Of a stretch of 48,986 nt of DNA, positions 1 to 48,986 are shown piece by piece. This stretch comes from a bacterium. GTDB lineage: Bacteria > Planctomycetota > Planctomycetia > Planctomycetales > Planctomycetaceae. Both the position numbers and the translations under genes were made by a program. Position 1 is the stretch's first letter. Each line of letters starts with the position of its first letter. The stretch is from assembly GCA_016124895.1 (NCBI GenBank), contig WGMU01000145.1, positions 1-48,986 of the forward strand. Reading direction: 5' to 3'. Below the pieces are notes generated by a model. The model saw only the letters and a list, made by a program, of their open reading frames with translations, was not told the DNA's origin and did no database searches.

Positions 1-140
1 CGCCGCCAATGCCTGTTCCAGCGTTTGCAACAGCGTGCCGTGCGCCACCGCGGCAATCGCCACCCGTCGCGGCACACTCATGCCGTCCAGTACCTGCTGG
101 CAGAACGCGCCCGGCTCCTGCCCACGCCACGCCGCCGCTG
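1..140 (-). other. Open coding-like fragment, possibly foreign or chimeric contig end
   Basis: Read on the minus strand from about 139 to 1, one frame stays open to the window edge and has GC-rich third positions and many CAG, CTG and GCG codons. It includes the stretch VPRRVAIAAVAHGTLLQTLE. No start or stop is visible and I do not recognise the protein. The plus-strand oxidase subunit III gene only begins to match its family at about base 135. This stretch may therefore be the end of another gene, a rearrangement junction or an assembly chimera. It is not a supported complete gene. Confidence 0.3.
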
Positions 141-143
141 AAG

Positions 144-1166
144 ATGGGGCTCGCAATCCCCAACTCGAAGCTCTGCATGTGGCTGTTTCTGGGCACGGAA
201 ATCATGTTCTTCACGGCCTTCATCGGCAGCTATCTGGTGCTGCGGATGGGCTCGCCCGGCTGGCCCAGCGACCCGGCGGATACACACATCGTGCTGTGGG
301 CAGGCGGCCTCAACACGTTTGTGCTGATTCTGTCGAGTTATTTCGTCGTCGTCGCTCACGAAGCAATGACCGAATCCAATTACCGCAAAGCCTGGACGTT
401 CCTCGCACGCACACTGGCACTGTCCGTTGTGTTCCTCGGCATCAAGGGCTACGAGTATTGGGGTAAGTTCGATCATGACATCCTGCCGGGGCATGTCGCC
501 GAAAGTGAGGATCAGGCTGCCAGCAAGCTCGAACACGAGTTGATTGTCGCCCGTGAAAGCTTTCTGAACGACCTCGTTCCACTCCACGATGTCAGCGTCA
601 AGCAGCGAGAAGGCTGGGTCGGTAATCTGGATTCATTCTCGGCAGCCATCGCGGCAGAGGGTGACGACAGCCAGAAAGAAACCATGCAGTCGATCTTCGA
701 CGCCCTGAAGTCCCGCACGGACGATCTTGCAGCTTTTCAGACGTTCTCGACTGCCGTCACCACGTATCGCGACAGCCTGCGGAAGGGCGAAGTCGAACTC
801 TACGCGCATGCGGCTGAGTCAGTTGAAGGCGAGCATGGCGAAGCCGGGCATCATAATTACGGGGAGAAGGTTCAGACTGTACTCGACGCCGCCCGAACTG
901 AGTCGGTCGCTGGATTCTCTGGCGGCGTACATGATCCGCACCCGATGGTCTACGGCAACGTGTTCGCGTCGTGCTACTTCATCATGACGGGCTTCCACGC
1001 GATCCACGTTCTCGTCGGGATGATCCTGTTCTCGATCGTGCTGCTGCAGGGCAGCCGGCTGGACGGTCGCTGGGTCGACTTTGTCGAGAACAGCGGTTTG
1101 TACTGGCACTTCGTGGACCTGGTCTGGATTTTCCTGTTTCCGCTGATCTATATCGTCCAGTTCTGA
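144..1166 (+). CDS. Cytochrome c oxidase subunit III (haem-copper oxidase subunit III)
   Basis: Membrane subunit of the terminal oxidase. TM1 carries the family motif TEIMFF with the conserved glutamate (residue 19), matching the subunit III SEVLFF region. The C-terminal half has TGFHAIHV and YWHFVDLVWIFLFPLIY, the standard last two helices. Between the third and fourth helices lies an unusually long soluble, charged insertion (about residues 105-270), making the protein 340 aa against the usual 200-270. The ATG at 144 is the only sensible start, but it has no Shine-Dalgarno. Residues encoded before it resemble no subunit III, and family members normally have a longer hydrophilic N-terminus, so the true 5' end may be missing. 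Subunits I and II would be expected upstream, outside the window. Subunit IV follows after 63 nt. Confidence 0.9.
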   Translation: MGLAIPNSKLCMWLFLGTEIMFFTAFIGSYLVLRMGSPGWPSDPADTHIVLWAGGLNTFVLILSSYFVVVAHEAMTESNYRKAWTFLARTLALSVVFLGIKGYEYWGKFDHDILPGHVAESEDQAASKLEHELIVARESFLNDLVPLHDVSVKQREGWVGNLDSFSAAIAAEGDDSQKETMQSIFDALKSRTDDLAAFQTFSTAVTTYRDSLRKGEVELYAHAAESVEGEHGEAGHHNYGEKVQTVLDAARTESVAGFSGGVHDPHPMVYGNVFASCYFIMTGFHAIHVLVGMILFSIVLLQGSRLDGRWVDFVENSGLYWHFVDLVWIFLFPLIYIVQF

Positions 1167-1229
1167 TTGAGCCCTTTGCACCGAGAGTTACTGTCCGGCT
1201 TCCGACGGGAAGCCAGGGAGACTGATGTT

Positions 1230-1619
1230 ATGACTGACAGTCACGAAACCCATCACCATCCACCTTACGGGTTTATCTTCGTTCTCCTGATTGGATTTAC
1301 GCTGCTGTCCTGCGTGGCGGACATCATGCGGGATGCGTTGCCTTCGGCGCTGGCACTGGCCGTCGTCGTTCTGGCTATTTCCGTCATGAAGGCAACCTGC
1401 GTGATGCTCTACTTTATGCACCTGAAGTTCGAGCGAGCCTGGAAGTACATTCTGCTGGCTCCGACGACGATTCTGGCAATCGGTCTGCCGCTGGCTCTGT
1501 TGCCGGACGTTGGTGTCCATTACTACGACATCGATGTTCCCCAGAATCCGATCAATGCGCACGCATTCGACGGCAGCGATATCGGCAGTGGTGGTGGAGG
1601 GGCCGAGGCGGCTCACTGA
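1230..1619 (+). CDS. Cytochrome c oxidase subunit IV (prokaryotic COX4 family)
   Basis: 129-aa membrane protein with a His-rich N-terminus, then three hydrophobic helices (about residues 13-32, 42-65 and 73-93). The second helix ends in MLYFMHLKFE, the typical signature of the small bacterial oxidase subunit IV. The C-terminus is Gly-rich. The ATG at 1230 is preceded by AGGGAG at 1214-1219, which favours it over the upstream in-frame codons at 1167. It lies 63 nt downstream of subunit III in the same direction, so it is almost certainly in the same operon. A strong hairpin follows the stop. Known role of the family: a small accessory subunit in the membrane part of the oxidase. Its precise function is inferred. 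Confidence 0.88.
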   Translation: MTDSHETHHHPPYGFIFVLLIGFTLLSCVADIMRDALPSALALAVVVLAISVMKATCVMLYFMHLKFERAWKYILLAPTTILAIGLPLALLPDVGVHYYDIDVPQNPINAHAFDGSDIGSGGGGAEAAH

Positions 1620-1656
1620 CGACCGCCGGTCGTGGCCATTGCAGCGATTGATCATC

Positions 1657-1687
1657 GAGCCCGGTTTTCAGCGAAGCCGGGCTCTTT
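1657..1687 (+). terminator. Probable intrinsic terminator after oxidase subunit IV
   Basis: GAGCCCGG at 1657-1664 pairs perfectly with CCGGGCTC at 1677-1684. The stem extends inward by four weaker pairs to leave a CAGC loop. It is followed by only three T residues. It lies 38 nt after the subunit IV stop and separates the oxidase genes from the ABC transporter. Confidence 0.6.
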
Positions 1688-1917
1688 GGCTGTCAGGATC
1701 GCGTCGGCGACTGGAGCTGCAGGCCTGCACGAGTCGTCTTCGGAGATGACAGCGCGTCGTCGCGAAACTCGCAATGAGTTTCAGGAGCCGATTTCGGCCT
1801 CACTCTCCGTGAGTTTCGTGACGAAGAACGAAGATCGCTCGTACGGACTGGCGATGTTTGCTGCATTCACTTTGCGGACAGTCATCTGATTTCGATTCGA
1901 CGCAGGCGGCCCTGATA

Positions 1918-2853
1918 ATGGCTCCGAATCCAGCGATCACTGTTGAAGACCTCTCCCATCACTATGGCGAGCGGGCTGCGCTGGATCGCGTGAGCTGTCA
2001 GATCGAGGCCGGGTCGATCACCGGGTTTCTCGGACCGAACGGCGGCGGTAAGACAACGCTGTTCAGCATACTGAGTACGCTGTTGCCGATTCAGGATGGT
2101 CAGGTGGCGGCGATTGGCTTCGATCTGCGACGGCAGGCGGGTGCGTATCGACAGCAGATCGGTGTAACGTTTCAGACTCCGGCACTCGATCGTCGGTTGA
2201 CGGTCCACGAAAACCTGATTCACCAGGGCCACCTTTACGGTTTGAGCGGTCGTAGTCTGTCCGAGAGAATCGCGGAATTGCTGACCCGCTTTCACGTCGC
2301 GAACCGAGCGGACGATCTGGTCGAGACACTTTCTGGCGGACTCAAGCGGCGCGTCGAACTGGCGAAGTGCCTGCTGCATGACCCTCAACTACTGCTGCTT
2401 GATGAACCGTCCAACGGGCTCGACCCCGGAGCACGGCACGACCTCTGGCAATGTCTGGAAGAACTGCGGGGCGACCGCGGCACGACGATCGTTGTGGCCA
2501 CTCATTTGATGGAAGAAGCCGAGCGCTGTGATGCACTGTCGCTGCTCGACGCCGGGCAAATTGTGGCGAGCGGGAGCCCATCTGAGTTACGCGGCAGCAT
2601 CCCTGGCGAGACGATCTCGATCGTTTCTGATCAGCCGGAAGAACTGCGGCGGCGGATCATTGAAGCAGTGCCGGTCGAGGTGCGGCGAACGGGCGAGTTG
2701 CTGAGGATTCAGCAGGCGGACTGCCAGGGATTGCTGCATGATCTGGTCAGTCGGTTTTCCGGCGAGTTCAAGACGATCTCGCTCGGCAAAGCGACACTTG
2801 AAGACGTATTTCTCGCCAGGACCGGACATCGTCTGGCAGGTGAGGAATCATGA
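1918..2853 (+). CDS. ABC transporter ATP-binding protein
   Basis: 311-aa cytoplasmic ATPase. The Walker A motif GPNGGGKT is at residues 39-46, the ABC signature reads LSGGLKRR, and the Walker B/D-loop reads LLLLDEPSNGLDPGAR, followed by a switch histidine in VATHLMEEAE. The C-terminal extension after about residue 215 is typical of the DrrA/CcmA-like class that pairs with ABC-2 permeases. The ATG at 1918 gives the usual N-terminus; upstream in-frame codons add unrelated sequence. Its stop overlaps the permease start (ATGA), so the two are coupled. Placement between oxidase subunits and a SCO1-like copper chaperone suggests export of something needed for oxidase assembly. That is inference; the substrate is unknown. 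Confidence 0.92.
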   Translation: MAPNPAITVEDLSHHYGERAALDRVSCQIEAGSITGFLGPNGGGKTTLFSILSTLLPIQDGQVAAIGFDLRRQAGAYRQQIGVTFQTPALDRRLTVHENLIHQGHLYGLSGRSLSERIAELLTRFHVANRADDLVETLSGGLKRRVELAKCLLHDPQLLLLDEPSNGLDPGARHDLWQCLEELRGDRGTTIVVATHLMEEAERCDALSLLDAGQIVASGSPSELRGSIPGETISIVSDQPEELRRRIIEAVPVEVRRTGELLRIQQADCQGLLHDLVSRFSGEFKTISLGKATLEDVFLARTGHRLAGEES

Positions 2854-3761
2854 CGCACACCGCGATTACAGATGCTGTAACGGTGGCTCCGACCGGTTGC
2901 GCGGCAATGTCAGCATGGCTCGGGATCTGGACACTGACACGGCGGGAAATGGTACGTTTCATTCGCCAGCGATCCCGCTTTGTCGGCGCGCTGGCTCAGC
3001 CGATCATGTTCTGGGTACTGTTCGGCGCTGGGCTGCATGGATCGTTCAAAGCGCCGGACTGGGCGACCGGCGAGATGAGTTATCAGGAGTATTTCTTTCC
3101 CGGAATTGCAGTGCTCATTCTGATGTTCACCGCAATTTTCTCATCGATCTCCATTATTGAAGATCGGCACGAAGGCTTCCTGCAGGGCGTTCTGGTCTCG
3201 CCGTTGCCTCGCTGGGGTCTGGTGGTCGGTAAGCTGACCGGCGGAACGCTGCTGGCCATTCTGCAGGCGACACTGTTTCTGCTGATCGGACAGGTCATGG
3301 CCGCATTGAATCTGGCGCCGACGATGTCGACAACGCTCGGGGCGGTCAACGGCGCATTGATGATTCTGTTTATGGCTCTGGTCGCGTTTGGTCTGACGGG
3401 GCTCGGCTTTATCATGGCCTGGAAGCTGGACTCCGTCCAGGGCTTTCACGCTGTGATGAGCGTTGTGCTCATGCCGATGTGGCTGCTTTCGGGCGCGTTC
3501 TTTCCCAGTGGCGACTCGGGATTCCTGGCGTGGGTCGTCCGACTGAATCCGTTGACTTACGGAGTGGCCGGCATTCGTCGGCTGATGTATTCCGGTGGCG
3601 GTGTGCTGCCGGTTGAGAGTGTGTCCAGCGGCCTGCCGGCGTTGAGCCTCTGTCTGGCAGCAACGGCGGTCTTTACGGTGTTGACGCTGGGCGGTTCGAT
3701 TCTGGTCTCGCGGCAGGCGGTCGCTCAACGATCGACGCGGGACTCAACAAGGCGAAAGTGA
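2850..3761 (+). CDS. ABC-2 type transporter permease
   Basis: 303-aa integral membrane protein with about six hydrophobic helices. It has the ABC-2 hallmarks: an N-terminal TRREMVRFIRQRSR segment before TM1, the central EDRHEGFLQGVLVSPLPR loop, and the late segment LLSGAFFPSG followed by NPLTYGVAGIR. It starts by a 4-nt ATGA overlap with the ATPase and ends overlapping the next gene's GTG codon, so all are in one transcript. It forms the channel of the exporter with the ATPase at 1918-2853. Its closest general class is the daunorubicin/multidrug-type ABC-2 permeases. The oxidase-assembly role comes only from the neighbours. Confidence 0.92.
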   Translation: MTHTAITDAVTVAPTGCAAMSAWLGIWTLTRREMVRFIRQRSRFVGALAQPIMFWVLFGAGLHGSFKAPDWATGEMSYQEYFFPGIAVLILMFTAIFSSISIIEDRHEGFLQGVLVSPLPRWGLVVGKLTGGTLLAILQATLFLLIGQVMAALNLAPTMSTTLGAVNGALMILFMALVAFGLTGLGFIMAWKLDSVQGFHAVMSVVLMPMWLLSGAFFPSGDSGFLAWVVRLNPLTYGVAGIRRLMYSGGGVLPVESVSSGLPALSLCLAATAVFTVLTLGGSILVSRQAVAQRSTRDSTRRK

Positions 3762-4621
3762 AACGTGTGATGAGTACTCGTCGAGGAGCAATTCGAGCCG
3801 GCTGGCTTCTGATCGGTCTGATTCTGTGGGGGGCGGTTTTTGTGTCGCTGTTCAAAGTCTGGCAGCAGCGGACCAGTGACGCTCCCGGAACTGAAAACGC
3901 CGTGGTCACGGAGAACGATGTGCCTCCGGTTGACGATGGCGACATCGAAACGCCGTCGCCGGAAGACGCTGCCTTCGATGAGCGATACGACGAAAACGGT
4001 CGGCCGAAGCCAATCGAAGTCAAGCTGACCTGGCCGGAGTCAGGCGTGACCGACTTTTCGTTCACAGATCGCAGCGGCGAGACGATTACAAAGAACGATC
4101 TGCTCGGCAAACCGTGGGTCACCGGTTTCATCTTCACCTCCTGTGCCGGCCCATGTCCGCGCGTCAGCCTCGCGATGCAGACGCTGCAGAAGCGTTACGG
4201 CGGTAAGCCCGTCAATCTTGTCACGTTTACCGTCGACCCGAAGCGTGACACGCCGGAGGTGCTGGCGAAGTACGCTGACTTTTACGAGGCCGATCCGCGG
4301 CAGTGGTTCTTCCTGACGGGCGACCGCGACAAGCTCTATGGCCTGATCAACGGCAGCTTCCTGATGCCCGTCAAGGAGGACGAGAACCCTGAACCCGGAT
4401 TCGAGATCATTCACACCACGAATCTGTGTCTCGTCGATGCGACCGGGCGAGTGATCGGTAAGTACAATTCAATTAAAGACGAGGACATGGCGTTGCTGCG
4501 GCGCGACCTCGATCGACTGCTGGAAGGGCAGGGCGTCGCGGGCTCGAAAACTGTCCTGCCAGCAGGGCCGGACAGTTCGACCGAACCAGTCTCGGCTGAC
4601 GATTCGAAAGGCGCCAAATGA
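3758..4621 (+). CDS. SCO1/SenC family copper chaperone / thiol protein
   Basis: 287-aa protein with one N-terminal membrane anchor (about residues 13-34), an acidic linker and a thioredoxin-fold domain. The SCO copper-binding signature CxxxC is seen as TSCAGPCPR (Cys129, Cys133), with the third ligand, a conserved His, at position 219 in IIHTTN. SCO proteins deliver copper to, or reduce, the CuA site of oxidase subunit II, which fits the neighbours. The GTG at 3758 overlaps the permease stop; an in-frame ATG at 3770 is the alternative start. The stop overlaps the next start by ATGA. The C-terminus is a low-complexity tail. Confidence 0.93.
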   Translation: MKRVMSTRRGAIRAGWLLIGLILWGAVFVSLFKVWQQRTSDAPGTENAVVTENDVPPVDDGDIETPSPEDAAFDERYDENGRPKPIEVKLTWPESGVTDFSFTDRSGETITKNDLLGKPWVTGFIFTSCAGPCPRVSLAMQTLQKRYGGKPVNLVTFTVDPKRDTPEVLAKYADFYEADPRQWFFLTGDRDKLYGLINGSFLMPVKEDENPEPGFEIIHTTNLCLVDATGRVIGKYNSIKDEDMALLRRDLDRLLEGQGVAGSKTVLPAGPDSSTEPVSADDSKGAK

Positions 4622-5097
4622 TTCTGGCAGACGCTGTTGAATTGCCGGACTGGCTGGCCGCGTTGCCGGCGGTCAATGCCTCGCTGAACGGGCTGTCGAC
4701 GCTGCTGCTGCTGCTGGGACTGTGGCTCGTGAAGAGTGGCCGCAAGATCGCGCATCGCAATGTTATGCTCAGCGCGTTTGCGGTCTCGGTCATCTTTCTG
4801 GGCTGCTATCTGACGTACCATCAGGGGCTGCATCATTACACGGGGACGCACGGCAAAGAATTCACTGGCACGGGAGCCGTTCGGTACGTCTATTTCGGCA
4901 TTCTGGTCAGTCATGTCGTGCTGGCCGCGCTGGTGCCCGTGCTGGCGATCATCACGATCGTCCGCGGCCTGAAAGCCGACTGGGTCAGACACCGCCGGAT
5001 TGCGAAACTGACTTTTCCCATCTGGCTTTACGTGTCGATTACTGGTGTCGTTATCTACCTGATGCTCTATCATCTGCCAACAGGAGCAGACCTATGA
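4618..5097 (+). CDS. DUF420 family membrane protein
   Basis: 159-aa protein with about four transmembrane helices and conserved histidines in TYHQGLHHYTG and VSHVV. This matches the DUF420 family (YozB/CtaM-like). In Staphylococcus aureus the family member CtaM is required for activity of a haem-copper oxidase, so a maturation role is likely here. It begins in an ATGA overlap with the SCO1-like gene and ends in another ATGA overlap with the small CPMC protein, indicating strict translational coupling. Family assignment is confident; the role is inferred from family and context. Confidence 0.88.
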   Translation: MILADAVELPDWLAALPAVNASLNGLSTLLLLLGLWLVKSGRKIAHRNVMLSAFAVSVIFLGCYLTYHQGLHHYTGTHGKEFTGTGAVRYVYFGILVSHVVLAALVPVLAIITIVRGLKADWVRHRRIAKLTFPIWLYVSITGVVIYLMLYHLPTGADL

Positions 5098-5411
5098 AAC
5101 TGAATAACCGACTCGCTCGCTGGCTGCTGATTGTCGCCATCGCGTTCTGTGCCAACCTGATCAGCGGCAGCGTGCAGCAGGCTTTGGCCTGTCCGATGTG
5201 CAAGGCAGCCACAGAAGAAGACGATGCGAAACCGCGAGCTTACATGTACAGCATTCTTTTCATGCTGGCCGTGCCGGGCACAATGGTTGGTGGAATCGCG
5301 GCACGACTGATCACACTGAGCCGCCGGGAATCGGCCTCGCTGGCCAAACACGGCCTGACGGACGACGTGTCGAGCATTCCGGTGGATGACGATTTCGGTT
5401 CAGAGATCTGA
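5094..5411 (+). CDS. Small exported CPMC-motif membrane protein
   Basis: 105-aa protein with an N-terminal signal-like hydrophobic segment (about residues 9-32) followed directly by CPMCK (Cys33, Cys36), then a second hydrophobic helix (about 50-68) and an acidic tail. AGGAG at 5082-5086 supports the ATG at 5094, which overlaps the DUF420 stop. The site around Cys33 is not a canonical lipobox. A CxxC at the membrane surface, last in a gene set holding a SCO1-like and a DUF420 protein, suggests thiol or metal handling in oxidase biogenesis. This is inference; I know no named family. Confidence 0.8.
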   Translation: MKLNNRLARWLLIVAIAFCANLISGSVQQALACPMCKAATEEDDAKPRAYMYSILFMLAVPGTMVGGIAARLITLSRRESASLAKHGLTDDVSSIPVDDDFGSEI

Positions 5412-5585
5412 CACTCTGCCTGTCTCACGCGAAGGCACCAAGCCGCGAAGTCTGCAGGCGGTTGAACTGTTTATCGCCTCGCCAGGCAGAATCTTCGCAT
5501 GAGACCTTTTCAGCCAGTCATCGCTCCTGGAATCCACATCGGTCGGCTCTGGCTGGATGCTCTGAACCCCGCACAAATCATGTAT

Positions 5586-5623
5586 CACGCCTCGAACCTC
5601 TCCGGTTGCGAGGCGTGTTTCTT
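5586..5623 (+). terminator. Intrinsic terminator after the oxidase assembly set
   Basis: CACGCCTCG at 5586-5594 pairs perfectly with CGAGGCGTG at 5609-5617. A further AACC/GGTT pairing (5595-5598 with 5604-5607) is separated by one bulged G. It is followed by TTTCTT. It ends the transcript begun upstream and precedes the phosphofructokinase start by about 45 nt. The rest of 5412-5667 shows no gene. Confidence 0.7.
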
Positions 5624-5667
5624 ATCGGTCCTTCTCTCAAACTCCCCAGGGCAATCAGGACTTGGAA

Positions 5668-6885
5668 ATGCTCAAAGGAAATGCACTCATCGGCCAGTCG
5701 GGTGGTCCGACGTCGGTGATCAATTCGTCGCTGGCTGGCATTATTACGGCGGCGAAGAGATCGAAACTGATTCACCGCGTACTGGGAATGCGGTTCGCCA
5801 TTGAAGGCGTCCTCAGCGGACATCTGCTGGAACTTGGCGATTTCGACCGCGCCGCGCTGCGGCAACTGCAGCTCACGCCGAGCAGTGCGCTGGGATCCAG
5901 CCGACTGAAGCTGAAGGGCGAGCACTTCCAGCCGATTCTCAAAACACTGAAGAAGTTCGACATCCGGTACTTCTTCATGATCGGCGGCAACGACACGATG
6001 GACACGATTCATCGCGTCGTCGAATACGCGAACGACGCCGGTTACGAGCTGATCGGCGTTGGTATTTCGAAGACGGTCGACAACGATTTGTTCGGTACGG
6101 ATCACACGCCGGGCTTCCCGAGTGCCGCCCGCTACGTTGCTCAAAGTGTCCAGCAGGGCGGGCTGCTCGCTCGCGACATGCAGCGGGTCGATCAATATGT
6201 CATTTTTCAGACGGTCGGCCGCAGTGCCGGCTGGCTGCCCGCAGCCGCAGCCTGTGCGAAGAAGAATCCAGCCGACCCGCCGCACATCATTCTGATGCCG
6301 GAAGTACCGTTTGACCGCGGTGCGTTTCTGTCGGCCGTCGAGAAGGCGCAGAAAAAGTATGGTTTCTGCTCGATCGTCTGCGGCGAAGGCATCACGAACG
6401 CCGACGGCACTCCCGTCAGCGCCTCGGAAACTCGCGACCGCTTTGGCAATGTGGAATTCGGCGCGATGGGCGGAACCAGCGCAGCCATGTTGCTGCATCG
6501 AATGATCACCGATGAGTTCGGTTGGCGGGGCGAGTTTCAGGTCACTGAGTCGCTGCAGATGTGCGCCGCCGATCGTGCTGTCAAGCTCGACATCGACGAA
6601 GCGTTCGGTTGCGGTCAGGAAGCCGTGCGGCTGGCGGAAGCCGGTACCAGCGGTGTGATGGTCACAATCGAGCGGACATCGAAACGTAACGATCCGTACG
6701 CCAGTTCGTTTGGCACGATTGAACTCGACAAGGTCGCCAATGCGGAACGTCCGATGCCGAAAAACTTCATCACAAAGGACGGTCTGTTCGTGACGAAAGC
6801 GTTCCTCGACTATGCGCACCCATTGATCGGCGAACTGCCGGATTACTTCAGCCTGAACCTGCAGAAAGCCGGTCCGACACGTTGA
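5668..6885 (+). CDS. 6-phosphofructokinase, probably pyrophosphate-dependent
   Basis: 405-aa cytoplasmic enzyme of the PfkA superfamily, phosphorylating fructose 6-phosphate. The N-terminal phosphate loop is GQSGGPTSVINSSL. The donor-site motif reads IGGNDT (Asn108, Asp109) where ATP enzymes have GGDGS/T, and the catalytic loop reads SKTVDND (Lys135, Asp138) where ATP enzymes have GTIDND. Asp in place of Gly and Lys before the TxDND are the residues that mark PPi-dependent enzymes, so a reversible PPi-PFK is predicted. MGGTSAAML and the fructose-phosphate region are present. The ATG at 5668 follows AGGA at 5657-5660; a TTG at 5662 is possible. It stands alone, between a terminator and a convergent gene. 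Confidence 0.9.
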   Translation: MLKGNALIGQSGGPTSVINSSLAGIITAAKRSKLIHRVLGMRFAIEGVLSGHLLELGDFDRAALRQLQLTPSSALGSSRLKLKGEHFQPILKTLKKFDIRYFFMIGGNDTMDTIHRVVEYANDAGYELIGVGISKTVDNDLFGTDHTPGFPSAARYVAQSVQQGGLLARDMQRVDQYVIFQTVGRSAGWLPAAAACAKKNPADPPHIILMPEVPFDRGAFLSAVEKAQKKYGFCSIVCGEGITNADGTPVSASETRDRFGNVEFGAMGGTSAAMLLHRMITDEFGWRGEFQVTESLQMCAADRAVKLDIDEAFGCGQEAVRLAEAGTSGVMVTIERTSKRNDPYASSFGTIELDKVANAERPMPKNFITKDGLFVTKAFLDYAHPLIGELPDYFSLNLQKAGPTR

Positions 6886-7005
6886 TGGACGAAACTGTAC
6901 TCAGGTGATTTGCAAACCAGGTGAGACGAGGTGCATCCACGGAAACCTCACGTGGTCCGCGGTACCGCGGCTGGGCGTCAAACGAGCTGTCTGGAAACAG
7001 ACCAG

Positions 7006-8343
7006 CTACTCGACAGCCCAATAGCCGCCTCGTGCATGATCGAAGCGGGCCTCGTCACCATGCTGATCAGCGCGGACCTTGCCGTCGGCGAAGACGGTCT
7101 GGCCCATCACGATGGTGCGGATCGGCCAGCCTTTCAAAGTGACTCCGTGCCAGGGGCTCCAGCCGCATTTTGTCAGTTGATCTTCGTTGCGAATTGTCTG
7201 CGTCAAATTGAGGTCAATGAGGGTCAGGTCGGCGTCGAAGCCTTCTTCAATCCGGCCTTTGCCAACGATGTCCCAGACGCGGGCTGGCGCATCGCACATC
7301 GCAGCGACGACGCGTTCCAGCGTGCAGTTGCCACGATTGACCTGATCGAGCAGCAGCGCCAGCGAGTTTTCAACAGCAGGCAGTCCGGACGGCGAATTCG
7401 GGTAGGGCTGATCTTTCTCTTCCAGGGTATGCGGTGCGTGATCGGTCGCGATGACCTGAATGCGGCCTGAAACGAACGCCGCAAACAGAGCGTCGTTATC
7501 GGCCTTTGTCTTGATCGACGGGTTCATCTGAATCAGCGATCCGAGCCGCTCGTAATCGTTGATATTGAAGAACAGGTGATGAGGACAGACCTCGGCCGTG
7601 ATCAGGCCTTCGGGTTCAACCAGTAGTTCGAGTTCGTCCGCGGTCGATACGTGCAGCACGTGGAAGCGGTGCTGGTGCCGTTTTGCGAGATCAATCGCCC
7701 GGGCTGTTGCGATGCGTGCCGCCGCGTGATCGCGGACACTCGAATGATCGAGGTGCGACGTGAAGCCGCCGGACTCTTCGATCCGCTGCCGGTTCGCGCG
7801 GACGGTCGATTCGTCTTCGCAGTGAGCACAGATCGGCAGCGTCGTCTCGGCAAAGATGCGTTCCAGCGCGGCCTGCTCGTCAACCAGCAGCGTCCCCGTG
7901 CTGGACCCGATGAAGATTTTGATGCCGGGTGTTCGCTGCGCGGCCTGCAGTTCGGCGAGGTTCTCGCCGGTAGCCCCGATATAGAAGCCGTAATTGACGA
8001 CGGACTTTCCGCTGGCCAGAGCCAGCTTGTCGTGCAACGCTGCGACGCTGGTTGTCGTCGGGTTTGTGTTCGGCATTTCGAGGAACGTCGTCACGCCGCC
8101 TTTTGCGCAGGCGAGACTGCCGGTGTGCAGATCCTCTTTGTGCGTCAGGCCGGGGTCGCGGAAGTGGACCTGATCGTCGATCACACCGGGAATCAGGTGC
8201 AGTCCGCTGGCGTCAATGACTTCGTCGGCTGCCGTGTTCGCTGATGGATCGATCGCGAGGATTTGTGAGTCTTCGATCAGCACACTGGCCGGTCTGGTTT
8301 CGTTGGGAAGAACGCAGACAGCGTTCCGAATCAGCGTCCGCAT
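7006..8343 (-). CDS. pyrC: Dihydroorotase (amidohydrolase superfamily)
   Basis: 445-aa enzyme of pyrimidine synthesis, converting carbamoyl-aspartate to dihydroorotate. Motifs in order: [10 protein letters not shown] (His60), [11 protein letters not shown] with the lysine expected to be carboxylated, [23 protein letters not shown] and ATDHAPHT with the catalytic Asp. The usual metal motif DxHxH reads DDQVH, so the first His is Gln, a variant I recall from Bacteroidetes dihydroorotases. Start: AAGGAG lies 6 nt before the ATG at 8343 on the minus strand. It is convergent with the phosphofructokinase gene and not in an obvious operon. Allantoinase or hydantoinase activity is possible but less likely. 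Confidence 0.9.
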
Positions 8344-8379
8344 GGCAGCTCCTTCAGCAGCAAAACATCTTTCAGGATC

Positions 8380-8444
8380 GCCGGCACGCGCCAGCGTCCG
8401 GTTCTTGTCGAGGCAGGAAGAACCGGACGCTGGCGCGTGCCGGC
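8380..8444. repeat. Perfect 27-bp inverted repeat (REP-like hairpin)
   Basis: Bases 8380-8406 are exactly complementary to 8418-8444, with an 11-base spacer. The arm begins GCCGGCACGCGCCAGCG. It lies in the divergent gap between the dihydroorotase and the multi-heme cytochrome gene, with no T-run on either side. It looks like a mobile palindromic repeat rather than a terminator. Confidence 0.85.
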
Positions 8445-8716
8445 TGATTTCGGGAACCTGTTTCGGACGCGTTCCCCGACGACGAACCGCTGCGGCGGGA
8501 CGGGCTGGGTGCTAAACGGTATCGGTGCCGAAAGAGAGATTCACCCGTGCCGAACGGACCATAGTGGATCACGCAGACAGTTTCATGCGGCGGAATTCGA
8601 GTCAGGCGTTCGGGGCTTCGGGCTTGATTGCGTCAGTGACGATTCGCGCTAGACTTCGATCCGCAATAGCGAATGAAACTGTTTCCCGTGTCCCAGAAAC
8701 CTTCAGGGAAGACCTC

Positions 8717-11494
8717 ATGAGACGTGCGTTCGGCCCCGTCGGGCGAGCCTTGATATTGACCGTTGCCGCAGTGTTCTGCGACGGGTCGCTGGCGGTTGCA
8801 GCACATCCCGTCGTACCGGGCGTCGAACGGCTGCTCGCTGAGCACTCAGACGGCGCCGCGAAACCCGATCAGATGCTGACGGCCGGGCGAGTGCTGCTCA
8901 GCGAATTGAACTGCTTGTCGTGCCACAAGGTTGAGGGCAGGGCAGGGCAGGGGCTTAACACGAAGCCGGCGCCAGTGCTCGACGCTGTCGGTGGCCGCGT
9001 GCAGCGCGAATGGCTCGCGAAGTACCTCATGTCGCCGCACGAAGTAAAGCCGGGAACAACGATGCCCGATGTGCTTGGTGGACTGAGTGATGCCCAGCGA
9101 AAGGCCGACGCCGAAGCATTGCTGCATCTGCTGGCCTCGACCGGACAGGCAGTCGAAGCGATGGGCGATACCTCGGCGGTGCAGCGTGGCGAGAAGCTGT
9201 TTCACGAAATCGGCTGCGTCGCGTGCCATGACCCGCAGGGAGCCGACGCGAAGCCGATTGCCGATTCGGTTCCGCTGGGAGCGATCGAAAAAAAGTACAC
9301 TCTGCCGACGCTGATCGCGTTTCTGAAGAATCCACTGGTGGTGCGGCACGGCGGGCGGATGCCGAACCTGCGGCTCAATGACCAGCAGGCACGCGACATC
9401 GCTTGCTTCTTTTTTCGCGACGTCAAAATCGCGACCAACCTCTCGTACGCGTATTACGAAGGAAGCTGGGACACGCTGCCTGATTTTCAGACACTGAAGC
9501 CAGTGACGGCCGGACTCTCCAGCGGCTTTGACATCGGCGTGCGCAAACGCAACGACGGATTCGGGCTGGTTTTCAGCGGTTTCCTGCACATTCCGTCCGA
9601 TGGCGATTTCCGCCTGTTTCTCGGCTCGGACGACGGCAGCCGACTGCAGATCGACGGGCAGGACGTCATTGTCAACGACGGCATCCATCCGCACTCGGTC
9701 AAGGACGGCCGGATCAAACTGGCAAAAGGCGTGCATCCGGTCCGTGTTGAGTACTTCGAGCAGGGTGGCGAAGAGAGTCTGACCGTCGAGATCGAAGGTT
9801 CCGGCCTGCCGCGTCAGCCACTGGCATCAATCGCGACGATCACGGAAAAAGTTCCGGAGTCTGAAGACACGGCTGACGCTTTCGTCCTTGATGAGCGACT
9901 CGTGACGCAGGGCCGCGCCGTGTTCGCCGCTCGCGGTTGCGCGAACTGCCATCAGCTCAGCCTGAATAGCCCGGCTCTGACTTCGACCTTGAAAGCGAAG
10001 CCGCTGGCTGAACTGACTGACCTGGGAGCAGGCTGCCTGAGCGACGCGGCGTCAGCTGGAGTTCCTCATTACCGCCTCTCAGGCGTGCAGAAGGCGGTGC
10101 TGCTGTCGGCGATTGCGGCGCTTCGCCGCAACGATGTGGCTGCGGACGCGGCACCGCAGGCGGTTACTGCGGAAACACTGAGCCGCTTCAACTGCTTCGC
10201 CTGCCATGTCCGTGATCAGGCCGGCGGCGTCACTGCGGCGCGCGACGGATTTTTCACAACGACCATGAAAGAGATGGGCGACGAGGGCCGCATTCCTCCG
10301 CACCTCGACGGTGTTGGTGACAAGCTGACTGAGAGCTACCTGCGGGATACGCTCAATAATGGTGTCGACGATCGGCCTTATATGCTGACGACAATGCCGC
10401 AGTTCGGCGGCGACAACGTCGGCCATCTGCTCGCTGCGTTTCGAGCCGTCGATCTCAAAACGGAAGCAACCATTCCCGAGCCGTCCTTGCCGGAATCCAA
10501 ACTGAAGGCAGTCGGCCGGCAGCTTGTCGGCGAAAAGGGACTGAGCTGCATCAAGTGTCATACCTTTGGCCCGTACAAGGCGACCGGAATCCAGTCGATC
10601 GATCTGCAGCGTATGTCGCGGCGGCTTCGCGAGGACTGGTTCTTCCGCTACATGCTGAACCCGCAGGTGTACCGACCCGGTACTCGGATGCCGGCTCCGT
10701 GGCCGTTCGGTCAGGCGACGATCCGAGACGTGCTCGACGGGAACGTCGAGCAGCAGATGCTGGCCGTGTGGCTGTACCTGACAGATGGCGACAAAGCCGG
10801 CGTTCCTGAAGGTCTGACCTCCGGTTCAATCATTCTCGCCGCCGATACCGAGCCTCGTATCTACCGCAACTTTATCGAAGGCGTCAGTCCTCGCGGCATC
10901 GCGGTCGCGTATCCTGAAAACGTCAATCTCTGCTTCGACGCCGAAGAACTGGACCTCGCCCTGATCTGGGAGAACGGATTCATCGACGCGGCGAAACACT
11001 GGGTCGGTCGCGGTCCCGGTTTTCAGCGGCCGTACGGCGATAACCTGCTCAGTCTCGTTCGCGGAGCCCCGTTCGCTGAACTCGACTCTCTCGAAGCAGG
11101 CTGGCCGACTGAGCACGCGCGAGAACTCGGCTACCGTTTTCACGGCTACCGGTTTAATGAGAAACGCCAGCCGGTGTTTCTGTACTCATTCGACGACGTG
11201 ACGATCAGTGACGCGATTATCCCCGCGTCGCACGGTGATGCGACGGCAGCGTTCAATCGAACGTTAACACTCGGCAGCCGCTCGGGGCGACGTTTGTGGT
11301 TTCGCGCTGCCGCGGGATCGAAGATCGAACTCGCCGATGGCGTCTTTGTTGTCGACGATCATCTTCGGTTGAAAGTCGATGCAACTGCGGCCAGTGAGCC
11401 AGTCGTGCGGCAGAACGGCGGCCGGTTTGAGCTGCTCGTACCGGTCGATGTCTCGCCTGTCGCAGGGGAGATTCATCTGCGGTACCAGTGGTGA
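8717..11494 (+). CDS. Five-CXXCH cytochrome c protein with PA14 domain
   Basis: 925-aa exported protein. A signal peptide covers about residues 1-28 (ALILTVAAVFCDGSLAVAA). Five haem c sites are visible: CLSCH (Cys66), CVACH (Cys167), CANCH (Cys408), CFACH (Cys493) and CIKCH (Cys611). A PA14 domain at about 246-360 (YYEGSWDTLPDF, then FRLFLGSDDGSRL) lies between haems 2 and 3. The last ~250 residues form a beta-rich region with no further haem. AGGGAAG at 8705-8711 supports the ATG at 8717; the open frame continues upstream to 8525 without signal-peptide character. Such proteins are common in planctomycetes and are thought to act in periplasmic electron transfer coupled to glycan degradation. 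The substrate is unknown. It is probably co-transcribed with the propeller gene that follows after 199 nt. Confidence 0.88.
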   Translation: MRRAFGPVGRALILTVAAVFCDGSLAVAAHPVVPGVERLLAEHSDGAAKPDQMLTAGRVLLSELNCLSCHKVEGRAGQGLNTKPAPVLDAVGGRVQREWLAKYLMSPHEVKPGTTMPDVLGGLSDAQRKADAEALLHLLASTGQAVEAMGDTSAVQRGEKLFHEIGCVACHDPQGADAKPIADSVPLGAIEKKYTLPTLIAFLKNPLVVRHGGRMPNLRLNDQQARDIACFFFRDVKIATNLSYAYYEGSWDTLPDFQTLKPVTAGLSSGFDIGVRKRNDGFGLVFSGFLHIPSDGDFRLFLGSDDGSRLQIDGQDVIVNDGIHPHSVKDGRIKLAKGVHPVRVEYFEQGGEESLTVEIEGSGLPRQPLASIATITEKVPESEDTADAFVLDERLVTQGRAVFAARGCANCHQLSLNSPALTSTLKAKPLAELTDLGAGCLSDAASAGVPHYRLSGVQKAVLLSAIAALRRNDVAADAAPQAVTAETLSRFNCFACHVRDQAGGVTAARDGFFTTTMKEMGDEGRIPPHLDGVGDKLTESYLRDTLNNGVDDRPYMLTTMPQFGGDNVGHLLAAFRAVDLKTEATIPEPSLPESKLKAVGRQLVGEKGLSCIKCHTFGPYKATGIQSIDLQRMSRRLREDWFFRYMLNPQVYRPGTRMPAPWPFGQATIRDVLDGNVEQQMLAVWLYLTDGDKAGVPEGLTSGSIILAADTEPRIYRNFIEGVSPRGIAVAYPENVNLCFDAEELDLALIWENGFIDAAKHWVGRGPGFQRPYGDNLLSLVRGAPFAELDSLEAGWPTEHARELGYRFHGYRFNEKRQPVFLYSFDDVTISDAIIPASHGDATAAFNRTLTLGSRSGRRLWFRAAAGSKIELADGVFVVDDHLRLKVDATAASEPVVRQNGGRFELLVPVDVSPVAGEIHLRYQW

Positions 11495-11553
11495 GTAGCG
11501 AGTCGTGAGTGGCTCGCATGTACCAGCGACGTCCTTTCCGTAGTCAGTACCTT

Positions 11554-11576
11554 GTTCCCACGCTCTGCGTGGGAAC
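11554..11576. repeat. Short dispersed hairpin repeat
   Basis: GTTCCCACGC (11554-11563) and GCGTGGGAAC (11567-11576) form a perfect 10-bp stem with a TCT loop. This hairpin type (GTTCCCACGCTCTGCGTGGGAAC core) is a widely dispersed intergenic repeat in many bacterial genomes. Next to it (about 11600-11675) is an AT-richer stretch rich in repeated TTTCAGAT/TTTCAAAT words, also repeat-like. Neither encodes anything I can support. Confidence 0.75.
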
Positions 11577-11693
11577 GCTGCATCCGCCGCTCCACGGCGA
11601 TTCTGAATTTCAAGCTCCGGATTTCAGATCGTCAGATTTCTTTCAGATTTCAAATTCCAAATCATCAGCTCCTCAGACCAGGAATCCCTTCTG

Positions 11694-13163
11694 ATGAGAA
11701 TCGCATACGCTCTCGCTGCCGCTCTCGTGTGTACTGTCTCGCTGAACGCGGCAGTCGCTCAGGATGCTCCCACCGAAAACGACTATTACCCGATGGCCAG
11801 CTTCGAGATTCCCGACGGGATCAACCTCGAAGTCGGCGGCATCGAATGGTTCAACAATCGGCTTGCCGTCTCGACACGACGCGGCGACATCTACCTGATC
11901 GAGAACGCGCTGGCCGACGACGTGACCGCTGCAAAGTTCTCACCGTTCGCGATCGGTCTGCATGAAGTGCTCGGTCTGGCGCAGATGGACGGCTGGCTGT
12001 ACGCGACGCAGCGCTGCGAGGTTTCGCGTCTGAATGACAACGATCACGACGGGCGTGCGGACATCATTGAAACGGTCTGCGACCAGTGGGGCATCACGGG
12101 CGATTACCACGAATACGCGATGGGGTCGAAGTTCGACCGCGACGGGAACATCTGGGTCGTGCTGTGTCTGACCGGGTCGTTCAGCAGCAACGCTCCTTTT
12201 CGCGGCTGGTGTGTGCGAGTGACTCCGGATGGAGAAATGATCCCGACCTGCAGCGGCATTCGATCACCCGGCGGCATCGCCGCCAACCATCTCGGCGACA
12301 TGTTCTTCACGGACAATCAGGGGCCGTGGAACGGCACCTGCAGCCTCAAGCACCTGAAGCCCGGCTCGTTTCAAGGGCATCCCGGCGGCAACGTCTGGTA
12401 TGACAGAACCTCGGTCATCGGGCCGCGACCGGTTGAGCCGAACAGCGGCAGCCGGATGATGGTGGAAGCGGAACGCGTTCCCGAACTCGTCCCGCCCGCG
12501 ATCTACTTCCCGTACAAGAAGATGGGCCAGTCCGCTGCGGGCATTGCCTGTGACACGACCGGCGGGAAGTTCGGCCCGTTCGAGCATCAGCTTTTTGTCG
12601 CCGATCAGACCTTCAGCACGGTCATGCGCTGCTGTCTGGAACAGGTCAACGGCTACTACCAGGGAGCCTGCTTCCCGTTCCGCGAGGGCTTCGGATCAGG
12701 CAGCCTGTCCGTCGACTTCACTCCGGACGGCAGCCTGTTCGTCGGCGGCACGAACCGCGGCTGGGGTTCACGTGGCAACAAGCCGTTCGCACTCGATCGA
12801 CTGCGCTGGTCCGGTGGGGTGCCGTTCGAGATCCACGAAATGCGGGCGAAACCGGATGGCTTCGAACTGACCTTCACCGAGCCGGTCGACGCGAAGACGG
12901 CTGGCAATCCGGAGTCGTACTCGCTGAGCACCTACACCTATATCTATCAGGCCTCGTACGGCAGCCCCGAAGTCGATCACACGACGCCAACGATCGACCG
13001 CCTTGACATCAGCTCCGACGGGAAGTCCGTCCGCCTGTTCGTGACCGGCCTGCAGAAAGGCCACGTGCATGAACTCCACGCCGACGGAGTCCGTTCCGAA
13101 AAAGGCCTGCCGCTGCTCCATAAAGAGGCTTACTACACACTGAACTTCATCCCAGGTGAGTAG
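11694..13163 (+). CDS. Secreted beta-propeller protein (sorbosone dehydrogenase-like / DUF7133-type)
   Basis: 489-aa protein with a signal peptide (about residues 1-22, ending AAVAQ). The middle resembles the soluble quinoprotein glucose/sorbosone dehydrogenase fold as found in planctomycete membrane-bound-dehydrogenase-like proteins. Visible features are [21 protein letters not shown], the Asp-rich DNDHDGRAD loop (calcium-type), and [31 protein letters not shown] and [11 protein letters not shown] blades. The C-terminal ~90 residues form a separate beta-rich domain ([18 protein letters not shown]). It follows the PA14 cytochrome in the same direction and could pass electrons to it; that is inference. 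The substrate is unknown, and no catalytic residue could be confirmed by eye. Confidence 0.78.
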
Positions 13164-13319
13164 TTGCTCGGATGTCGAGCAGTCAGAACCCATTCAAAGA
13201 GTGCTTGCCGACTTTTCACGTACGAAAGTGACAGGCTGTTGCTGACTTTCACACGTTCGAGTCTGGAGATTCGTCTTCCCGCCGTTTCCGGTTTCCGGCA
13301 GACTCCAACCTTGTCTCTG

Positions 13320-13754
13320 ATGAGGCTGGAATTGCGGATGCTTCGGATGCACGAGTATCTGATCATGACGGGCGGCCCCGGTGACGGAGCGATCCACGAA
13401 ACACAGGCCATGCGGCTATATGCAATCACTGCTGGAGTTCCAGACGAACGGATCCTTGTTGACGAAAGCGGCTGGAACACGGAGCTGTCGGTCGCCGGAA
13501 CTGTCCCACTGTGTCGAGAGCATGGACTGAGCAGACTGCTTGTGATCAGTCACGGGTTTCATCTTCCGCGGATCAAACTGGCCTTTGCGAGGGCCGGCCG
13601 CGACGTATACACCGTCCCAGCCCCGGAGCGATTCCCGTTACCTGGCCACCGCTTCCTGCTTGCACGAGAAACGGCCGCTCTGTGGGCCTATTACGCGGCA
13701 CCGCTCGGGAGCTGGCGAAGTAATCGTTCAGAGGTGAGTTCCACAGATCTCTAA
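13320..13754 (+). CDS. YdcF/DUF218-like protein, N-terminally shortened
   Basis: 144-aa protein carrying the central and C-terminal parts of the DUF218 (YdcF) fold: MTGGPGDGAIHETQAM, AGVPDERILVDESGWNTE, LLVISHGFHLPRIKLAFARAG and the ending RETAALWAYYAAPL. Normal members begin with a hydrophobic strand containing a VVLGG/C-type motif about 40 residues before SGGPGDG. That part is absent or unrecognisable here. The frame is open back to a TTG at 13164 directly after the preceding stop, and its first codons read LLGCRAVR, faintly like the missing strand. No Shine-Dalgarno was found. It may be a decaying gene, a frameshifted gene or a short variant. The family role is unclear (membrane/envelope-associated hydrolase-like fold). 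Confidence 0.6.
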   Translation: MRLELRMLRMHEYLIMTGGPGDGAIHETQAMRLYAITAGVPDERILVDESGWNTELSVAGTVPLCREHGLSRLLVISHGFHLPRIKLAFARAGRDVYTVPAPERFPLPGHRFLLARETAALWAYYAAPLGSWRSNRSEVSSTDL

Positions 13755-13803
13755 GAGCGGTGGACCTTCTTCGACAGGAGAATCTGCCGGGACGTTCGGC
13801 ATT

Positions 13804-13856
13804 GGTTCAGGCCCGGTAGTCGTGGTGGGCTTTGCCACGATTGCCGGGCCTGAATC
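13804..13856. terminator. Long hairpin at the end of convergent transcripts
   Basis: A near-perfect hairpin, GGTTCAGGCCCGG (13804-13816) pairing with the complementary run at 13844-13856. It continues inward through GTCGTGG/CCACGAT with wobble pairs. It lies between the YdcF-like stop (+) and the second ExbD stop (-), 4 nt past the latter, so it probably terminates both directions. There is no T-run, so it may work with Rho or as a 3'-end stabiliser. Confidence 0.55.
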
Positions 13857-13859
13857 GTT

Positions 13860-14363
13860 CTAACTGGCGGCTCCGGGTTTCTGCGGTGGTTTGAACTTGA
13901 TGTTCTTGATGTACTTGACGACGCGCTGCGTACGCGGGTCGACACGGCCGGTACAGGCTCCGACGGCACTGATGACGTTCTTGAAATGCAGGTTGTAATC
14001 TGCGTCGATTTCGACAGCCATGTCTTCTGCCAGCGGGTTATCCGGCGAGCCGATCAGTCGCAGAATCTCGATGTTCAGCCGCTTGAACGCGTCCGAGTCG
14101 TTTCCCAGCGGACGACTGCCGAGATACACACCAACCAGTGTGCCGTCGGGATTCGCCCGCAGCTTGACCTTTGTATCCAGCGGCGGCGGATCAGGCGATG
14201 GTTCAGTCGGTTTACCCCGGGCCGGCATGTTGATGTTGAAGTCGCCTTCCGGCTCGATCAGCTTCAGTGTCAGCATGAAGAAAATCAGCAACTGGAACAC
14301 GACGTCGATCATGGCCGACATGTTCGTTTCCAGTTTTTCCTGAGGCTTGCGGTTCCGAGCCAT
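13860..14363 (-). CDS. ExbD/TolR family biopolymer transport protein (second copy)
   Basis: 167-aa protein with one transmembrane helix (about residues 16-36) preceded by MSAMIDVVFQLLIFFM, the ExbD/TolR signature with the proton-carrying Asp in MIDVVF. It is followed by a Pro-rich linker and a periplasmic domain. Its C-terminal GACTGRVDPRTQRVVKYI segment is unlike the first copy. It is the last gene of the minus-strand TPR-TPR-ExbB-ExbD-ExbD operon, 74 nt after the first ExbD. No clear Shine-Dalgarno precedes the ATG at 14363. Known family role: forms a proton-motive-force-driven complex with an ExbB-like channel to energise envelope processes. Confidence 0.92.
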   Translation of the reverse strand: MARNRKPQEKLETNMSAMIDVVFQLLIFFMLTLKLIEPEGDFNINMPARGKPTEPSPDPPPLDTKVKLRANPDGTLVGVYLGSRPLGNDSDAFKRLNIEILRLIGSPDNPLAEDMAVEIDADYNLHFKNVISAVGACTGRVDPRTQRVVKYIKNIKFKPPQKPGAAS

Positions 14364-14437
14364 AACTCTGCACTCGATTCAGAACAAATTGCCTTCGACC
14401 ACCGCCAGCATGCCTCGCTGGCGATTCCGAATCCTGT

Positions 14438-14923
14438 CTACTGACCTTCGCTGCTGGACATAGCCGACATGGCGAACTTCTCGAAGCCGGCATCCTGGGC
14501 CAGTTTGATCATTTCCTGAACGACGCCGGTTGGAACTTCGGCATCCGCTCGAATCTTCACTGTGACATCTTTCGGCTCGACTTCGCGGTTCCGATACAGA
14601 CGCGCTTCCTGTTCCAGCGCCTTGCTGGACCCCAGCGGAGGCATCATGTCCTCGCCGCCGAAGTTGAACAGGAACGGATCTGGATTCGTCCGCTCCCCTC
14701 TTACGTCGCGCAGGTAGCCGACGTTAAGCGTGATCTCGTGTTCGATTTTGACTTCCGGCGGTTTGGCCAGCGCATCACGCGGCAGCTTCACGCGTTCGTC
14801 CGCCTGAGTCTGTTCGAAGTTGTTGATCACCATGAAGAAGGCGATCAACTGAAACACGATGTCGATCATCGGCGTCATGTCGACTTCAATCGAGCCGATA
14901 CCGGAAGATCGTTTCTTCGCCAT
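14438..14923 (-). CDS. ExbD/TolR family biopolymer transport protein (first copy)
   Basis: 161-aa inner-membrane protein. The N-terminal IEVDMTPMIDIVFQLIAFFM contains the conserved Asp of the ExbD/TolR helix (about residues 16-34). A periplasmic domain ends in VTVKIRADAEVPTGVVQEMI and AQDAGFEKFAMSA, which closely follows the TolR/ExbD fold (LRAD, V..vm...AGF). It is thus the more canonical of the two copies. It lies 89 nt downstream of the ExbB-like gene and just upstream of the second ExbD, with which it could form a hetero-oligomeric stator. Confidence 0.93.
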   Translation of the reverse strand: MAKKRSSGIGSIEVDMTPMIDIVFQLIAFFMVINNFEQTQADERVKLPRDALAKPPEVKIEHEITLNVGYLRDVRGERTNPDPFLFNFGGEDMMPPLGSSKALEQEARLYRNREVEPKDVTVKIRADAEVPTGVVQEMIKLAQDAGFEKFAMSAMSSSEGQ

Positions 14924-15012
14924 TGATCTGTTCCGCAGAAATAAGAAGTTGGCTCAGACAGTCAAAGCCCGCGAGGCATTCGGCGCACCGCGAGTTGATT
15001 CCAGGCAATCAC

Positions 15013-15927
15013 TTACTGCTGCGGCGCAGCAGGGGCGGCCGCCGGAGCGGCACCACCGGCGGGCTTCTGCGGCTGAGCCTGACGACCAGCCTGGGCGAAG
15101 CGGCTCATCAAACCTTCGCTGACCATGCTGACTTCCATAATGAAGCGAGCGATCCGGTTTCGCAGCACGGCGTAGGCGACCATCGCGGGAATGGCGACGA
15201 CCAGACCTTCCAGCGTCGTGAACAGAGCACTCGAAATACCACCAGCGAGTTCGGACGGCTTCGGTGTCGTCGGCGAGGTTGCGATGACACGGAACGACAT
15301 AATCATACCGTAGACCGTTCCCATCAGGCCGAGCATCGGGGCGATGGCGCTGATCAGAGCGAGGTAGCTGAGACGGTGTTCGAGGGCCATATTCTCGTCG
15401 TCGCCGACTTCCTGCATCCCTTCAACTGCTCGTTCGTAGCCAAGATTGACTTTGGCGAGTCCGGCAGCCAGCACGCGGGCAACCAGAGAGTCATCCGCCC
15501 GTGCCTGCTCGTACGCGCCTTGAAAATCACGAGCATTCAGCCGCTGCTCGAACTGCTCGATGAACGACTGCGGGACGAAGTTGTCACGCCGCACCTGCAT
15601 AATATTCATCATGACGAGAGCAACCATCATGAAGCTGAGCAGCAGAATCAGTCCACCGAAGATGCCCGACGCTTCGATCATCCACGACAGGAAACTCTGC
15701 TCGGCATCCATGGCCGGCCCCGGCTCTTCGGCCGCAGTGTCGGCACCACCTGTATCGGCTCCTTCGTCCGCCGCAGGCGCTTCGGGCTCGGCAACGGCTT
15801 CGCCACCTTCGTCCTGCCAGGCAACCGCCTGCGACGGAACGAACAGGAACGCGGCGACGCAGAACAAAGCGCCCATGACAATCGAGCGGAACGTTGACAG
15901 GCGGCTGTCAAAACCGAGCTGTGGCAT
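15013..15927 (-). CDS. MotA/TolQ/ExbB family proton channel protein
   Basis: 304-aa protein with a cleavable signal peptide (about residues 12-36, ending AVAWQ), a long Ala/Glu/Asp-rich periplasmic linker, then three helices. The first is at about residues 80-105. The ExbB core follows: LSYLALISAIAPMLGLMGTVYGMI and SALFTTLEGLVVAIPAMVAY. The C-terminus is a low-complexity Ala/Pro/Gln tail. GAGGAG ends 8 nt before the ATG at 15927 on the minus strand, fixing this start. It forms the channel with the two ExbD proteins; the TPR proteins encoded upstream in the operon are likely partners. An extended N-terminal signal plus linker is typical of planctomycete and Bacteroidetes-like ExbB homologues. 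Confidence 0.93.
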   Translation of the reverse strand: MPQLGFDSRLSTFRSIVMGALFCVAAFLFVPSQAVAWQDEGGEAVAEPEAPAADEGADTGGADTAAEEPGPAMDAEQSFLSWMIEASGIFGGLILLLSFMMVALVMMNIMQVRRDNFVPQSFIEQFEQRLNARDFQGAYEQARADDSLVARVLAAGLAKVNLGYERAVEGMQEVGDDENMALEHRLSYLALISAIAPMLGLMGTVYGMIMSFRVIATSPTTPKPSELAGGISSALFTTLEGLVVAIPAMVAYAVLRNRIARFIMEVSMVSEGLMSRFAQAGRQAQPQKPAGGAAPAAAPAAPQQ

Positions 15928-16057
15928 TGTGAAGTCTCCTCGCGGCGGATTCGCCAGATGTTTCAGTAACCCGTTGTTTCAGTGAGTTCAAAGCGTTGAA
16001 CAAAATCAGGCAACCCGCTGCGCTGGCCACCTGCAGAATCTGACTCGACCGACCTGC

Positions 16058-17104
16058 TTACTGGCCGAGTTTCTTAGCCCATTCCGTGTTGGGATAGTTT
16101 TCTCGAAGTTCCTGACTGGCAGCGAGGCCTCGCTCCGGCTGGCCAGCCGTCGCCCAGAGCGACGAAAGATGGTAGAGCGCCTCAGCGTTCAGAGCCGCCT
16201 CCTTCTCAAACAGCACAGGCACGTGCAGGTAAGCAAGGATTGCTTCCTTCGTCTTACCGAGTAAACGCAGACTGTCGCCTTTTCTTACAAAAGCTTCTGC
16301 CTGAACGGAACTGTCTTCCGGATCGGCAGCCTGCAATGCCTGGTTGACTGTGTCGAGAGCCTGCTGGGCATTGCCCTGCTGCAGTGTAACCGTCGCCTTG
16401 CCGAGCAGAGCCTCATTTCGTCGCGAGATCTCCGCCGGAGAACTGGCCGTCTGCCCGAGCACAGCCTCGAACGACGACAGCGCCGACGCCAGGTCACCCT
16501 TCTTCAGAGCCAGCTTTGCCGACGCATTCTGAGCAGCCATCTTGTAGTCGGACCACGGGGCTTGACTGAGCTGCTGAAACGCGGCTGCGGCTCCGTCAAA
16601 TTCCTGTCGTGCCAACTGAACGCGGCCAAGCAGGAACACGGCATCGAAAAACCGGGCGTTACTGCCGTTGGCCTTTGTAAAGGCGTCGAGCTTCTTTGCG
16701 GCGTCTTCGAGCTGCGCAGCGTCCGATTTGTCGAGCCCGTTTTGCGCGATCAGGCTTGCCATGAGAAAGTCGATCTCGGCTTTAATATCGCCTTTCGCTT
16801 TCGGGTCAGAGGCGCTCTTGCCGAGTTCCTCAATCGCCCGTTCGGTATTTCCGTTTCTGGCGGCGACGCGTGCACCGCTCAACGCCAGCGGTTCATCATC
16901 CCAGCGAATGTCAAGAATATCGTTGGCGGGCACGGTGACATCCGCGCCAGCCGGTGGCTTTATCTTCACTCCGTCACGGGTCACGTCAGTGATTCCGCCG
17001 CGGATGGGCTTGTCAGAACGGCGGGAGACCTCATCAAAGGCATCCGCCGAAACGGCGCTCAGCAGCAAACTGGCGATGACGATCAGAGCACTGAACTGCT
17101 TCAT
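16058..17104 (-). CDS. Exported TPR-repeat protein
   Basis: 348-aa protein with a signal peptide (ALIVIASLLLSAVSADA, about residues 5-22). A small beta-rich domain follows at about 25-75 (ITDVTRDGVKIKPPAGADVTV, resembling an SH3-like strand pattern). The rest is helical tetratricopeptide-like repeats, for example AQNASAKLALKKGDLASALSSFEAVL, NEALLGKATVTLQQGNAQQALDTV and AEALYHLSSLWATAGQPERGL. The ATG at 17104 begins the signal peptide; an upstream in-frame ATG at 17179 would add 25 hydrophilic residues. It lies between the giant TPR protein and ExbB, 130 nt before the latter. Likely a periplasmic scaffold of the Exb-type complex; this role is inferred. Confidence 0.85.
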   Translation of the reverse strand: MKQFSALIVIASLLLSAVSADAFDEVSRRSDKPIRGGITDVTRDGVKIKPPAGADVTVPANDILDIRWDDEPLALSGARVAARNGNTERAIEELGKSASDPKAKGDIKAEIDFLMASLIAQNGLDKSDAAQLEDAAKKLDAFTKANGSNARFFDAVFLLGRVQLARQEFDGAAAAFQQLSQAPWSDYKMAAQNASAKLALKKGDLASALSSFEAVLGQTASSPAEISRRNEALLGKATVTLQQGNAQQALDTVNQALQAADPEDSSVQAEAFVRKGDSLRLLGKTKEAILAYLHVPVLFEKEAALNAEALYHLSSLWATAGQPERGLAASQELRENYPNTEWAKKLGQ

Positions 17105-17206
17105 AGGTAAACTCGCGGAAAGACTTCCTTCAATTTCCAATTCGGATTCCGTCAATCGGGTCGACGGAGAATCCAGCAAATCACGCAGCGACTCATTTAT
17201 CTACAT

Positions 17207-20200
17207 CTACTCGCCGCCAGTCTCGTTCTTCCGTTCCTGTTCGGCTTTGGCTTTTGCCTGAGCAGCACGTCGGCGACGCAGTTTTTCTTTTTCTTCGGGC
17301 GTCAGTGGCCGTTTCGGTTTCTCGCCGGCCGTAGCCGCCTGTCCTGCACCTGTGGGAGCCTGAGCTGGAGCCGCAGACTTTGCAGGTGCTGCAGGAGCCG
17401 CCGCAGCGGGACGTTTCTTCTTTGGAGCGGGAGCTGGTGGCGGAGCAATGATCGGAGCGTCAATCTGAGTGACTGCCAGCGCCGACGACGGACGCCGCCC
17501 CTTCGACCCTTTCATCACCATGAACGCGCCGCCGCCGATACCCAGCAGAGCCACAACTCCGAACATCGCGTATGTCAGACCGGAACCAGATTCTTCGGCA
17601 GCCTTTTCGACATTTGCGCTGGGCGATTTCTTTTTCGGTTTCGTTGCCGCCTTAGTCTCGGCCACGACCTGTTCACGAGGTTTCGGTTCAAAAGACTTTG
17701 GACGTTCGAGTGCCACCGGCGTCAGCGTGCCTTCGCTTCGCTGAATGTCCTGAAAAAGCACGTCGAATCTGACCCACCAGTCGTCATCGAAATTCTGCGT
17801 GATGGCAGCGAAGGTGTTGATTGTGGACTTCGCTCGCTCGAACTGCGACTTTCTTTCCGGACCGGTCAGTGCTTTACCGTACTCGTGCTGGCAGGTCGCG
17901 AGGTTGTACTGCGATTCGTACAACCGGTCTTCCCAGCGAGTCGCCGCATCCGGACCGCCAGCTTCAATAGTTCGCTGGAGCTGCACCGCGGTCTGCCCCC
18001 AGCCCCAGACGCTGGACGCCTTATCGCCAATCATGGCCACCTGCAGCTTCTTGTACGTGTCGCCCTGGCCGCTGGTTCCCCAGTCCTGATAAACAGAGGC
18101 CGCCTCCATCTGAGCATCCAGAGTTCGCGGTTTCGCTTTGATGATGGCCTTAACCAGCTCTTCCGCCTGCTCGAAGTTGCCCTGATTGCGGCGGCAGTTG
18201 ACCAGCCGCAACCGGACGGAATCCAGTCGTGCGGCGTCGATGAACTTGTCGTCAGCAGACGCGCGATCGAGGATCGACTGATACGCTGCGGCAGCCCGGT
18301 CGAAATACTTTGCTGAGGCAGCGGGATCGTCCGAACTGCCCTGAGCCAGGCCGTAGTTCGTCTCACCAATCCACGTCAGCGAGTTGACCGTCTGGTCTTT
18401 GCGTTTAAAGAGGTCGTCGAGGAACGTCTCGAAGGACGATCGTACCTGATTGAACTGCTCAACCTTTCCAGCGGCTTTGAGCTGCGCCAGTTCCTGCTTC
18501 AGTTCGTCGCCGAGCTGCCTGTAGATCTCAGTCAGAGCTGCTCCGCCACCGCCACCGATTTTCTCCAGACGATTCATCGTCGCGCGGGCGTCGTCGAGGT
18601 GCTCGTTGCCGAGTCCGACATAACATCGCAACAGCAACTGGTAGGCCAGAGACGCGAACGAGATGCTCTTCACGCTGCCGGTATCTGTCGGCCGCTTCGA
18701 TTCATCGTCGACCTGAATCGCTCCAATGACCGCGTGCGGATCCTTCATCAACAGATTCACGCCTTCCTGATACTTCTGCTGCGAAACGAGAATCTGGACG
18801 AGCGACACTTTCGCAGCGATCAACTCGTCGGTGGCAGATGTCGCCGCGGGCGTTTCCTTTTCGCCGCGCTGAATTCCGGTTCTCAGGTGCTTCTCAGCGG
18901 CCACCATCCACTCGTCAAGCTGCTGCTGAGACGGTCGATCGGCCTCAGCTTTGTTGGCCGCCAGAACGTAGGCACTCCAGTACGCCTGCCCGGCCAGAGT
19001 CTGAGCTTCAGTGTAGCGTGCTGCAGTTTCGGGAATCTGGCTGAACCAGTTGGCGGCTTCCGGGAAGTCATCGAGCATTCGATAAACGCGGCCAAGCTGA
19101 TCACGGGCGTCCATGGCGCGGTCACTCTCCGGCCACTTCGCAATCAGGAACTCGGCCATTTCACGCATCTGAGCGACATCGATCTTCTGATCCGCCTTGC
19201 GCTTCAGGCGACCATTCTCGTTGAATGCCTGCACATAAGCAGCCATCGACATATAGGCGGAATCCTGTGCCTGCACGGGATTCTCGTCGCCGTAATGGCG
19301 AGCCACAAAGCCGGTCAGAATCGCGGCTTCATAACTCTGTCGCCCAAGATAGTACATGTAGCCGAGATAGTACCTGGCCCGGTTGACGTCACCGACCGCG
19401 GTGTCGGCATCGGCCAGTCGCAAGGCGATCTTCAGCAGACGAACGGCTTCGTCGATGTGGATCTGCAGATCCTGCTGAGCTTTCTTCCTGTCGTCTGCCG
19501 ACTTTGCATTCTCGAGCGCTTCCTGCAGCGGCTTCGTCTTCTTTGTCACGAGATCCTGCGCGAGACTGAAAGCCGTCTCGAAGTCTTCCGGGTCTGCCAG
19601 CGCGTCACCACCGCGCAGCTTGAGCATCAGGTCACGTTCCTTGAACGTCGCCAGATCCTTGTATTGCCCGGGAAAGCGTTTGATCGTGCGGATATTGGCC
19701 AGCGCACTGTTGATATACCGTCGTCGATCCGGCTCCGACGTTTCACGGTTATCAGCCAGGGCCTCGTACGCCAGAGCCTGCTCCCATTGAATGCCGATCC
19801 CGACGTTCGTGTACTTCTTGCTGCCTCTGGCGGCGGCGATCCACTCGCCTGCCTGGTCAATGACAAGCTGATAGTCCTTGCGTTTTTCATGGTTCAGGCA
19901 GATCAGTTTGAAATGCCGCACCTGATCCTGAAGCTGGATCATCGCCGCTGACTGGCCTGGGTGTTCGAGCAGTTCGTTGTAGATGCCGATCGCCCGCTGA
20001 ATATCGTTCTGCTCTTCGTAGCACTTCCCCTGCCAAAGCCGCGCGTACAGGCCGCCGAGCTGGCTGCGGTATTTCGAATGGATGTCTTCATACTGAGCTG
20101 CCGCGTCGCGCAGCTTCGCACCGTATTCGGTCGAGTCCTTGTCGTATGTCTGAGCTTCCTCGTAGGTGCAATTCGCGAGGTCGAGCTGTGCGAGGATGTA

Positions 20201-20788
20201 TTTGATCTCCGCCTGCCGCCGCTCTTCATACAACTGCTTGTCTTCGACCTGATCGATGAACTTCGGATAGCCTTCCCACTTCGCTTTGTGCTGATCGTGA
20301 GCAGTCTGATAGATCGCCCGCGCCTGCTTGACGAGGTCGCGTGCCCGCTGCTGAAACTCGGCACGATTCTCGTGGTTGCCGGGTGAGCGTGACTGCCAGA
20401 CCTCAACGCGCACCTGCCCGAGCAGAATGCCGGCCTTTTCGGTATTCGCCTCTCCGGCTCGCGGATGATTCGGCGACGCCTTCGTGAACTCATCGAGGTA
20501 GCCGAGCGCCTCCTCGAGCTGCCGTTTCTGGACTTCCGGATTCGTAATCGATGTGCTGCGAGCCATCGACAGAAGAGTCGCTGCCTTCTCGAACGGCACC
20601 AGCTCTTTGATTTCCGTCGGGCAATTCGGGTCGTCACGCAGCGTATCGAGATACTCGAGAGTCGTGTCGAGATAGCCACGCTGTCGCAGTCCTTCCATGA
20701 ACTCGACATAAGGCTCTTTGGCGTGAATCTCCGGAACGGCGAGCGCGGCGAGCGTCAGTACGACGACCACTGAGCGGAGAATCCTCAT
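17207..20788 (-). CDS. Giant TPR-repeat protein with C-terminal membrane anchor
   Basis: 1193-aa protein. Signal peptide at about residues 1-23 (ILRSVVVVLTLAALAVPEIHA). About a thousand residues of helical TPR-like repeats follow (ARAIYQTAHDQHKAKWEGYPK, LYARLWQGKCYEEQNDIQRAI, and others). A single transmembrane helix lies at about 1070-1092 (YAMFGVVALLGIGGGAFMV). The tail is cytoplasmic-type, rich in Ala/Pro/Lys and ends in a basic coiled segment. The topology is therefore a large periplasmic solenoid anchored at its C-terminus. AAGGA before the ATG at 20788 and the signal peptide fix the start; the open frame runs back to 21004 without coding character. It is the first gene of the operon leading to ExbB/ExbD. 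A role in force transmission or cargo binding is inferred. Confidence 0.85.
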   Translation of the reverse strand: MRILRSVVVVLTLAALAVPEIHAKEPYVEFMEGLRQRGYLDTTLEYLDTLRDDPNCPTEIKELVPFEKAATLLSMARSTSITNPEVQKRQLEEALGYLDEFTKASPNHPRAGEANTEKAGILLGQVRVEVWQSRSPGNHENRAEFQQRARDLVKQARAIYQTAHDQHKAKWEGYPKFIDQVEDKQLYEERRQAEIKYILAQLDLANCTYEEAQTYDKDSTEYGAKLRDAAAQYEDIHSKYRSQLGGLYARLWQGKCYEEQNDIQRAIGIYNELLEHPGQSAAMIQLQDQVRHFKLICLNHEKRKDYQLVIDQAGEWIAAARGSKKYTNVGIGIQWEQALAYEALADNRETSEPDRRRYINSALANIRTIKRFPGQYKDLATFKERDLMLKLRGGDALADPEDFETAFSLAQDLVTKKTKPLQEALENAKSADDRKKAQQDLQIHIDEAVRLLKIALRLADADTAVGDVNRARYYLGYMYYLGRQSYEAAILTGFVARHYGDENPVQAQDSAYMSMAAYVQAFNENGRLKRKADQKIDVAQMREMAEFLIAKWPESDRAMDARDQLGRVYRMLDDFPEAANWFSQIPETAARYTEAQTLAGQAYWSAYVLAANKAEADRPSQQQLDEWMVAAEKHLRTGIQRGEKETPAATSATDELIAAKVSLVQILVSQQKYQEGVNLLMKDPHAVIGAIQVDDESKRPTDTGSVKSISFASLAYQLLLRCYVGLGNEHLDDARATMNRLEKIGGGGGAALTEIYRQLGDELKQELAQLKAAGKVEQFNQVRSSFETFLDDLFKRKDQTVNSLTWIGETNYGLAQGSSDDPAASAKYFDRAAAAYQSILDRASADDKFIDAARLDSVRLRLVNCRRNQGNFEQAEELVKAIIKAKPRTLDAQMEAASVYQDWGTSGQGDTYKKLQVAMIGDKASSVWGWGQTAVQLQRTIEAGGPDAATRWEDRLYESQYNLATCQHEYGKALTGPERKSQFERAKSTINTFAAITQNFDDDWWVRFDVLFQDIQRSEGTLTPVALERPKSFEPKPREQVVAETKAATKPKKKSPSANVEKAAEESGSGLTYAMFGVVALLGIGGGAFMVMKGSKGRRPSSALAVTQIDAPIIAPPPAPAPKKKRPAAAAPAAPAKSAAPAQAPTGAGQAATAGEKPKRPLTPEEKEKLRRRRAAQAKAKAEQERKNETGGE

Positions 20789-21105
20789 CGATACCGATCC
20801 TTGCGGAAACAAACGGGCAAAAATGAGCGGGCCGGGATCATTGAGTCGGGCGAGGAAACCGCTCCGCTGGAGAGTGTCCCGAGACAGCCTGATGCTCAAC
20901 CTGCGTCCGTTTGAGCGGACGATTTCAGCAGCCGGTCTACGACAGAACTCGCGGCCAGCCGCAGCATGGCAAGTCAGCATAAAGATCGGTTCCAGCCTAC
21001 GCAACCACCGGCAAAACGCCGCTGTCGGGCAGTGAACTCACCTCAACTCAGGCCTGACAGTTCGTCTGAAACTGCTCAAAGTGCTGACGTTGATACGGGG
21101 ATCAC
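20789..21105. other. 317-nt gap upstream of the TPR/Exb operon
   Basis: Between the EpmB stop and the TPR start, both on the minus strand. It should hold the promoter of the TPR/Exb operon and the end of the EpmB transcript. I see no convincing terminator, promoter box or gene in it. Confidence 0.5.
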
Positions 21106-22113
21106 TCAGTCAATCACCGTCTTGTACGGCTCACCGGCGATCTCCTGAACGTAACGCGGAACCAGATAACCAGGCAGTCGTTTCCGCAGTTCGTGGATCA
21201 AGCGCCGGCCACGGGCAACCGGCACCTCGAAGTGAGCCGCTCCGGCCACGCGATCGAGCTGGTGCAGATAATAGGGTGTCACTCCGAGATCGATCAGCGA
21301 CTCGGACAGGTCCGCCAGGGCGTCCACGGAATCGTTGACGCCGCGCAACAGGACGGCCTGATTAAGCACGAGCAGCCCGGTTGCTCGCAGACGCTGCAGT
21401 GAGTCGGCACAATCGTCGACCAGCTCGGCCGCATGATTCGCGTGGACAACGACCGCTGGCGTCAGCCGCGTCTCTGCCAGAATTCGCAGCAATCCGCCGG
21501 TCACACGATCTGGCAGAACGATCGGCAGCCGCGTGTGAATTCTCAGCCGCCGCAGGTGCGGAATTGCCGAGAGCCGTTCGACCATCTCACTGAGCCGCTC
21601 GTCGGTCAGCATCAATGGATCGCCGCCGCTCAGCAGGACTTCCGTGATCGACGTGTCGGCTTCGAGTTCGCGAAATGCAGACTCCCAGGCGTCCAGTCGC
21701 CGCGGTTCGTCGCCGTACGGATAGTGACGCCGGAAGCAGTATCGGCAGTGGACCGCGCAGCTTCCGGCGGCAATCAGGAGTGCTCGACCAGCGTACTTCT
21801 GCAGTAGCCCCGGAGAACGGCGAAACTCCACATCCTCGACCGCGTCGAGTGAAAACCCCTGCACCGACCGACGTTCCTCGCCGATTGGCAGCACCTGTCG
21901 CAGTAAGGGATCTGCCGGATCGGCGCGCCGCATCCGACCGAGATAGCTCTCAGGTACAAGCAGCGGAAAATCAGTCGCAACCTCGCGTGAGGTTGCCAGA
22001 AAGCCGTCGGGCAGCAGTGACTGCGACACTTCGAGTCGACACAGCAGCTCAGCCGGGTCGCGGATCGCACGAGCCAGGGAACGCTTCCACTGGCGATCGT
22101 CCGCGGTTTGCAT
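21106..22113 (-). CDS. epmB: EF-P beta-lysylation protein EpmB (lysine 2,3-aminomutase-like radical SAM)
   Basis: 335-aa radical SAM enzyme converting (S)-alpha-lysine to (R)-beta-lysine for elongation factor P modification. The cluster motif CAVHCRYCFRRH has Cys119, Cys123 and Cys126. EVLLSGGDPLMLTD, LRRLRIHTRLPIVLP, GLLVLNQAVLLRGVND, GVTPYYLHQLD and the ending GYLVPRYVQEIAGEPYKT match E. coli EpmB closely. It lacks the long C-terminal extension of true KamA. The ATG at 22113 matches where E. coli EpmB begins; an in-frame ATG at 22260 would add 49 unconserved residues. It is divergent from the EF-P gene, its substrate. No EpmA (ligase) is in the window. Confidence 0.93.
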   Translation of the reverse strand: MQTADDRQWKRSLARAIRDPAELLCRLEVSQSLLPDGFLATSREVATDFPLLVPESYLGRMRRADPADPLLRQVLPIGEERRSVQGFSLDAVEDVEFRRSPGLLQKYAGRALLIAAGSCAVHCRYCFRRHYPYGDEPRRLDAWESAFRELEADTSITEVLLSGGDPLMLTDERLSEMVERLSAIPHLRRLRIHTRLPIVLPDRVTGGLLRILAETRLTPAVVVHANHAAELVDDCADSLQRLRATGLLVLNQAVLLRGVNDSVDALADLSESLIDLGVTPYYLHQLDRVAGAAHFEVPVARGRRLIHELRKRLPGYLVPRYVQEIAGEPYKTVID

Positions 22114-22435
22114 GTCTCGTCCGGCCTTCAGAACCTCGAAAGTCGACGCCGCAGTTTCGACCCGCGACTCGGTCCCAGGGTGAGACAGCGTCGCGGGTAA
22201 ACCTGTCGTGGCACGCTCAGATTCAGATTCCTCGAAAGCCGCCGTCGGCGAAATTCCCATTGGGAAAAACCAATCATAAATCCGCCGGAAATGCAGCCCA
22301 GCTTCGGCTTTCCGACTGTTCCGCCGTTTTGCTATCGTCCCGCCCCTTCGCGAGCGTTAACCACGCCGAAGATCCAGAAATCCGCCCTGCAGCCCGCGGG
22401 GAAGCATAAACCGTCTTCACAAAGCGAGTCATCTC

Positions 22436-23002
22436 ATGCCGAGTATCAACGCCCAGGAATTCAAAAAGGGAATGAAAGTCATCGTCGAGGGCGACCCCTA
22501 CGACATGCTGGAAGTCCATTTCGTTAAGCCAGGCAAGGGACAGGCGCTCTACAAGCTGCGGCTCCGTAATCTCCTGAAGGGAACGATCATCAATCCCACA
22601 CTGCGCAGCGGCGACAGCCTCGAACAGGCCGACGTTCGCAAAACCACCGGTCAGTTCCTGTACCGCGACGGAACCGGCTTCGTTTTCATGGATAACGACA
22701 CGTACGAGCAGTACACGATCGACGCCGACCGGATGGGCGACAAAGCCAACTTCCTGCTGGATGGAGCGATCTGCGACCTGCTGTTCTTTAACGACCAGCT
22801 CATCGACGTTGATCCGCCGCCGCATGTCGTTGTCGAAGTGACCTATACCGAACCCGCCGCGAAGGGTAACACCGCAACGAACGTCACCAAACCGGCGACC
22901 GTGCAGACGGGAGCCGAAGTCTTCGTTCCGGCGTTTATCGAACAGGGCGAAATGATTAGAGTCGACGCCCGCACGGGCGAGTACATTGAGCGGGCTCGGT
23001 AA
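22436..23002 (+). CDS. efp: Translation elongation factor P
   Basis: 188-aa protein, standard length. Domain I contains the loop VKPGKGQA with Lys34, exactly the residue that is beta-lysylated in E. coli EF-P. Domains II and III follow, with FMDNDTYEQYTID and the C-terminal GEMIRVDARTGEYIERA. It binds between the P and E sites of ribosomes stalled at polyproline and promotes peptide bond formation. It is divergent from EpmB. The ATG at 22436 gives the family N-terminus (INAQEFKKGMKV). Confidence 0.97.
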   Translation: MPSINAQEFKKGMKVIVEGDPYDMLEVHFVKPGKGQALYKLRLRNLLKGTIINPTLRSGDSLEQADVRKTTGQFLYRDGTGFVFMDNDTYEQYTIDADRMGDKANFLLDGAICDLLFFNDQLIDVDPPPHVVVEVTYTEPAAKGNTATNVTKPATVQTGAEVFVPAFIEQGEMIRVDARTGEYIERAR

Positions 23003-23124
23003 ACCGGCCGGAAAGCCGCTCAGAATTCTCTGCCAGCTTTTTGACAGGATGTCACGCGGGGCGAGTCACACCGCCCCGCGTATCGTCTCGCAACTCCACC
23101 GTCAGGACTTCCGGGGAGCCAACC

Positions 23125-23322
23125 ATGACGATCTGGCACGTCTTACTGTATGTTGGGGCCGCGTTACTCGCATTGAGGTCGTTCATTCAGCTCGTCACGA
23201 ATTACCGGGCCGAATACGAACAGACCGCCGTCGCTGCAGAACTTCAGCGAATGCAGGAAGAGTTTAACGCGGATGTTGAAAAATCGGCTGACCAGCCGGA
23301 AGCAGCCTCTCCCGTATCCTGA
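23125..23322 (+). CDS. Small single-pass membrane protein
   Basis: 65-aa protein with one N-terminal helix (WHVLLYVGAALLALRSFI, about residues 4-21). A charged, probably coiled-coil segment follows (EYEQTAVAAELQRMQEEFN), then a short acidic tail. GGGGAG at 23113-23118 stands 6 nt before the ATG at 23125, which makes this a credible gene despite its size. It lies between EF-P and MiaB on the same strand. I do not recognise the family. Confidence 0.72.
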   Translation: MTIWHVLLYVGAALLALRSFIQLVTNYRAEYEQTAVAAELQRMQEEFNADVEKSADQPEAASPVS

Positions 23323-23372
23323 CTCCGCCGAGAGTAGCCTCGGCCCTCAACTCTTGCTCCTCGACTCTTCCG

Positions 23373-24872
23373 ATGTCCCACAACGGCAAGCTCTACATCG
23401 AAACTGTCGGATGCCAGATGAACATGCTCGATAGCGAGCTGGTCGTCGGGGCGCTGCGGCAGAAGAACTACGAGCTGACCAGCGACATCAAGGCCGCTGA
23501 CACGATTCTGTTCAACACCTGCAGCGTCCGTGAACATGCCGAGCACAAAATCTACAGCCAGCTCGGTCGCCTGAAGTTTGCCAAACGCCAGCGCCCGAAT
23601 CTGGTCATCGGAGTTATGGGCTGTATGGCTCAAAAGGACCAGGAGCTGATCTTCGACCGGGCGCCGCATGTCGATCTGGTTGCCGGCACTGGACAGCTCG
23701 CCGAAATCCCGCGACTGATTGACGAGTCGCGAGCAACTCGCGAACGGCGGACAGCATTGAGCCTCGGTCGGCGCGACGGCTCACGCGATGAAGTCGCTGG
23801 CAGCTTCGAGAGCTACGACCCGCTGCGCGATCCCGAAATGCGACCGAGTCCGTATCAGGCGTTCGTTCGAATCATGATTGGCTGCGACAAGTTCTGCACC
23901 TACTGCGTCGTTCCTGCGACCCGCGGGCCAGAACAGAGTCGCCCGCCCAGCCAGATTCTCTCTGAGGTCCGCACGCTCGCCGGACAGGGAGTCAAAGAAG
24001 TCATTCTGCTCGGCCAGACAGTCAACAGCTACAGGCACACCGAGAACGGTCAGCTTTTCCGTCTCTCCGATCTGCTGTCACTGATTCACGACACTCCGGG
24101 CATCGAGCGCATCAAGTTCGTCACGAACTACCCGAAGGACATGACGACCGACCTGCTGGAAGCCGTGCGTGACCTGCCCAAGGTCTGCCGCTACCTGCAC
24201 GTCCCGGCTCAGCACGGCTGCGACGAACAACTCAAGCGCATGAAGCGCGGCTACACGATTGCCGACTACCGCGAGATGATGGCCCGCATCCGTGAGATCG
24301 TACCTGGCTGTGCGGTCTCCAGCGACTTCATCGTCGGCTTCTGCGGCGAGACCGAAGAGGCCTTTCAGAAGAGCATGGACCTGATCCGCGAGTGCCGCTT
24401 CAAGAACAGCTTCATCTTCAAATACAGCGCCCGCCCTGGCACCAAAGCCGATGACCTGTGGAGCGACGATGTTCCTGAAGACGTCAAGAAGTGGCGCAAT
24501 AACGAAATGCTCGCGCTGCAGAACTCCATCAGCGAAGAAGACAACGCCGACTTCATCGGCTCAACCGTGACGGTTCTCTGCGAAGGTCCAAGCAAGGCCG
24601 CGCTGAAAAAGTACGGACAGCCTGTCGAGAACCGATCAGATTCCTCAAATGCTTTCACCGCCGGGAATCCCGCAGGCACAGAGACACACAAGCTTCAGCT
24701 TATGGGACGCACGGACTGCGATCGCATCGTCGTCTTCGATGGCAATCCTCGACTTTCCGGTTCACTGGTTGAAGTCGATATTCACGACTGCACACCAACG
24801 ACACTTCTCGGCAGCATCGTCACGCACGCTTTAACTCACGGAATGGAATTCACACTTCCAGTCGTCTTTTAG
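23373..24872 (+). CDS. miaB: tRNA-2-methylthio-N6-dimethylallyladenosine synthase MiaB
   Basis: 499-aa methylthiotransferase that adds a methylthio group to i6A37 of tRNAs. The N-terminal domain has the three cluster cysteines Cys14 (ETVGCQMN), Cys50 (FNTCSVRE) and Cys84 (VMGCMAQ). The radical SAM motif GCDKFCTYC has Cys171, Cys175 and Cys178. RYLHVPAQHGCDEQLKRMKRGY is the MiaB-type signature. The C-terminal TRAM domain starts at about 410 but is interrupted after EGPSKAALKKYG by about 30 extra, low-complexity residues before LMGRTDCDRIVVFDG. This makes the protein longer than usual (about 440-475). Confidence 0.95.
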   Translation: MSHNGKLYIETVGCQMNMLDSELVVGALRQKNYELTSDIKAADTILFNTCSVREHAEHKIYSQLGRLKFAKRQRPNLVIGVMGCMAQKDQELIFDRAPHVDLVAGTGQLAEIPRLIDESRATRERRTALSLGRRDGSRDEVAGSFESYDPLRDPEMRPSPYQAFVRIMIGCDKFCTYCVVPATRGPEQSRPPSQILSEVRTLAGQGVKEVILLGQTVNSYRHTENGQLFRLSDLLSLIHDTPGIERIKFVTNYPKDMTTDLLEAVRDLPKVCRYLHVPAQHGCDEQLKRMKRGYTIADYREMMARIREIVPGCAVSSDFIVGFCGETEEAFQKSMDLIRECRFKNSFIFKYSARPGTKADDLWSDDVPEDVKKWRNNEMLALQNSISEEDNADFIGSTVTVLCEGPSKAALKKYGQPVENRSDSSNAFTAGNPAGTETHKLQLMGRTDCDRIVVFDGNPRLSGSLVEVDIHDCTPTTLLGSIVTHALTHGMEFTLPVVF

Positions 24873-25390
24873 GCGATGATGAACGCTTAAGGAATTCTTT
24901 AAGACATCGGCAGACGGAATCGGACGCAATCGTGCCAGTCAGCAGAAAGGCTAACAGTTCCCATCCGTGCGAAAGTCAATCGTCTGCTGGACGATCGATT
25001 GACAATGACTAAGCTAGGGGCTGCGATTACCTGCTGAACACTGAATGTTGCGCCATCCGGATTGCTTCCCGCCCCGGTTCCAGGTCGTTGTTGCCAGGAC
25101 CACCAGACGCGTAGAGCGGATTCCGTCGGCCACAGACGAGCTTCATTGACCCACCGCACGTCCATTAGAGATTCACCGCGCTTTGCGCGACATGACCAGC
25201 ATCCCGTCAGATGCAATCGATTTCTTTCGACTTTTCAGACAACTGGAAAATACGCCAATGCCGCGGCAAATCTCCTGTTGACGACACTGAAATTGATCCA
25301 CAGTAAAGCCAGCGTTACTCACCTGCCGATAGGCCGCTTCGTAATCATGTTCCCTGATACTTGTCTCATCGTTTGAAGGAGACCCATGTC
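24873..25390. other. Intergenic region before the prepilin gene
   Basis: About 520 nt with no supported gene. It holds a weak AT-rich hairpin just after MiaB (24886-24903) and an imperfect hairpin at about 24975-25002 (TCAATCGTC against GACGATCGATTGA). The AAGGAGA Shine-Dalgarno of the prepilin gene is at 25376-25382. A promoter for the prepilin must lie here but no box is convincing. Confidence 0.5.
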
Positions 25391-26416
<1,026 letters not shown>

Positions 26417-26444
26417 AGCAACCGTTTTGTTTCAAGCCGTTTCC

Positions 26445-26483
26445 GCAGCCCGCAAGGCCGATGCCCTGCGGGCTGCATGTTTT
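26445..26483 (+). terminator. Probable terminator or attenuator after the DUF1559 gene
   Basis: GCAGCCCGCA (26445-26454) pairs perfectly with TGCGGGCTGC (26467-26476) around a 12-nt loop and is followed by ATGTTTT. It lies between the prepilin and lipoprotein genes. Confidence 0.6.
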
Positions 26484-26613
26484 GCATCCAGGCGATGCCT
26501 GGCGACAATTTCACCACAGAATCCTTAAGTTGATTCGTGCCGGGCAGATTTCTGCATTGTTTGACCAGGCAGGAACATCTTCGTTTCGCCACTGAACTTT
26601 AAAGGCAGATCCC

Positions 26614-26928
26614 ATGAAACAGGTATTCGGTTTGATCGCGCTGCTGTGCAGCCTGTGCCTCGCAACGGGATGTGGATCGACCGTCGACGATCATCCGGTT
26701 GAAGTAACCCCGGTAACTCCTCCGGCGAAAGTCATGCTCGAACAGGTCGCCGAAGCTGGTGTCCTGGGCAGCGACGCAATGAGTATTCGTGAGGCTCTCG
26801 AACAGATGAAGGCATCGGGAGACGCTGCCAAAGCGGACGAACTGCTGTCAGACCTCGACGAACTCGAAAAGACCAGCGGTGAAGCGCAAATCAAGCAGAA
26901 AGCAAAAGCAATGGCCGCGAAGCTCTAA
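26614..26928 (+). CDS. Small lipoprotein accompanying the DUF1559 gene
   Basis: 104-aa protein with a lipoprotein signal peptide ending in LATGC (Cys20). A short Thr/Pro/Val-rich linker follows, then a charged helical region (MSIREALEQMKASGDAAKADELLSDL) ending in Lys/Ala. Small lipoproteins of this design regularly follow DUF1559 genes in planctomycetes. The role is unknown, possibly as an envelope partner. A strong terminator follows 29 nt after the stop. Confidence 0.82.
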   Translation: MKQVFGLIALLCSLCLATGCGSTVDDHPVEVTPVTPPAKVMLEQVAEAGVLGSDAMSIREALEQMKASGDAAKADELLSDLDELEKTSGEAQIKQKAKAMAAKL

Positions 26929-26957
26929 TCAGCAAATCGAGCAACCGACAAAGAGTC

Positions 26958-27001
26958 GAGACTCACGAATGGGCTGCCGCCTGACTTCGTGAGTCTCTTT
27001 T
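26958..27001 (+). terminator. Intrinsic terminator after the lipoprotein gene
   Basis: GAGACTCACGAA (26958-26969) pairs perfectly with TTCGTGAGTCTC (26986-26997) and is followed directly by TTTT. A classic rho-independent structure. Confidence 0.88.
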
Positions 27002-27008
27002 CCTGCGC

Positions 27009-27144
27009 TTAGCTGGACAGCGCCACTTTCGGTTGCCGTACAAGCACGAAGCGCCAGCGAGTGAATCCCTTATGTCAAACTCACTCGCTGGCGCTTCGTG
27101 CTTGTATCCTCGCAGATTCCGCCAAAGTGGGGCTGTCCAGTTAG
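27009..27144. mobile_element. MITE-like palindromic element, copy 1
   Basis: The core 27013-27140 is 128 nt. Outer terminal inverted repeats: CTGGACAGCGCCACTTT (27013-27029) against AAAGTGGGGCTGTCCAG (27124-27140), one mismatch. Inside it is a second, perfect 26-bp inverted repeat: 27039-27064 against 27081-27106. The direct repeat TTAG flanks both ends (27009-27012 and 27141-27144), like a target-site duplication. It has no coding capacity. A related element with the same core length is at 40241-40368. Confidence 0.75.
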
Positions 27145-27294
27145 AAGCCCGCTGTTCCGCACTCAGGAACGCGTCTGGAGTTACGACCGATGACGCACCG
27201 CAGCATCGAGTTGCTTCGACGGCACCCTCCTGTCGTGAATAAGTCCGCGTTAAACGAGGTTTTCGAAGCATAGCCGCGCTCACCTGAAAACGTT

Positions 27295-30000
27295 CTACGG
27301 TCGTCGAAATGCGACCGGTTCCAACATCTGTTCGCGGACGAAGCTGGCGAGGATGGGGGCGACGAGGGCGGTCCAGCCGGTCTGGTGGCTGGCGCCCAGG
27401 CCGCGGCCGGTGTCGCCGTGGAAGTACTCATAATACAGCACCAGATCCTTCCAGTGCGGGTCGTCGACGAAGCGGTCTCCACGCGCGTAACACGGTCGAT
27501 TGCCTTTTTCGTCGGACATGAACAATCGCACGAGGCGTCGTCGAATCTCGTTGGCGACCTGTCGCAGGTTCATTTTCTGGCTGGAACCGGTCGGACATTC
27601 GACGAGGAAGGCGTCGCCGTAGAACTGGTGGTAACGCTCAAGTGCTTCTATCAGCAAGTAGTTCAGCGGGAACCAGATCGGGCCACGCCAGTTGGAGTTG
27701 CCGCCGAACATGCCGCTGTCGGATTCTCCGGGAACGTAGCGGACCGTCTCTTCGCGGCCGTTGACGTGAAAGCTGAAGGGGTGCTTCTCGTGATATTTCG
27801 AGAGTGACCGGACGCCGTAGTCGGAGAGGAATTCGTCCTCGTCCAGCAGGTATTTCAGGATGGATCGGAGACGGTCTTCGGTCGGGATGGCGAGCATCCG
27901 CAGCGGCGTCCCTTTTCGTCCGCCTTCGTTCTGCATAAAGGTCATTGCGTTCGACAGAACCTTGCGGCGCGTCTGGAACCAGTCGAGTCGACGCTTGAAA
28001 CCGGGCAGGCGATCGATCACCCGCTGATCGAGAATGTCGACCGTGAACAGCGGAATGATGCCGACCATCGAGCGGATGCGGAGCGGGATACTGTCGCCGT
28101 TAATGTGCAGATGGTCGTAGTAAAACCCATCTTCGTCGTCCCACAGACCATTGCCGTCCAGCGAGTTCATCGCCTCGGCGATCGAGACGTAATGCTCGAA
28201 AAACTTCGAGGCCATGTCCTCGTAGGCGGGGTTCTCACGGGCAAGTTCAAACGCGATCGACAACATGCTCGAACAGTAGAACGCCATCCATGCCGTACCG
28301 TCGGCCTGTTCGAGGTGGCCGCCGACGGGCAGCGGACGCGAGCGGTCAAAGATTCCGATATTATCGAGGCCGAGGAAGCCGCCGCTGAAAACGTGCTGGC
28401 CGCGAACGTCCTTGCGGTTGACCCACCAGGTGAAGTTAAGCAGCAGCTTCTGAAACACGCGCGACAGGAACATTCGGTCGCCCTGGCCCTGCTGAGCGGA
28501 GAGCTGGTAGGTGCGCCAGCAGGCCCACGCATGAACCGGCGGGTTGACGTCACCGAAATTCCATTCGTAGGCCGGGATCTGGCCATTCGGATGCTGATAC
28601 CACTCGCGGAGAAACAGCGCCAGTTGCGTCTTCGCGAATTGTGGATCGAGCCGCGCGAACGGGATCATGTGGAAAGCTGAGTCCCAGGCGGCGTACCAGG
28701 GATATTCCCACTTGTCCGGCATCGAGATGACGTCGCGGTTGAAGAGATGCGGCCAGTCACGATTTGCCGGATAGACGGCTGGCGGGCGTTTGACGTCTTC
28801 ACCAGTACCAGGAGATGCCCGGTGCGGGATCGCGTAGAAGTAAAACTGCTTGGTCCACAGCAACCCGGCAAACGCCTGTCGGAAGACTCGGGTTTCGTCG
28901 TCAGTCAGTCCGGCCGGCGCCTTATCCGCAAAGAAGGCGTCGGCCTCGGCGCGACGTTGAGCGATGATCGCATCGAACTCGACACCAAATGCTTCGTCCG
29001 GTCGAACCTCATCTGCTGACAGTCGCAGCCGCAGCGTCACTTCGTCGCTGGCGGGAACAGTCATCACATACAGGGCGGCGGCTTTTGTCCCCCGCGGCTT
29101 GTCGTTAATTGCTGTCTCGCGACCATTGATCACGAATTCGTGAAACGCATCCTTGCAGCCGGGAGCCCCGCCTTTCAGGCCTTCTTCCAGCAGCGCGGCG
29201 TTTGTTTCGTTTTCTGTAAACAGCCACCGCGGAGCGGCACCGTATGGACCGGCGGCAGCAGAAAGGTGAAAGCGTCCCAGCGTGTCATGATCGGCAACCA
29301 GATACCCGTCGTCGGTCTGTTCGATAGTCGGGCGCTGCCAGTCGGCTTCAAACGTCGAGTTATTCTGCCAGGTATTGCGAAACCACAACGTCGGCAGAAC
29401 ATGCAGCGGCGCACTCAGCGGGCCGCGGTTGGCGATGGTAATGCGGATCAGGATGTCTTCTGGTTCCGCCTTGGCATATTCGACTGAGACGTCGAAGTAG
29501 CGGCTGCCGTCGAACAGCCCTGCGTCGGTCAGTTCGTACTCGCCGTCCTGCCGGCTCAGAGCCGCGTTCTTTTTTCGCAGTTCATCGTAGGGAAACGGGC
29601 GTTGCGGGTATTTGTAGAGCGCCCGCATGAATGAGTGGGTCGGGGTCGAGTCGAGATAGAAATACGCTTCTTTGACGTCCTCGCCGTGATTGCCCTCGTG
29701 GTTGCTGAGCCCGAACAGCCGCTCTTTGAGGATCGTGTCACGACCGTTCCACAGGGCCAGCGCGAAACACAGACGGCACTGGCGATCGGTGATGCCCAGC
29801 AGGCCGTCTTCACCCCAGCGGTAAGCGCGGCTGCGAGCCTGATCGTGCGGAAAGGACTGCCACGGCGACGGATCGAGCGGGTCAGCTTCGCGGACCGTCC
29901 CCCACTGCCGCTCGGCGAGGTATGGCCCCCAGCGTTTCCAGTTGGCTCCAGTGTGTCGTTGTGTTTCGGCCAGAAGTCGAAGTGACTCGGCGTCGCTCAT
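27295..30000 (-). CDS. Glycoside hydrolase, GH63/MGH1-like (alpha/alpha toroid)
   Basis: 901-aa protein without a signal peptide. The N-terminal ~300 residues are beta-rich (YRWGEDGLLGITDRQCRLCF, ALWNGRDTILKERLFGLSN). The catalytic (alpha/alpha)6 region carries the motifs YAAWDSAFHMIPFA, containing the WDS aspartate typical of the acid in GH63, and NGQIPAYEWNFGDVNPPVHAW. Near the end are SNWRGPIWFPLNYLLIEAL and HQTGWTALVAPI. It probably cleaves an alpha-glucosidic or mannosyl bond in a small compound such as glucosylglycerate; the substrate is inferred from family only. The minus-strand ATG at 30000 is preceded by GAGGATG. The nearest upstream gene is the ArsR regulator, separated by a terminator. 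Confidence 0.85.
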   Translation of the reverse strand: MSDAESLRLLAETQRHTGANWKRWGPYLAERQWGTVREADPLDPSPWQSFPHDQARSRAYRWGEDGLLGITDRQCRLCFALALWNGRDTILKERLFGLSNHEGNHGEDVKEAYFYLDSTPTHSFMRALYKYPQRPFPYDELRKKNAALSRQDGEYELTDAGLFDGSRYFDVSVEYAKAEPEDILIRITIANRGPLSAPLHVLPTLWFRNTWQNNSTFEADWQRPTIEQTDDGYLVADHDTLGRFHLSAAAGPYGAAPRWLFTENETNAALLEEGLKGGAPGCKDAFHEFVINGRETAINDKPRGTKAAALYVMTVPASDEVTLRLRLSADEVRPDEAFGVEFDAIIAQRRAEADAFFADKAPAGLTDDETRVFRQAFAGLLWTKQFYFYAIPHRASPGTGEDVKRPPAVYPANRDWPHLFNRDVISMPDKWEYPWYAAWDSAFHMIPFARLDPQFAKTQLALFLREWYQHPNGQIPAYEWNFGDVNPPVHAWACWRTYQLSAQQGQGDRMFLSRVFQKLLLNFTWWVNRKDVRGQHVFSGGFLGLDNIGIFDRSRPLPVGGHLEQADGTAWMAFYCSSMLSIAFELARENPAYEDMASKFFEHYVSIAEAMNSLDGNGLWDDEDGFYYDHLHINGDSIPLRIRSMVGIIPLFTVDILDQRVIDRLPGFKRRLDWFQTRRKVLSNAMTFMQNEGGRKGTPLRMLAIPTEDRLRSILKYLLDEDEFLSDYGVRSLSKYHEKHPFSFHVNGREETVRYVPGESDSGMFGGNSNWRGPIWFPLNYLLIEALERYHQFYGDAFLVECPTGSSQKMNLRQVANEIRRRLVRLFMSDEKGNRPCYARGDRFVDDPHWKDLVLYYEYFHGDTGRGLGASHQTGWTALVAPILASFVREQMLEPVAFRRP

Positions 30001-30064
30001 GGTGCATCCTCAACCGCCGCATAAATATCGCCAGTCATCAACCCGCAGGGACTGGCCAGCCAAC

Positions 30065-30124
30065 AAAAAAGAGCGAGACCCCGTCAGGTCGCCGTTTCCG
30101 GCAACCTGTCAAAGACTCGCTCTT
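30065..30124 (-). terminator. Intrinsic terminator after the ArsR-family gene
   Basis: On the minus strand, AAGAGCGAG (30124-30116) pairs with CTCGCTCTT (30077-30069), with a second inner stem CAGGTTGCCG/CGGCGACCTG, followed by a run of six T. It ends the ArsR-family transcript before the glycosidase gene. Confidence 0.85.
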
Positions 30125-30156
30125 GTAGCAGACTTCGAGTTTGCTGCGAACCCGTC

Positions 30157-30591
30157 TCAGACAAGCAGCAGGCAGCGCACCAGGCCAGCGTGATCATTCT
30201 TCAGCGAGTAGAAGTTGTGCTTGCCTTCGCGTCGCATCCGCAGAATGTTGAGGTCTTTCAGCAGCTTCAGGTGATGGCTGACGGCGGGCTGGCTCTGCTT
30301 CAGACGCGAGCACAGTTCTTTGACGTTCAGCTCGGCATCGTCCAGCAGCCAGGAAACGATCGACAGGCGACTGCCGTCCGAAAGCGCCTTGGCAACGCTC
30401 AGAACGTCCTCGCGATCGCGACGGCCATCGGCGTCTTCAGTGTCTTCGACAGACGCCGCGACGACTGTCGGGACCGGCTCCGAGGTCTTGACGGTTTCTG
30501 CGGCCAGGTCGCCGCCACGCGTATCGAGCGACTGACGGACGGGGGGTTCCCAGGAACTGAGTCCAGGACGGTGTTCGACGGTTGTAACCAT
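30157..30591 (-). CDS. ArsR-family winged-helix transcriptional regulator
   Basis: 144-aa protein. The first ~55 residues are polar and not conserved. The winged helix follows: LSVAKALSDGSRLSIVSWLL, then the recognition region LCSRLKQSQPAVSHHLKLLKD and the wing LRMRREGKHNFYSL. The metal-binding ELCVC of arsenic/cadmium sensors is absent (it reads KELCSRL, with one Cys), so it is not a classical metal sensor. GGGAGAAG lies 7 nt before the minus-strand ATG at 30591. A 15-bp palindrome lies 150 nt upstream. It is a stand-alone gene with its own terminator; its targets are unknown. Confidence 0.88.
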   Translation of the reverse strand: MVTTVEHRPGLSSWEPPVRQSLDTRGGDLAAETVKTSEPVPTVVAASVEDTEDADGRRDREDVLSVAKALSDGSRLSIVSWLLDDAELNVKELCSRLKQSQPAVSHHLKLLKDLNILRMRREGKHNFYSLKNDHAGLVRCLLLV

Positions 30592-30741
30592 GTGACGCTT
30601 CTCCCAATTTCTGAAATCGCAGGCCGACTCGTGTGGCCATTTGCGGGGTGGACTGGAGAATGCTGCGGCCCCGGCGGTCTGCCAGCGGCTCCACATCCAG
30701 ATGACGGGCGGAAATCTATGACCGTCTCGATACACCCTCTA

Positions 30742-30756
30742 TGGCAAAGTTTGCCA
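30742..30756. promoter_or_regulatory. Candidate operator palindrome
   Basis: TGGCAAAGTTTGCCA is a perfect 7-bp dyad around one base, in the 226-nt gap between the response regulator stop and the ArsR-family start. Its size and symmetry suit a dimeric winged-helix repressor or another dimeric regulator. There is one copy only, with no other evidence. Confidence 0.35.
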
Positions 30757-30817
30757 TCAGTTGTTGCTGTTGGGTTGTTGGCGGAAAGCGTGTCCGTGGG
30801 AGTGCCCGCGAGGTCGG

Positions 30818-31513
30818 TCAGGAGTTCGTCTCATCGCGAACCAGATGCACCATGCGGGTGAGATCGACGACGGATTCAGCGGCCATTTTTTCGAGAATAC
30901 TTGCCCGCTGGTGCGCAATTGTGTTGGGACTTGTTCCTAGCGCAAGCGCAACCATCTTCGTGCTTTTTCCGTCAATAAGCTGTTCGAGCACCTCCCGCTC
31001 GCGGTCCGTCAATGCCGTCAGGTTCTGTTCAATCTCGAGCCGTTCGGCGTTCTGCATCCGGAACTCGCGATCCGCCTCCAGGGCCTCATTGATGATGCTC
31101 AGCAGGCGTTTCCGATCGTACGGCTTTTCCACAAAATGCCAGGCACCGGCCCGCATCGAATCAACCGCCATCGGCAGGTCGCCGTGAGCAGTCAGCATGA
31201 TGACCGGCAGTCGCGGTGCGTCTCGGGCGAGCAGCCGCTGCAGTTCCAGACCGTCCATTCCGGGCATCCGTACGTCGAGGATCAGACAGCCGGGCCAGGC
31301 GATGCTGTAAGCTGCCAGAAAGCCCTGAGCGTCCTCGAAGACTTCAACCTCATGGCCGACCGCCTTGAGCAGGTACGTCAGTGAGTCGCGGATGGCAGCG
31401 TCGTCGTCGACCACGAAAACCGTCGGTTTGCTGTTCGCTGGTTTCGAGACCGGCTTTGAGTTCACTTTCGACACGGTTTTGCGGTTTCGAGTGGCGGTCT
31501 TCTTCCTAGCCAT
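30818..31513 (-). CDS. FixJ/NarL-type response regulator
   Basis: 231-aa protein. After a Lys/Ser-rich start, a receiver domain at about residues 31-148 has the acidic pocket VVDDD (36-38), phospho-acceptor Asp80 in LILDVRMPGMDG, Thr in MLTAHGD and Lys in VEKPYD. The FixJ-like LxRMxxGAxxFxEKP pattern is visible as SMRAGAWHFVEKPYD. A LuxR-type helix-turn-helix follows: LTDREREVLEQLIDGKSTKMVA and LGTSPNTIAHQRASILEKM. The ATG at 31513 overlaps the kinase stop by 8 nt and has GGGAGC upstream. Expected to be phosphorylated by the adjacent kinase; target promoters are unknown. Confidence 0.92.
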   Translation of the reverse strand: MARKKTATRNRKTVSKVNSKPVSKPANSKPTVFVVDDDAAIRDSLTYLLKAVGHEVEVFEDAQGFLAAYSIAWPGCLILDVRMPGMDGLELQRLLARDAPRLPVIMLTAHGDLPMAVDSMRAGAWHFVEKPYDRKRLLSIINEALEADREFRMQNAERLEIEQNLTALTDREREVLEQLIDGKSTKMVALALGTSPNTIAHQRASILEKMAAESVVDLTRMVHLVRDETNS

Positions 31514-32702
31514 CTGTGACTGCTCCCGTCCGGACCGGCAGTGTGAACTCAAACGTCAGTCCACATTCCGGATTGCGCCGCGCGATCAACGTGCCGGCAT
31601 GTGCTTCGATAATGGAACGGCAGATCGCGAGCCCCATCCCGAGACCGGATTTCTTCGTGGAAAAGTATGGCTCAAACAGCTTGCCGAGATCCTCGTCGGC
31701 GACCCACGGCCCGTTGTCAGAAACGGCGACGCGAATCGTGCCGTCTGTCACCGTCGACGAAATCGTCAGGATACGCGACTCGACCGGCAATGCCTCCATC
31801 GCCTCCATTCCGTTGCGGACCAGATTGAGAATGACCTGCTGGATCTGCACACGGTCGGCGGCGGTAATTGGAATTTGTTCGTTCAATTGAAGCTGCACGC
31901 GGTGCTGGCCGAGTTCGCTCTCATGACCAACCATCTCGATGACTTCATGGATCGCTTCGTTGACGTTGGTCGGTGACTGTTCAGGTTCCCGTTTGCGGAC
32001 CAGCCGCCGCAGTCGTCGGATGATTTCTGCGGCACGCTGCGATTCGGAGACGATTCGTTCGAGTAGCAGTCGGTTCTCTTCGCCGGTCAGCATTCCGGAT
32101 TCGAAGCCGGCGAGTGCTGCTTCCGCGTAACCGACAATGGCGGTCAGCGGCTGATTCAGCTCGTGAGCCATTCCCGAGGCCATCTCCCCCATCGTGTTGA
32201 CGCGTGCCAGGTGAGCCAGTTCGGCCTGATGCTGCTGACGCTGAATTCGACGATGCGCCTTCTGCAGGTCCACTTCTCCGCGTTTTCGCTCGATGGAGTA
32301 GCGGATCGACCGGGCCAGCAGTCGCGGATCCATGCGACCTTTGACGAGGAAGTCCTGTGCGCCTTGATTGAGCGATTCCACGGCGATGGCTTCGTCGTCG
32401 ATTCCGGTCAGCACGAGCACGGGCAGTTCTGGAGCAGTCAGCCGCAGTTTCTCGCACGCGGACGGCCCGACACTGTCTGGCAACGTCATGTCGAGCAGCG
32501 CGGCGTCAAACGGTGCTGCGCTCTGCTGTGCTGAACTCAGCAGATTGATCGCACCGCCGAGTCGTGGCGTCGCCGTCACGTTGCATTCTGTGCCGAGCGC
32601 TTTGTCGAGCAGACGTTGAATGAAGATGCGGTCGGTTTCCGAATCTTCGATCAGCAGAATTCGCAGTGGGCGACCGGTGTCAGGCACGGCAGGAAGTCTC
32701 AC
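31506..32702 (-). CDS. Receiver-domain histidine kinase (REC-HisKA-HATPase)
   Basis: About 398 aa. An N-terminal receiver domain has Glu19-Asp20 in LLIEDSETD, Asp71 in LLDMTLPDS and Lys in DFLVKGRMD. A linker helix leads to a HisKA domain with His180 in GMAHELNQPLTAIVGYAEA, then a HATPase with NLVRNGMEAM, VSDNGPWV, LFEPYFSTKKSGLGMGLAI. The soluble protein has no transmembrane segment, so it is driven by phosphorylation through its REC domain rather than by a membrane sensor. The start is uncertain: GTG at 32702 or 32687, neither with a clear Shine-Dalgarno. The frame is open further upstream but runs into the divergent cytochrome gene. It is coupled to the FixJ-like regulator by an 8-nt overlap. 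Confidence 0.9.
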   Translation of the reverse strand: MRLPAVPDTGRPLRILLIEDSETDRIFIQRLLDKALGTECNVTATPRLGGAINLLSSAQQSAAPFDAALLDMTLPDSVGPSACEKLRLTAPELPVLVLTGIDDEAIAVESLNQGAQDFLVKGRMDPRLLARSIRYSIERKRGEVDLQKAHRRIQRQQHQAELAHLARVNTMGEMASGMAHELNQPLTAIVGYAEAALAGFESGMLTGEENRLLLERIVSESQRAAEIIRRLRRLVRKREPEQSPTNVNEAIHEVIEMVGHESELGQHRVQLQLNEQIPITAADRVQIQQVILNLVRNGMEAMEALPVESRILTISSTVTDGTIRVAVSDNGPWVADEDLGKLFEPYFSTKKSGLGMGLAICRSIIEAHAGTLIARRNPECGLTFEFTLPVRTGAVTDG

Positions 32703-32917
32703 GGGGCGAGGCGGCGTGTGGCGATCAAGTGTCGCATTGACACGGTAGCGAAAGTCGAGGACACGTGGCAGCGTTGTGCATCGGGAAACAGAACGCGCCT
32801 GGAAATCGCCGCCGCCGCGGCAACCAGCTTCACGCGGCTGTGCGGTTTCCGCTCTAATGGAACACGGACGCGGAACGGGTCTGTGTCTGTCTGACTTCGC
32901 ACGTTGAGAACTGACGA

Positions 32918-35900
32918 ATGCGTTTGATTGCTGTTTTGATCGGAGTTGGCGTTTCGCTCGCGGCGAGTCTGCTCGACGCTCCAGTGTTCGCGGCGGAGCA
33001 TCGCGAGCGGACGTTTGAATCCGATATCTGGCCGATTTTTCGAACGCACTGTTTCGACTGTCACGGCGCGACTGACGATGCCAAAGGCGGACTCGATCTG
33101 CGGCTTGTCCGCTTTCTCCAGAAAGGTGGCGAGAGCGGACCAGCAATCGTTCCCGGCAATCCGGATCAGAGCTATCTGCTCGACCGGATCCTCAGTGGCG
33201 AGATGCCGCCCGGGAAAGGTTCCGTCCCGAAGCACGAAGTTGTCGTCATCGAAGAATGGATTGCCCAGGGAGCGAAGACGGCGCGCGAGGAACCCGAATC
33301 GATTGGCCCTGGCATCGGAATCACTCCGGAAGAACGCAGCTTCTGGTCGTTCCAACCGGTGCATCGCCCTCAAGTGCCCGACGTTGATTCTTTCCCGGCG
33401 GATGCTCGTGTGCGAACAGTGATCGATGCGCTGATCGCGTCGTCGTTTAAAGACGGTCTGTCATTCGCCCCGGATGCTGAGCGGAGCACGCTGATCAAAC
33501 GGACTTACTTCCATCTGATCGGACTGCCGCCGACGCGGGATGAGCGGCAGAAGTGGCTCGCTGATCCGAGCCCCGACTGGTACGACCGGCTGCTGACCGA
33601 ACTGCTCGATTCGCCACATTACGGAGAACTCTGGGCACGACACTGGCTCGACATCGCAGGGTACGCGGATTCAGAAGGCTATTCCGTCGCCGATGCAGTG
33701 CGCCCCTGGGCCTGGAAGTATCGCGACTGGGTAATCCGGTCGCTCAACGAGGACAAGCCGTTTGACGGCTTTGTGATCGAGCAACTGGCCGGTGACGAAC
33801 TGGCGGGGCCGCAGAACGGGGATCTCACTGCCGAACAGATTGACCTGCTGACGGCGACCGGTTTCCTGCGCATGGCGGCTGACGGAACCGGCAGCGGAGC
33901 CAACAACCCGGACGGACAGAATCAGGTGATCGCCGACACGCTGAAGATTCTCGGCACCTCGCTGCTCGGGCTGAGCGTCCAGTGTGCTCAGTGTCACGAT
34001 CACCGGTACGACCCGATTCCGCAGGTTGACTATTACGCGTTGCGGGCGGTTTTCGAACCAGCTCTGGACTGGAAAGCCTGGCGTGTGCCCGATGCTCGAC
34101 GCGTCTCGTTGTACACAAAAGCCGATCGCGAACGCGCTGCGGAAGTCGAAGCGGAGGCGCAGGTCATCGCGCAGGAGAAGTCCGCAAAGCAGGCTGAGTT
34201 TATGCAGCAGGCTCTCGACCAGGAGCTGATGAAGTTTGACGAGCCGTTGCGGACTCAGCTTCGCAATGCGTACGAAACGCCTGGCGACAAACGAACTGAA
34301 GAGCAGAAGCAACTGCTGGCGAAAAACCCGAGTGTGAATATCTCGCCGGGCGTACTGTATCAGTACCTGCCGAAAGCCGCCGACGAACTGAAGAAGTACG
34401 ACGAACGAATCAACGCAACGCGGGCGAAGAAGCCGGTCGAAGAGTTCCTGCGCGTGCTTGTCGAGCCCCCGAATCATGTACCGGAAACGAAGCTTTTCTT
34501 CCGCGGCGATTATCAGCAACCGCAGCAGACAGTCGCTCCAGCATCGCTGACAGTCACGGCACCGATCAACGCGCGGCACGAGTTTCCGCTGAATAACGAA
34601 TCGCTGCCGACCACGGGGCGTCGTCTGGCGTTCGCACGCTCGCTGGTCAGCGGCGAACACCCACTGGTCGCGCGCGTCCTCGTGAACCGGATCTGGCTGC
34701 ACCATTCTGGAGCGGGGATTGTTGCGACGCCCGCGGATTTCGGACGGCTCGGAGTGCGGCCGTCGAATCCGGAGTTGCTCGATCTGCTGGCTGACGAACT
34801 GGTCCGCGGGAAGTGGAGCCTCAAGAAGCTGCACCGGCTGATTCTGTCATCGACCATCTGGCGACAGGTGAGGGGCGTGCGGAATGCGGAATTCGCAATG
34901 CGGAATGAATCGCAAGCGAGGAAGTCGGAAGTCGGAAATCCGAATGGTCGAGATGAGGCAGCGACCGGGCCATCTGACGCCTCGGCCAATCCCGCATTCC
35001 GCACTCCGCATTCCGCACGCTCAACCCGCACTCCGCAATCTGCACTGGTGCGGCTCGAAGCCGAAACTCTGCGGGACCGGATGCTCGCCGCGTCGGGGCA
35101 GCTTGATCGGACGCTGTTTGGAGCCCCGGTCAAAATCAAAGAGGACGATACCGGCCAGGTCATTGTTGACGGGCCGCAGACTCGTCGCAGTCTGTATGTG
35201 CAGGTGCGCCGCAGCCAGCCGGTGGCAATGCTGCAGACGTTCGACGCGCCCGTCATGCAGACAAACTGCGAAGCGCGAGCGAATTCGACTGTCGCGACGC
35301 AATCACTGATGCTGCTCAATGGGGAATTCATTCTCGAACAGGCCGCGAAGCTCGCCGAGCGGGCAGCGACGGAAGCCGGTTCGCTCGCTCCCGAAGTGCT
35401 GGCAAAGCTGCCGCCGATTCCGCAGCCGATCGAGTCTGCGTGGCAGTACGGATTCGGTACGTTTGACGAAGCCACAAACCGGACGGGCTCGTTCACAGTG
35501 CTTGGCCACTGGACTGGCGACCGCTGGCAGTTCGGCGAACAACTGCCCGACCCGACGGTTGGTTACTGCTTTCTGTCGGCGACCGGTGGCCATCCGGATG
35601 TCTCGTCACGAGCGGTCATTCGGCGCTGGACGGCGCCGGCCGGGGGGGTGATCTCGGTCAGCGGTTCGCTGCAGCACGGTTCACCCAACGGCGACGGCGT
35701 CCGCGGCCGGGTTGTGTCGAGCCGCTCCGGCAAGGCTGCCGAGTGGATGGCGTTTAACGGCAGTACAGCAACCGCGGTCTCGAAGATCGATGTCGAAGCC
35801 GGCGACACGATCGACTTCATCACCGACTGCCGTGAGCATCACACGTCGGACTCGTTCAACTGGCCAGTAACGATTACGTTGAAGTCAAACGGCCGGCCGG

Positions 35901-36172
35901 ATCAGACAATCGTCGCCAAAGATCAGTTTCGCGGCCCCGACGAACCGCGCGACGCCCTGCCCGGACAGATCGTCACTGCATGGGAGCTGGCTCTGTGCCG
36001 CAGTCCGGAGGCAGAAGAGCTGCAGCTTGCCGTCGAATTCGTCAGCCGGCAGATCTCAACGTTTCAGGCGAGCCAGAGGACACTGCCCGACAATCGAACG
36101 CCGGCGCGGCAGGCCATTGTCGATCTCTGCCAGGCCCTGCTGAGTTCCAACGAGTTTCTGTATATCGATTGA
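32918..36172 (+). CDS. Planctomycete cytochrome C / DUF1549 / DUF1553 protein with repeat-derived insert
   Basis: 1084-aa exported protein. Signal peptide about 1-26. Planctomycete cytochrome c domain with CFDCHG (Cys45, His49) and EMPPGKG. DUF1549 starts at about residue 165 with TYFHLIGLPPTRDE and HYGELWARHWLDIAGYADS, and includes a second CxxCH, CAQCHDHRYDP (Cys356). DUF1553 starts at about 560 with NRIWLHHSGAGIVATPADFGRLG and ends with SNEFLYID. Two oddities: residues about 651-710 are translated from a dispersed DNA repeat (34870-35047), and about 836-994 are an extra beta-rich domain inside DUF1553. It is the first gene of a pair with a DUF1501 gene. Proposed roles in polysaccharide or sulfated-glycan use are not proven. 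Confidence 0.93.
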   Translation: MRLIAVLIGVGVSLAASLLDAPVFAAEHRERTFESDIWPIFRTHCFDCHGATDDAKGGLDLRLVRFLQKGGESGPAIVPGNPDQSYLLDRILSGEMPPGKGSVPKHEVVVIEEWIAQGAKTAREEPESIGPGIGITPEERSFWSFQPVHRPQVPDVDSFPADARVRTVIDALIASSFKDGLSFAPDAERSTLIKRTYFHLIGLPPTRDERQKWLADPSPDWYDRLLTELLDSPHYGELWARHWLDIAGYADSEGYSVADAVRPWAWKYRDWVIRSLNEDKPFDGFVIEQLAGDELAGPQNGDLTAEQIDLLTATGFLRMAADGTGSGANNPDGQNQVIADTLKILGTSLLGLSVQCAQCHDHRYDPIPQVDYYALRAVFEPALDWKAWRVPDARRVSLYTKADRERAAEVEAEAQVIAQEKSAKQAEFMQQALDQELMKFDEPLRTQLRNAYETPGDKRTEEQKQLLAKNPSVNISPGVLYQYLPKAADELKKYDERINATRAKKPVEEFLRVLVEPPNHVPETKLFFRGDYQQPQQTVAPASLTVTAPINARHEFPLNNESLPTTGRRLAFARSLVSGEHPLVARVLVNRIWLHHSGAGIVATPADFGRLGVRPSNPELLDLLADELVRGKWSLKKLHRLILSSTIWRQVRGVRNAEFAMRNESQARKSEVGNPNGRDEAATGPSDASANPAFRTPHSARSTRTPQSALVRLEAETLRDRMLAASGQLDRTLFGAPVKIKEDDTGQVIVDGPQTRRSLYVQVRRSQPVAMLQTFDAPVMQTNCEARANSTVATQSLMLLNGEFILEQAAKLAERAATEAGSLAPEVLAKLPPIPQPIESAWQYGFGTFDEATNRTGSFTVLGHWTGDRWQFGEQLPDPTVGYCFLSATGGHPDVSSRAVIRRWTAPAGGVISVSGSLQHGSPNGDGVRGRVVSSRSGKAAEWMAFNGSTATAVSKIDVEAGDTIDFITDCREHHTSDSFNWPVTITLKSNGRPDQTIVAKDQFRGPDEPRDALPGQIVTAWELALCRSPEAEELQLAVEFVSRQISTFQASQRTLPDNRTPARQAIVDLCQALLSSNEFLYID
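34870..35047. repeat. Dispersed GCGGAATG-type repeat, copy 1, inside the DUF1553 coding sequence
   Basis: The left part holds repeated TGCGGAAT words (for example GCGGAATGCGGAATTCGCAA) and the right part the complementary ATTCCGCA words (CCGCATTCCGCACTCCGCAT), so the ends can pair. The middle contains CCGGGCCATCTGACGCCTC. It aligns with 36178-36346. It interrupts the DUF1553 domain between TIWRQ and RLEAETLRDRML, which are normally about 25 residues apart, and it is in frame with no stop. Confidence 0.85.
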
Positions 36173-36177
36173 GTTTG

Positions 36178-36346
36178 GGTTCGGAATGCGGAATGAATCG
36201 CAAACGCGGAAGGTGGAAGTCAGCATGAATTGCCAGCGCGGAGATTGGAATTCGGAAATGGGAAAGGATGAGACGACGGGGCGGCCGAGCCATCTGGTAC
36301 CTCAACCAGTTCCGCACTCTGCACTCCGCATTCCGCAGTCATCTTC
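36178..36346. repeat. Dispersed GCGGAATG-type repeat, copy 2, at the start of the DUF1501 gene
   Basis: Begins TTCGGAATGCGGAATGAATC and ends CTCCGCATTCCGCAG, with GGCCGAGCCATCTGGTACCT in the middle matching copy 1. It starts 5 nt after the stop of the preceding gene and covers all possible ATG starts of the DUF1501 gene (36186, 36225, 36258). Confidence 0.85.
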
Positions 36347-37784
36347 TGCTTCGGCTCGCCGGGAGTTTCTTCGGACCGGCTCGCTTGGACTTGGCACGCT
36401 TGCGCTGTCATGGTTACTCGCTCAGGAAGAAGCGCAGGCGGTTCCAAAAAATGCGCCGAAAGCCGAGCAGATGCGGTTCGATCTGCTGCCGAAGCAGCCG
36501 CACTTTGAGCCGCGGGCAAAGGCGATGATCTCGCTGTTTCAGCACGGAGGCCCATCGCATATGGACCTCACGGATCCAAAGCCGGAACTCTCGAAATTCA
36601 GCGGGACGGACTACTCGGGCGATGTGCAGTACAGCTTTGCCAACAACGCCAGTAAAAAGCTGTTTGGAACTCCGTGGAAGTTTCGTAATTACGGCCAGTG
36701 CGGAACGGAACTGTCGGAACTGCTGCCACATCTCGGCGAGATCGCTGACGACATCTGCCTGGTTCGCAGCATGCACACCGGCGCGAACGGGCACGAAGTG
36801 TCGATTCGCTTCTTCCACGGCGGTATTCCCGGAGTGCTCGGCCGGCCGCATTACGCGTCGTGGCTGCTGTATGGTCTCGGGTCGAGTACGGAGAACCTGC
36901 CGGCCTATATGGTGCTGACCGATCCGGGCGGGCATCCGGTCGACGGTGCCAGTAACTGGTCGAGTGGATTCATGCCGCCTCTGTTTCAGGGCACGGTGCT
37001 GCGTCCCAAAGAGCCGCGGATTCTGAATCTCGATCCGCCGCCTTATCTGCAGGGTGAACCGCAGCGGCAGAATCTGGAGCTGCTGCAGGTGCTCAATCGG
37101 CGTCACGCGGCGAAGTTTCCCGACGAGGCGGATCTCGAAGCCCGGATCGCCAGCTACGAACTCGCCGCGCGAATGCAGACGGCTGCTCAGGAAGCGCTCA
37201 ATATCAGTCAGGAGACGCAGGCAACGCAGAAGCTGTACGGACTCGATCAGGACGCGACGCGGGAATACGGCACGCGCTGTCTGATCGCACGGCGGCTTGT
37301 CGAACGCGGCGTCCGCTTCGTGCAGCTCTTTCTGGCCGGACAACCGTGGGACAATCACAGCAATCTGGGGACGGCATTGCCTGCCATCTGCAAACGTACG
37401 GATCAGCCGTCGGCGGCGCTCGTCACGGATTTGAAGCAGCGCGGGATGCTCGACGATGTCGTCGTTCACTGGGGCGGTGAGATCGGCCGCTTGCCAGTGA
37501 CTCAGGATCAGGGCGGCCCGGAGAAGAACGGCCGCGATCATAACGGGCAGGGTTTCAGCAACTGGTTTGCCGGCGGTGGATTCAAGCCGGGCATCGTTTA
37601 CGGAGCGACTGACGAGTTCGGGCATCGCGCCGTCGAAAACGTTGTTACGCCGAACGATTATCAGGCGACGCTGTTCCGACTGTTCGGTCTCGACTGGCAG
37701 CAGCTCATTTACCAGCACAACGGCCAGGAGCAGATCGTCACCGCTGGGCGTCCAGCCCGCGTTGTTGAGGAGATCTTCGCGTGA
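36186..37784 (+). CDS. DUF1501 protein (Tat-exported, sulfatase-like fold) with repeat-derived N-terminus
   Basis: 532 aa from the first ATG. A Tat motif SARREFLRTGSLGLGTLAL sits at residues 56-74, much further in than normal because the ~50 residues before it are translated from dispersed repeat copy 2. The DUF1501 body has ISLFQHGGPSHMDLTDPKP, HEVSIRFFHGG, FVQLFLAGQPWDNH, VHWGGEIGR and the ending ATLFRLFGLDWQQLIYQHNG. DUF1501 proteins are distantly related to sulfatases and regularly follow DUF1549/DUF1553 genes, as here. The true start is uncertain. The stop overlaps the next gene's GTG by GTGA, so it is translationally coupled to it. Confidence 0.88.
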   Translation: MRNESQTRKVEVSMNCQRGDWNSEMGKDETTGRPSHLVPQPVPHSALRIPQSSSASARREFLRTGSLGLGTLALSWLLAQEEAQAVPKNAPKAEQMRFDLLPKQPHFEPRAKAMISLFQHGGPSHMDLTDPKPELSKFSGTDYSGDVQYSFANNASKKLFGTPWKFRNYGQCGTELSELLPHLGEIADDICLVRSMHTGANGHEVSIRFFHGGIPGVLGRPHYASWLLYGLGSSTENLPAYMVLTDPGGHPVDGASNWSSGFMPPLFQGTVLRPKEPRILNLDPPPYLQGEPQRQNLELLQVLNRRHAAKFPDEADLEARIASYELAARMQTAAQEALNISQETQATQKLYGLDQDATREYGTRCLIARRLVERGVRFVQLFLAGQPWDNHSNLGTALPAICKRTDQPSAALVTDLKQRGMLDDVVVHWGGEIGRLPVTQDQGGPEKNGRDHNGQGFSNWFAGGGFKPGIVYGATDEFGHRAVENVVTPNDYQATLFRLFGLDWQQLIYQHNGQEQIVTAGRPARVVEEIFA

Positions 37785-40240
37785 GTGTTTCCGGAATGTC
37801 GGCTCGCTGGCGTGCTGCGGAACGTTGCTGCGTCGCGCTGGTTATCGTGATGGTGCTCGTGTCAGAGCGAACGATTGCCGCACAGGACGCCGAGACTGCA
37901 GGCCGCGTTGCGTTTTTCGAGTCACGCGTGCGTCCGCTGCTGCTCGAACGCTGCATCAAGTGTCACGGCCCGAAGAAGAGTGAGGCCGGTCTGCGGCTGG
38001 ATTCGCTGGCGACGGCGTTGAAAGGCGGTGATTCCGGACCGGCGATTGATCGCCTGAAACCGGAGGCGAGTCTGCTGCTCAAAGCGGTGCGACATGAGGA
38101 CGGACTGGAAATGCCGCCGGGCAAGACGCTCGACGCCGTCGACATGGCCGCGCTGACGAAGTGGATTCACGACGGTGCTGCCTGGCGGGAACCGCTGGTT
38201 GCAGCGTCCAATGGTCCAGCCGTTCGCGGAGGCCCGATTACAAAGGAAGAACGTAACTTCTGGTCGCTGCAGCCGGTCACCGATCCTCAGCCACCGGAAG
38301 TCGATGATCGGATCTCCGTTCGCAACGACATCGACCGGTTTGTCATCGCTCGCTTGCGGGCAGTCGGTCTGACGTGGCGCCCGCGAGCTGACAAACGAAC
38401 GCTGCTGCGGCGGGTCACGTTTGATTTGACCGGGCTGCCTCCGACGCCTGCCGACCTCGACGCCTTTGTTGCCGACGAATCGCCGGATGCACTGGCGACA
38501 GTCGTCGATCGGCTGCTCGCCAGCAAGACGTACGGAGAACGCTGGGGGCGGCACTGGCTCGACGTCGTTCGCTATTCCGACACGGCTGGCGAAACGGCCG
38601 ACTATCCGACACCGCTGGCGTATCGCTATCGCAACTGGGTGATCGACGCCTTCAACGCAGATATGCCGTACGACGAGTTCATTCGCGAGCAGATTGCCGG
38701 CGATCTGCTCGCAAAGCAGCTTGTTGCGGACAGCGACTCGCAGGACCTCAGTGACGAGACGTTGCGGCAGTATCAGCGGTTGATGGAAGCGACGGGATTC
38801 ATCGCGGTCTCGCGGCGGTTCGGATTTGATGTTGAGAACTATCACCATCTGACGATTCAGGACACGATCGATACGCTTGGTCAGTCGGTGCTCGGTCTGA
38901 CGCTCGGCTGCGCCCGCTGTCATGATCACAAGTACGATCCCGTCAACGTGGCCGACTATTACGGCTGGTATGGCATCTTCGAGAGCACGCGGTATTCGTT
39001 CCCCGGTTCCGAGCAGAAGAAGCGGCCGTACGATCTGTTTCCCGATGTGCCGGAAGCTGTCGCGGCAGCGCGGAAGACTGATCATGACCGGCAGCTCGCC
39101 GAGGTGACGAACCAGCTCGAAGAGGCGCTGAAACTGAAGGAAGAGTCATCAGACCATTCGCAGCGAATCGCGGAACTGACTGCGAAACGTGATGCTTTGA
39201 ATCGAGCGACGCCCTACGGGCAGATTTATGGAGCCCTCGATCGCGACGCGCCGGCCGACGCGTTCATTCAGATTCGCGGCGAGGTCAGCAAGCGTGGCGA
39301 TCAGGTGCCGCGGCGAAACCTCGAAATCCTCGGTGCTGATGCCTTGCCCGACAGCGGTGTCAGCGGACGTCTGCAACTGGCCAAGTGGCTGACTCGACCG
39401 TCGAATCCGCTGACGCCGCGCGTCATGGTCAACCGGATCTGGCAGCACCATTTCGGCCGCGGAATCGTCGGCACGGAAAACGATTTCGGGACGCGGGGCG
39501 ATGCACCGACACATCCGCAACTGCTCGACTGGCTGGCTTCGCGGTTCGTCGAGAGTGGCTGGTCAGTGAAGACGATACACCGGCTGATCCTGAACTCGGC
39601 CACGTGGCAGCAGTCGAATGAGTTTGATGCGGCAACGGCTGAACGTGATCCCGGTGCCCGACTTCTGTGGCGAATGAATCCGCGGCGATTGAGTGCCGAG
39701 GAGATTCGCGACGCCATGCTGTTTGTCAGTGGCGACCTCGATGCGACGATGGGCGGCGAGCATCCGTTTCCGCCGGTCGAGCAGTGGGGGTACACACAGC
39801 ACAACCCGTTTTACGCCGTGTATCCGTCAAAGCGGCGGAGCATCTATCTGATGCAGCAGCGGCTGAAGCGGCACCCGTTTCTGGCCTTGTTTGACGGGGC
39901 AGATCCGAACGTCAGCACGGCTCACCGCGAGCTGACGACCGTGCCGACCCAATCGCTGTTTCTGATGAACAACGAATTTGTGCATGAGCGGGCGGTGAGT
40001 CTCGCGCTGCGGGTACTCAAAGAGTCGGCGTCCGATGCGGAACGCATTCGTTCGCTGTTCCGTATCACGCTGAGTCGACTGGCGAGTGCTGAGGAAGAGT
40101 CAGGAACGCTGGCCTTTCTCTCCGAGTATCAGTCAGCGTTGCGTGAATCTGGTGCGGCGGAAACCGATCTCGAACAGAAAGCGTGGGCCGCGTTCGCTCG
40201 AACGCTGCTGACGCGGAATGAGTTTCTGTTTGTGGATTAG
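37781..40240 (+). CDS. Planctomycete cytochrome C / DUF1549 / DUF1553 protein
   Basis: 819-aa exported protein of normal architecture. Signal peptide (CCVALVIVMVLVSERTIAAQ, about 16-35). Cytochrome-like domain with CIKCHG (Cys58, His62) and EMPPGK. DUF1549 with RRVTFDLTGLPPTPADLDAF, YGERWGRHWLDVVRYSD and CARCHDHKYDP (Cys377). DUF1553 with NRIWQHHFGRGIVGTENDFG, the arginine-rich LLWRMNPRRLSAEEIRDAML, and the ending RNEFLFVD. GAGGAG at 37767-37772 fixes the GTG start at 37781, overlapping the DUF1501 stop. Unlike the paralogue at 32918 it lacks the repeat insert and the beta-rich insert. A MITE-like element begins directly at its stop codon. Confidence 0.94.
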   Translation: MSVSGMSARWRAAERCCVALVIVMVLVSERTIAAQDAETAGRVAFFESRVRPLLLERCIKCHGPKKSEAGLRLDSLATALKGGDSGPAIDRLKPEASLLLKAVRHEDGLEMPPGKTLDAVDMAALTKWIHDGAAWREPLVAASNGPAVRGGPITKEERNFWSLQPVTDPQPPEVDDRISVRNDIDRFVIARLRAVGLTWRPRADKRTLLRRVTFDLTGLPPTPADLDAFVADESPDALATVVDRLLASKTYGERWGRHWLDVVRYSDTAGETADYPTPLAYRYRNWVIDAFNADMPYDEFIREQIAGDLLAKQLVADSDSQDLSDETLRQYQRLMEATGFIAVSRRFGFDVENYHHLTIQDTIDTLGQSVLGLTLGCARCHDHKYDPVNVADYYGWYGIFESTRYSFPGSEQKKRPYDLFPDVPEAVAAARKTDHDRQLAEVTNQLEEALKLKEESSDHSQRIAELTAKRDALNRATPYGQIYGALDRDAPADAFIQIRGEVSKRGDQVPRRNLEILGADALPDSGVSGRLQLAKWLTRPSNPLTPRVMVNRIWQHHFGRGIVGTENDFGTRGDAPTHPQLLDWLASRFVESGWSVKTIHRLILNSATWQQSNEFDAATAERDPGARLLWRMNPRRLSAEEIRDAMLFVSGDLDATMGGEHPFPPVEQWGYTQHNPFYAVYPSKRRSIYLMQQRLKRHPFLALFDGADPNVSTAHRELTTVPTQSLFLMNNEFVHERAVSLALRVLKESASDAERIRSLFRITLSRLASAEEESGTLAFLSEYQSALRESGAAETDLEQKAWAAFARTLLTRNEFLFVD

Positions 40241-40371
40241 CTGGGCATCGCCACTTTGACGCCGGAGACGAAAATACGAGCACGACGCGCAAGCGAGTGT
40301 ATTTGACGTAACGGATTCACTCGCTTGCGCTTCGTGCTTGTACCGCGATCGAAAGTGGCGCTGTCAAACTA
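40237..40371. mobile_element. MITE-like palindromic element, copy 2
   Basis: Core 40241-40368, also 128 nt. Outer ends CTGGGCATCGCCACTTT (40241-40257) and AAAGTGGCGCTGTCAAA (40352-40368) match copy 1 with some decay. The inner inverted repeat is 40275-40299 against 40318-40342 (two mismatches), and its right arm is almost the same as in copy 1 (CACTCGCTTGCGCTTCGTGC against CACTCGCTGGCGCTTCGTGC). The left flank TTAG includes the stop codon of the upstream gene; the right flank is CTAG. Confidence 0.75.
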
Positions 40372-40385
40372 GCTGAGAACCATTA

Positions 40386-41849
40386 ATGACGAGCGGACGT
40401 CTGATGAGAATTGAATCACCGATTGATGGCGGCCTGGTGACGTCGCGGCGCGAAGTGTTGCGAAATGCCGCTGGTGGTTTTGGAGCGATCGCACTTCAGG
40501 CAATGCTCGCTGACGAGCTGGCCGCGGAAATGACTGGTTCTGGCGGAGTAAATTCCGCCGAAGATCCGCTCGCCCCGCGGCAGCCGCCTTTGCCGGCGAA
40601 GGCGAAGCGGGTCATCTTTCTCTATATGACCGGCGGCGTTTCACATGTTGATTCGTTCGATTACCGCCCGGCGCTGTTTGCCGATCACGGTAAGACGATC
40701 ACGGTCGACAACTGGCAGGGGAAGCTCGGGGAGTTCAAGCGTTATCTCAAGCGCCCGAACTGGCAGTACCGGCCCGGCGGTTCGTGCGGCACGATGATCA
40801 GCGATCTGTTTCCGCATGTGCGCAGCGTTGCCGACGAACTGTGTCTGATTCGCTCGCTGGAGACCGATCATACGAACCACTATGAAAGTACGCTGGGAAT
40901 GCACTGTGGTTCGTGGACCTTCGCGCGGCCAAGCATGGGCGCGTGGGTCAGTTACGGGCTGGGCACGCTGAACCGCAACCTGCCGTCGTTTGTAGTCATC
41001 GCTCCGCACGCTCCCTATGCCGGTACGCAGACCTGGGGCAGCGACTTTCTGCCGGGGGCTCATCAGGGAACGCAGATCATTCCAGGCGACGATCCCGTTC
41101 CGAACATTCGCCCGCGAGTCGGTTCGTCGAAGCTGCAGGAACTGGAACTCGCTATTCTGCAGCGGGCGAACGCACGGCATCGAAATAAGCATCCGGCGGA
41201 AGCGGCACTCGACGCACGGATTCGTTCGTTCGAGACGGCGTTCGGAATGCAGCACGCGGCGCCGGAAGCCCTCGACTTTTCGCAGGAGACGGCGGCGACG
41301 TTGTCGAATTATGGACTGCAGCCGGGACAGAAGTCCGGCTTCGGCTGGCAGTGTCTGGCCGCTCGCCGACTGGCCGAACGCGGCGTGCGGTTTATCGAAC
41401 TGATTGACGTCGGTTCGTCAAACAACTGGGACGCGCATGGCGACATGCAGACGCACGCTCCGCTGGCGAAAAATATCGACCAGCCGATTGCGGCACTGCT
41501 GACGGACCTCAGACAACGCGGCCTGCTGGATGACACGCTGGTTGTCTGGACGACCGAATTCGGACGCACGCCGTATCACGAAAAGGCGGATCACCCCGGC
41601 CGTGAGCATCACCATCAGGTGTTTTCGTCCTGGCTGGCCGGCGGCGGAGTGAAGAGCGGCATGACTTATGGCTCGTCCGATGAGCACGGTATTGCTGTCG
41701 GCGAAAATGGAGTTCACGTTCACGATTTTCACGCAACGATTCTGCACCTGCTGGGCATCGACCACGAACGTCTGACGTTCCGGCACGCTGGCCGCGACTT
41801 CCGCCTCACCGATGTGCATGGCGAAGTTGTCCGGCCAGTTCTCGCCTGA
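40386..41849 (+). CDS. DUF1501 protein (Tat-exported)
   Basis: 487 aa with a standard Tat signal: SRREVLRNAAGGFGAIALQA at residues 20-39. The body carries RVIFLYMTGGVSHVDSFDYRP, NHYESTLGMHCGSWTFARPSMGAWVSYGLG, SSNNWDAHGDM, VWTTEFGRTPYHEK and the ending HDFHATILHLLGIDHERLTFRHAGRDFRLTD, all diagnostic of DUF1501. It forms the second DUF1549/DUF1553 + DUF1501 pair, but a MITE-like element has been placed between the two genes, so they are 145 nt apart instead of overlapping. ATG at 40386, with an alternative at 40404. Function unproven. Confidence 0.94.
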   Translation: MTSGRLMRIESPIDGGLVTSRREVLRNAAGGFGAIALQAMLADELAAEMTGSGGVNSAEDPLAPRQPPLPAKAKRVIFLYMTGGVSHVDSFDYRPALFADHGKTITVDNWQGKLGEFKRYLKRPNWQYRPGGSCGTMISDLFPHVRSVADELCLIRSLETDHTNHYESTLGMHCGSWTFARPSMGAWVSYGLGTLNRNLPSFVVIAPHAPYAGTQTWGSDFLPGAHQGTQIIPGDDPVPNIRPRVGSSKLQELELAILQRANARHRNKHPAEAALDARIRSFETAFGMQHAAPEALDFSQETAATLSNYGLQPGQKSGFGWQCLAARRLAERGVRFIELIDVGSSNNWDAHGDMQTHAPLAKNIDQPIAALLTDLRQRGLLDDTLVVWTTEFGRTPYHEKADHPGREHHHQVFSSWLAGGGVKSGMTYGSSDEHGIAVGENGVHVHDFHATILHLLGIDHERLTFRHAGRDFRLTDVHGEVVRPVLA

Positions 41850-41952
41850 GAGCGGTCAGTCGACGTTCGCCTGTCGAGGAGCCTCGTTGTTCGAATGGGT
41901 CGGTTCGATCCCGTGTGTTCGATCAGTTGGTTTTCAAATGAGGACGACGGCG

Positions 41953-43029
41953 ATGCCGAGATTCCGTGTGATGATTCTGCTTGGTGCCGTCGTTCTGGCG
42001 TCGAATTCAGTCGTCGTCGCCCGTGACTGGCTGTTCGTGACGCTGCTTGAGAAGAAACAGATCGTCACATTTGAGCGAGAGTCGAAGTCCGGACAATTGA
42101 CTCGATTGGGAACGACAGACTGTCCTGCTGAACCGGCATGTATGGCTGCAGCGCCGGACCGACGCACGCTGTTTGTCTCATTTCGTTCAACCGGACAGCT
42201 CGCCAGTTTCCGCATCGATCAAACGCAGGGAAGTCTGACTCTGGTGAATGTTGTTCCCGGTGGTGACGACCCGGCGTATCTGCTTCCCGATCGGACGGGC
42301 CGGTTCCTGCTGAGCGTCTACTACCAGTCAAATAAGGTCTGCGTTCATCGATTGACGCCGGACGGAGTCATCAGTGCGGCGCCCGTGCAGACAATCCCGA
42401 CGGCAGAGAAGGCTCACGGGATTGTGTTCGACTCACGCAACTCGACAGTCTTTGTGCCGCATACGGGAGCGAACCGGATTTACCAGTTTCGATTTAACGA
42501 CCAGTCCGGCAGGCTGACGGCGAACGAGCCTCCGTTTGTCGAAACAGATGCGGCAGATCATCCGCGGCATATCGCTTTGCATCCGAACGATCGCTGGGCG
42601 TATGTCAGCAACGAAGCCGGTGACAGTCTTGGTGTTTTTGAGATTTCAGGTACCGGCACGCTGCACCGCTTGCAGACGGTCAGCTCGCTGCCGCCGGACT
42701 TCGATAGCAACCGCAATTCGACAGCGCGGTGCGAGATGACGCCTGACGGCCGCTTTGTTTACGTCGCCAATCGTGGGCATGACAGCATCGCCGGGTTTGC
42801 GATCGATCAATTCACGGGTCGGGCAACGTCGCTCGGGCAGACGCCCGCCGAGCAGACTCCGCGTTCGTTTTCGATCGAATCGCGAGGCCGGTTTCTGTAT
42901 GCCGCAGGGCAGGGCAGTGGTCGTGTCGCGGCATTTCAGATCGAGACGAACGGAACGCTGCGGCGGTTTCAGACGATCGAGGCCGGACCGATCGCCTGGT
43001 GGGCGCTCGCCGTCGACGGTGTGGAGTAA
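41953..43029 (+). CDS. Exported lactonase-family beta-propeller protein
   Basis: 358-aa protein with a signal peptide (MILLGAVVLASNSVVVA, about residues 7-23). A seven-bladed propeller of the lactonase/YVTN type (PF10282-like) follows, shown by repeated units such as FVSFRSTGQLASFRID, FVPHTGANRIYQFRFN, YVSNEAGDSLGVFEIS, YVANRGHDSIAGFAID and YAAGQGSGRVAAFQIE. AGGA at 41942-41945 supports the ATG at 41953; the open frame extends into the DUF1501 gene. A cytoplasmic 6-phosphogluconolactonase is unlikely because of the signal peptide. The substrate is unknown. Confidence 0.85.
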   Translation: MPRFRVMILLGAVVLASNSVVVARDWLFVTLLEKKQIVTFERESKSGQLTRLGTTDCPAEPACMAAAPDRRTLFVSFRSTGQLASFRIDQTQGSLTLVNVVPGGDDPAYLLPDRTGRFLLSVYYQSNKVCVHRLTPDGVISAAPVQTIPTAEKAHGIVFDSRNSTVFVPHTGANRIYQFRFNDQSGRLTANEPPFVETDAADHPRHIALHPNDRWAYVSNEAGDSLGVFEISGTGTLHRLQTVSSLPPDFDSNRNSTARCEMTPDGRFVYVANRGHDSIAGFAIDQFTGRATSLGQTPAEQTPRSFSIESRGRFLYAAGQGSGRVAAFQIETNGTLRRFQTIEAGPIAWWALAVDGVE

Positions 43030-43651
43030 ATGGAATCTGAAAAGTGCAGGTCGTTAACACTACAGCGTTAAGTCGGTGGTTCGGGCCATTGGCAGCGGTT
43101 GGTTCTGGTGAGTTTGATGCCGAGCCGGCGCCTGCGAACGGCTGGGGAAGATGACGTCACTGTCGACAGAGCAGCGAGAGCAGGTCCTGAAGGTTTTAGA
43201 ACAGCGTACGACCGGCACCAATCGCAGCGTACAGGCTGCCGCTACTCAGGCGCTGGAGACGCTCAGAAGCAGTCAGTGAAACGGGTCCTTCAGTTCACTT
43301 GAGTGCGTGAAGCAGGCTTCGGCGATTGTGGTGTGTTGCGGAGAGTCTCCCGGTGGATCGAACCGGGTTGATTACATTGCAGGGATCTGAGGTTGGAATT
43401 CGGGGTGGCCGGGGTTGGAGCGAGGCAGGAGCGAACCCCCGGGGGTTTCTGTGCAGGCTCAGGCCAGCATCGGCTACGTCAATAACAGCCCCTGATTCGT
43501 GGGATGTGGGCTTAGATTGTTCGTCGTCGGGCATCAGGTAAACTCCCTGACTTGTTTCTCCCTGGTTATCCCGCTTCTGCCAGTTACCCGGTCAACTGGC
43601 CTTCATTCGTTCTGGAAGCGGGCGGTTGAGATTCGTGAAGGAGAGTCTGCC
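43030..43651. other. Repeat-bearing intergenic region
   Basis: About 620 nt without a convincing gene. It contains the exact 14-bp palindrome AACCCCCGGGGGTT at 43434-43447 within a G-rich repeat-like stretch (43380-43495), and a short open frame 43151-43279 (42 codons, MTSLSTEQREQVLKVLEQ...) with no ribosome binding site. AAGGAG at 43638-43643 serves the next gene. Confidence 0.5.
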
Positions 43652-44998
43652 GTGCGAGTTATGATCAGCCGTTGCTTCTGTCTGGTTGTGATGGCTTTGA
43701 TGTTCTTGAGCCACTCAGAGTCAGGACTGGTGCGTGCTGCGGATGAGTGGCCGCAGTTTCGTGGTCCGGCAACGAACGGGCATTCTGATGTGACCGGACT
43801 GCCGCTCGAATGGAGTGAGCAGAAGAACGTGCGCTGGAAAACGGCTTTGCCAGGTGAGGGACATTCGTCACCGGTGATCTCCGGAAACCAGATCTGGCTG
43901 ACGATGGCGATGACGCAGACGCTGACCGAAGAGGAACAGAAGACGCGTCTGGCAAAGCTGGCCAACTCGAACGGGCTGCAGGTGGCGGGGGCGCTGAGGC
44001 TGCAGGCGGTCTGCGTGAACCGCGAATCGGGAAAAATCGAGCAGACGATCGACCTGTTCAAAGTCGACGAGCCCGAGCCGAAGCACTCGCTGAACAGCTA
44101 TGCGTCACCGACGCCGATCATCGACGGGCAGCGGGTCTACTTCCATTTCGGGACGTACGGGACTGCTGCAGTCGACGCCGCATCAGGCAAGGTGTTGTGG
44201 CGAAATACCGAGCACCACGTCGACCATCAGAACGGTCCCGGTTCCTCGCCGGCCCTGTGGCGCGACCGGCTGATCATCAACTTCGACGGGATCGATCAGC
44301 AGTACGTCGCCGCGATTGATGCCGAGACTGGCAGGACGCTCTGGACCACGAAGCGTTCCGGTGAGATGGATCCGAAGGCCGAGTTTCAGAAGGCCTACTG
44401 CACGCCGACCGTAATCGAAGACGAACGCGGCATCCAGGTGATTTCGCCAGGTGCCAACTGGGTGTACTCGTACGACCCGGAAAGCGGCAGGGAACTGTGG
44501 AAGGCGGCGTACGGGATGCTCGGTTTTTCGACCGTGCCGCGGCCCGTGTTTGGAAACGGTCTGGTGTTTGTTTCAACGAGCTTTATCCGGCCTCGACTGC
44601 TGGCGATTCGGTACGACGGTTCCGGCGATGTCACAAAGTCTCACATCGTGTGGCAGATGGACGGGCAGATGCCACGCAAGCCGTCGATGCTGCTGGTCGG
44701 CGACGAACTGTATTTCGTCGCGGATTCAGGTATTGGCTTCTGCCTGGATGCAGCTACCGGCGAAGAGCACTGGAAAGAACGCCTGACGGGCAACTATTCC
44801 GCTTCGCCGCTGTACGCCGACGGGCGGATTTACTTCTTCAGTCAGGAAGGTCGCACGCTGGTCATCCAGCCGGGCAAGGAGTTCAAGCAGGTCGCCGAAA
44901 ACACACTCGACGGCGGCTTCATGGCGTCACCGGCGGTTGCCGGTCACGCATTGTTTCTACGGACGGAAACGCACCTTTATCGCATCGAGAATGAGTAG
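43652..44998 (+). CDS. Exported PQQ-like beta-propeller protein
   Basis: 448-aa protein. Signal peptide (CFCLVVMALMFLSHSESGLVRA). It begins with the planctomycete PQQ-like opening EWPQFRGPATNGHSDVTGLP and continues with propeller repeats of the DxxTGxxLW type: AASGKVLWR, AETGRTLWT, PESGRELWK, AATGEEHWK. AAGGAG at 43638-43643 is 8 nt before the GTG at 43652, which I prefer to the ATG at 43661. Such proteins resemble the outer-membrane assembly protein BamB and PQQ dehydrogenases in fold, but no PQQ-binding residues could be confirmed. The 89-aa gene begins 3 nt after its stop. Confidence 0.88.
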   Translation: MRVMISRCFCLVVMALMFLSHSESGLVRAADEWPQFRGPATNGHSDVTGLPLEWSEQKNVRWKTALPGEGHSSPVISGNQIWLTMAMTQTLTEEEQKTRLAKLANSNGLQVAGALRLQAVCVNRESGKIEQTIDLFKVDEPEPKHSLNSYASPTPIIDGQRVYFHFGTYGTAAVDAASGKVLWRNTEHHVDHQNGPGSSPALWRDRLIINFDGIDQQYVAAIDAETGRTLWTTKRSGEMDPKAEFQKAYCTPTVIEDERGIQVISPGANWVYSYDPESGRELWKAAYGMLGFSTVPRPVFGNGLVFVSTSFIRPRLLAIRYDGSGDVTKSHIVWQMDGQMPRKPSMLLVGDELYFVADSGIGFCLDAATGEEHWKERLTGNYSASPLYADGRIYFFSQEGRTLVIQPGKEFKQVAENTLDGGFMASPAVAGHALFLRTETHLYRIENE

Positions 44999-45001
44999 CT
45001 C

Positions 45002-45271
45002 ATGGCAAAGCAGGACTACAGCGCGTATCAGCAGAAAGTCATCAAACGGTACTACGAGAACCGGGAGCAGATCGACGAGCAGCGGCTCAGCGAACTGGTT
45101 ACCAATCTGTACCTCGCCTCGGATAAGAAGAAAGAAAAGCTCTGGCAGCAGGCTCAGGAACTGATGGAGCGGATGAAGGTTCCGAAGTCGCGGATCGAAC
45201 ACGTGATCAAGTCCGCCGACCCGGCGGTGCTGGCGGAAGTCGTTAAGGATCTGCAGAGCGGATCGCTGTAA
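45002..45271 (+). CDS. Small helical protein of unknown function
   Basis: 89-aa, charged, predicted mostly helical protein (QQKVIKRYYENREQIDEQRLSEL, KKEKLWQQAQELMERMKVPKSRI), with no signal peptide or membrane segment. Its start lies 3 nt after the propeller stop, so it is translationally linked, and the CobW-type gene follows 62 nt later. I do not recognise a named family, but the composition and tight spacing make it a real gene. Confidence 0.82.
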   Translation: MAKQDYSAYQQKVIKRYYENREQIDEQRLSELVTNLYLASDKKKEKLWQQAQELMERMKVPKSRIEHVIKSADPAVLAEVVKDLQSGSL

Positions 45272-45333
45272 GACGCCTTCGGAATGACAGCGATTGATCG
45301 CACCCAGCAGTCTCTCATCAGGAAAAACGCAGC

Positions 45334-46440
45334 ATGCCTCACTTAATTCGCTATGTCATGGTCGGTGGGTTCCTGGGAGCCGGCAAGACAACGACACTCG
45401 GTCGGCTGGCCCGGCATTACATGGACCAGGGGCTGCGAGTTGGAATTGTGACCAACGACCAGGCCGCGGATCTTGTCGATACGAACTCACTGCGCGCTCA
45501 AGGTTTTGAAGTCGGTGAAGTTGCTGGTGCGTGCTTCTGCTGCAACTTTGACGAACTGATGTCGACGATGGACGGACTCAGTGCTGGCGAACGGCCGGAC
45601 GTGATTCTGGCGGAGCCGGTCGGGAGCTGTACGGACCTCGTCGCGACGGTCATCCAGCCAATCAAGCGGCTGTACGACGCGACGTTTCAGATCGCTCCGT
45701 ATTGCGTCATTCTGAAGCCGAGCCACGGTGGCCGGGTTCTGCGGAACGAGGCGAAGGCTGGCTTCTCACCGAAGGCGGCGTACATCCTGAAGAAGCAACT
45801 GGAAGAGGCTGATGCGATTCTGATCAACCGGGCGGATGAGCTGTCCGACGATGAGGCGTCCGAGCTGTCGCAGCTTGTGGCCGAGCAGTGCCCCGGCGTG
45901 CCTGTGCTGCGAGTGTCTGCAAAGACCGGCGCCGGCTTCGATGTGCTGACTGAGTTGCTGACGCAGACAGGTGATTTTGGACGCCGAATTCTGGACATCG
46001 ATTACGAGACGTACGCCGAAGGTGAAGCAGAACTCGGCTGGTTGAACAGCAGCGTGCGGGTTGTCGGAACCGATGAGTTTTCGCTCGACGATTTCCTGCT
46101 CGACATTGTGTCGCGGCTGAAAACGCGGCTCGACGAAGTCGGGGCTGAGGCGGCACATCTGAAGACAATTGGTCTGTGGGAAGGCTTCTTCGGCGTTGCG
46201 AATCTCGTCAGCAGTACGACCGAGCCGGAGTTGTCCTTACCGTCGAACTGCCGAGTGAAAGCGGTCGACGTCATTGTGAACGCTCGCGTGGCCTGCGATC
46301 CGGAAAGTCTGGAAGTGCTCGTACGGGACTGCGTCAACGCGGCGTGTGCGGCGGTTGGTGCGGAGGCCGAGTTTCGACAGACGCAGAGTTTCCGACCTGG
46401 ACGTCCGGTTCCGACGCATCGGTTTGCGGATTCGGTGTGA
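45334..46440 (+). CDS. CobW/HypB/UreG-type GTP-binding protein (COG0523-like)
   Basis: 368-aa cytoplasmic P-loop GTPase. Walker A is [10 protein letters not shown] (residues 11-20). The metal-binding motif of the COG0523 subgroup, CxCC, is ACFCCN (Cys67, Cys69, Cys70). Walker B-like [14 protein letters not shown] follows, and the guanine-specificity motif NKxD appears as NRAD. The CobW C-terminal domain is not clearly recognisable; instead there is a ~150-aa tail. COG0523 proteins act as metallochaperones for zinc, cobalt or nitrile hydratase iron. Which metal or client is used here cannot be told. It is clustered with the 89-aa protein and the 638-aa protein. Confidence 0.87.
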
Positions 46441-46520
46441 AGATACAGAGACGTTCGCTCGCTTGATTTGCAGATACGACTGGCCGGCTCCTGGCGGCAC
46501 GAACTCAAGGAATGACGGAT

Positions 46521-48437
46521 ATGACGACGCAGGTGCGGTTTGGGGCTTCGGCCGAGGGGCTGCAGGCGGCCGGTGATGATGCGTTTCTGGCGGCAGTGGA
46601 GTGGCGTGGTGACACGCTGAAACAGTTTGCCCGGAACTCAGACATGACCGACCTGTCGTTGCGAACCATCGGTCTGTGCTGGAAGCAGCAGTGTGTGAAT
46701 CGTGCCGTGCCGCAACTCAGTGAGTCGGTCGAATTCAGTTCGTTGAATGGGGCGTTGCAGAACGCCGAAGCAGGTCCGCTGCTGGTCCTGTTGCGGGATG
46801 TTCGCAAGGCGGCTCGGCGTGCGGAGAAGAAATCAGACAGCAACGGCTTTTCGAAGCGACTGGTCGGTCGGCTTGATTGCTGGCTTGAGGACGAAGCGGC
46901 TGGCTGCGAGCAGTGTCCGCAGACGCTGCTCGCCAGTGTTGAACTGCTCGTGCTGCATGGCGGCGGCTTGCCAGCGACGACGCTCGGGCGTTTGTGGAAA
47001 GCGACGCTCAGCGCAGCGATCGCTCAGGCAGATGGTTTTGCGGAAGCGGCCGATGGCGTTGACTGGGAAGAACTTGCCGCTGCTGAGGAAACGGACTCAC
47101 TCCGCTGGCTGCAGGCCGGCCTGCTTCCGTGGGCGTGCGGCCTGCTGTTCGACGAAGTAAAGGGGGCGCCGAAAGTTCTCAAAGCCGGACGTAAGCAACT
47201 GGTTGACCAGTTGCTCCTGGTGACCGACGAAAACGGAATCCCGGTCGCGCCGGTGCTGGAGTCGCTGACGGAGCATCTAGCCCGTTGGAAAGATGCGCTG
47301 CTGTTGAGTGCGGTCTTTGCTCGTCCTCTGTGGAAGGACGAAGCGGAGACGCGGTTAGCAGACGCGTTGAAGTCAATTGCCGCGACGCTGGGGGCGGATG
47401 GCCGAATCTGCGGTTGTCTGCACGACGACGGTTCTGCAGCGGCGCTGGTCGTCACGCTCGCGGAACTGTCTGGTCAGAAGCGAAGTGAGAAGTGGTTCGC
47501 GACGGCGCGGGCAATTCAGGCGGCCGTAGCGGCTGGGACTTACTGCGTGGAAACGTCGCCGCCGCGAAAGGCGATTCGCGAAAAAGACATTCCTTCGTGG
47601 CAGTCGGATGATGCGGAAGCGGCCTGTTTGAGAACCTCGTGGGTGCCCGGCGGCAGCGTCGTCACGCTGACCTTTCATCGCGATCCTGTCGGGATTGAGC
47701 TGGTTGCCGACGGGACGCCGCTGCTGGTTGGACCGTGGGGATTGAGTTTCAAAGAGGATGGCGAAAGTGTTGAACTTGAAGACGCCTGGGAGTGCGTCTG
47801 CTGGTACTCGGAAGGTGAAGTCGACTACTGCGAGTTGCAGCATGAGTTTGACGACGGGTCGAAACTCGGACGCATCGTCATGCTGCCGCGCGGGCGACAG
47901 TTTGCGATCCTGGCCGATGTGATCACGGGCTCTCCCGCGCAGCAGGTTGAGTTGACGTCTGAACTGCCACTGGCGGACGGTGTCGAGGCGACGCGCCGCA
48001 AGGGAACGCGCGAATGGCGACTGAAGGCCGGACGCGAGCGAGTGCGACTTTACCCGCTGGCCTTACCGCAGGATGCCGGGGTCGGAACGTCCAACCGGGC
48101 AGACATTGAACGCGAGGACGAGCAGTCAAGTTTTGTAACGTCGTGCGTTTCGGCAAGTGGCGGCGTGTTCTCGCCCGTGCTCATCGACTGGGCTCCGCAT
48201 CGACGTATCGCCACCTGCGAATGGTCGCCACTGACCGTCTCGGAAGTCATGCAGATCGACCGCGATGGAGCGGCCGCCTGGCGGGTTCGCTTCGGCAGCG
48301 AACAGCTCATCATCTTCCGGGCTCTGCGTCCGACTGAACGCTACCGCACAGTGCTCGGCTATCAGACGGAGCATGAGACGGTCATCGCCGACTTCACGAA
48401 AAAAGGCGACTTCCGGGAGATTCTGCTTGTGGAGTAG
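46521..48437 (+). CDS. Unrecognised 638-aa protein, possibly toroid plus beta-sandwich
   Basis: A large protein without a signal peptide. The first ~370 residues look all-helical (LLVLLRDVRKAARRAEKK, LLASVELLVLHGGGLPATTL, LAVTLAELSGQK-like segments). From about 380 it becomes beta-rich (SVVTLTFHRDPVGIELVADG, WECVCWYSEGEVDYCELQHE, GRIVMLPRGRQFAILADVIT). This helical-then-beta-sandwich order resembles heparinase II/III-like lyases, but I can see no catalytic His/Tyr set and do not assign the family. AAGGA at 46507-46511 favours the ATG at 46521 over 46512. It lies 80 nt after the CobW-type gene and converges with glgB. Confidence 0.75.
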   Translation: MTTQVRFGASAEGLQAAGDDAFLAAVEWRGDTLKQFARNSDMTDLSLRTIGLCWKQQCVNRAVPQLSESVEFSSLNGALQNAEAGPLLVLLRDVRKAARRAEKKSDSNGFSKRLVGRLDCWLEDEAAGCEQCPQTLLASVELLVLHGGGLPATTLGRLWKATLSAAIAQADGFAEAADGVDWEELAAAEETDSLRWLQAGLLPWACGLLFDEVKGAPKVLKAGRKQLVDQLLLVTDENGIPVAPVLESLTEHLARWKDALLLSAVFARPLWKDEAETRLADALKSIAATLGADGRICGCLHDDGSAAALVVTLAELSGQKRSEKWFATARAIQAAVAAGTYCVETSPPRKAIREKDIPSWQSDDAEAACLRTSWVPGGSVVTLTFHRDPVGIELVADGTPLLVGPWGLSFKEDGESVELEDAWECVCWYSEGEVDYCELQHEFDDGSKLGRIVMLPRGRQFAILADVITGSPAQQVELTSELPLADGVEATRRKGTREWRLKAGRERVRLYPLALPQDAGVGTSNRADIEREDEQSSFVTSCVSASGGVFSPVLIDWAPHRRIATCEWSPLTVSEVMQIDRDGAAAWRVRFGSEQLIIFRALRPTERYRTVLGYQTEHETVIADFTKKGDFREILLVE

Positions 48438-48477
48438 GGGGGGCAGTCGGCAGTCGTGAGGAACGCTGGGCTCGGAA

Positions 48478-48986
48478 TCAGGTCGGCCTGACGGGCTTGA
48501 GAGCGAGCATCGCCAGCGGGGGCAAGGTCAGGGACAGGCTGTCGCTGAAGCCGTGCATGGGGTTCGGCGTCGAGTAGGTGCCTTCCGTGTTGGCGGTGTT
48601 TGAACCGCCGTACTTCGAGGCGTCGCTGTTAAAGGCTTCGCGATAGAAGCCGCGCCGCGGGGCGCCGATGCGGTAGTTCTTCCGGACAATTGGTGTGAAG
48701 TTCAGGACGATGATCAGCCAGTCGTCGCGTTGTTCGTTCCAGCGGACAAAGGCGTAGGTGCTCTTCTCCCAGTCGTCGGCCGAGATCCACTGAAAGCCGT
48801 CGGCTTCGCAGTCGCGTTCGTGCAGAGCGGGCGTTGTCCGGTACAGCGTGTTGAGATCAGCGATCAGCTTCTGAATGCCGTTGTGCTGTGGGTACTTCTG
48901 CAGCGGCCAGTCGACGGCAGCGTCGTGATCCCACTCGGTCCACTGGCCGAGTTCGCCGCCCATGAACAGCATCTGCTTGCCGGGTG
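48478..48986 (-). CDS. glgB: 1,4-alpha-glucan branching enzyme, C-terminal part (cut by the window)
   Basis: About 168 C-terminal residues of glycogen branching enzyme, read from the window's right edge. The first complete codons give PGKQMLFMGGELGQWTEWDHDAA, the highly conserved GlgB segment, followed by YRTTPALHERDCEADGFQWI, WLIIVLNFTPIVRKNYRIG and NSDASKYGGSN, and ending LPPLAMLALKPV. This is the end of the barrel and the C-terminal beta domain. The start and catalytic residues lie beyond 48986. It is convergent with the unknown 638-aa gene, and the 40-nt gap shows no terminator. Confidence 0.95.
   Translation of the reverse strand, partial: PGKQMLFMGGELGQWTEWDHDAAVDWPLQKYPQHNGIQKLIADLNTLYRTTPALHERDCEADGFQWISADDWEKSTYAFVRWNEQRDDWLIIVLNFTPIVRKNYRIGAPRRGFYREAFNSDASKYGGSNTANTEGTYSTPNPMHGFSDSLSLTLPPLAMLALKPVRPT

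Follow-up and report, generated by a model that had tools for sequence, protein, structure and literature searches.

A conserved planctomycete gene set for two TPR proteins, an ExbB-type channel and two ExbD-type subunits, and its linkage to TPR-secretins in other classes

The known motors of the ExbBD/TolQR family deliver their output by way of TonB, TolA or comparable transducers, whereas the known secretins depend on ATPases in the cytoplasm.

Several described systems resemble the locus considered here. Clusters of the order TPR-tolQ-tolR-tolR-vWA have been reported in the PVC group, and TonB and TolA use a His-containing SHLS motif (PMC12204202). The AglRQS motor of Myxococcus xanthus consists of one TolQ-like and two TolR-like proteins that work with Glt proteins, one of which has a weak TPR match, and GltG, which has a TonB-like motif, is an interaction partner of AglR (PMC3169522). 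In the flagellar motor of Campylobacter, PflA, which is composed of a beta domain and a TPR superhelix, scaffolds 17 stators together with PflB (PMC12222027).

Gene content and family membership

The stretch of planctomycete DNA analysed, referred to as the window, is 48,986 nucleotides long. An earlier note on it had described a TPR-TPR-ExbB-ExbD-ExbD set, and all five genes were confirmed, lying on the minus strand between positions 13860 and 20788 in the order large TPR protein, second TPR protein (TPR2), ExbB, ExbD, ExbD, with intergenic gaps of approximately 75-130 bases (Table 1). The four flanking genes encode DUF7133, DUF218, radical SAM and EF-P proteins. No promoter-like sites were found, and terminator-like sites numbered 3 against 7.8 expected, a result that is uninformative.

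Table 1. Features of the five-gene set (window positions)
Feature	Position	Strand	Remarks
Large exported TPR solenoid	17207..20788	-	1193 aa; Pfam TPR families
C-terminal membrane helix, large TPR	17513..17569	-	residues 1074-1092; from hydropathy, the sole C-terminal hydrophobic stretch
Basic Ala/Pro/Lys tail, large TPR	17210..17512	-	predicted cytosolic from charge asymmetry across the helix
TPR2, second exported TPR protein	16058..17104	-	348 aa; Pfam TPR families; small beta domain, then TPR helices
N-terminal beta domain of TPR2	16904..17035	-	residues 24-67; five strands in the model
ExbB/TolQ-type proton channel	15013..15927	-	304 aa; PF01618 MotA_ExbB, 97.6 bits
First ExbD/TolR-type subunit	14438..14923	-	161 aa; PF02472, 58.2 bits; channel Asp present (MTPMIDIVF)
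Second ExbD/TolR-type subunit	13860..14363	-	167 aa; PF02472, 48.7 bits; channel Asp present (MSAMIDVVF)

The PF01618 score and both PF02472 scores are above cut-off, and the set has the MotA_ExbB domain, the ExbD/TolR partners and the channel Asp of the 5:2 ExbBD/TolQR superfamily. The two ExbDs are indeed different proteins, as the note had it, and the Asp is kept almost throughout in both; at 3 of 47 named loci the last ExbD has Asn in its place. By Pfam the set shares the ExbB/TolQ and ExbD/TolR families with the Ton and Tol-Pal systems, but it has two ExbDs and no TonB in the unit, TolA, TolB and Pal are absent from it, and none of the equivalog cut-offs for ExbB, TolQ, ExbD and TolR was reached by the window proteins. 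The window ExbB attains 62.3 of the 206.2 bits needed for the exbB equivalog, its best-scoring model being TolQ (86 bits, cut-off 221), and the ExbDs attain 23.6 and 18.2 of 152.95 bits for the ExbD_1 equivalog.

Hydropathy places a signal-like segment at the N-terminus of both TPR proteins, and the description of TPR2 as a second exported TPR protein held, both this segment and the TPR families being found. The model of TPR2 has a pLDDT of 94 and a pTM of 0.87; the AlphaFold2 model of the large TPR protein (pTM 0.48) comprises a helical solenoid over residues 27-1019, a region of low confidence over 1032-1160 and a basic helix at 1164-1187. Structure searches with the TPR models (Foldseek) returned generic TPR folds.

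Conservation of the five-gene set

The earlier note had made its reading depend on conservation of the TPR genes with the Exb genes across planctomycetes, and the set proved to be a real conserved one, its gene order recurring in homologous sets across the phylum. The TPR genes are followed by ExbB and two ExbDs in 29 of the 52 relatives' loci examined, and all five genes occur in 47 of 80 named loci (the two sets of loci overlap, some contigs being identical), an association beyond chance. Sixteen genomes of the class have the TPR genes apart from Exb, and in all 13 of these that were fetched an ExbB-ExbD-ExbD motor of the window's ExbB clade is encoded elsewhere. The large TPR protein is matched in 54 of the 59 own, family and class genomes; two genomes of family f3 (G038 and G047) have a motor of the window's clade but no large-TPR match. 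Motor loss in that family was considered and dropped, the fetched f3 ExbBs (L281-L283) falling in the window's clade in the tree.

Clustering of the neighbours at 79 loci revealed no recurrent sixth gene in class Planctomycetia, no family being common to most of them; the largest cluster had 14 members and was of phage-integrase type, and the idea that a sixth gene is hidden there was rejected. These neighbourhoods bear on whether the set might be a Tol-Pal or gliding-type (AglRQS-like) motor serving envelope maintenance, cell division or movement over surfaces. The set does share one TolQ-type and two TolR-type proteins with AglRQS (PMC3169522), TPR2 matches tol_pal_ybgF weakly (43.2 bits, cut-off 90.1) and, as noted, the ExbB scores best with the TolQ model. 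However, as the neighbour clustering gave no family shared by most loci, it shows none of tolB, pal and glt as a regular companion of the set, the window flanks are the four genes named above, and the only Glt match seen, to GltJ (20.7 bits, cut-off 450), is confined to the low-complexity tail; we regard such a role as rather improbable.

Linkage to TPR-secretins in other classes

Outside the window's class, homologous sets are physically linked to TPR-secretins. We fetched 20 out-of-class loci around TPR2-like matches, and all 12 that hold ExbB and ExbD (9 families) show an adjacent secretin-core protein encoded in the same direction as the set, 7 of them on both sides. Each of the 10 flanking secretin-core proteins tested exceeds the PF00263 cut-off, and 7 also match TPR families. 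A search seeded with TPR-secretins gave 40 loci (39 out-of-class families), 21 of which contain ExbB and ExbD, in every case on one strand; both TPR genes are present in 17 of the 21, and secretins stand on both sides in 10. The parts are not always linked, since 19 of the 40 loci have no ExbB in range (about half of them being stretches under 13 kb) and three loci (L212, L241 and L252) have the arrangement secretin-TPR2-secretin without Exb. The flanking proteins share the PF00263 C-terminal domain with the secretins of type II secretion systems (T2SS) and type IV pili, but differ in having long, often TPR-bearing N-termini and in often standing as a pair on either side of a proton motor. The 6 neighbour proteins scanned included no GspE/PilB-type ATPase.

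No secretin was found beside the operon in the window or in the loci of its class, apart from a single 28-bit fragment in L066, and since no class operon locus has an adjacent secretin, the link reaches the window's own class through orthology alone. The secretin-linked ExbB profile puts the window ExbB at the top of the genome's nine own homologues (247.8; next 232.3), and the distant 'first ExbD' and 'last ExbD' profiles have as their best own matches the first (81.8; next 79.7) and the second window ExbD (82.1; next 75.1), respectively; the motor profiles thus choose the window proteins over their own paralogues by small margins. In the ExbB trees, which are quick trees with long branches, the window clade and the secretin-linked clade are not joined to the exclusion of the genome's own paralogue C112. 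In a comparison with the whole genome, the distant profile A6 has TPR2 as its top match (166.7 bits, covering positions 18-377 of 382; next 74.6), and A7, a distant secretin-linked profile, does the same for the large TPR protein (82.1 and 41.4 bits; next 33.1); these reciprocal matches are not wholly independent, because half of the rows of both profiles came from a search seeded with the window TPR2.

We propose that the five gene products make up the inner-membrane and periplasmic portion of a machine that runs on the proton-motive force and serves an outer-membrane secretin, in which a two-ExbD motor is joined to the secretin by periplasmic TPR scaffolds; the physical complex and its cargo are inferred, and we put the chances of this reading at about even. 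The channel would be the usual ExbB pentamer, its pore occupied by a single copy of each ExbD, and proton flow through the two unlike Asp-bearing ExbDs would produce rotation or strokes. The periplasmic ExbD domains would engage both TPR proteins, which would serve both as a scaffold and as a relay, spanning the wide periplasm to reach the secretin at its TPR-bearing N-terminus, and the relay may assemble, gate or energise the pore. In class Planctomycetia, where the secretin genes lie outside the cluster, the candidate partner would be a very long TPR-secretin encoded elsewhere.

On the other hand, the TPR proteins might only position the motor units, as PflA and PflB do with MotAB in Campylobacter, with the linked secretins being part of a type II or type IV pilus system of their own. 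Like PflA/PflB, the window set has two TPR proteins in the periplasm, one of which carries a beta domain at its N-terminus, in association with a 5:2 proton motor (PMC12222027), and with either TPR model Foldseek matched, among others, chain 9hmf_K of the entry 'Periplasmic scaffold of the Campylobacter jejuni flagellar motor' (TMq 0.56 for TPR2 and 0.19 for the large TPR protein); the loci with secretin and TPR2 but no Exb also fit such a separation. Against this, 9hmf_K appears among hundreds of TPR matches and its rmsd is high (12.1 and 35.0), and the recurrent embrace of the motor genes by two secretins is hard to explain if the two are unrelated. The window set also differs from PflA/PflB in that its motor is of the ExbBD type, with a secretin as the likely output. 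We consider this alternative very doubtful.

If the motor does serve a secretin, a phylum-wide gene set in which secretins enclose a two-ExbD motor would give the ExbBD/TolQR family a new kind of output, and it would supply named candidate genes in a long-open question, the uptake of intact macromolecules by planctomycetes. In Gemmata obscuriglobus the uncoupler CCCP abolished dextran uptake, and crateriform structures link the outer and cytoplasmic membranes, their role in that uptake being the authors' speculation (PMC5394234). Proton flow might, via the TPR scaffolds, drive large molecules or fibres through the secretin pores, and the machine might in planctomycetes be, or power, the crateriform outer-membrane complexes and the CCCP-sensitive uptake of intact dextran and proteins, an extension that we think improbable. 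Papers that combine secretin, ExbD and tetratricopeptide do not name planctomycetes in their titles, among those found, and an earlier description of the planctomycete secretin link is possible; the main text of an essential-gene paper on Planctopirus limnophila (PMC10632474) does not mention the terms sought.

The anchor of the large TPR protein and candidate partners elsewhere

The C-terminal anchor and the basic Ala/Pro/Lys tail of the large TPR protein are present as the earlier note had described them, and it had further suggested that this protein could stand in for the usual force-transmitting protein. On that reading the helix would contact ExbB as TonB's does, and the tail or solenoid would reach the outer membrane. 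The protein is encoded with the motor, it has the helix and tail, and no other transducer was seen in the unit. However, helix and tail are found in 28 of 28 complete proteins of the window's family and in none of the 15 complete homologues that represent the other families of its class, six of which retain the operon. Mean charge is 0.0 before the helix and +4.3 after it, the far side being the more positive in 85 of 102 proteins, and given the signal segment and the positive charge beyond the C-terminal helix the tail is predicted to be cytosolic, a topology opposite to that of TonB and TolA; the window helix, moreover, lacks the His of the SHLS motif. The suggestion is not supported by these results, and we regard it as highly improbable; the tail as force arm was set aside, the anchor being restricted to one family. 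In that family the extra inner-membrane anchor with its cytosolic tail is more likely to keep the scaffold close to the motor than to transmit force.

The transducer might instead be encoded elsewhere, either as an orphan TonB or as a vWA protein whose helix is of the SxxH type, with the TPR proteins as accessories like CpoB. The note's statement that TonB and TolA homologues are lacking stands for the unit, but the genome encodes an orphan TonB on contig C123 (PF03544, 75.9 bits); this protein and two vWA proteins of the genome have His-containing N-terminal helices. Motors may also be shared, as nine matches to the MotA/ExbB family and nine to the ExbD family are present in the genome. The vWA clusters known in PVC likewise hold a TPR gene, one TolQ-like and two unlike TolR-like genes and no TonB or TolA (PMC12204202), but the window set has two TPR genes, one of them very large, no vWA gene was found in it, and secretins, which occur 0 times in the main text of that paper, flank the set in other classes. 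Neither TonB nor the vWA proteins are linked to the operon, the ORFs of the fetched operon loci include no relatives of either as judged by searches with the genome's own TonB and vWA proteins, so that a vWA or TonB partner inside the unit was set aside, and TonB was found in only four of the planctomycete genomes searched in PMC3422733. A transducer encoded elsewhere thus appears unlikely, though less so than the other alternatives.

For the proposed secretin-serving machine, the window genome encodes on another contig, likewise unlinked to the operon, a 2019-aa TPR-secretin that scores 284 bits against the secretin profile, the genome's other secretins scoring at most 49. As a query it was matched in 59 of 59 genomes, with or without the operon (some of the matches may be other secretins), and co-loss of secretin and operon was therefore rejected as a phylogenetic profile, having no discrimination. 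A PilT-like gene lies near this giant TPR-secretin.

The five-gene set in the window and its class

All five genes of the TPR-TPR-ExbB-ExbD-ExbD unit claimed in the earlier note are present in the window, on one strand and in that order, within an assembly of 8,134,610 bases in 195 contigs. The large TPR protein (1193 aa) was matched in 54 of the 59 genomes made up of this one and those of its family and class. Of the 53 relatives with such a match, 52 were each represented by a single fetched locus. In 29 of these loci ExbB and two or more ExbDs come after the TPR genes, in 16 the TPR genes have no Exb gene nearby, a contig end interrupts one after ExbB, and six are truncated. A large-TPR profile was also run against named genomes, and 80 loci were kept, mostly from Planctomycetota/Planctomycetaceae metagenome-assembled genomes and including one isolate, Thalassoglobus neptunius (Planctomycetia, Planctomycetaceae); all five genes were found in 47, and many of the remaining loci stop at contig ends. 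The window's family, f1, is accordingly probably Planctomycetaceae.

The best ExbB locus elsewhere was fetched for 13 of the 16 genomes with Exb-less TPR loci, and in all 13 an ExbB with two ExbD frames behind it was found at a separate locus (in L272 the ExbB is split into two frames). In a quick tree these 13 ExbBs and that of the window share a clade of 29 rows, with a support of 100, that excludes the genome's own paralogues. The TPR genes and the motor have therefore mostly been retained together even where the operon is broken, and the association of TPR and Exb genes on which the earlier note depended is borne out. Two genomes of another family, f3 (G038 and G047), carry the window-clade motor with no match to the large TPR, reflecting either loss or divergence of the latter.

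The genes flanking the window's operon encode DUF7133, DUF218, radical SAM and EF-P proteins, and no neighbour family was common to most of 79 operon loci; a search of the ORFs at operon loci likewise gave no relatives of the TonB and vWA proteins that this genome encodes. The radical SAM gene, KamA/EpmB-like by eye, is divergent from the elongation factor P gene.

Coordinates of the features discussed (L, fetched loci; C, contigs of the window's own assembly)
Feature	Location	Strand	Remark
Five-gene set	window 13860-20788	minus	order large TPR, second TPR, ExbB, ExbD, ExbD
Radical SAM and elongation factor P genes	window 21106-23002
2019-aa TPR-secretin	L225:8193-14249 (C81)	minus	secretin profile match
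Last ExbD with Asn for channel Asp	L152:15382-15939
Last ExbD with Asn for channel Asp	L155:15213-15767
Last ExbD with Asn for channel Asp	L160:15224-15778
Paralogous TPR-ExbB-ExbD-ExbD set	L107:562-3739 (C112)	minus	near contig end
Proteins upstream of first secretin	L215:137-2072	plus	two proteins
Proteins upstream of first secretin	L216:14191-16000	minus	two proteins
Two vWA proteins	L113:1701-5649 (C154)	minus	near another ExbB
Orphan TonB	L117:1483-2667 (C123)	minus	adjoins GcvT-like gene (label by eye)
Repressor and 1088-aa protein	L285:6562-10201 (C13)	plus

Secretins beside homologous sets in other classes

When a phylum-wide sample of 199 genomes was searched with the window's second TPR protein (TPR2, 348 aa), 60 were matched, 12 of them being the window's own genome or in its class. 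Of the 48 out-of-class matches 20 were fetched as loci, and 12 of these, from nine families, contain ExbB and ExbD. In all 12 a secretin-core protein lies beside the Exb set on the same strand, and in seven (L199, L202, L205, L206, L209, L215, L216) there is one on each side. Ten such flanking proteins were scanned; all score above the cut-off of the secretin family PF00263, and TPR-family matches were obtained for seven of them too. The remaining eight loci lack ExbB, one of them (L212) reading secretin-TPR2-secretin. In both L215 and L216 a pair of proteins with a hydrophobic N-terminal segment lies upstream of the first secretin; by eye they resemble pilus or T2SS inner-membrane assembly proteins, and the three of the four that were scanned gave no Pfam match.

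In the reverse direction, one flanking secretin matched 197 of the 199 genomes, and 40 loci were fetched from 39 out-of-class families. ExbB and ExbD occur in 21 of them, with the labelled genes on one strand in every case, both TPR genes in 17 and secretins on both sides in 10; the fullest gene order is secretin - large TPR - TPR2 - ExbB - ExbD - ExbD - secretin. About half of the 19 loci that lack ExbB and ExbD are stretches of <13 kb cut by contig ends, three (L235, L241, L252) have TPR parts and secretins without Exb, and in L231 two secretins stand without any other part of the set.

Profiles of the secretin-linked proteins were run against the window's whole genome. With the TPR2 profile (18 proteins) the best match was the window's TPR2, at 166.7 bits and along almost its whole length (next TPR 74.6); with the large-TPR profile (19 proteins) it was the window's large TPR, at 82.1 and 41.4 bits (next 33.1). 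This reciprocal test is only partly independent: the search with the window's TPR2 supplied nine rows in each profile, and secretin-anchored loci supplied the rest. Among nine own homologues the window's ExbB scored highest with the ExbB profile (247.8; next 232.3); against this, ExbB trees place an own paralogue, on contig C112, between the window group and the secretin-linked group. Judged from these comparisons, orthology to the secretin-linked set appears well supported for TPR2 and fairly so for the large TPR, and for the motor the data are only consistent with it. The C112 paralogue belongs to a set of its own close to a contig end, so that any sixth gene may be absent from the sequence.

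TPR-tolQ-tolR-tolR sets have already been published for the PVC group, where a vWA protein was proposed as transducer (PMC12204202); the main text of that paper makes no mention of secretins. AglRQS is a known case of one TolQ combined with two TolRs (PMC3169522). Within the limits of our literature search no published description of the two-TPR set or its secretin embrace was found.

The two ExbDs and the anchor of the large TPR

A profile of the first ExbD of the distant clusters ranked the window's first ExbD top (81.8 bits; next own ExbD 79.7), and one of their last ExbD ranked the window's last ExbD top (82.1 bits; next 75.1). Both ExbDs are therefore taken to be old, though the margins over the other own ExbDs are small. 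The channel Asp is kept almost everywhere in both; Asn replaces it in the last ExbD of three of the 47 complete named loci, which would suit a heterodimer where one protonatable site suffices. These three are natural half-protonatable stator pairs. Three or four ExbD genes stand behind a single ExbB in L053, L208, L251, L257 and L267.

The large TPR ends in a membrane helix and basic tail in all 28 complete proteins from relatives in the window's family, and in 73 of 74 named proteins, the exception (L196) having its hydrophobic stretch farther from the end than the cut used. The helix and tail are missing from all 15 complete homologues of the other families (f2-f7), six of whose loci (in f2, f5 and f7) keep the operon. 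The far side of the helix is more positive than the near side in 85 of 102 proteins; together with the leading signal segment, this predicts a periplasmic solenoid and a cytosolic tail. This topology is opposite to that of TonB and TolA, and argues against the tail as a force arm.

Proposed mechanism and candidate partners

Family knowledge and the conserved residues suggest that ExbB with two ExbDs would be proton-driven, and co-conservation that the TPR scaffolds would be bound to ExbD. A precedent for such scaffolds on a motor comes from Campylobacter, where MotAB units are held by a pair of periplasmic TPR proteins, PflA and PflB (PMC12222027), though structural matches are no proof of kinship. 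Gene order in the other classes suggests that the motor would be coupled to a secretin. As to cargo, uptake is an attractive candidate role, because one study (PMC5394234) reports that 23% of 1,065 Gemmata cells took up dextran, against 0 of 816 treated with CCCP, and describes crateriform structures that connect the membranes in Planctopirus.

PF00263 matches six open frames in the window's genome. One, a 2019-aa protein, scored 284 bits against the flanking-secretin profile (other own secretins at most 49); its long N-terminal half is TPR-like and rich in Pro and Gln, its C-terminal part is a secretin with glycine-rich inserts, and a PilT-like ATPase gene lies near its own. It is the candidate partner of the window's set, though unlinked to it. 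All 59 class genomes have a match to its C-terminal half (best E 0 to 5e-24), and its presence therefore does not discriminate operon-bearing genomes.

Elsewhere in the genome, an orphan TonB lies on a contig with no ExbB or ExbD family matches, and the vWA proteins near another ExbB are like the vWA transducers described in PMC12204202 in having His-containing N-terminal helices. On contig C13 the gene for a BlaI-type (Penicillinase_R) repressor precedes that of a 1088-aa protein which has an M56 peptidase domain of the BlaR1 type and whose C-terminal segment matches the secretin-core profile at 73 bits.
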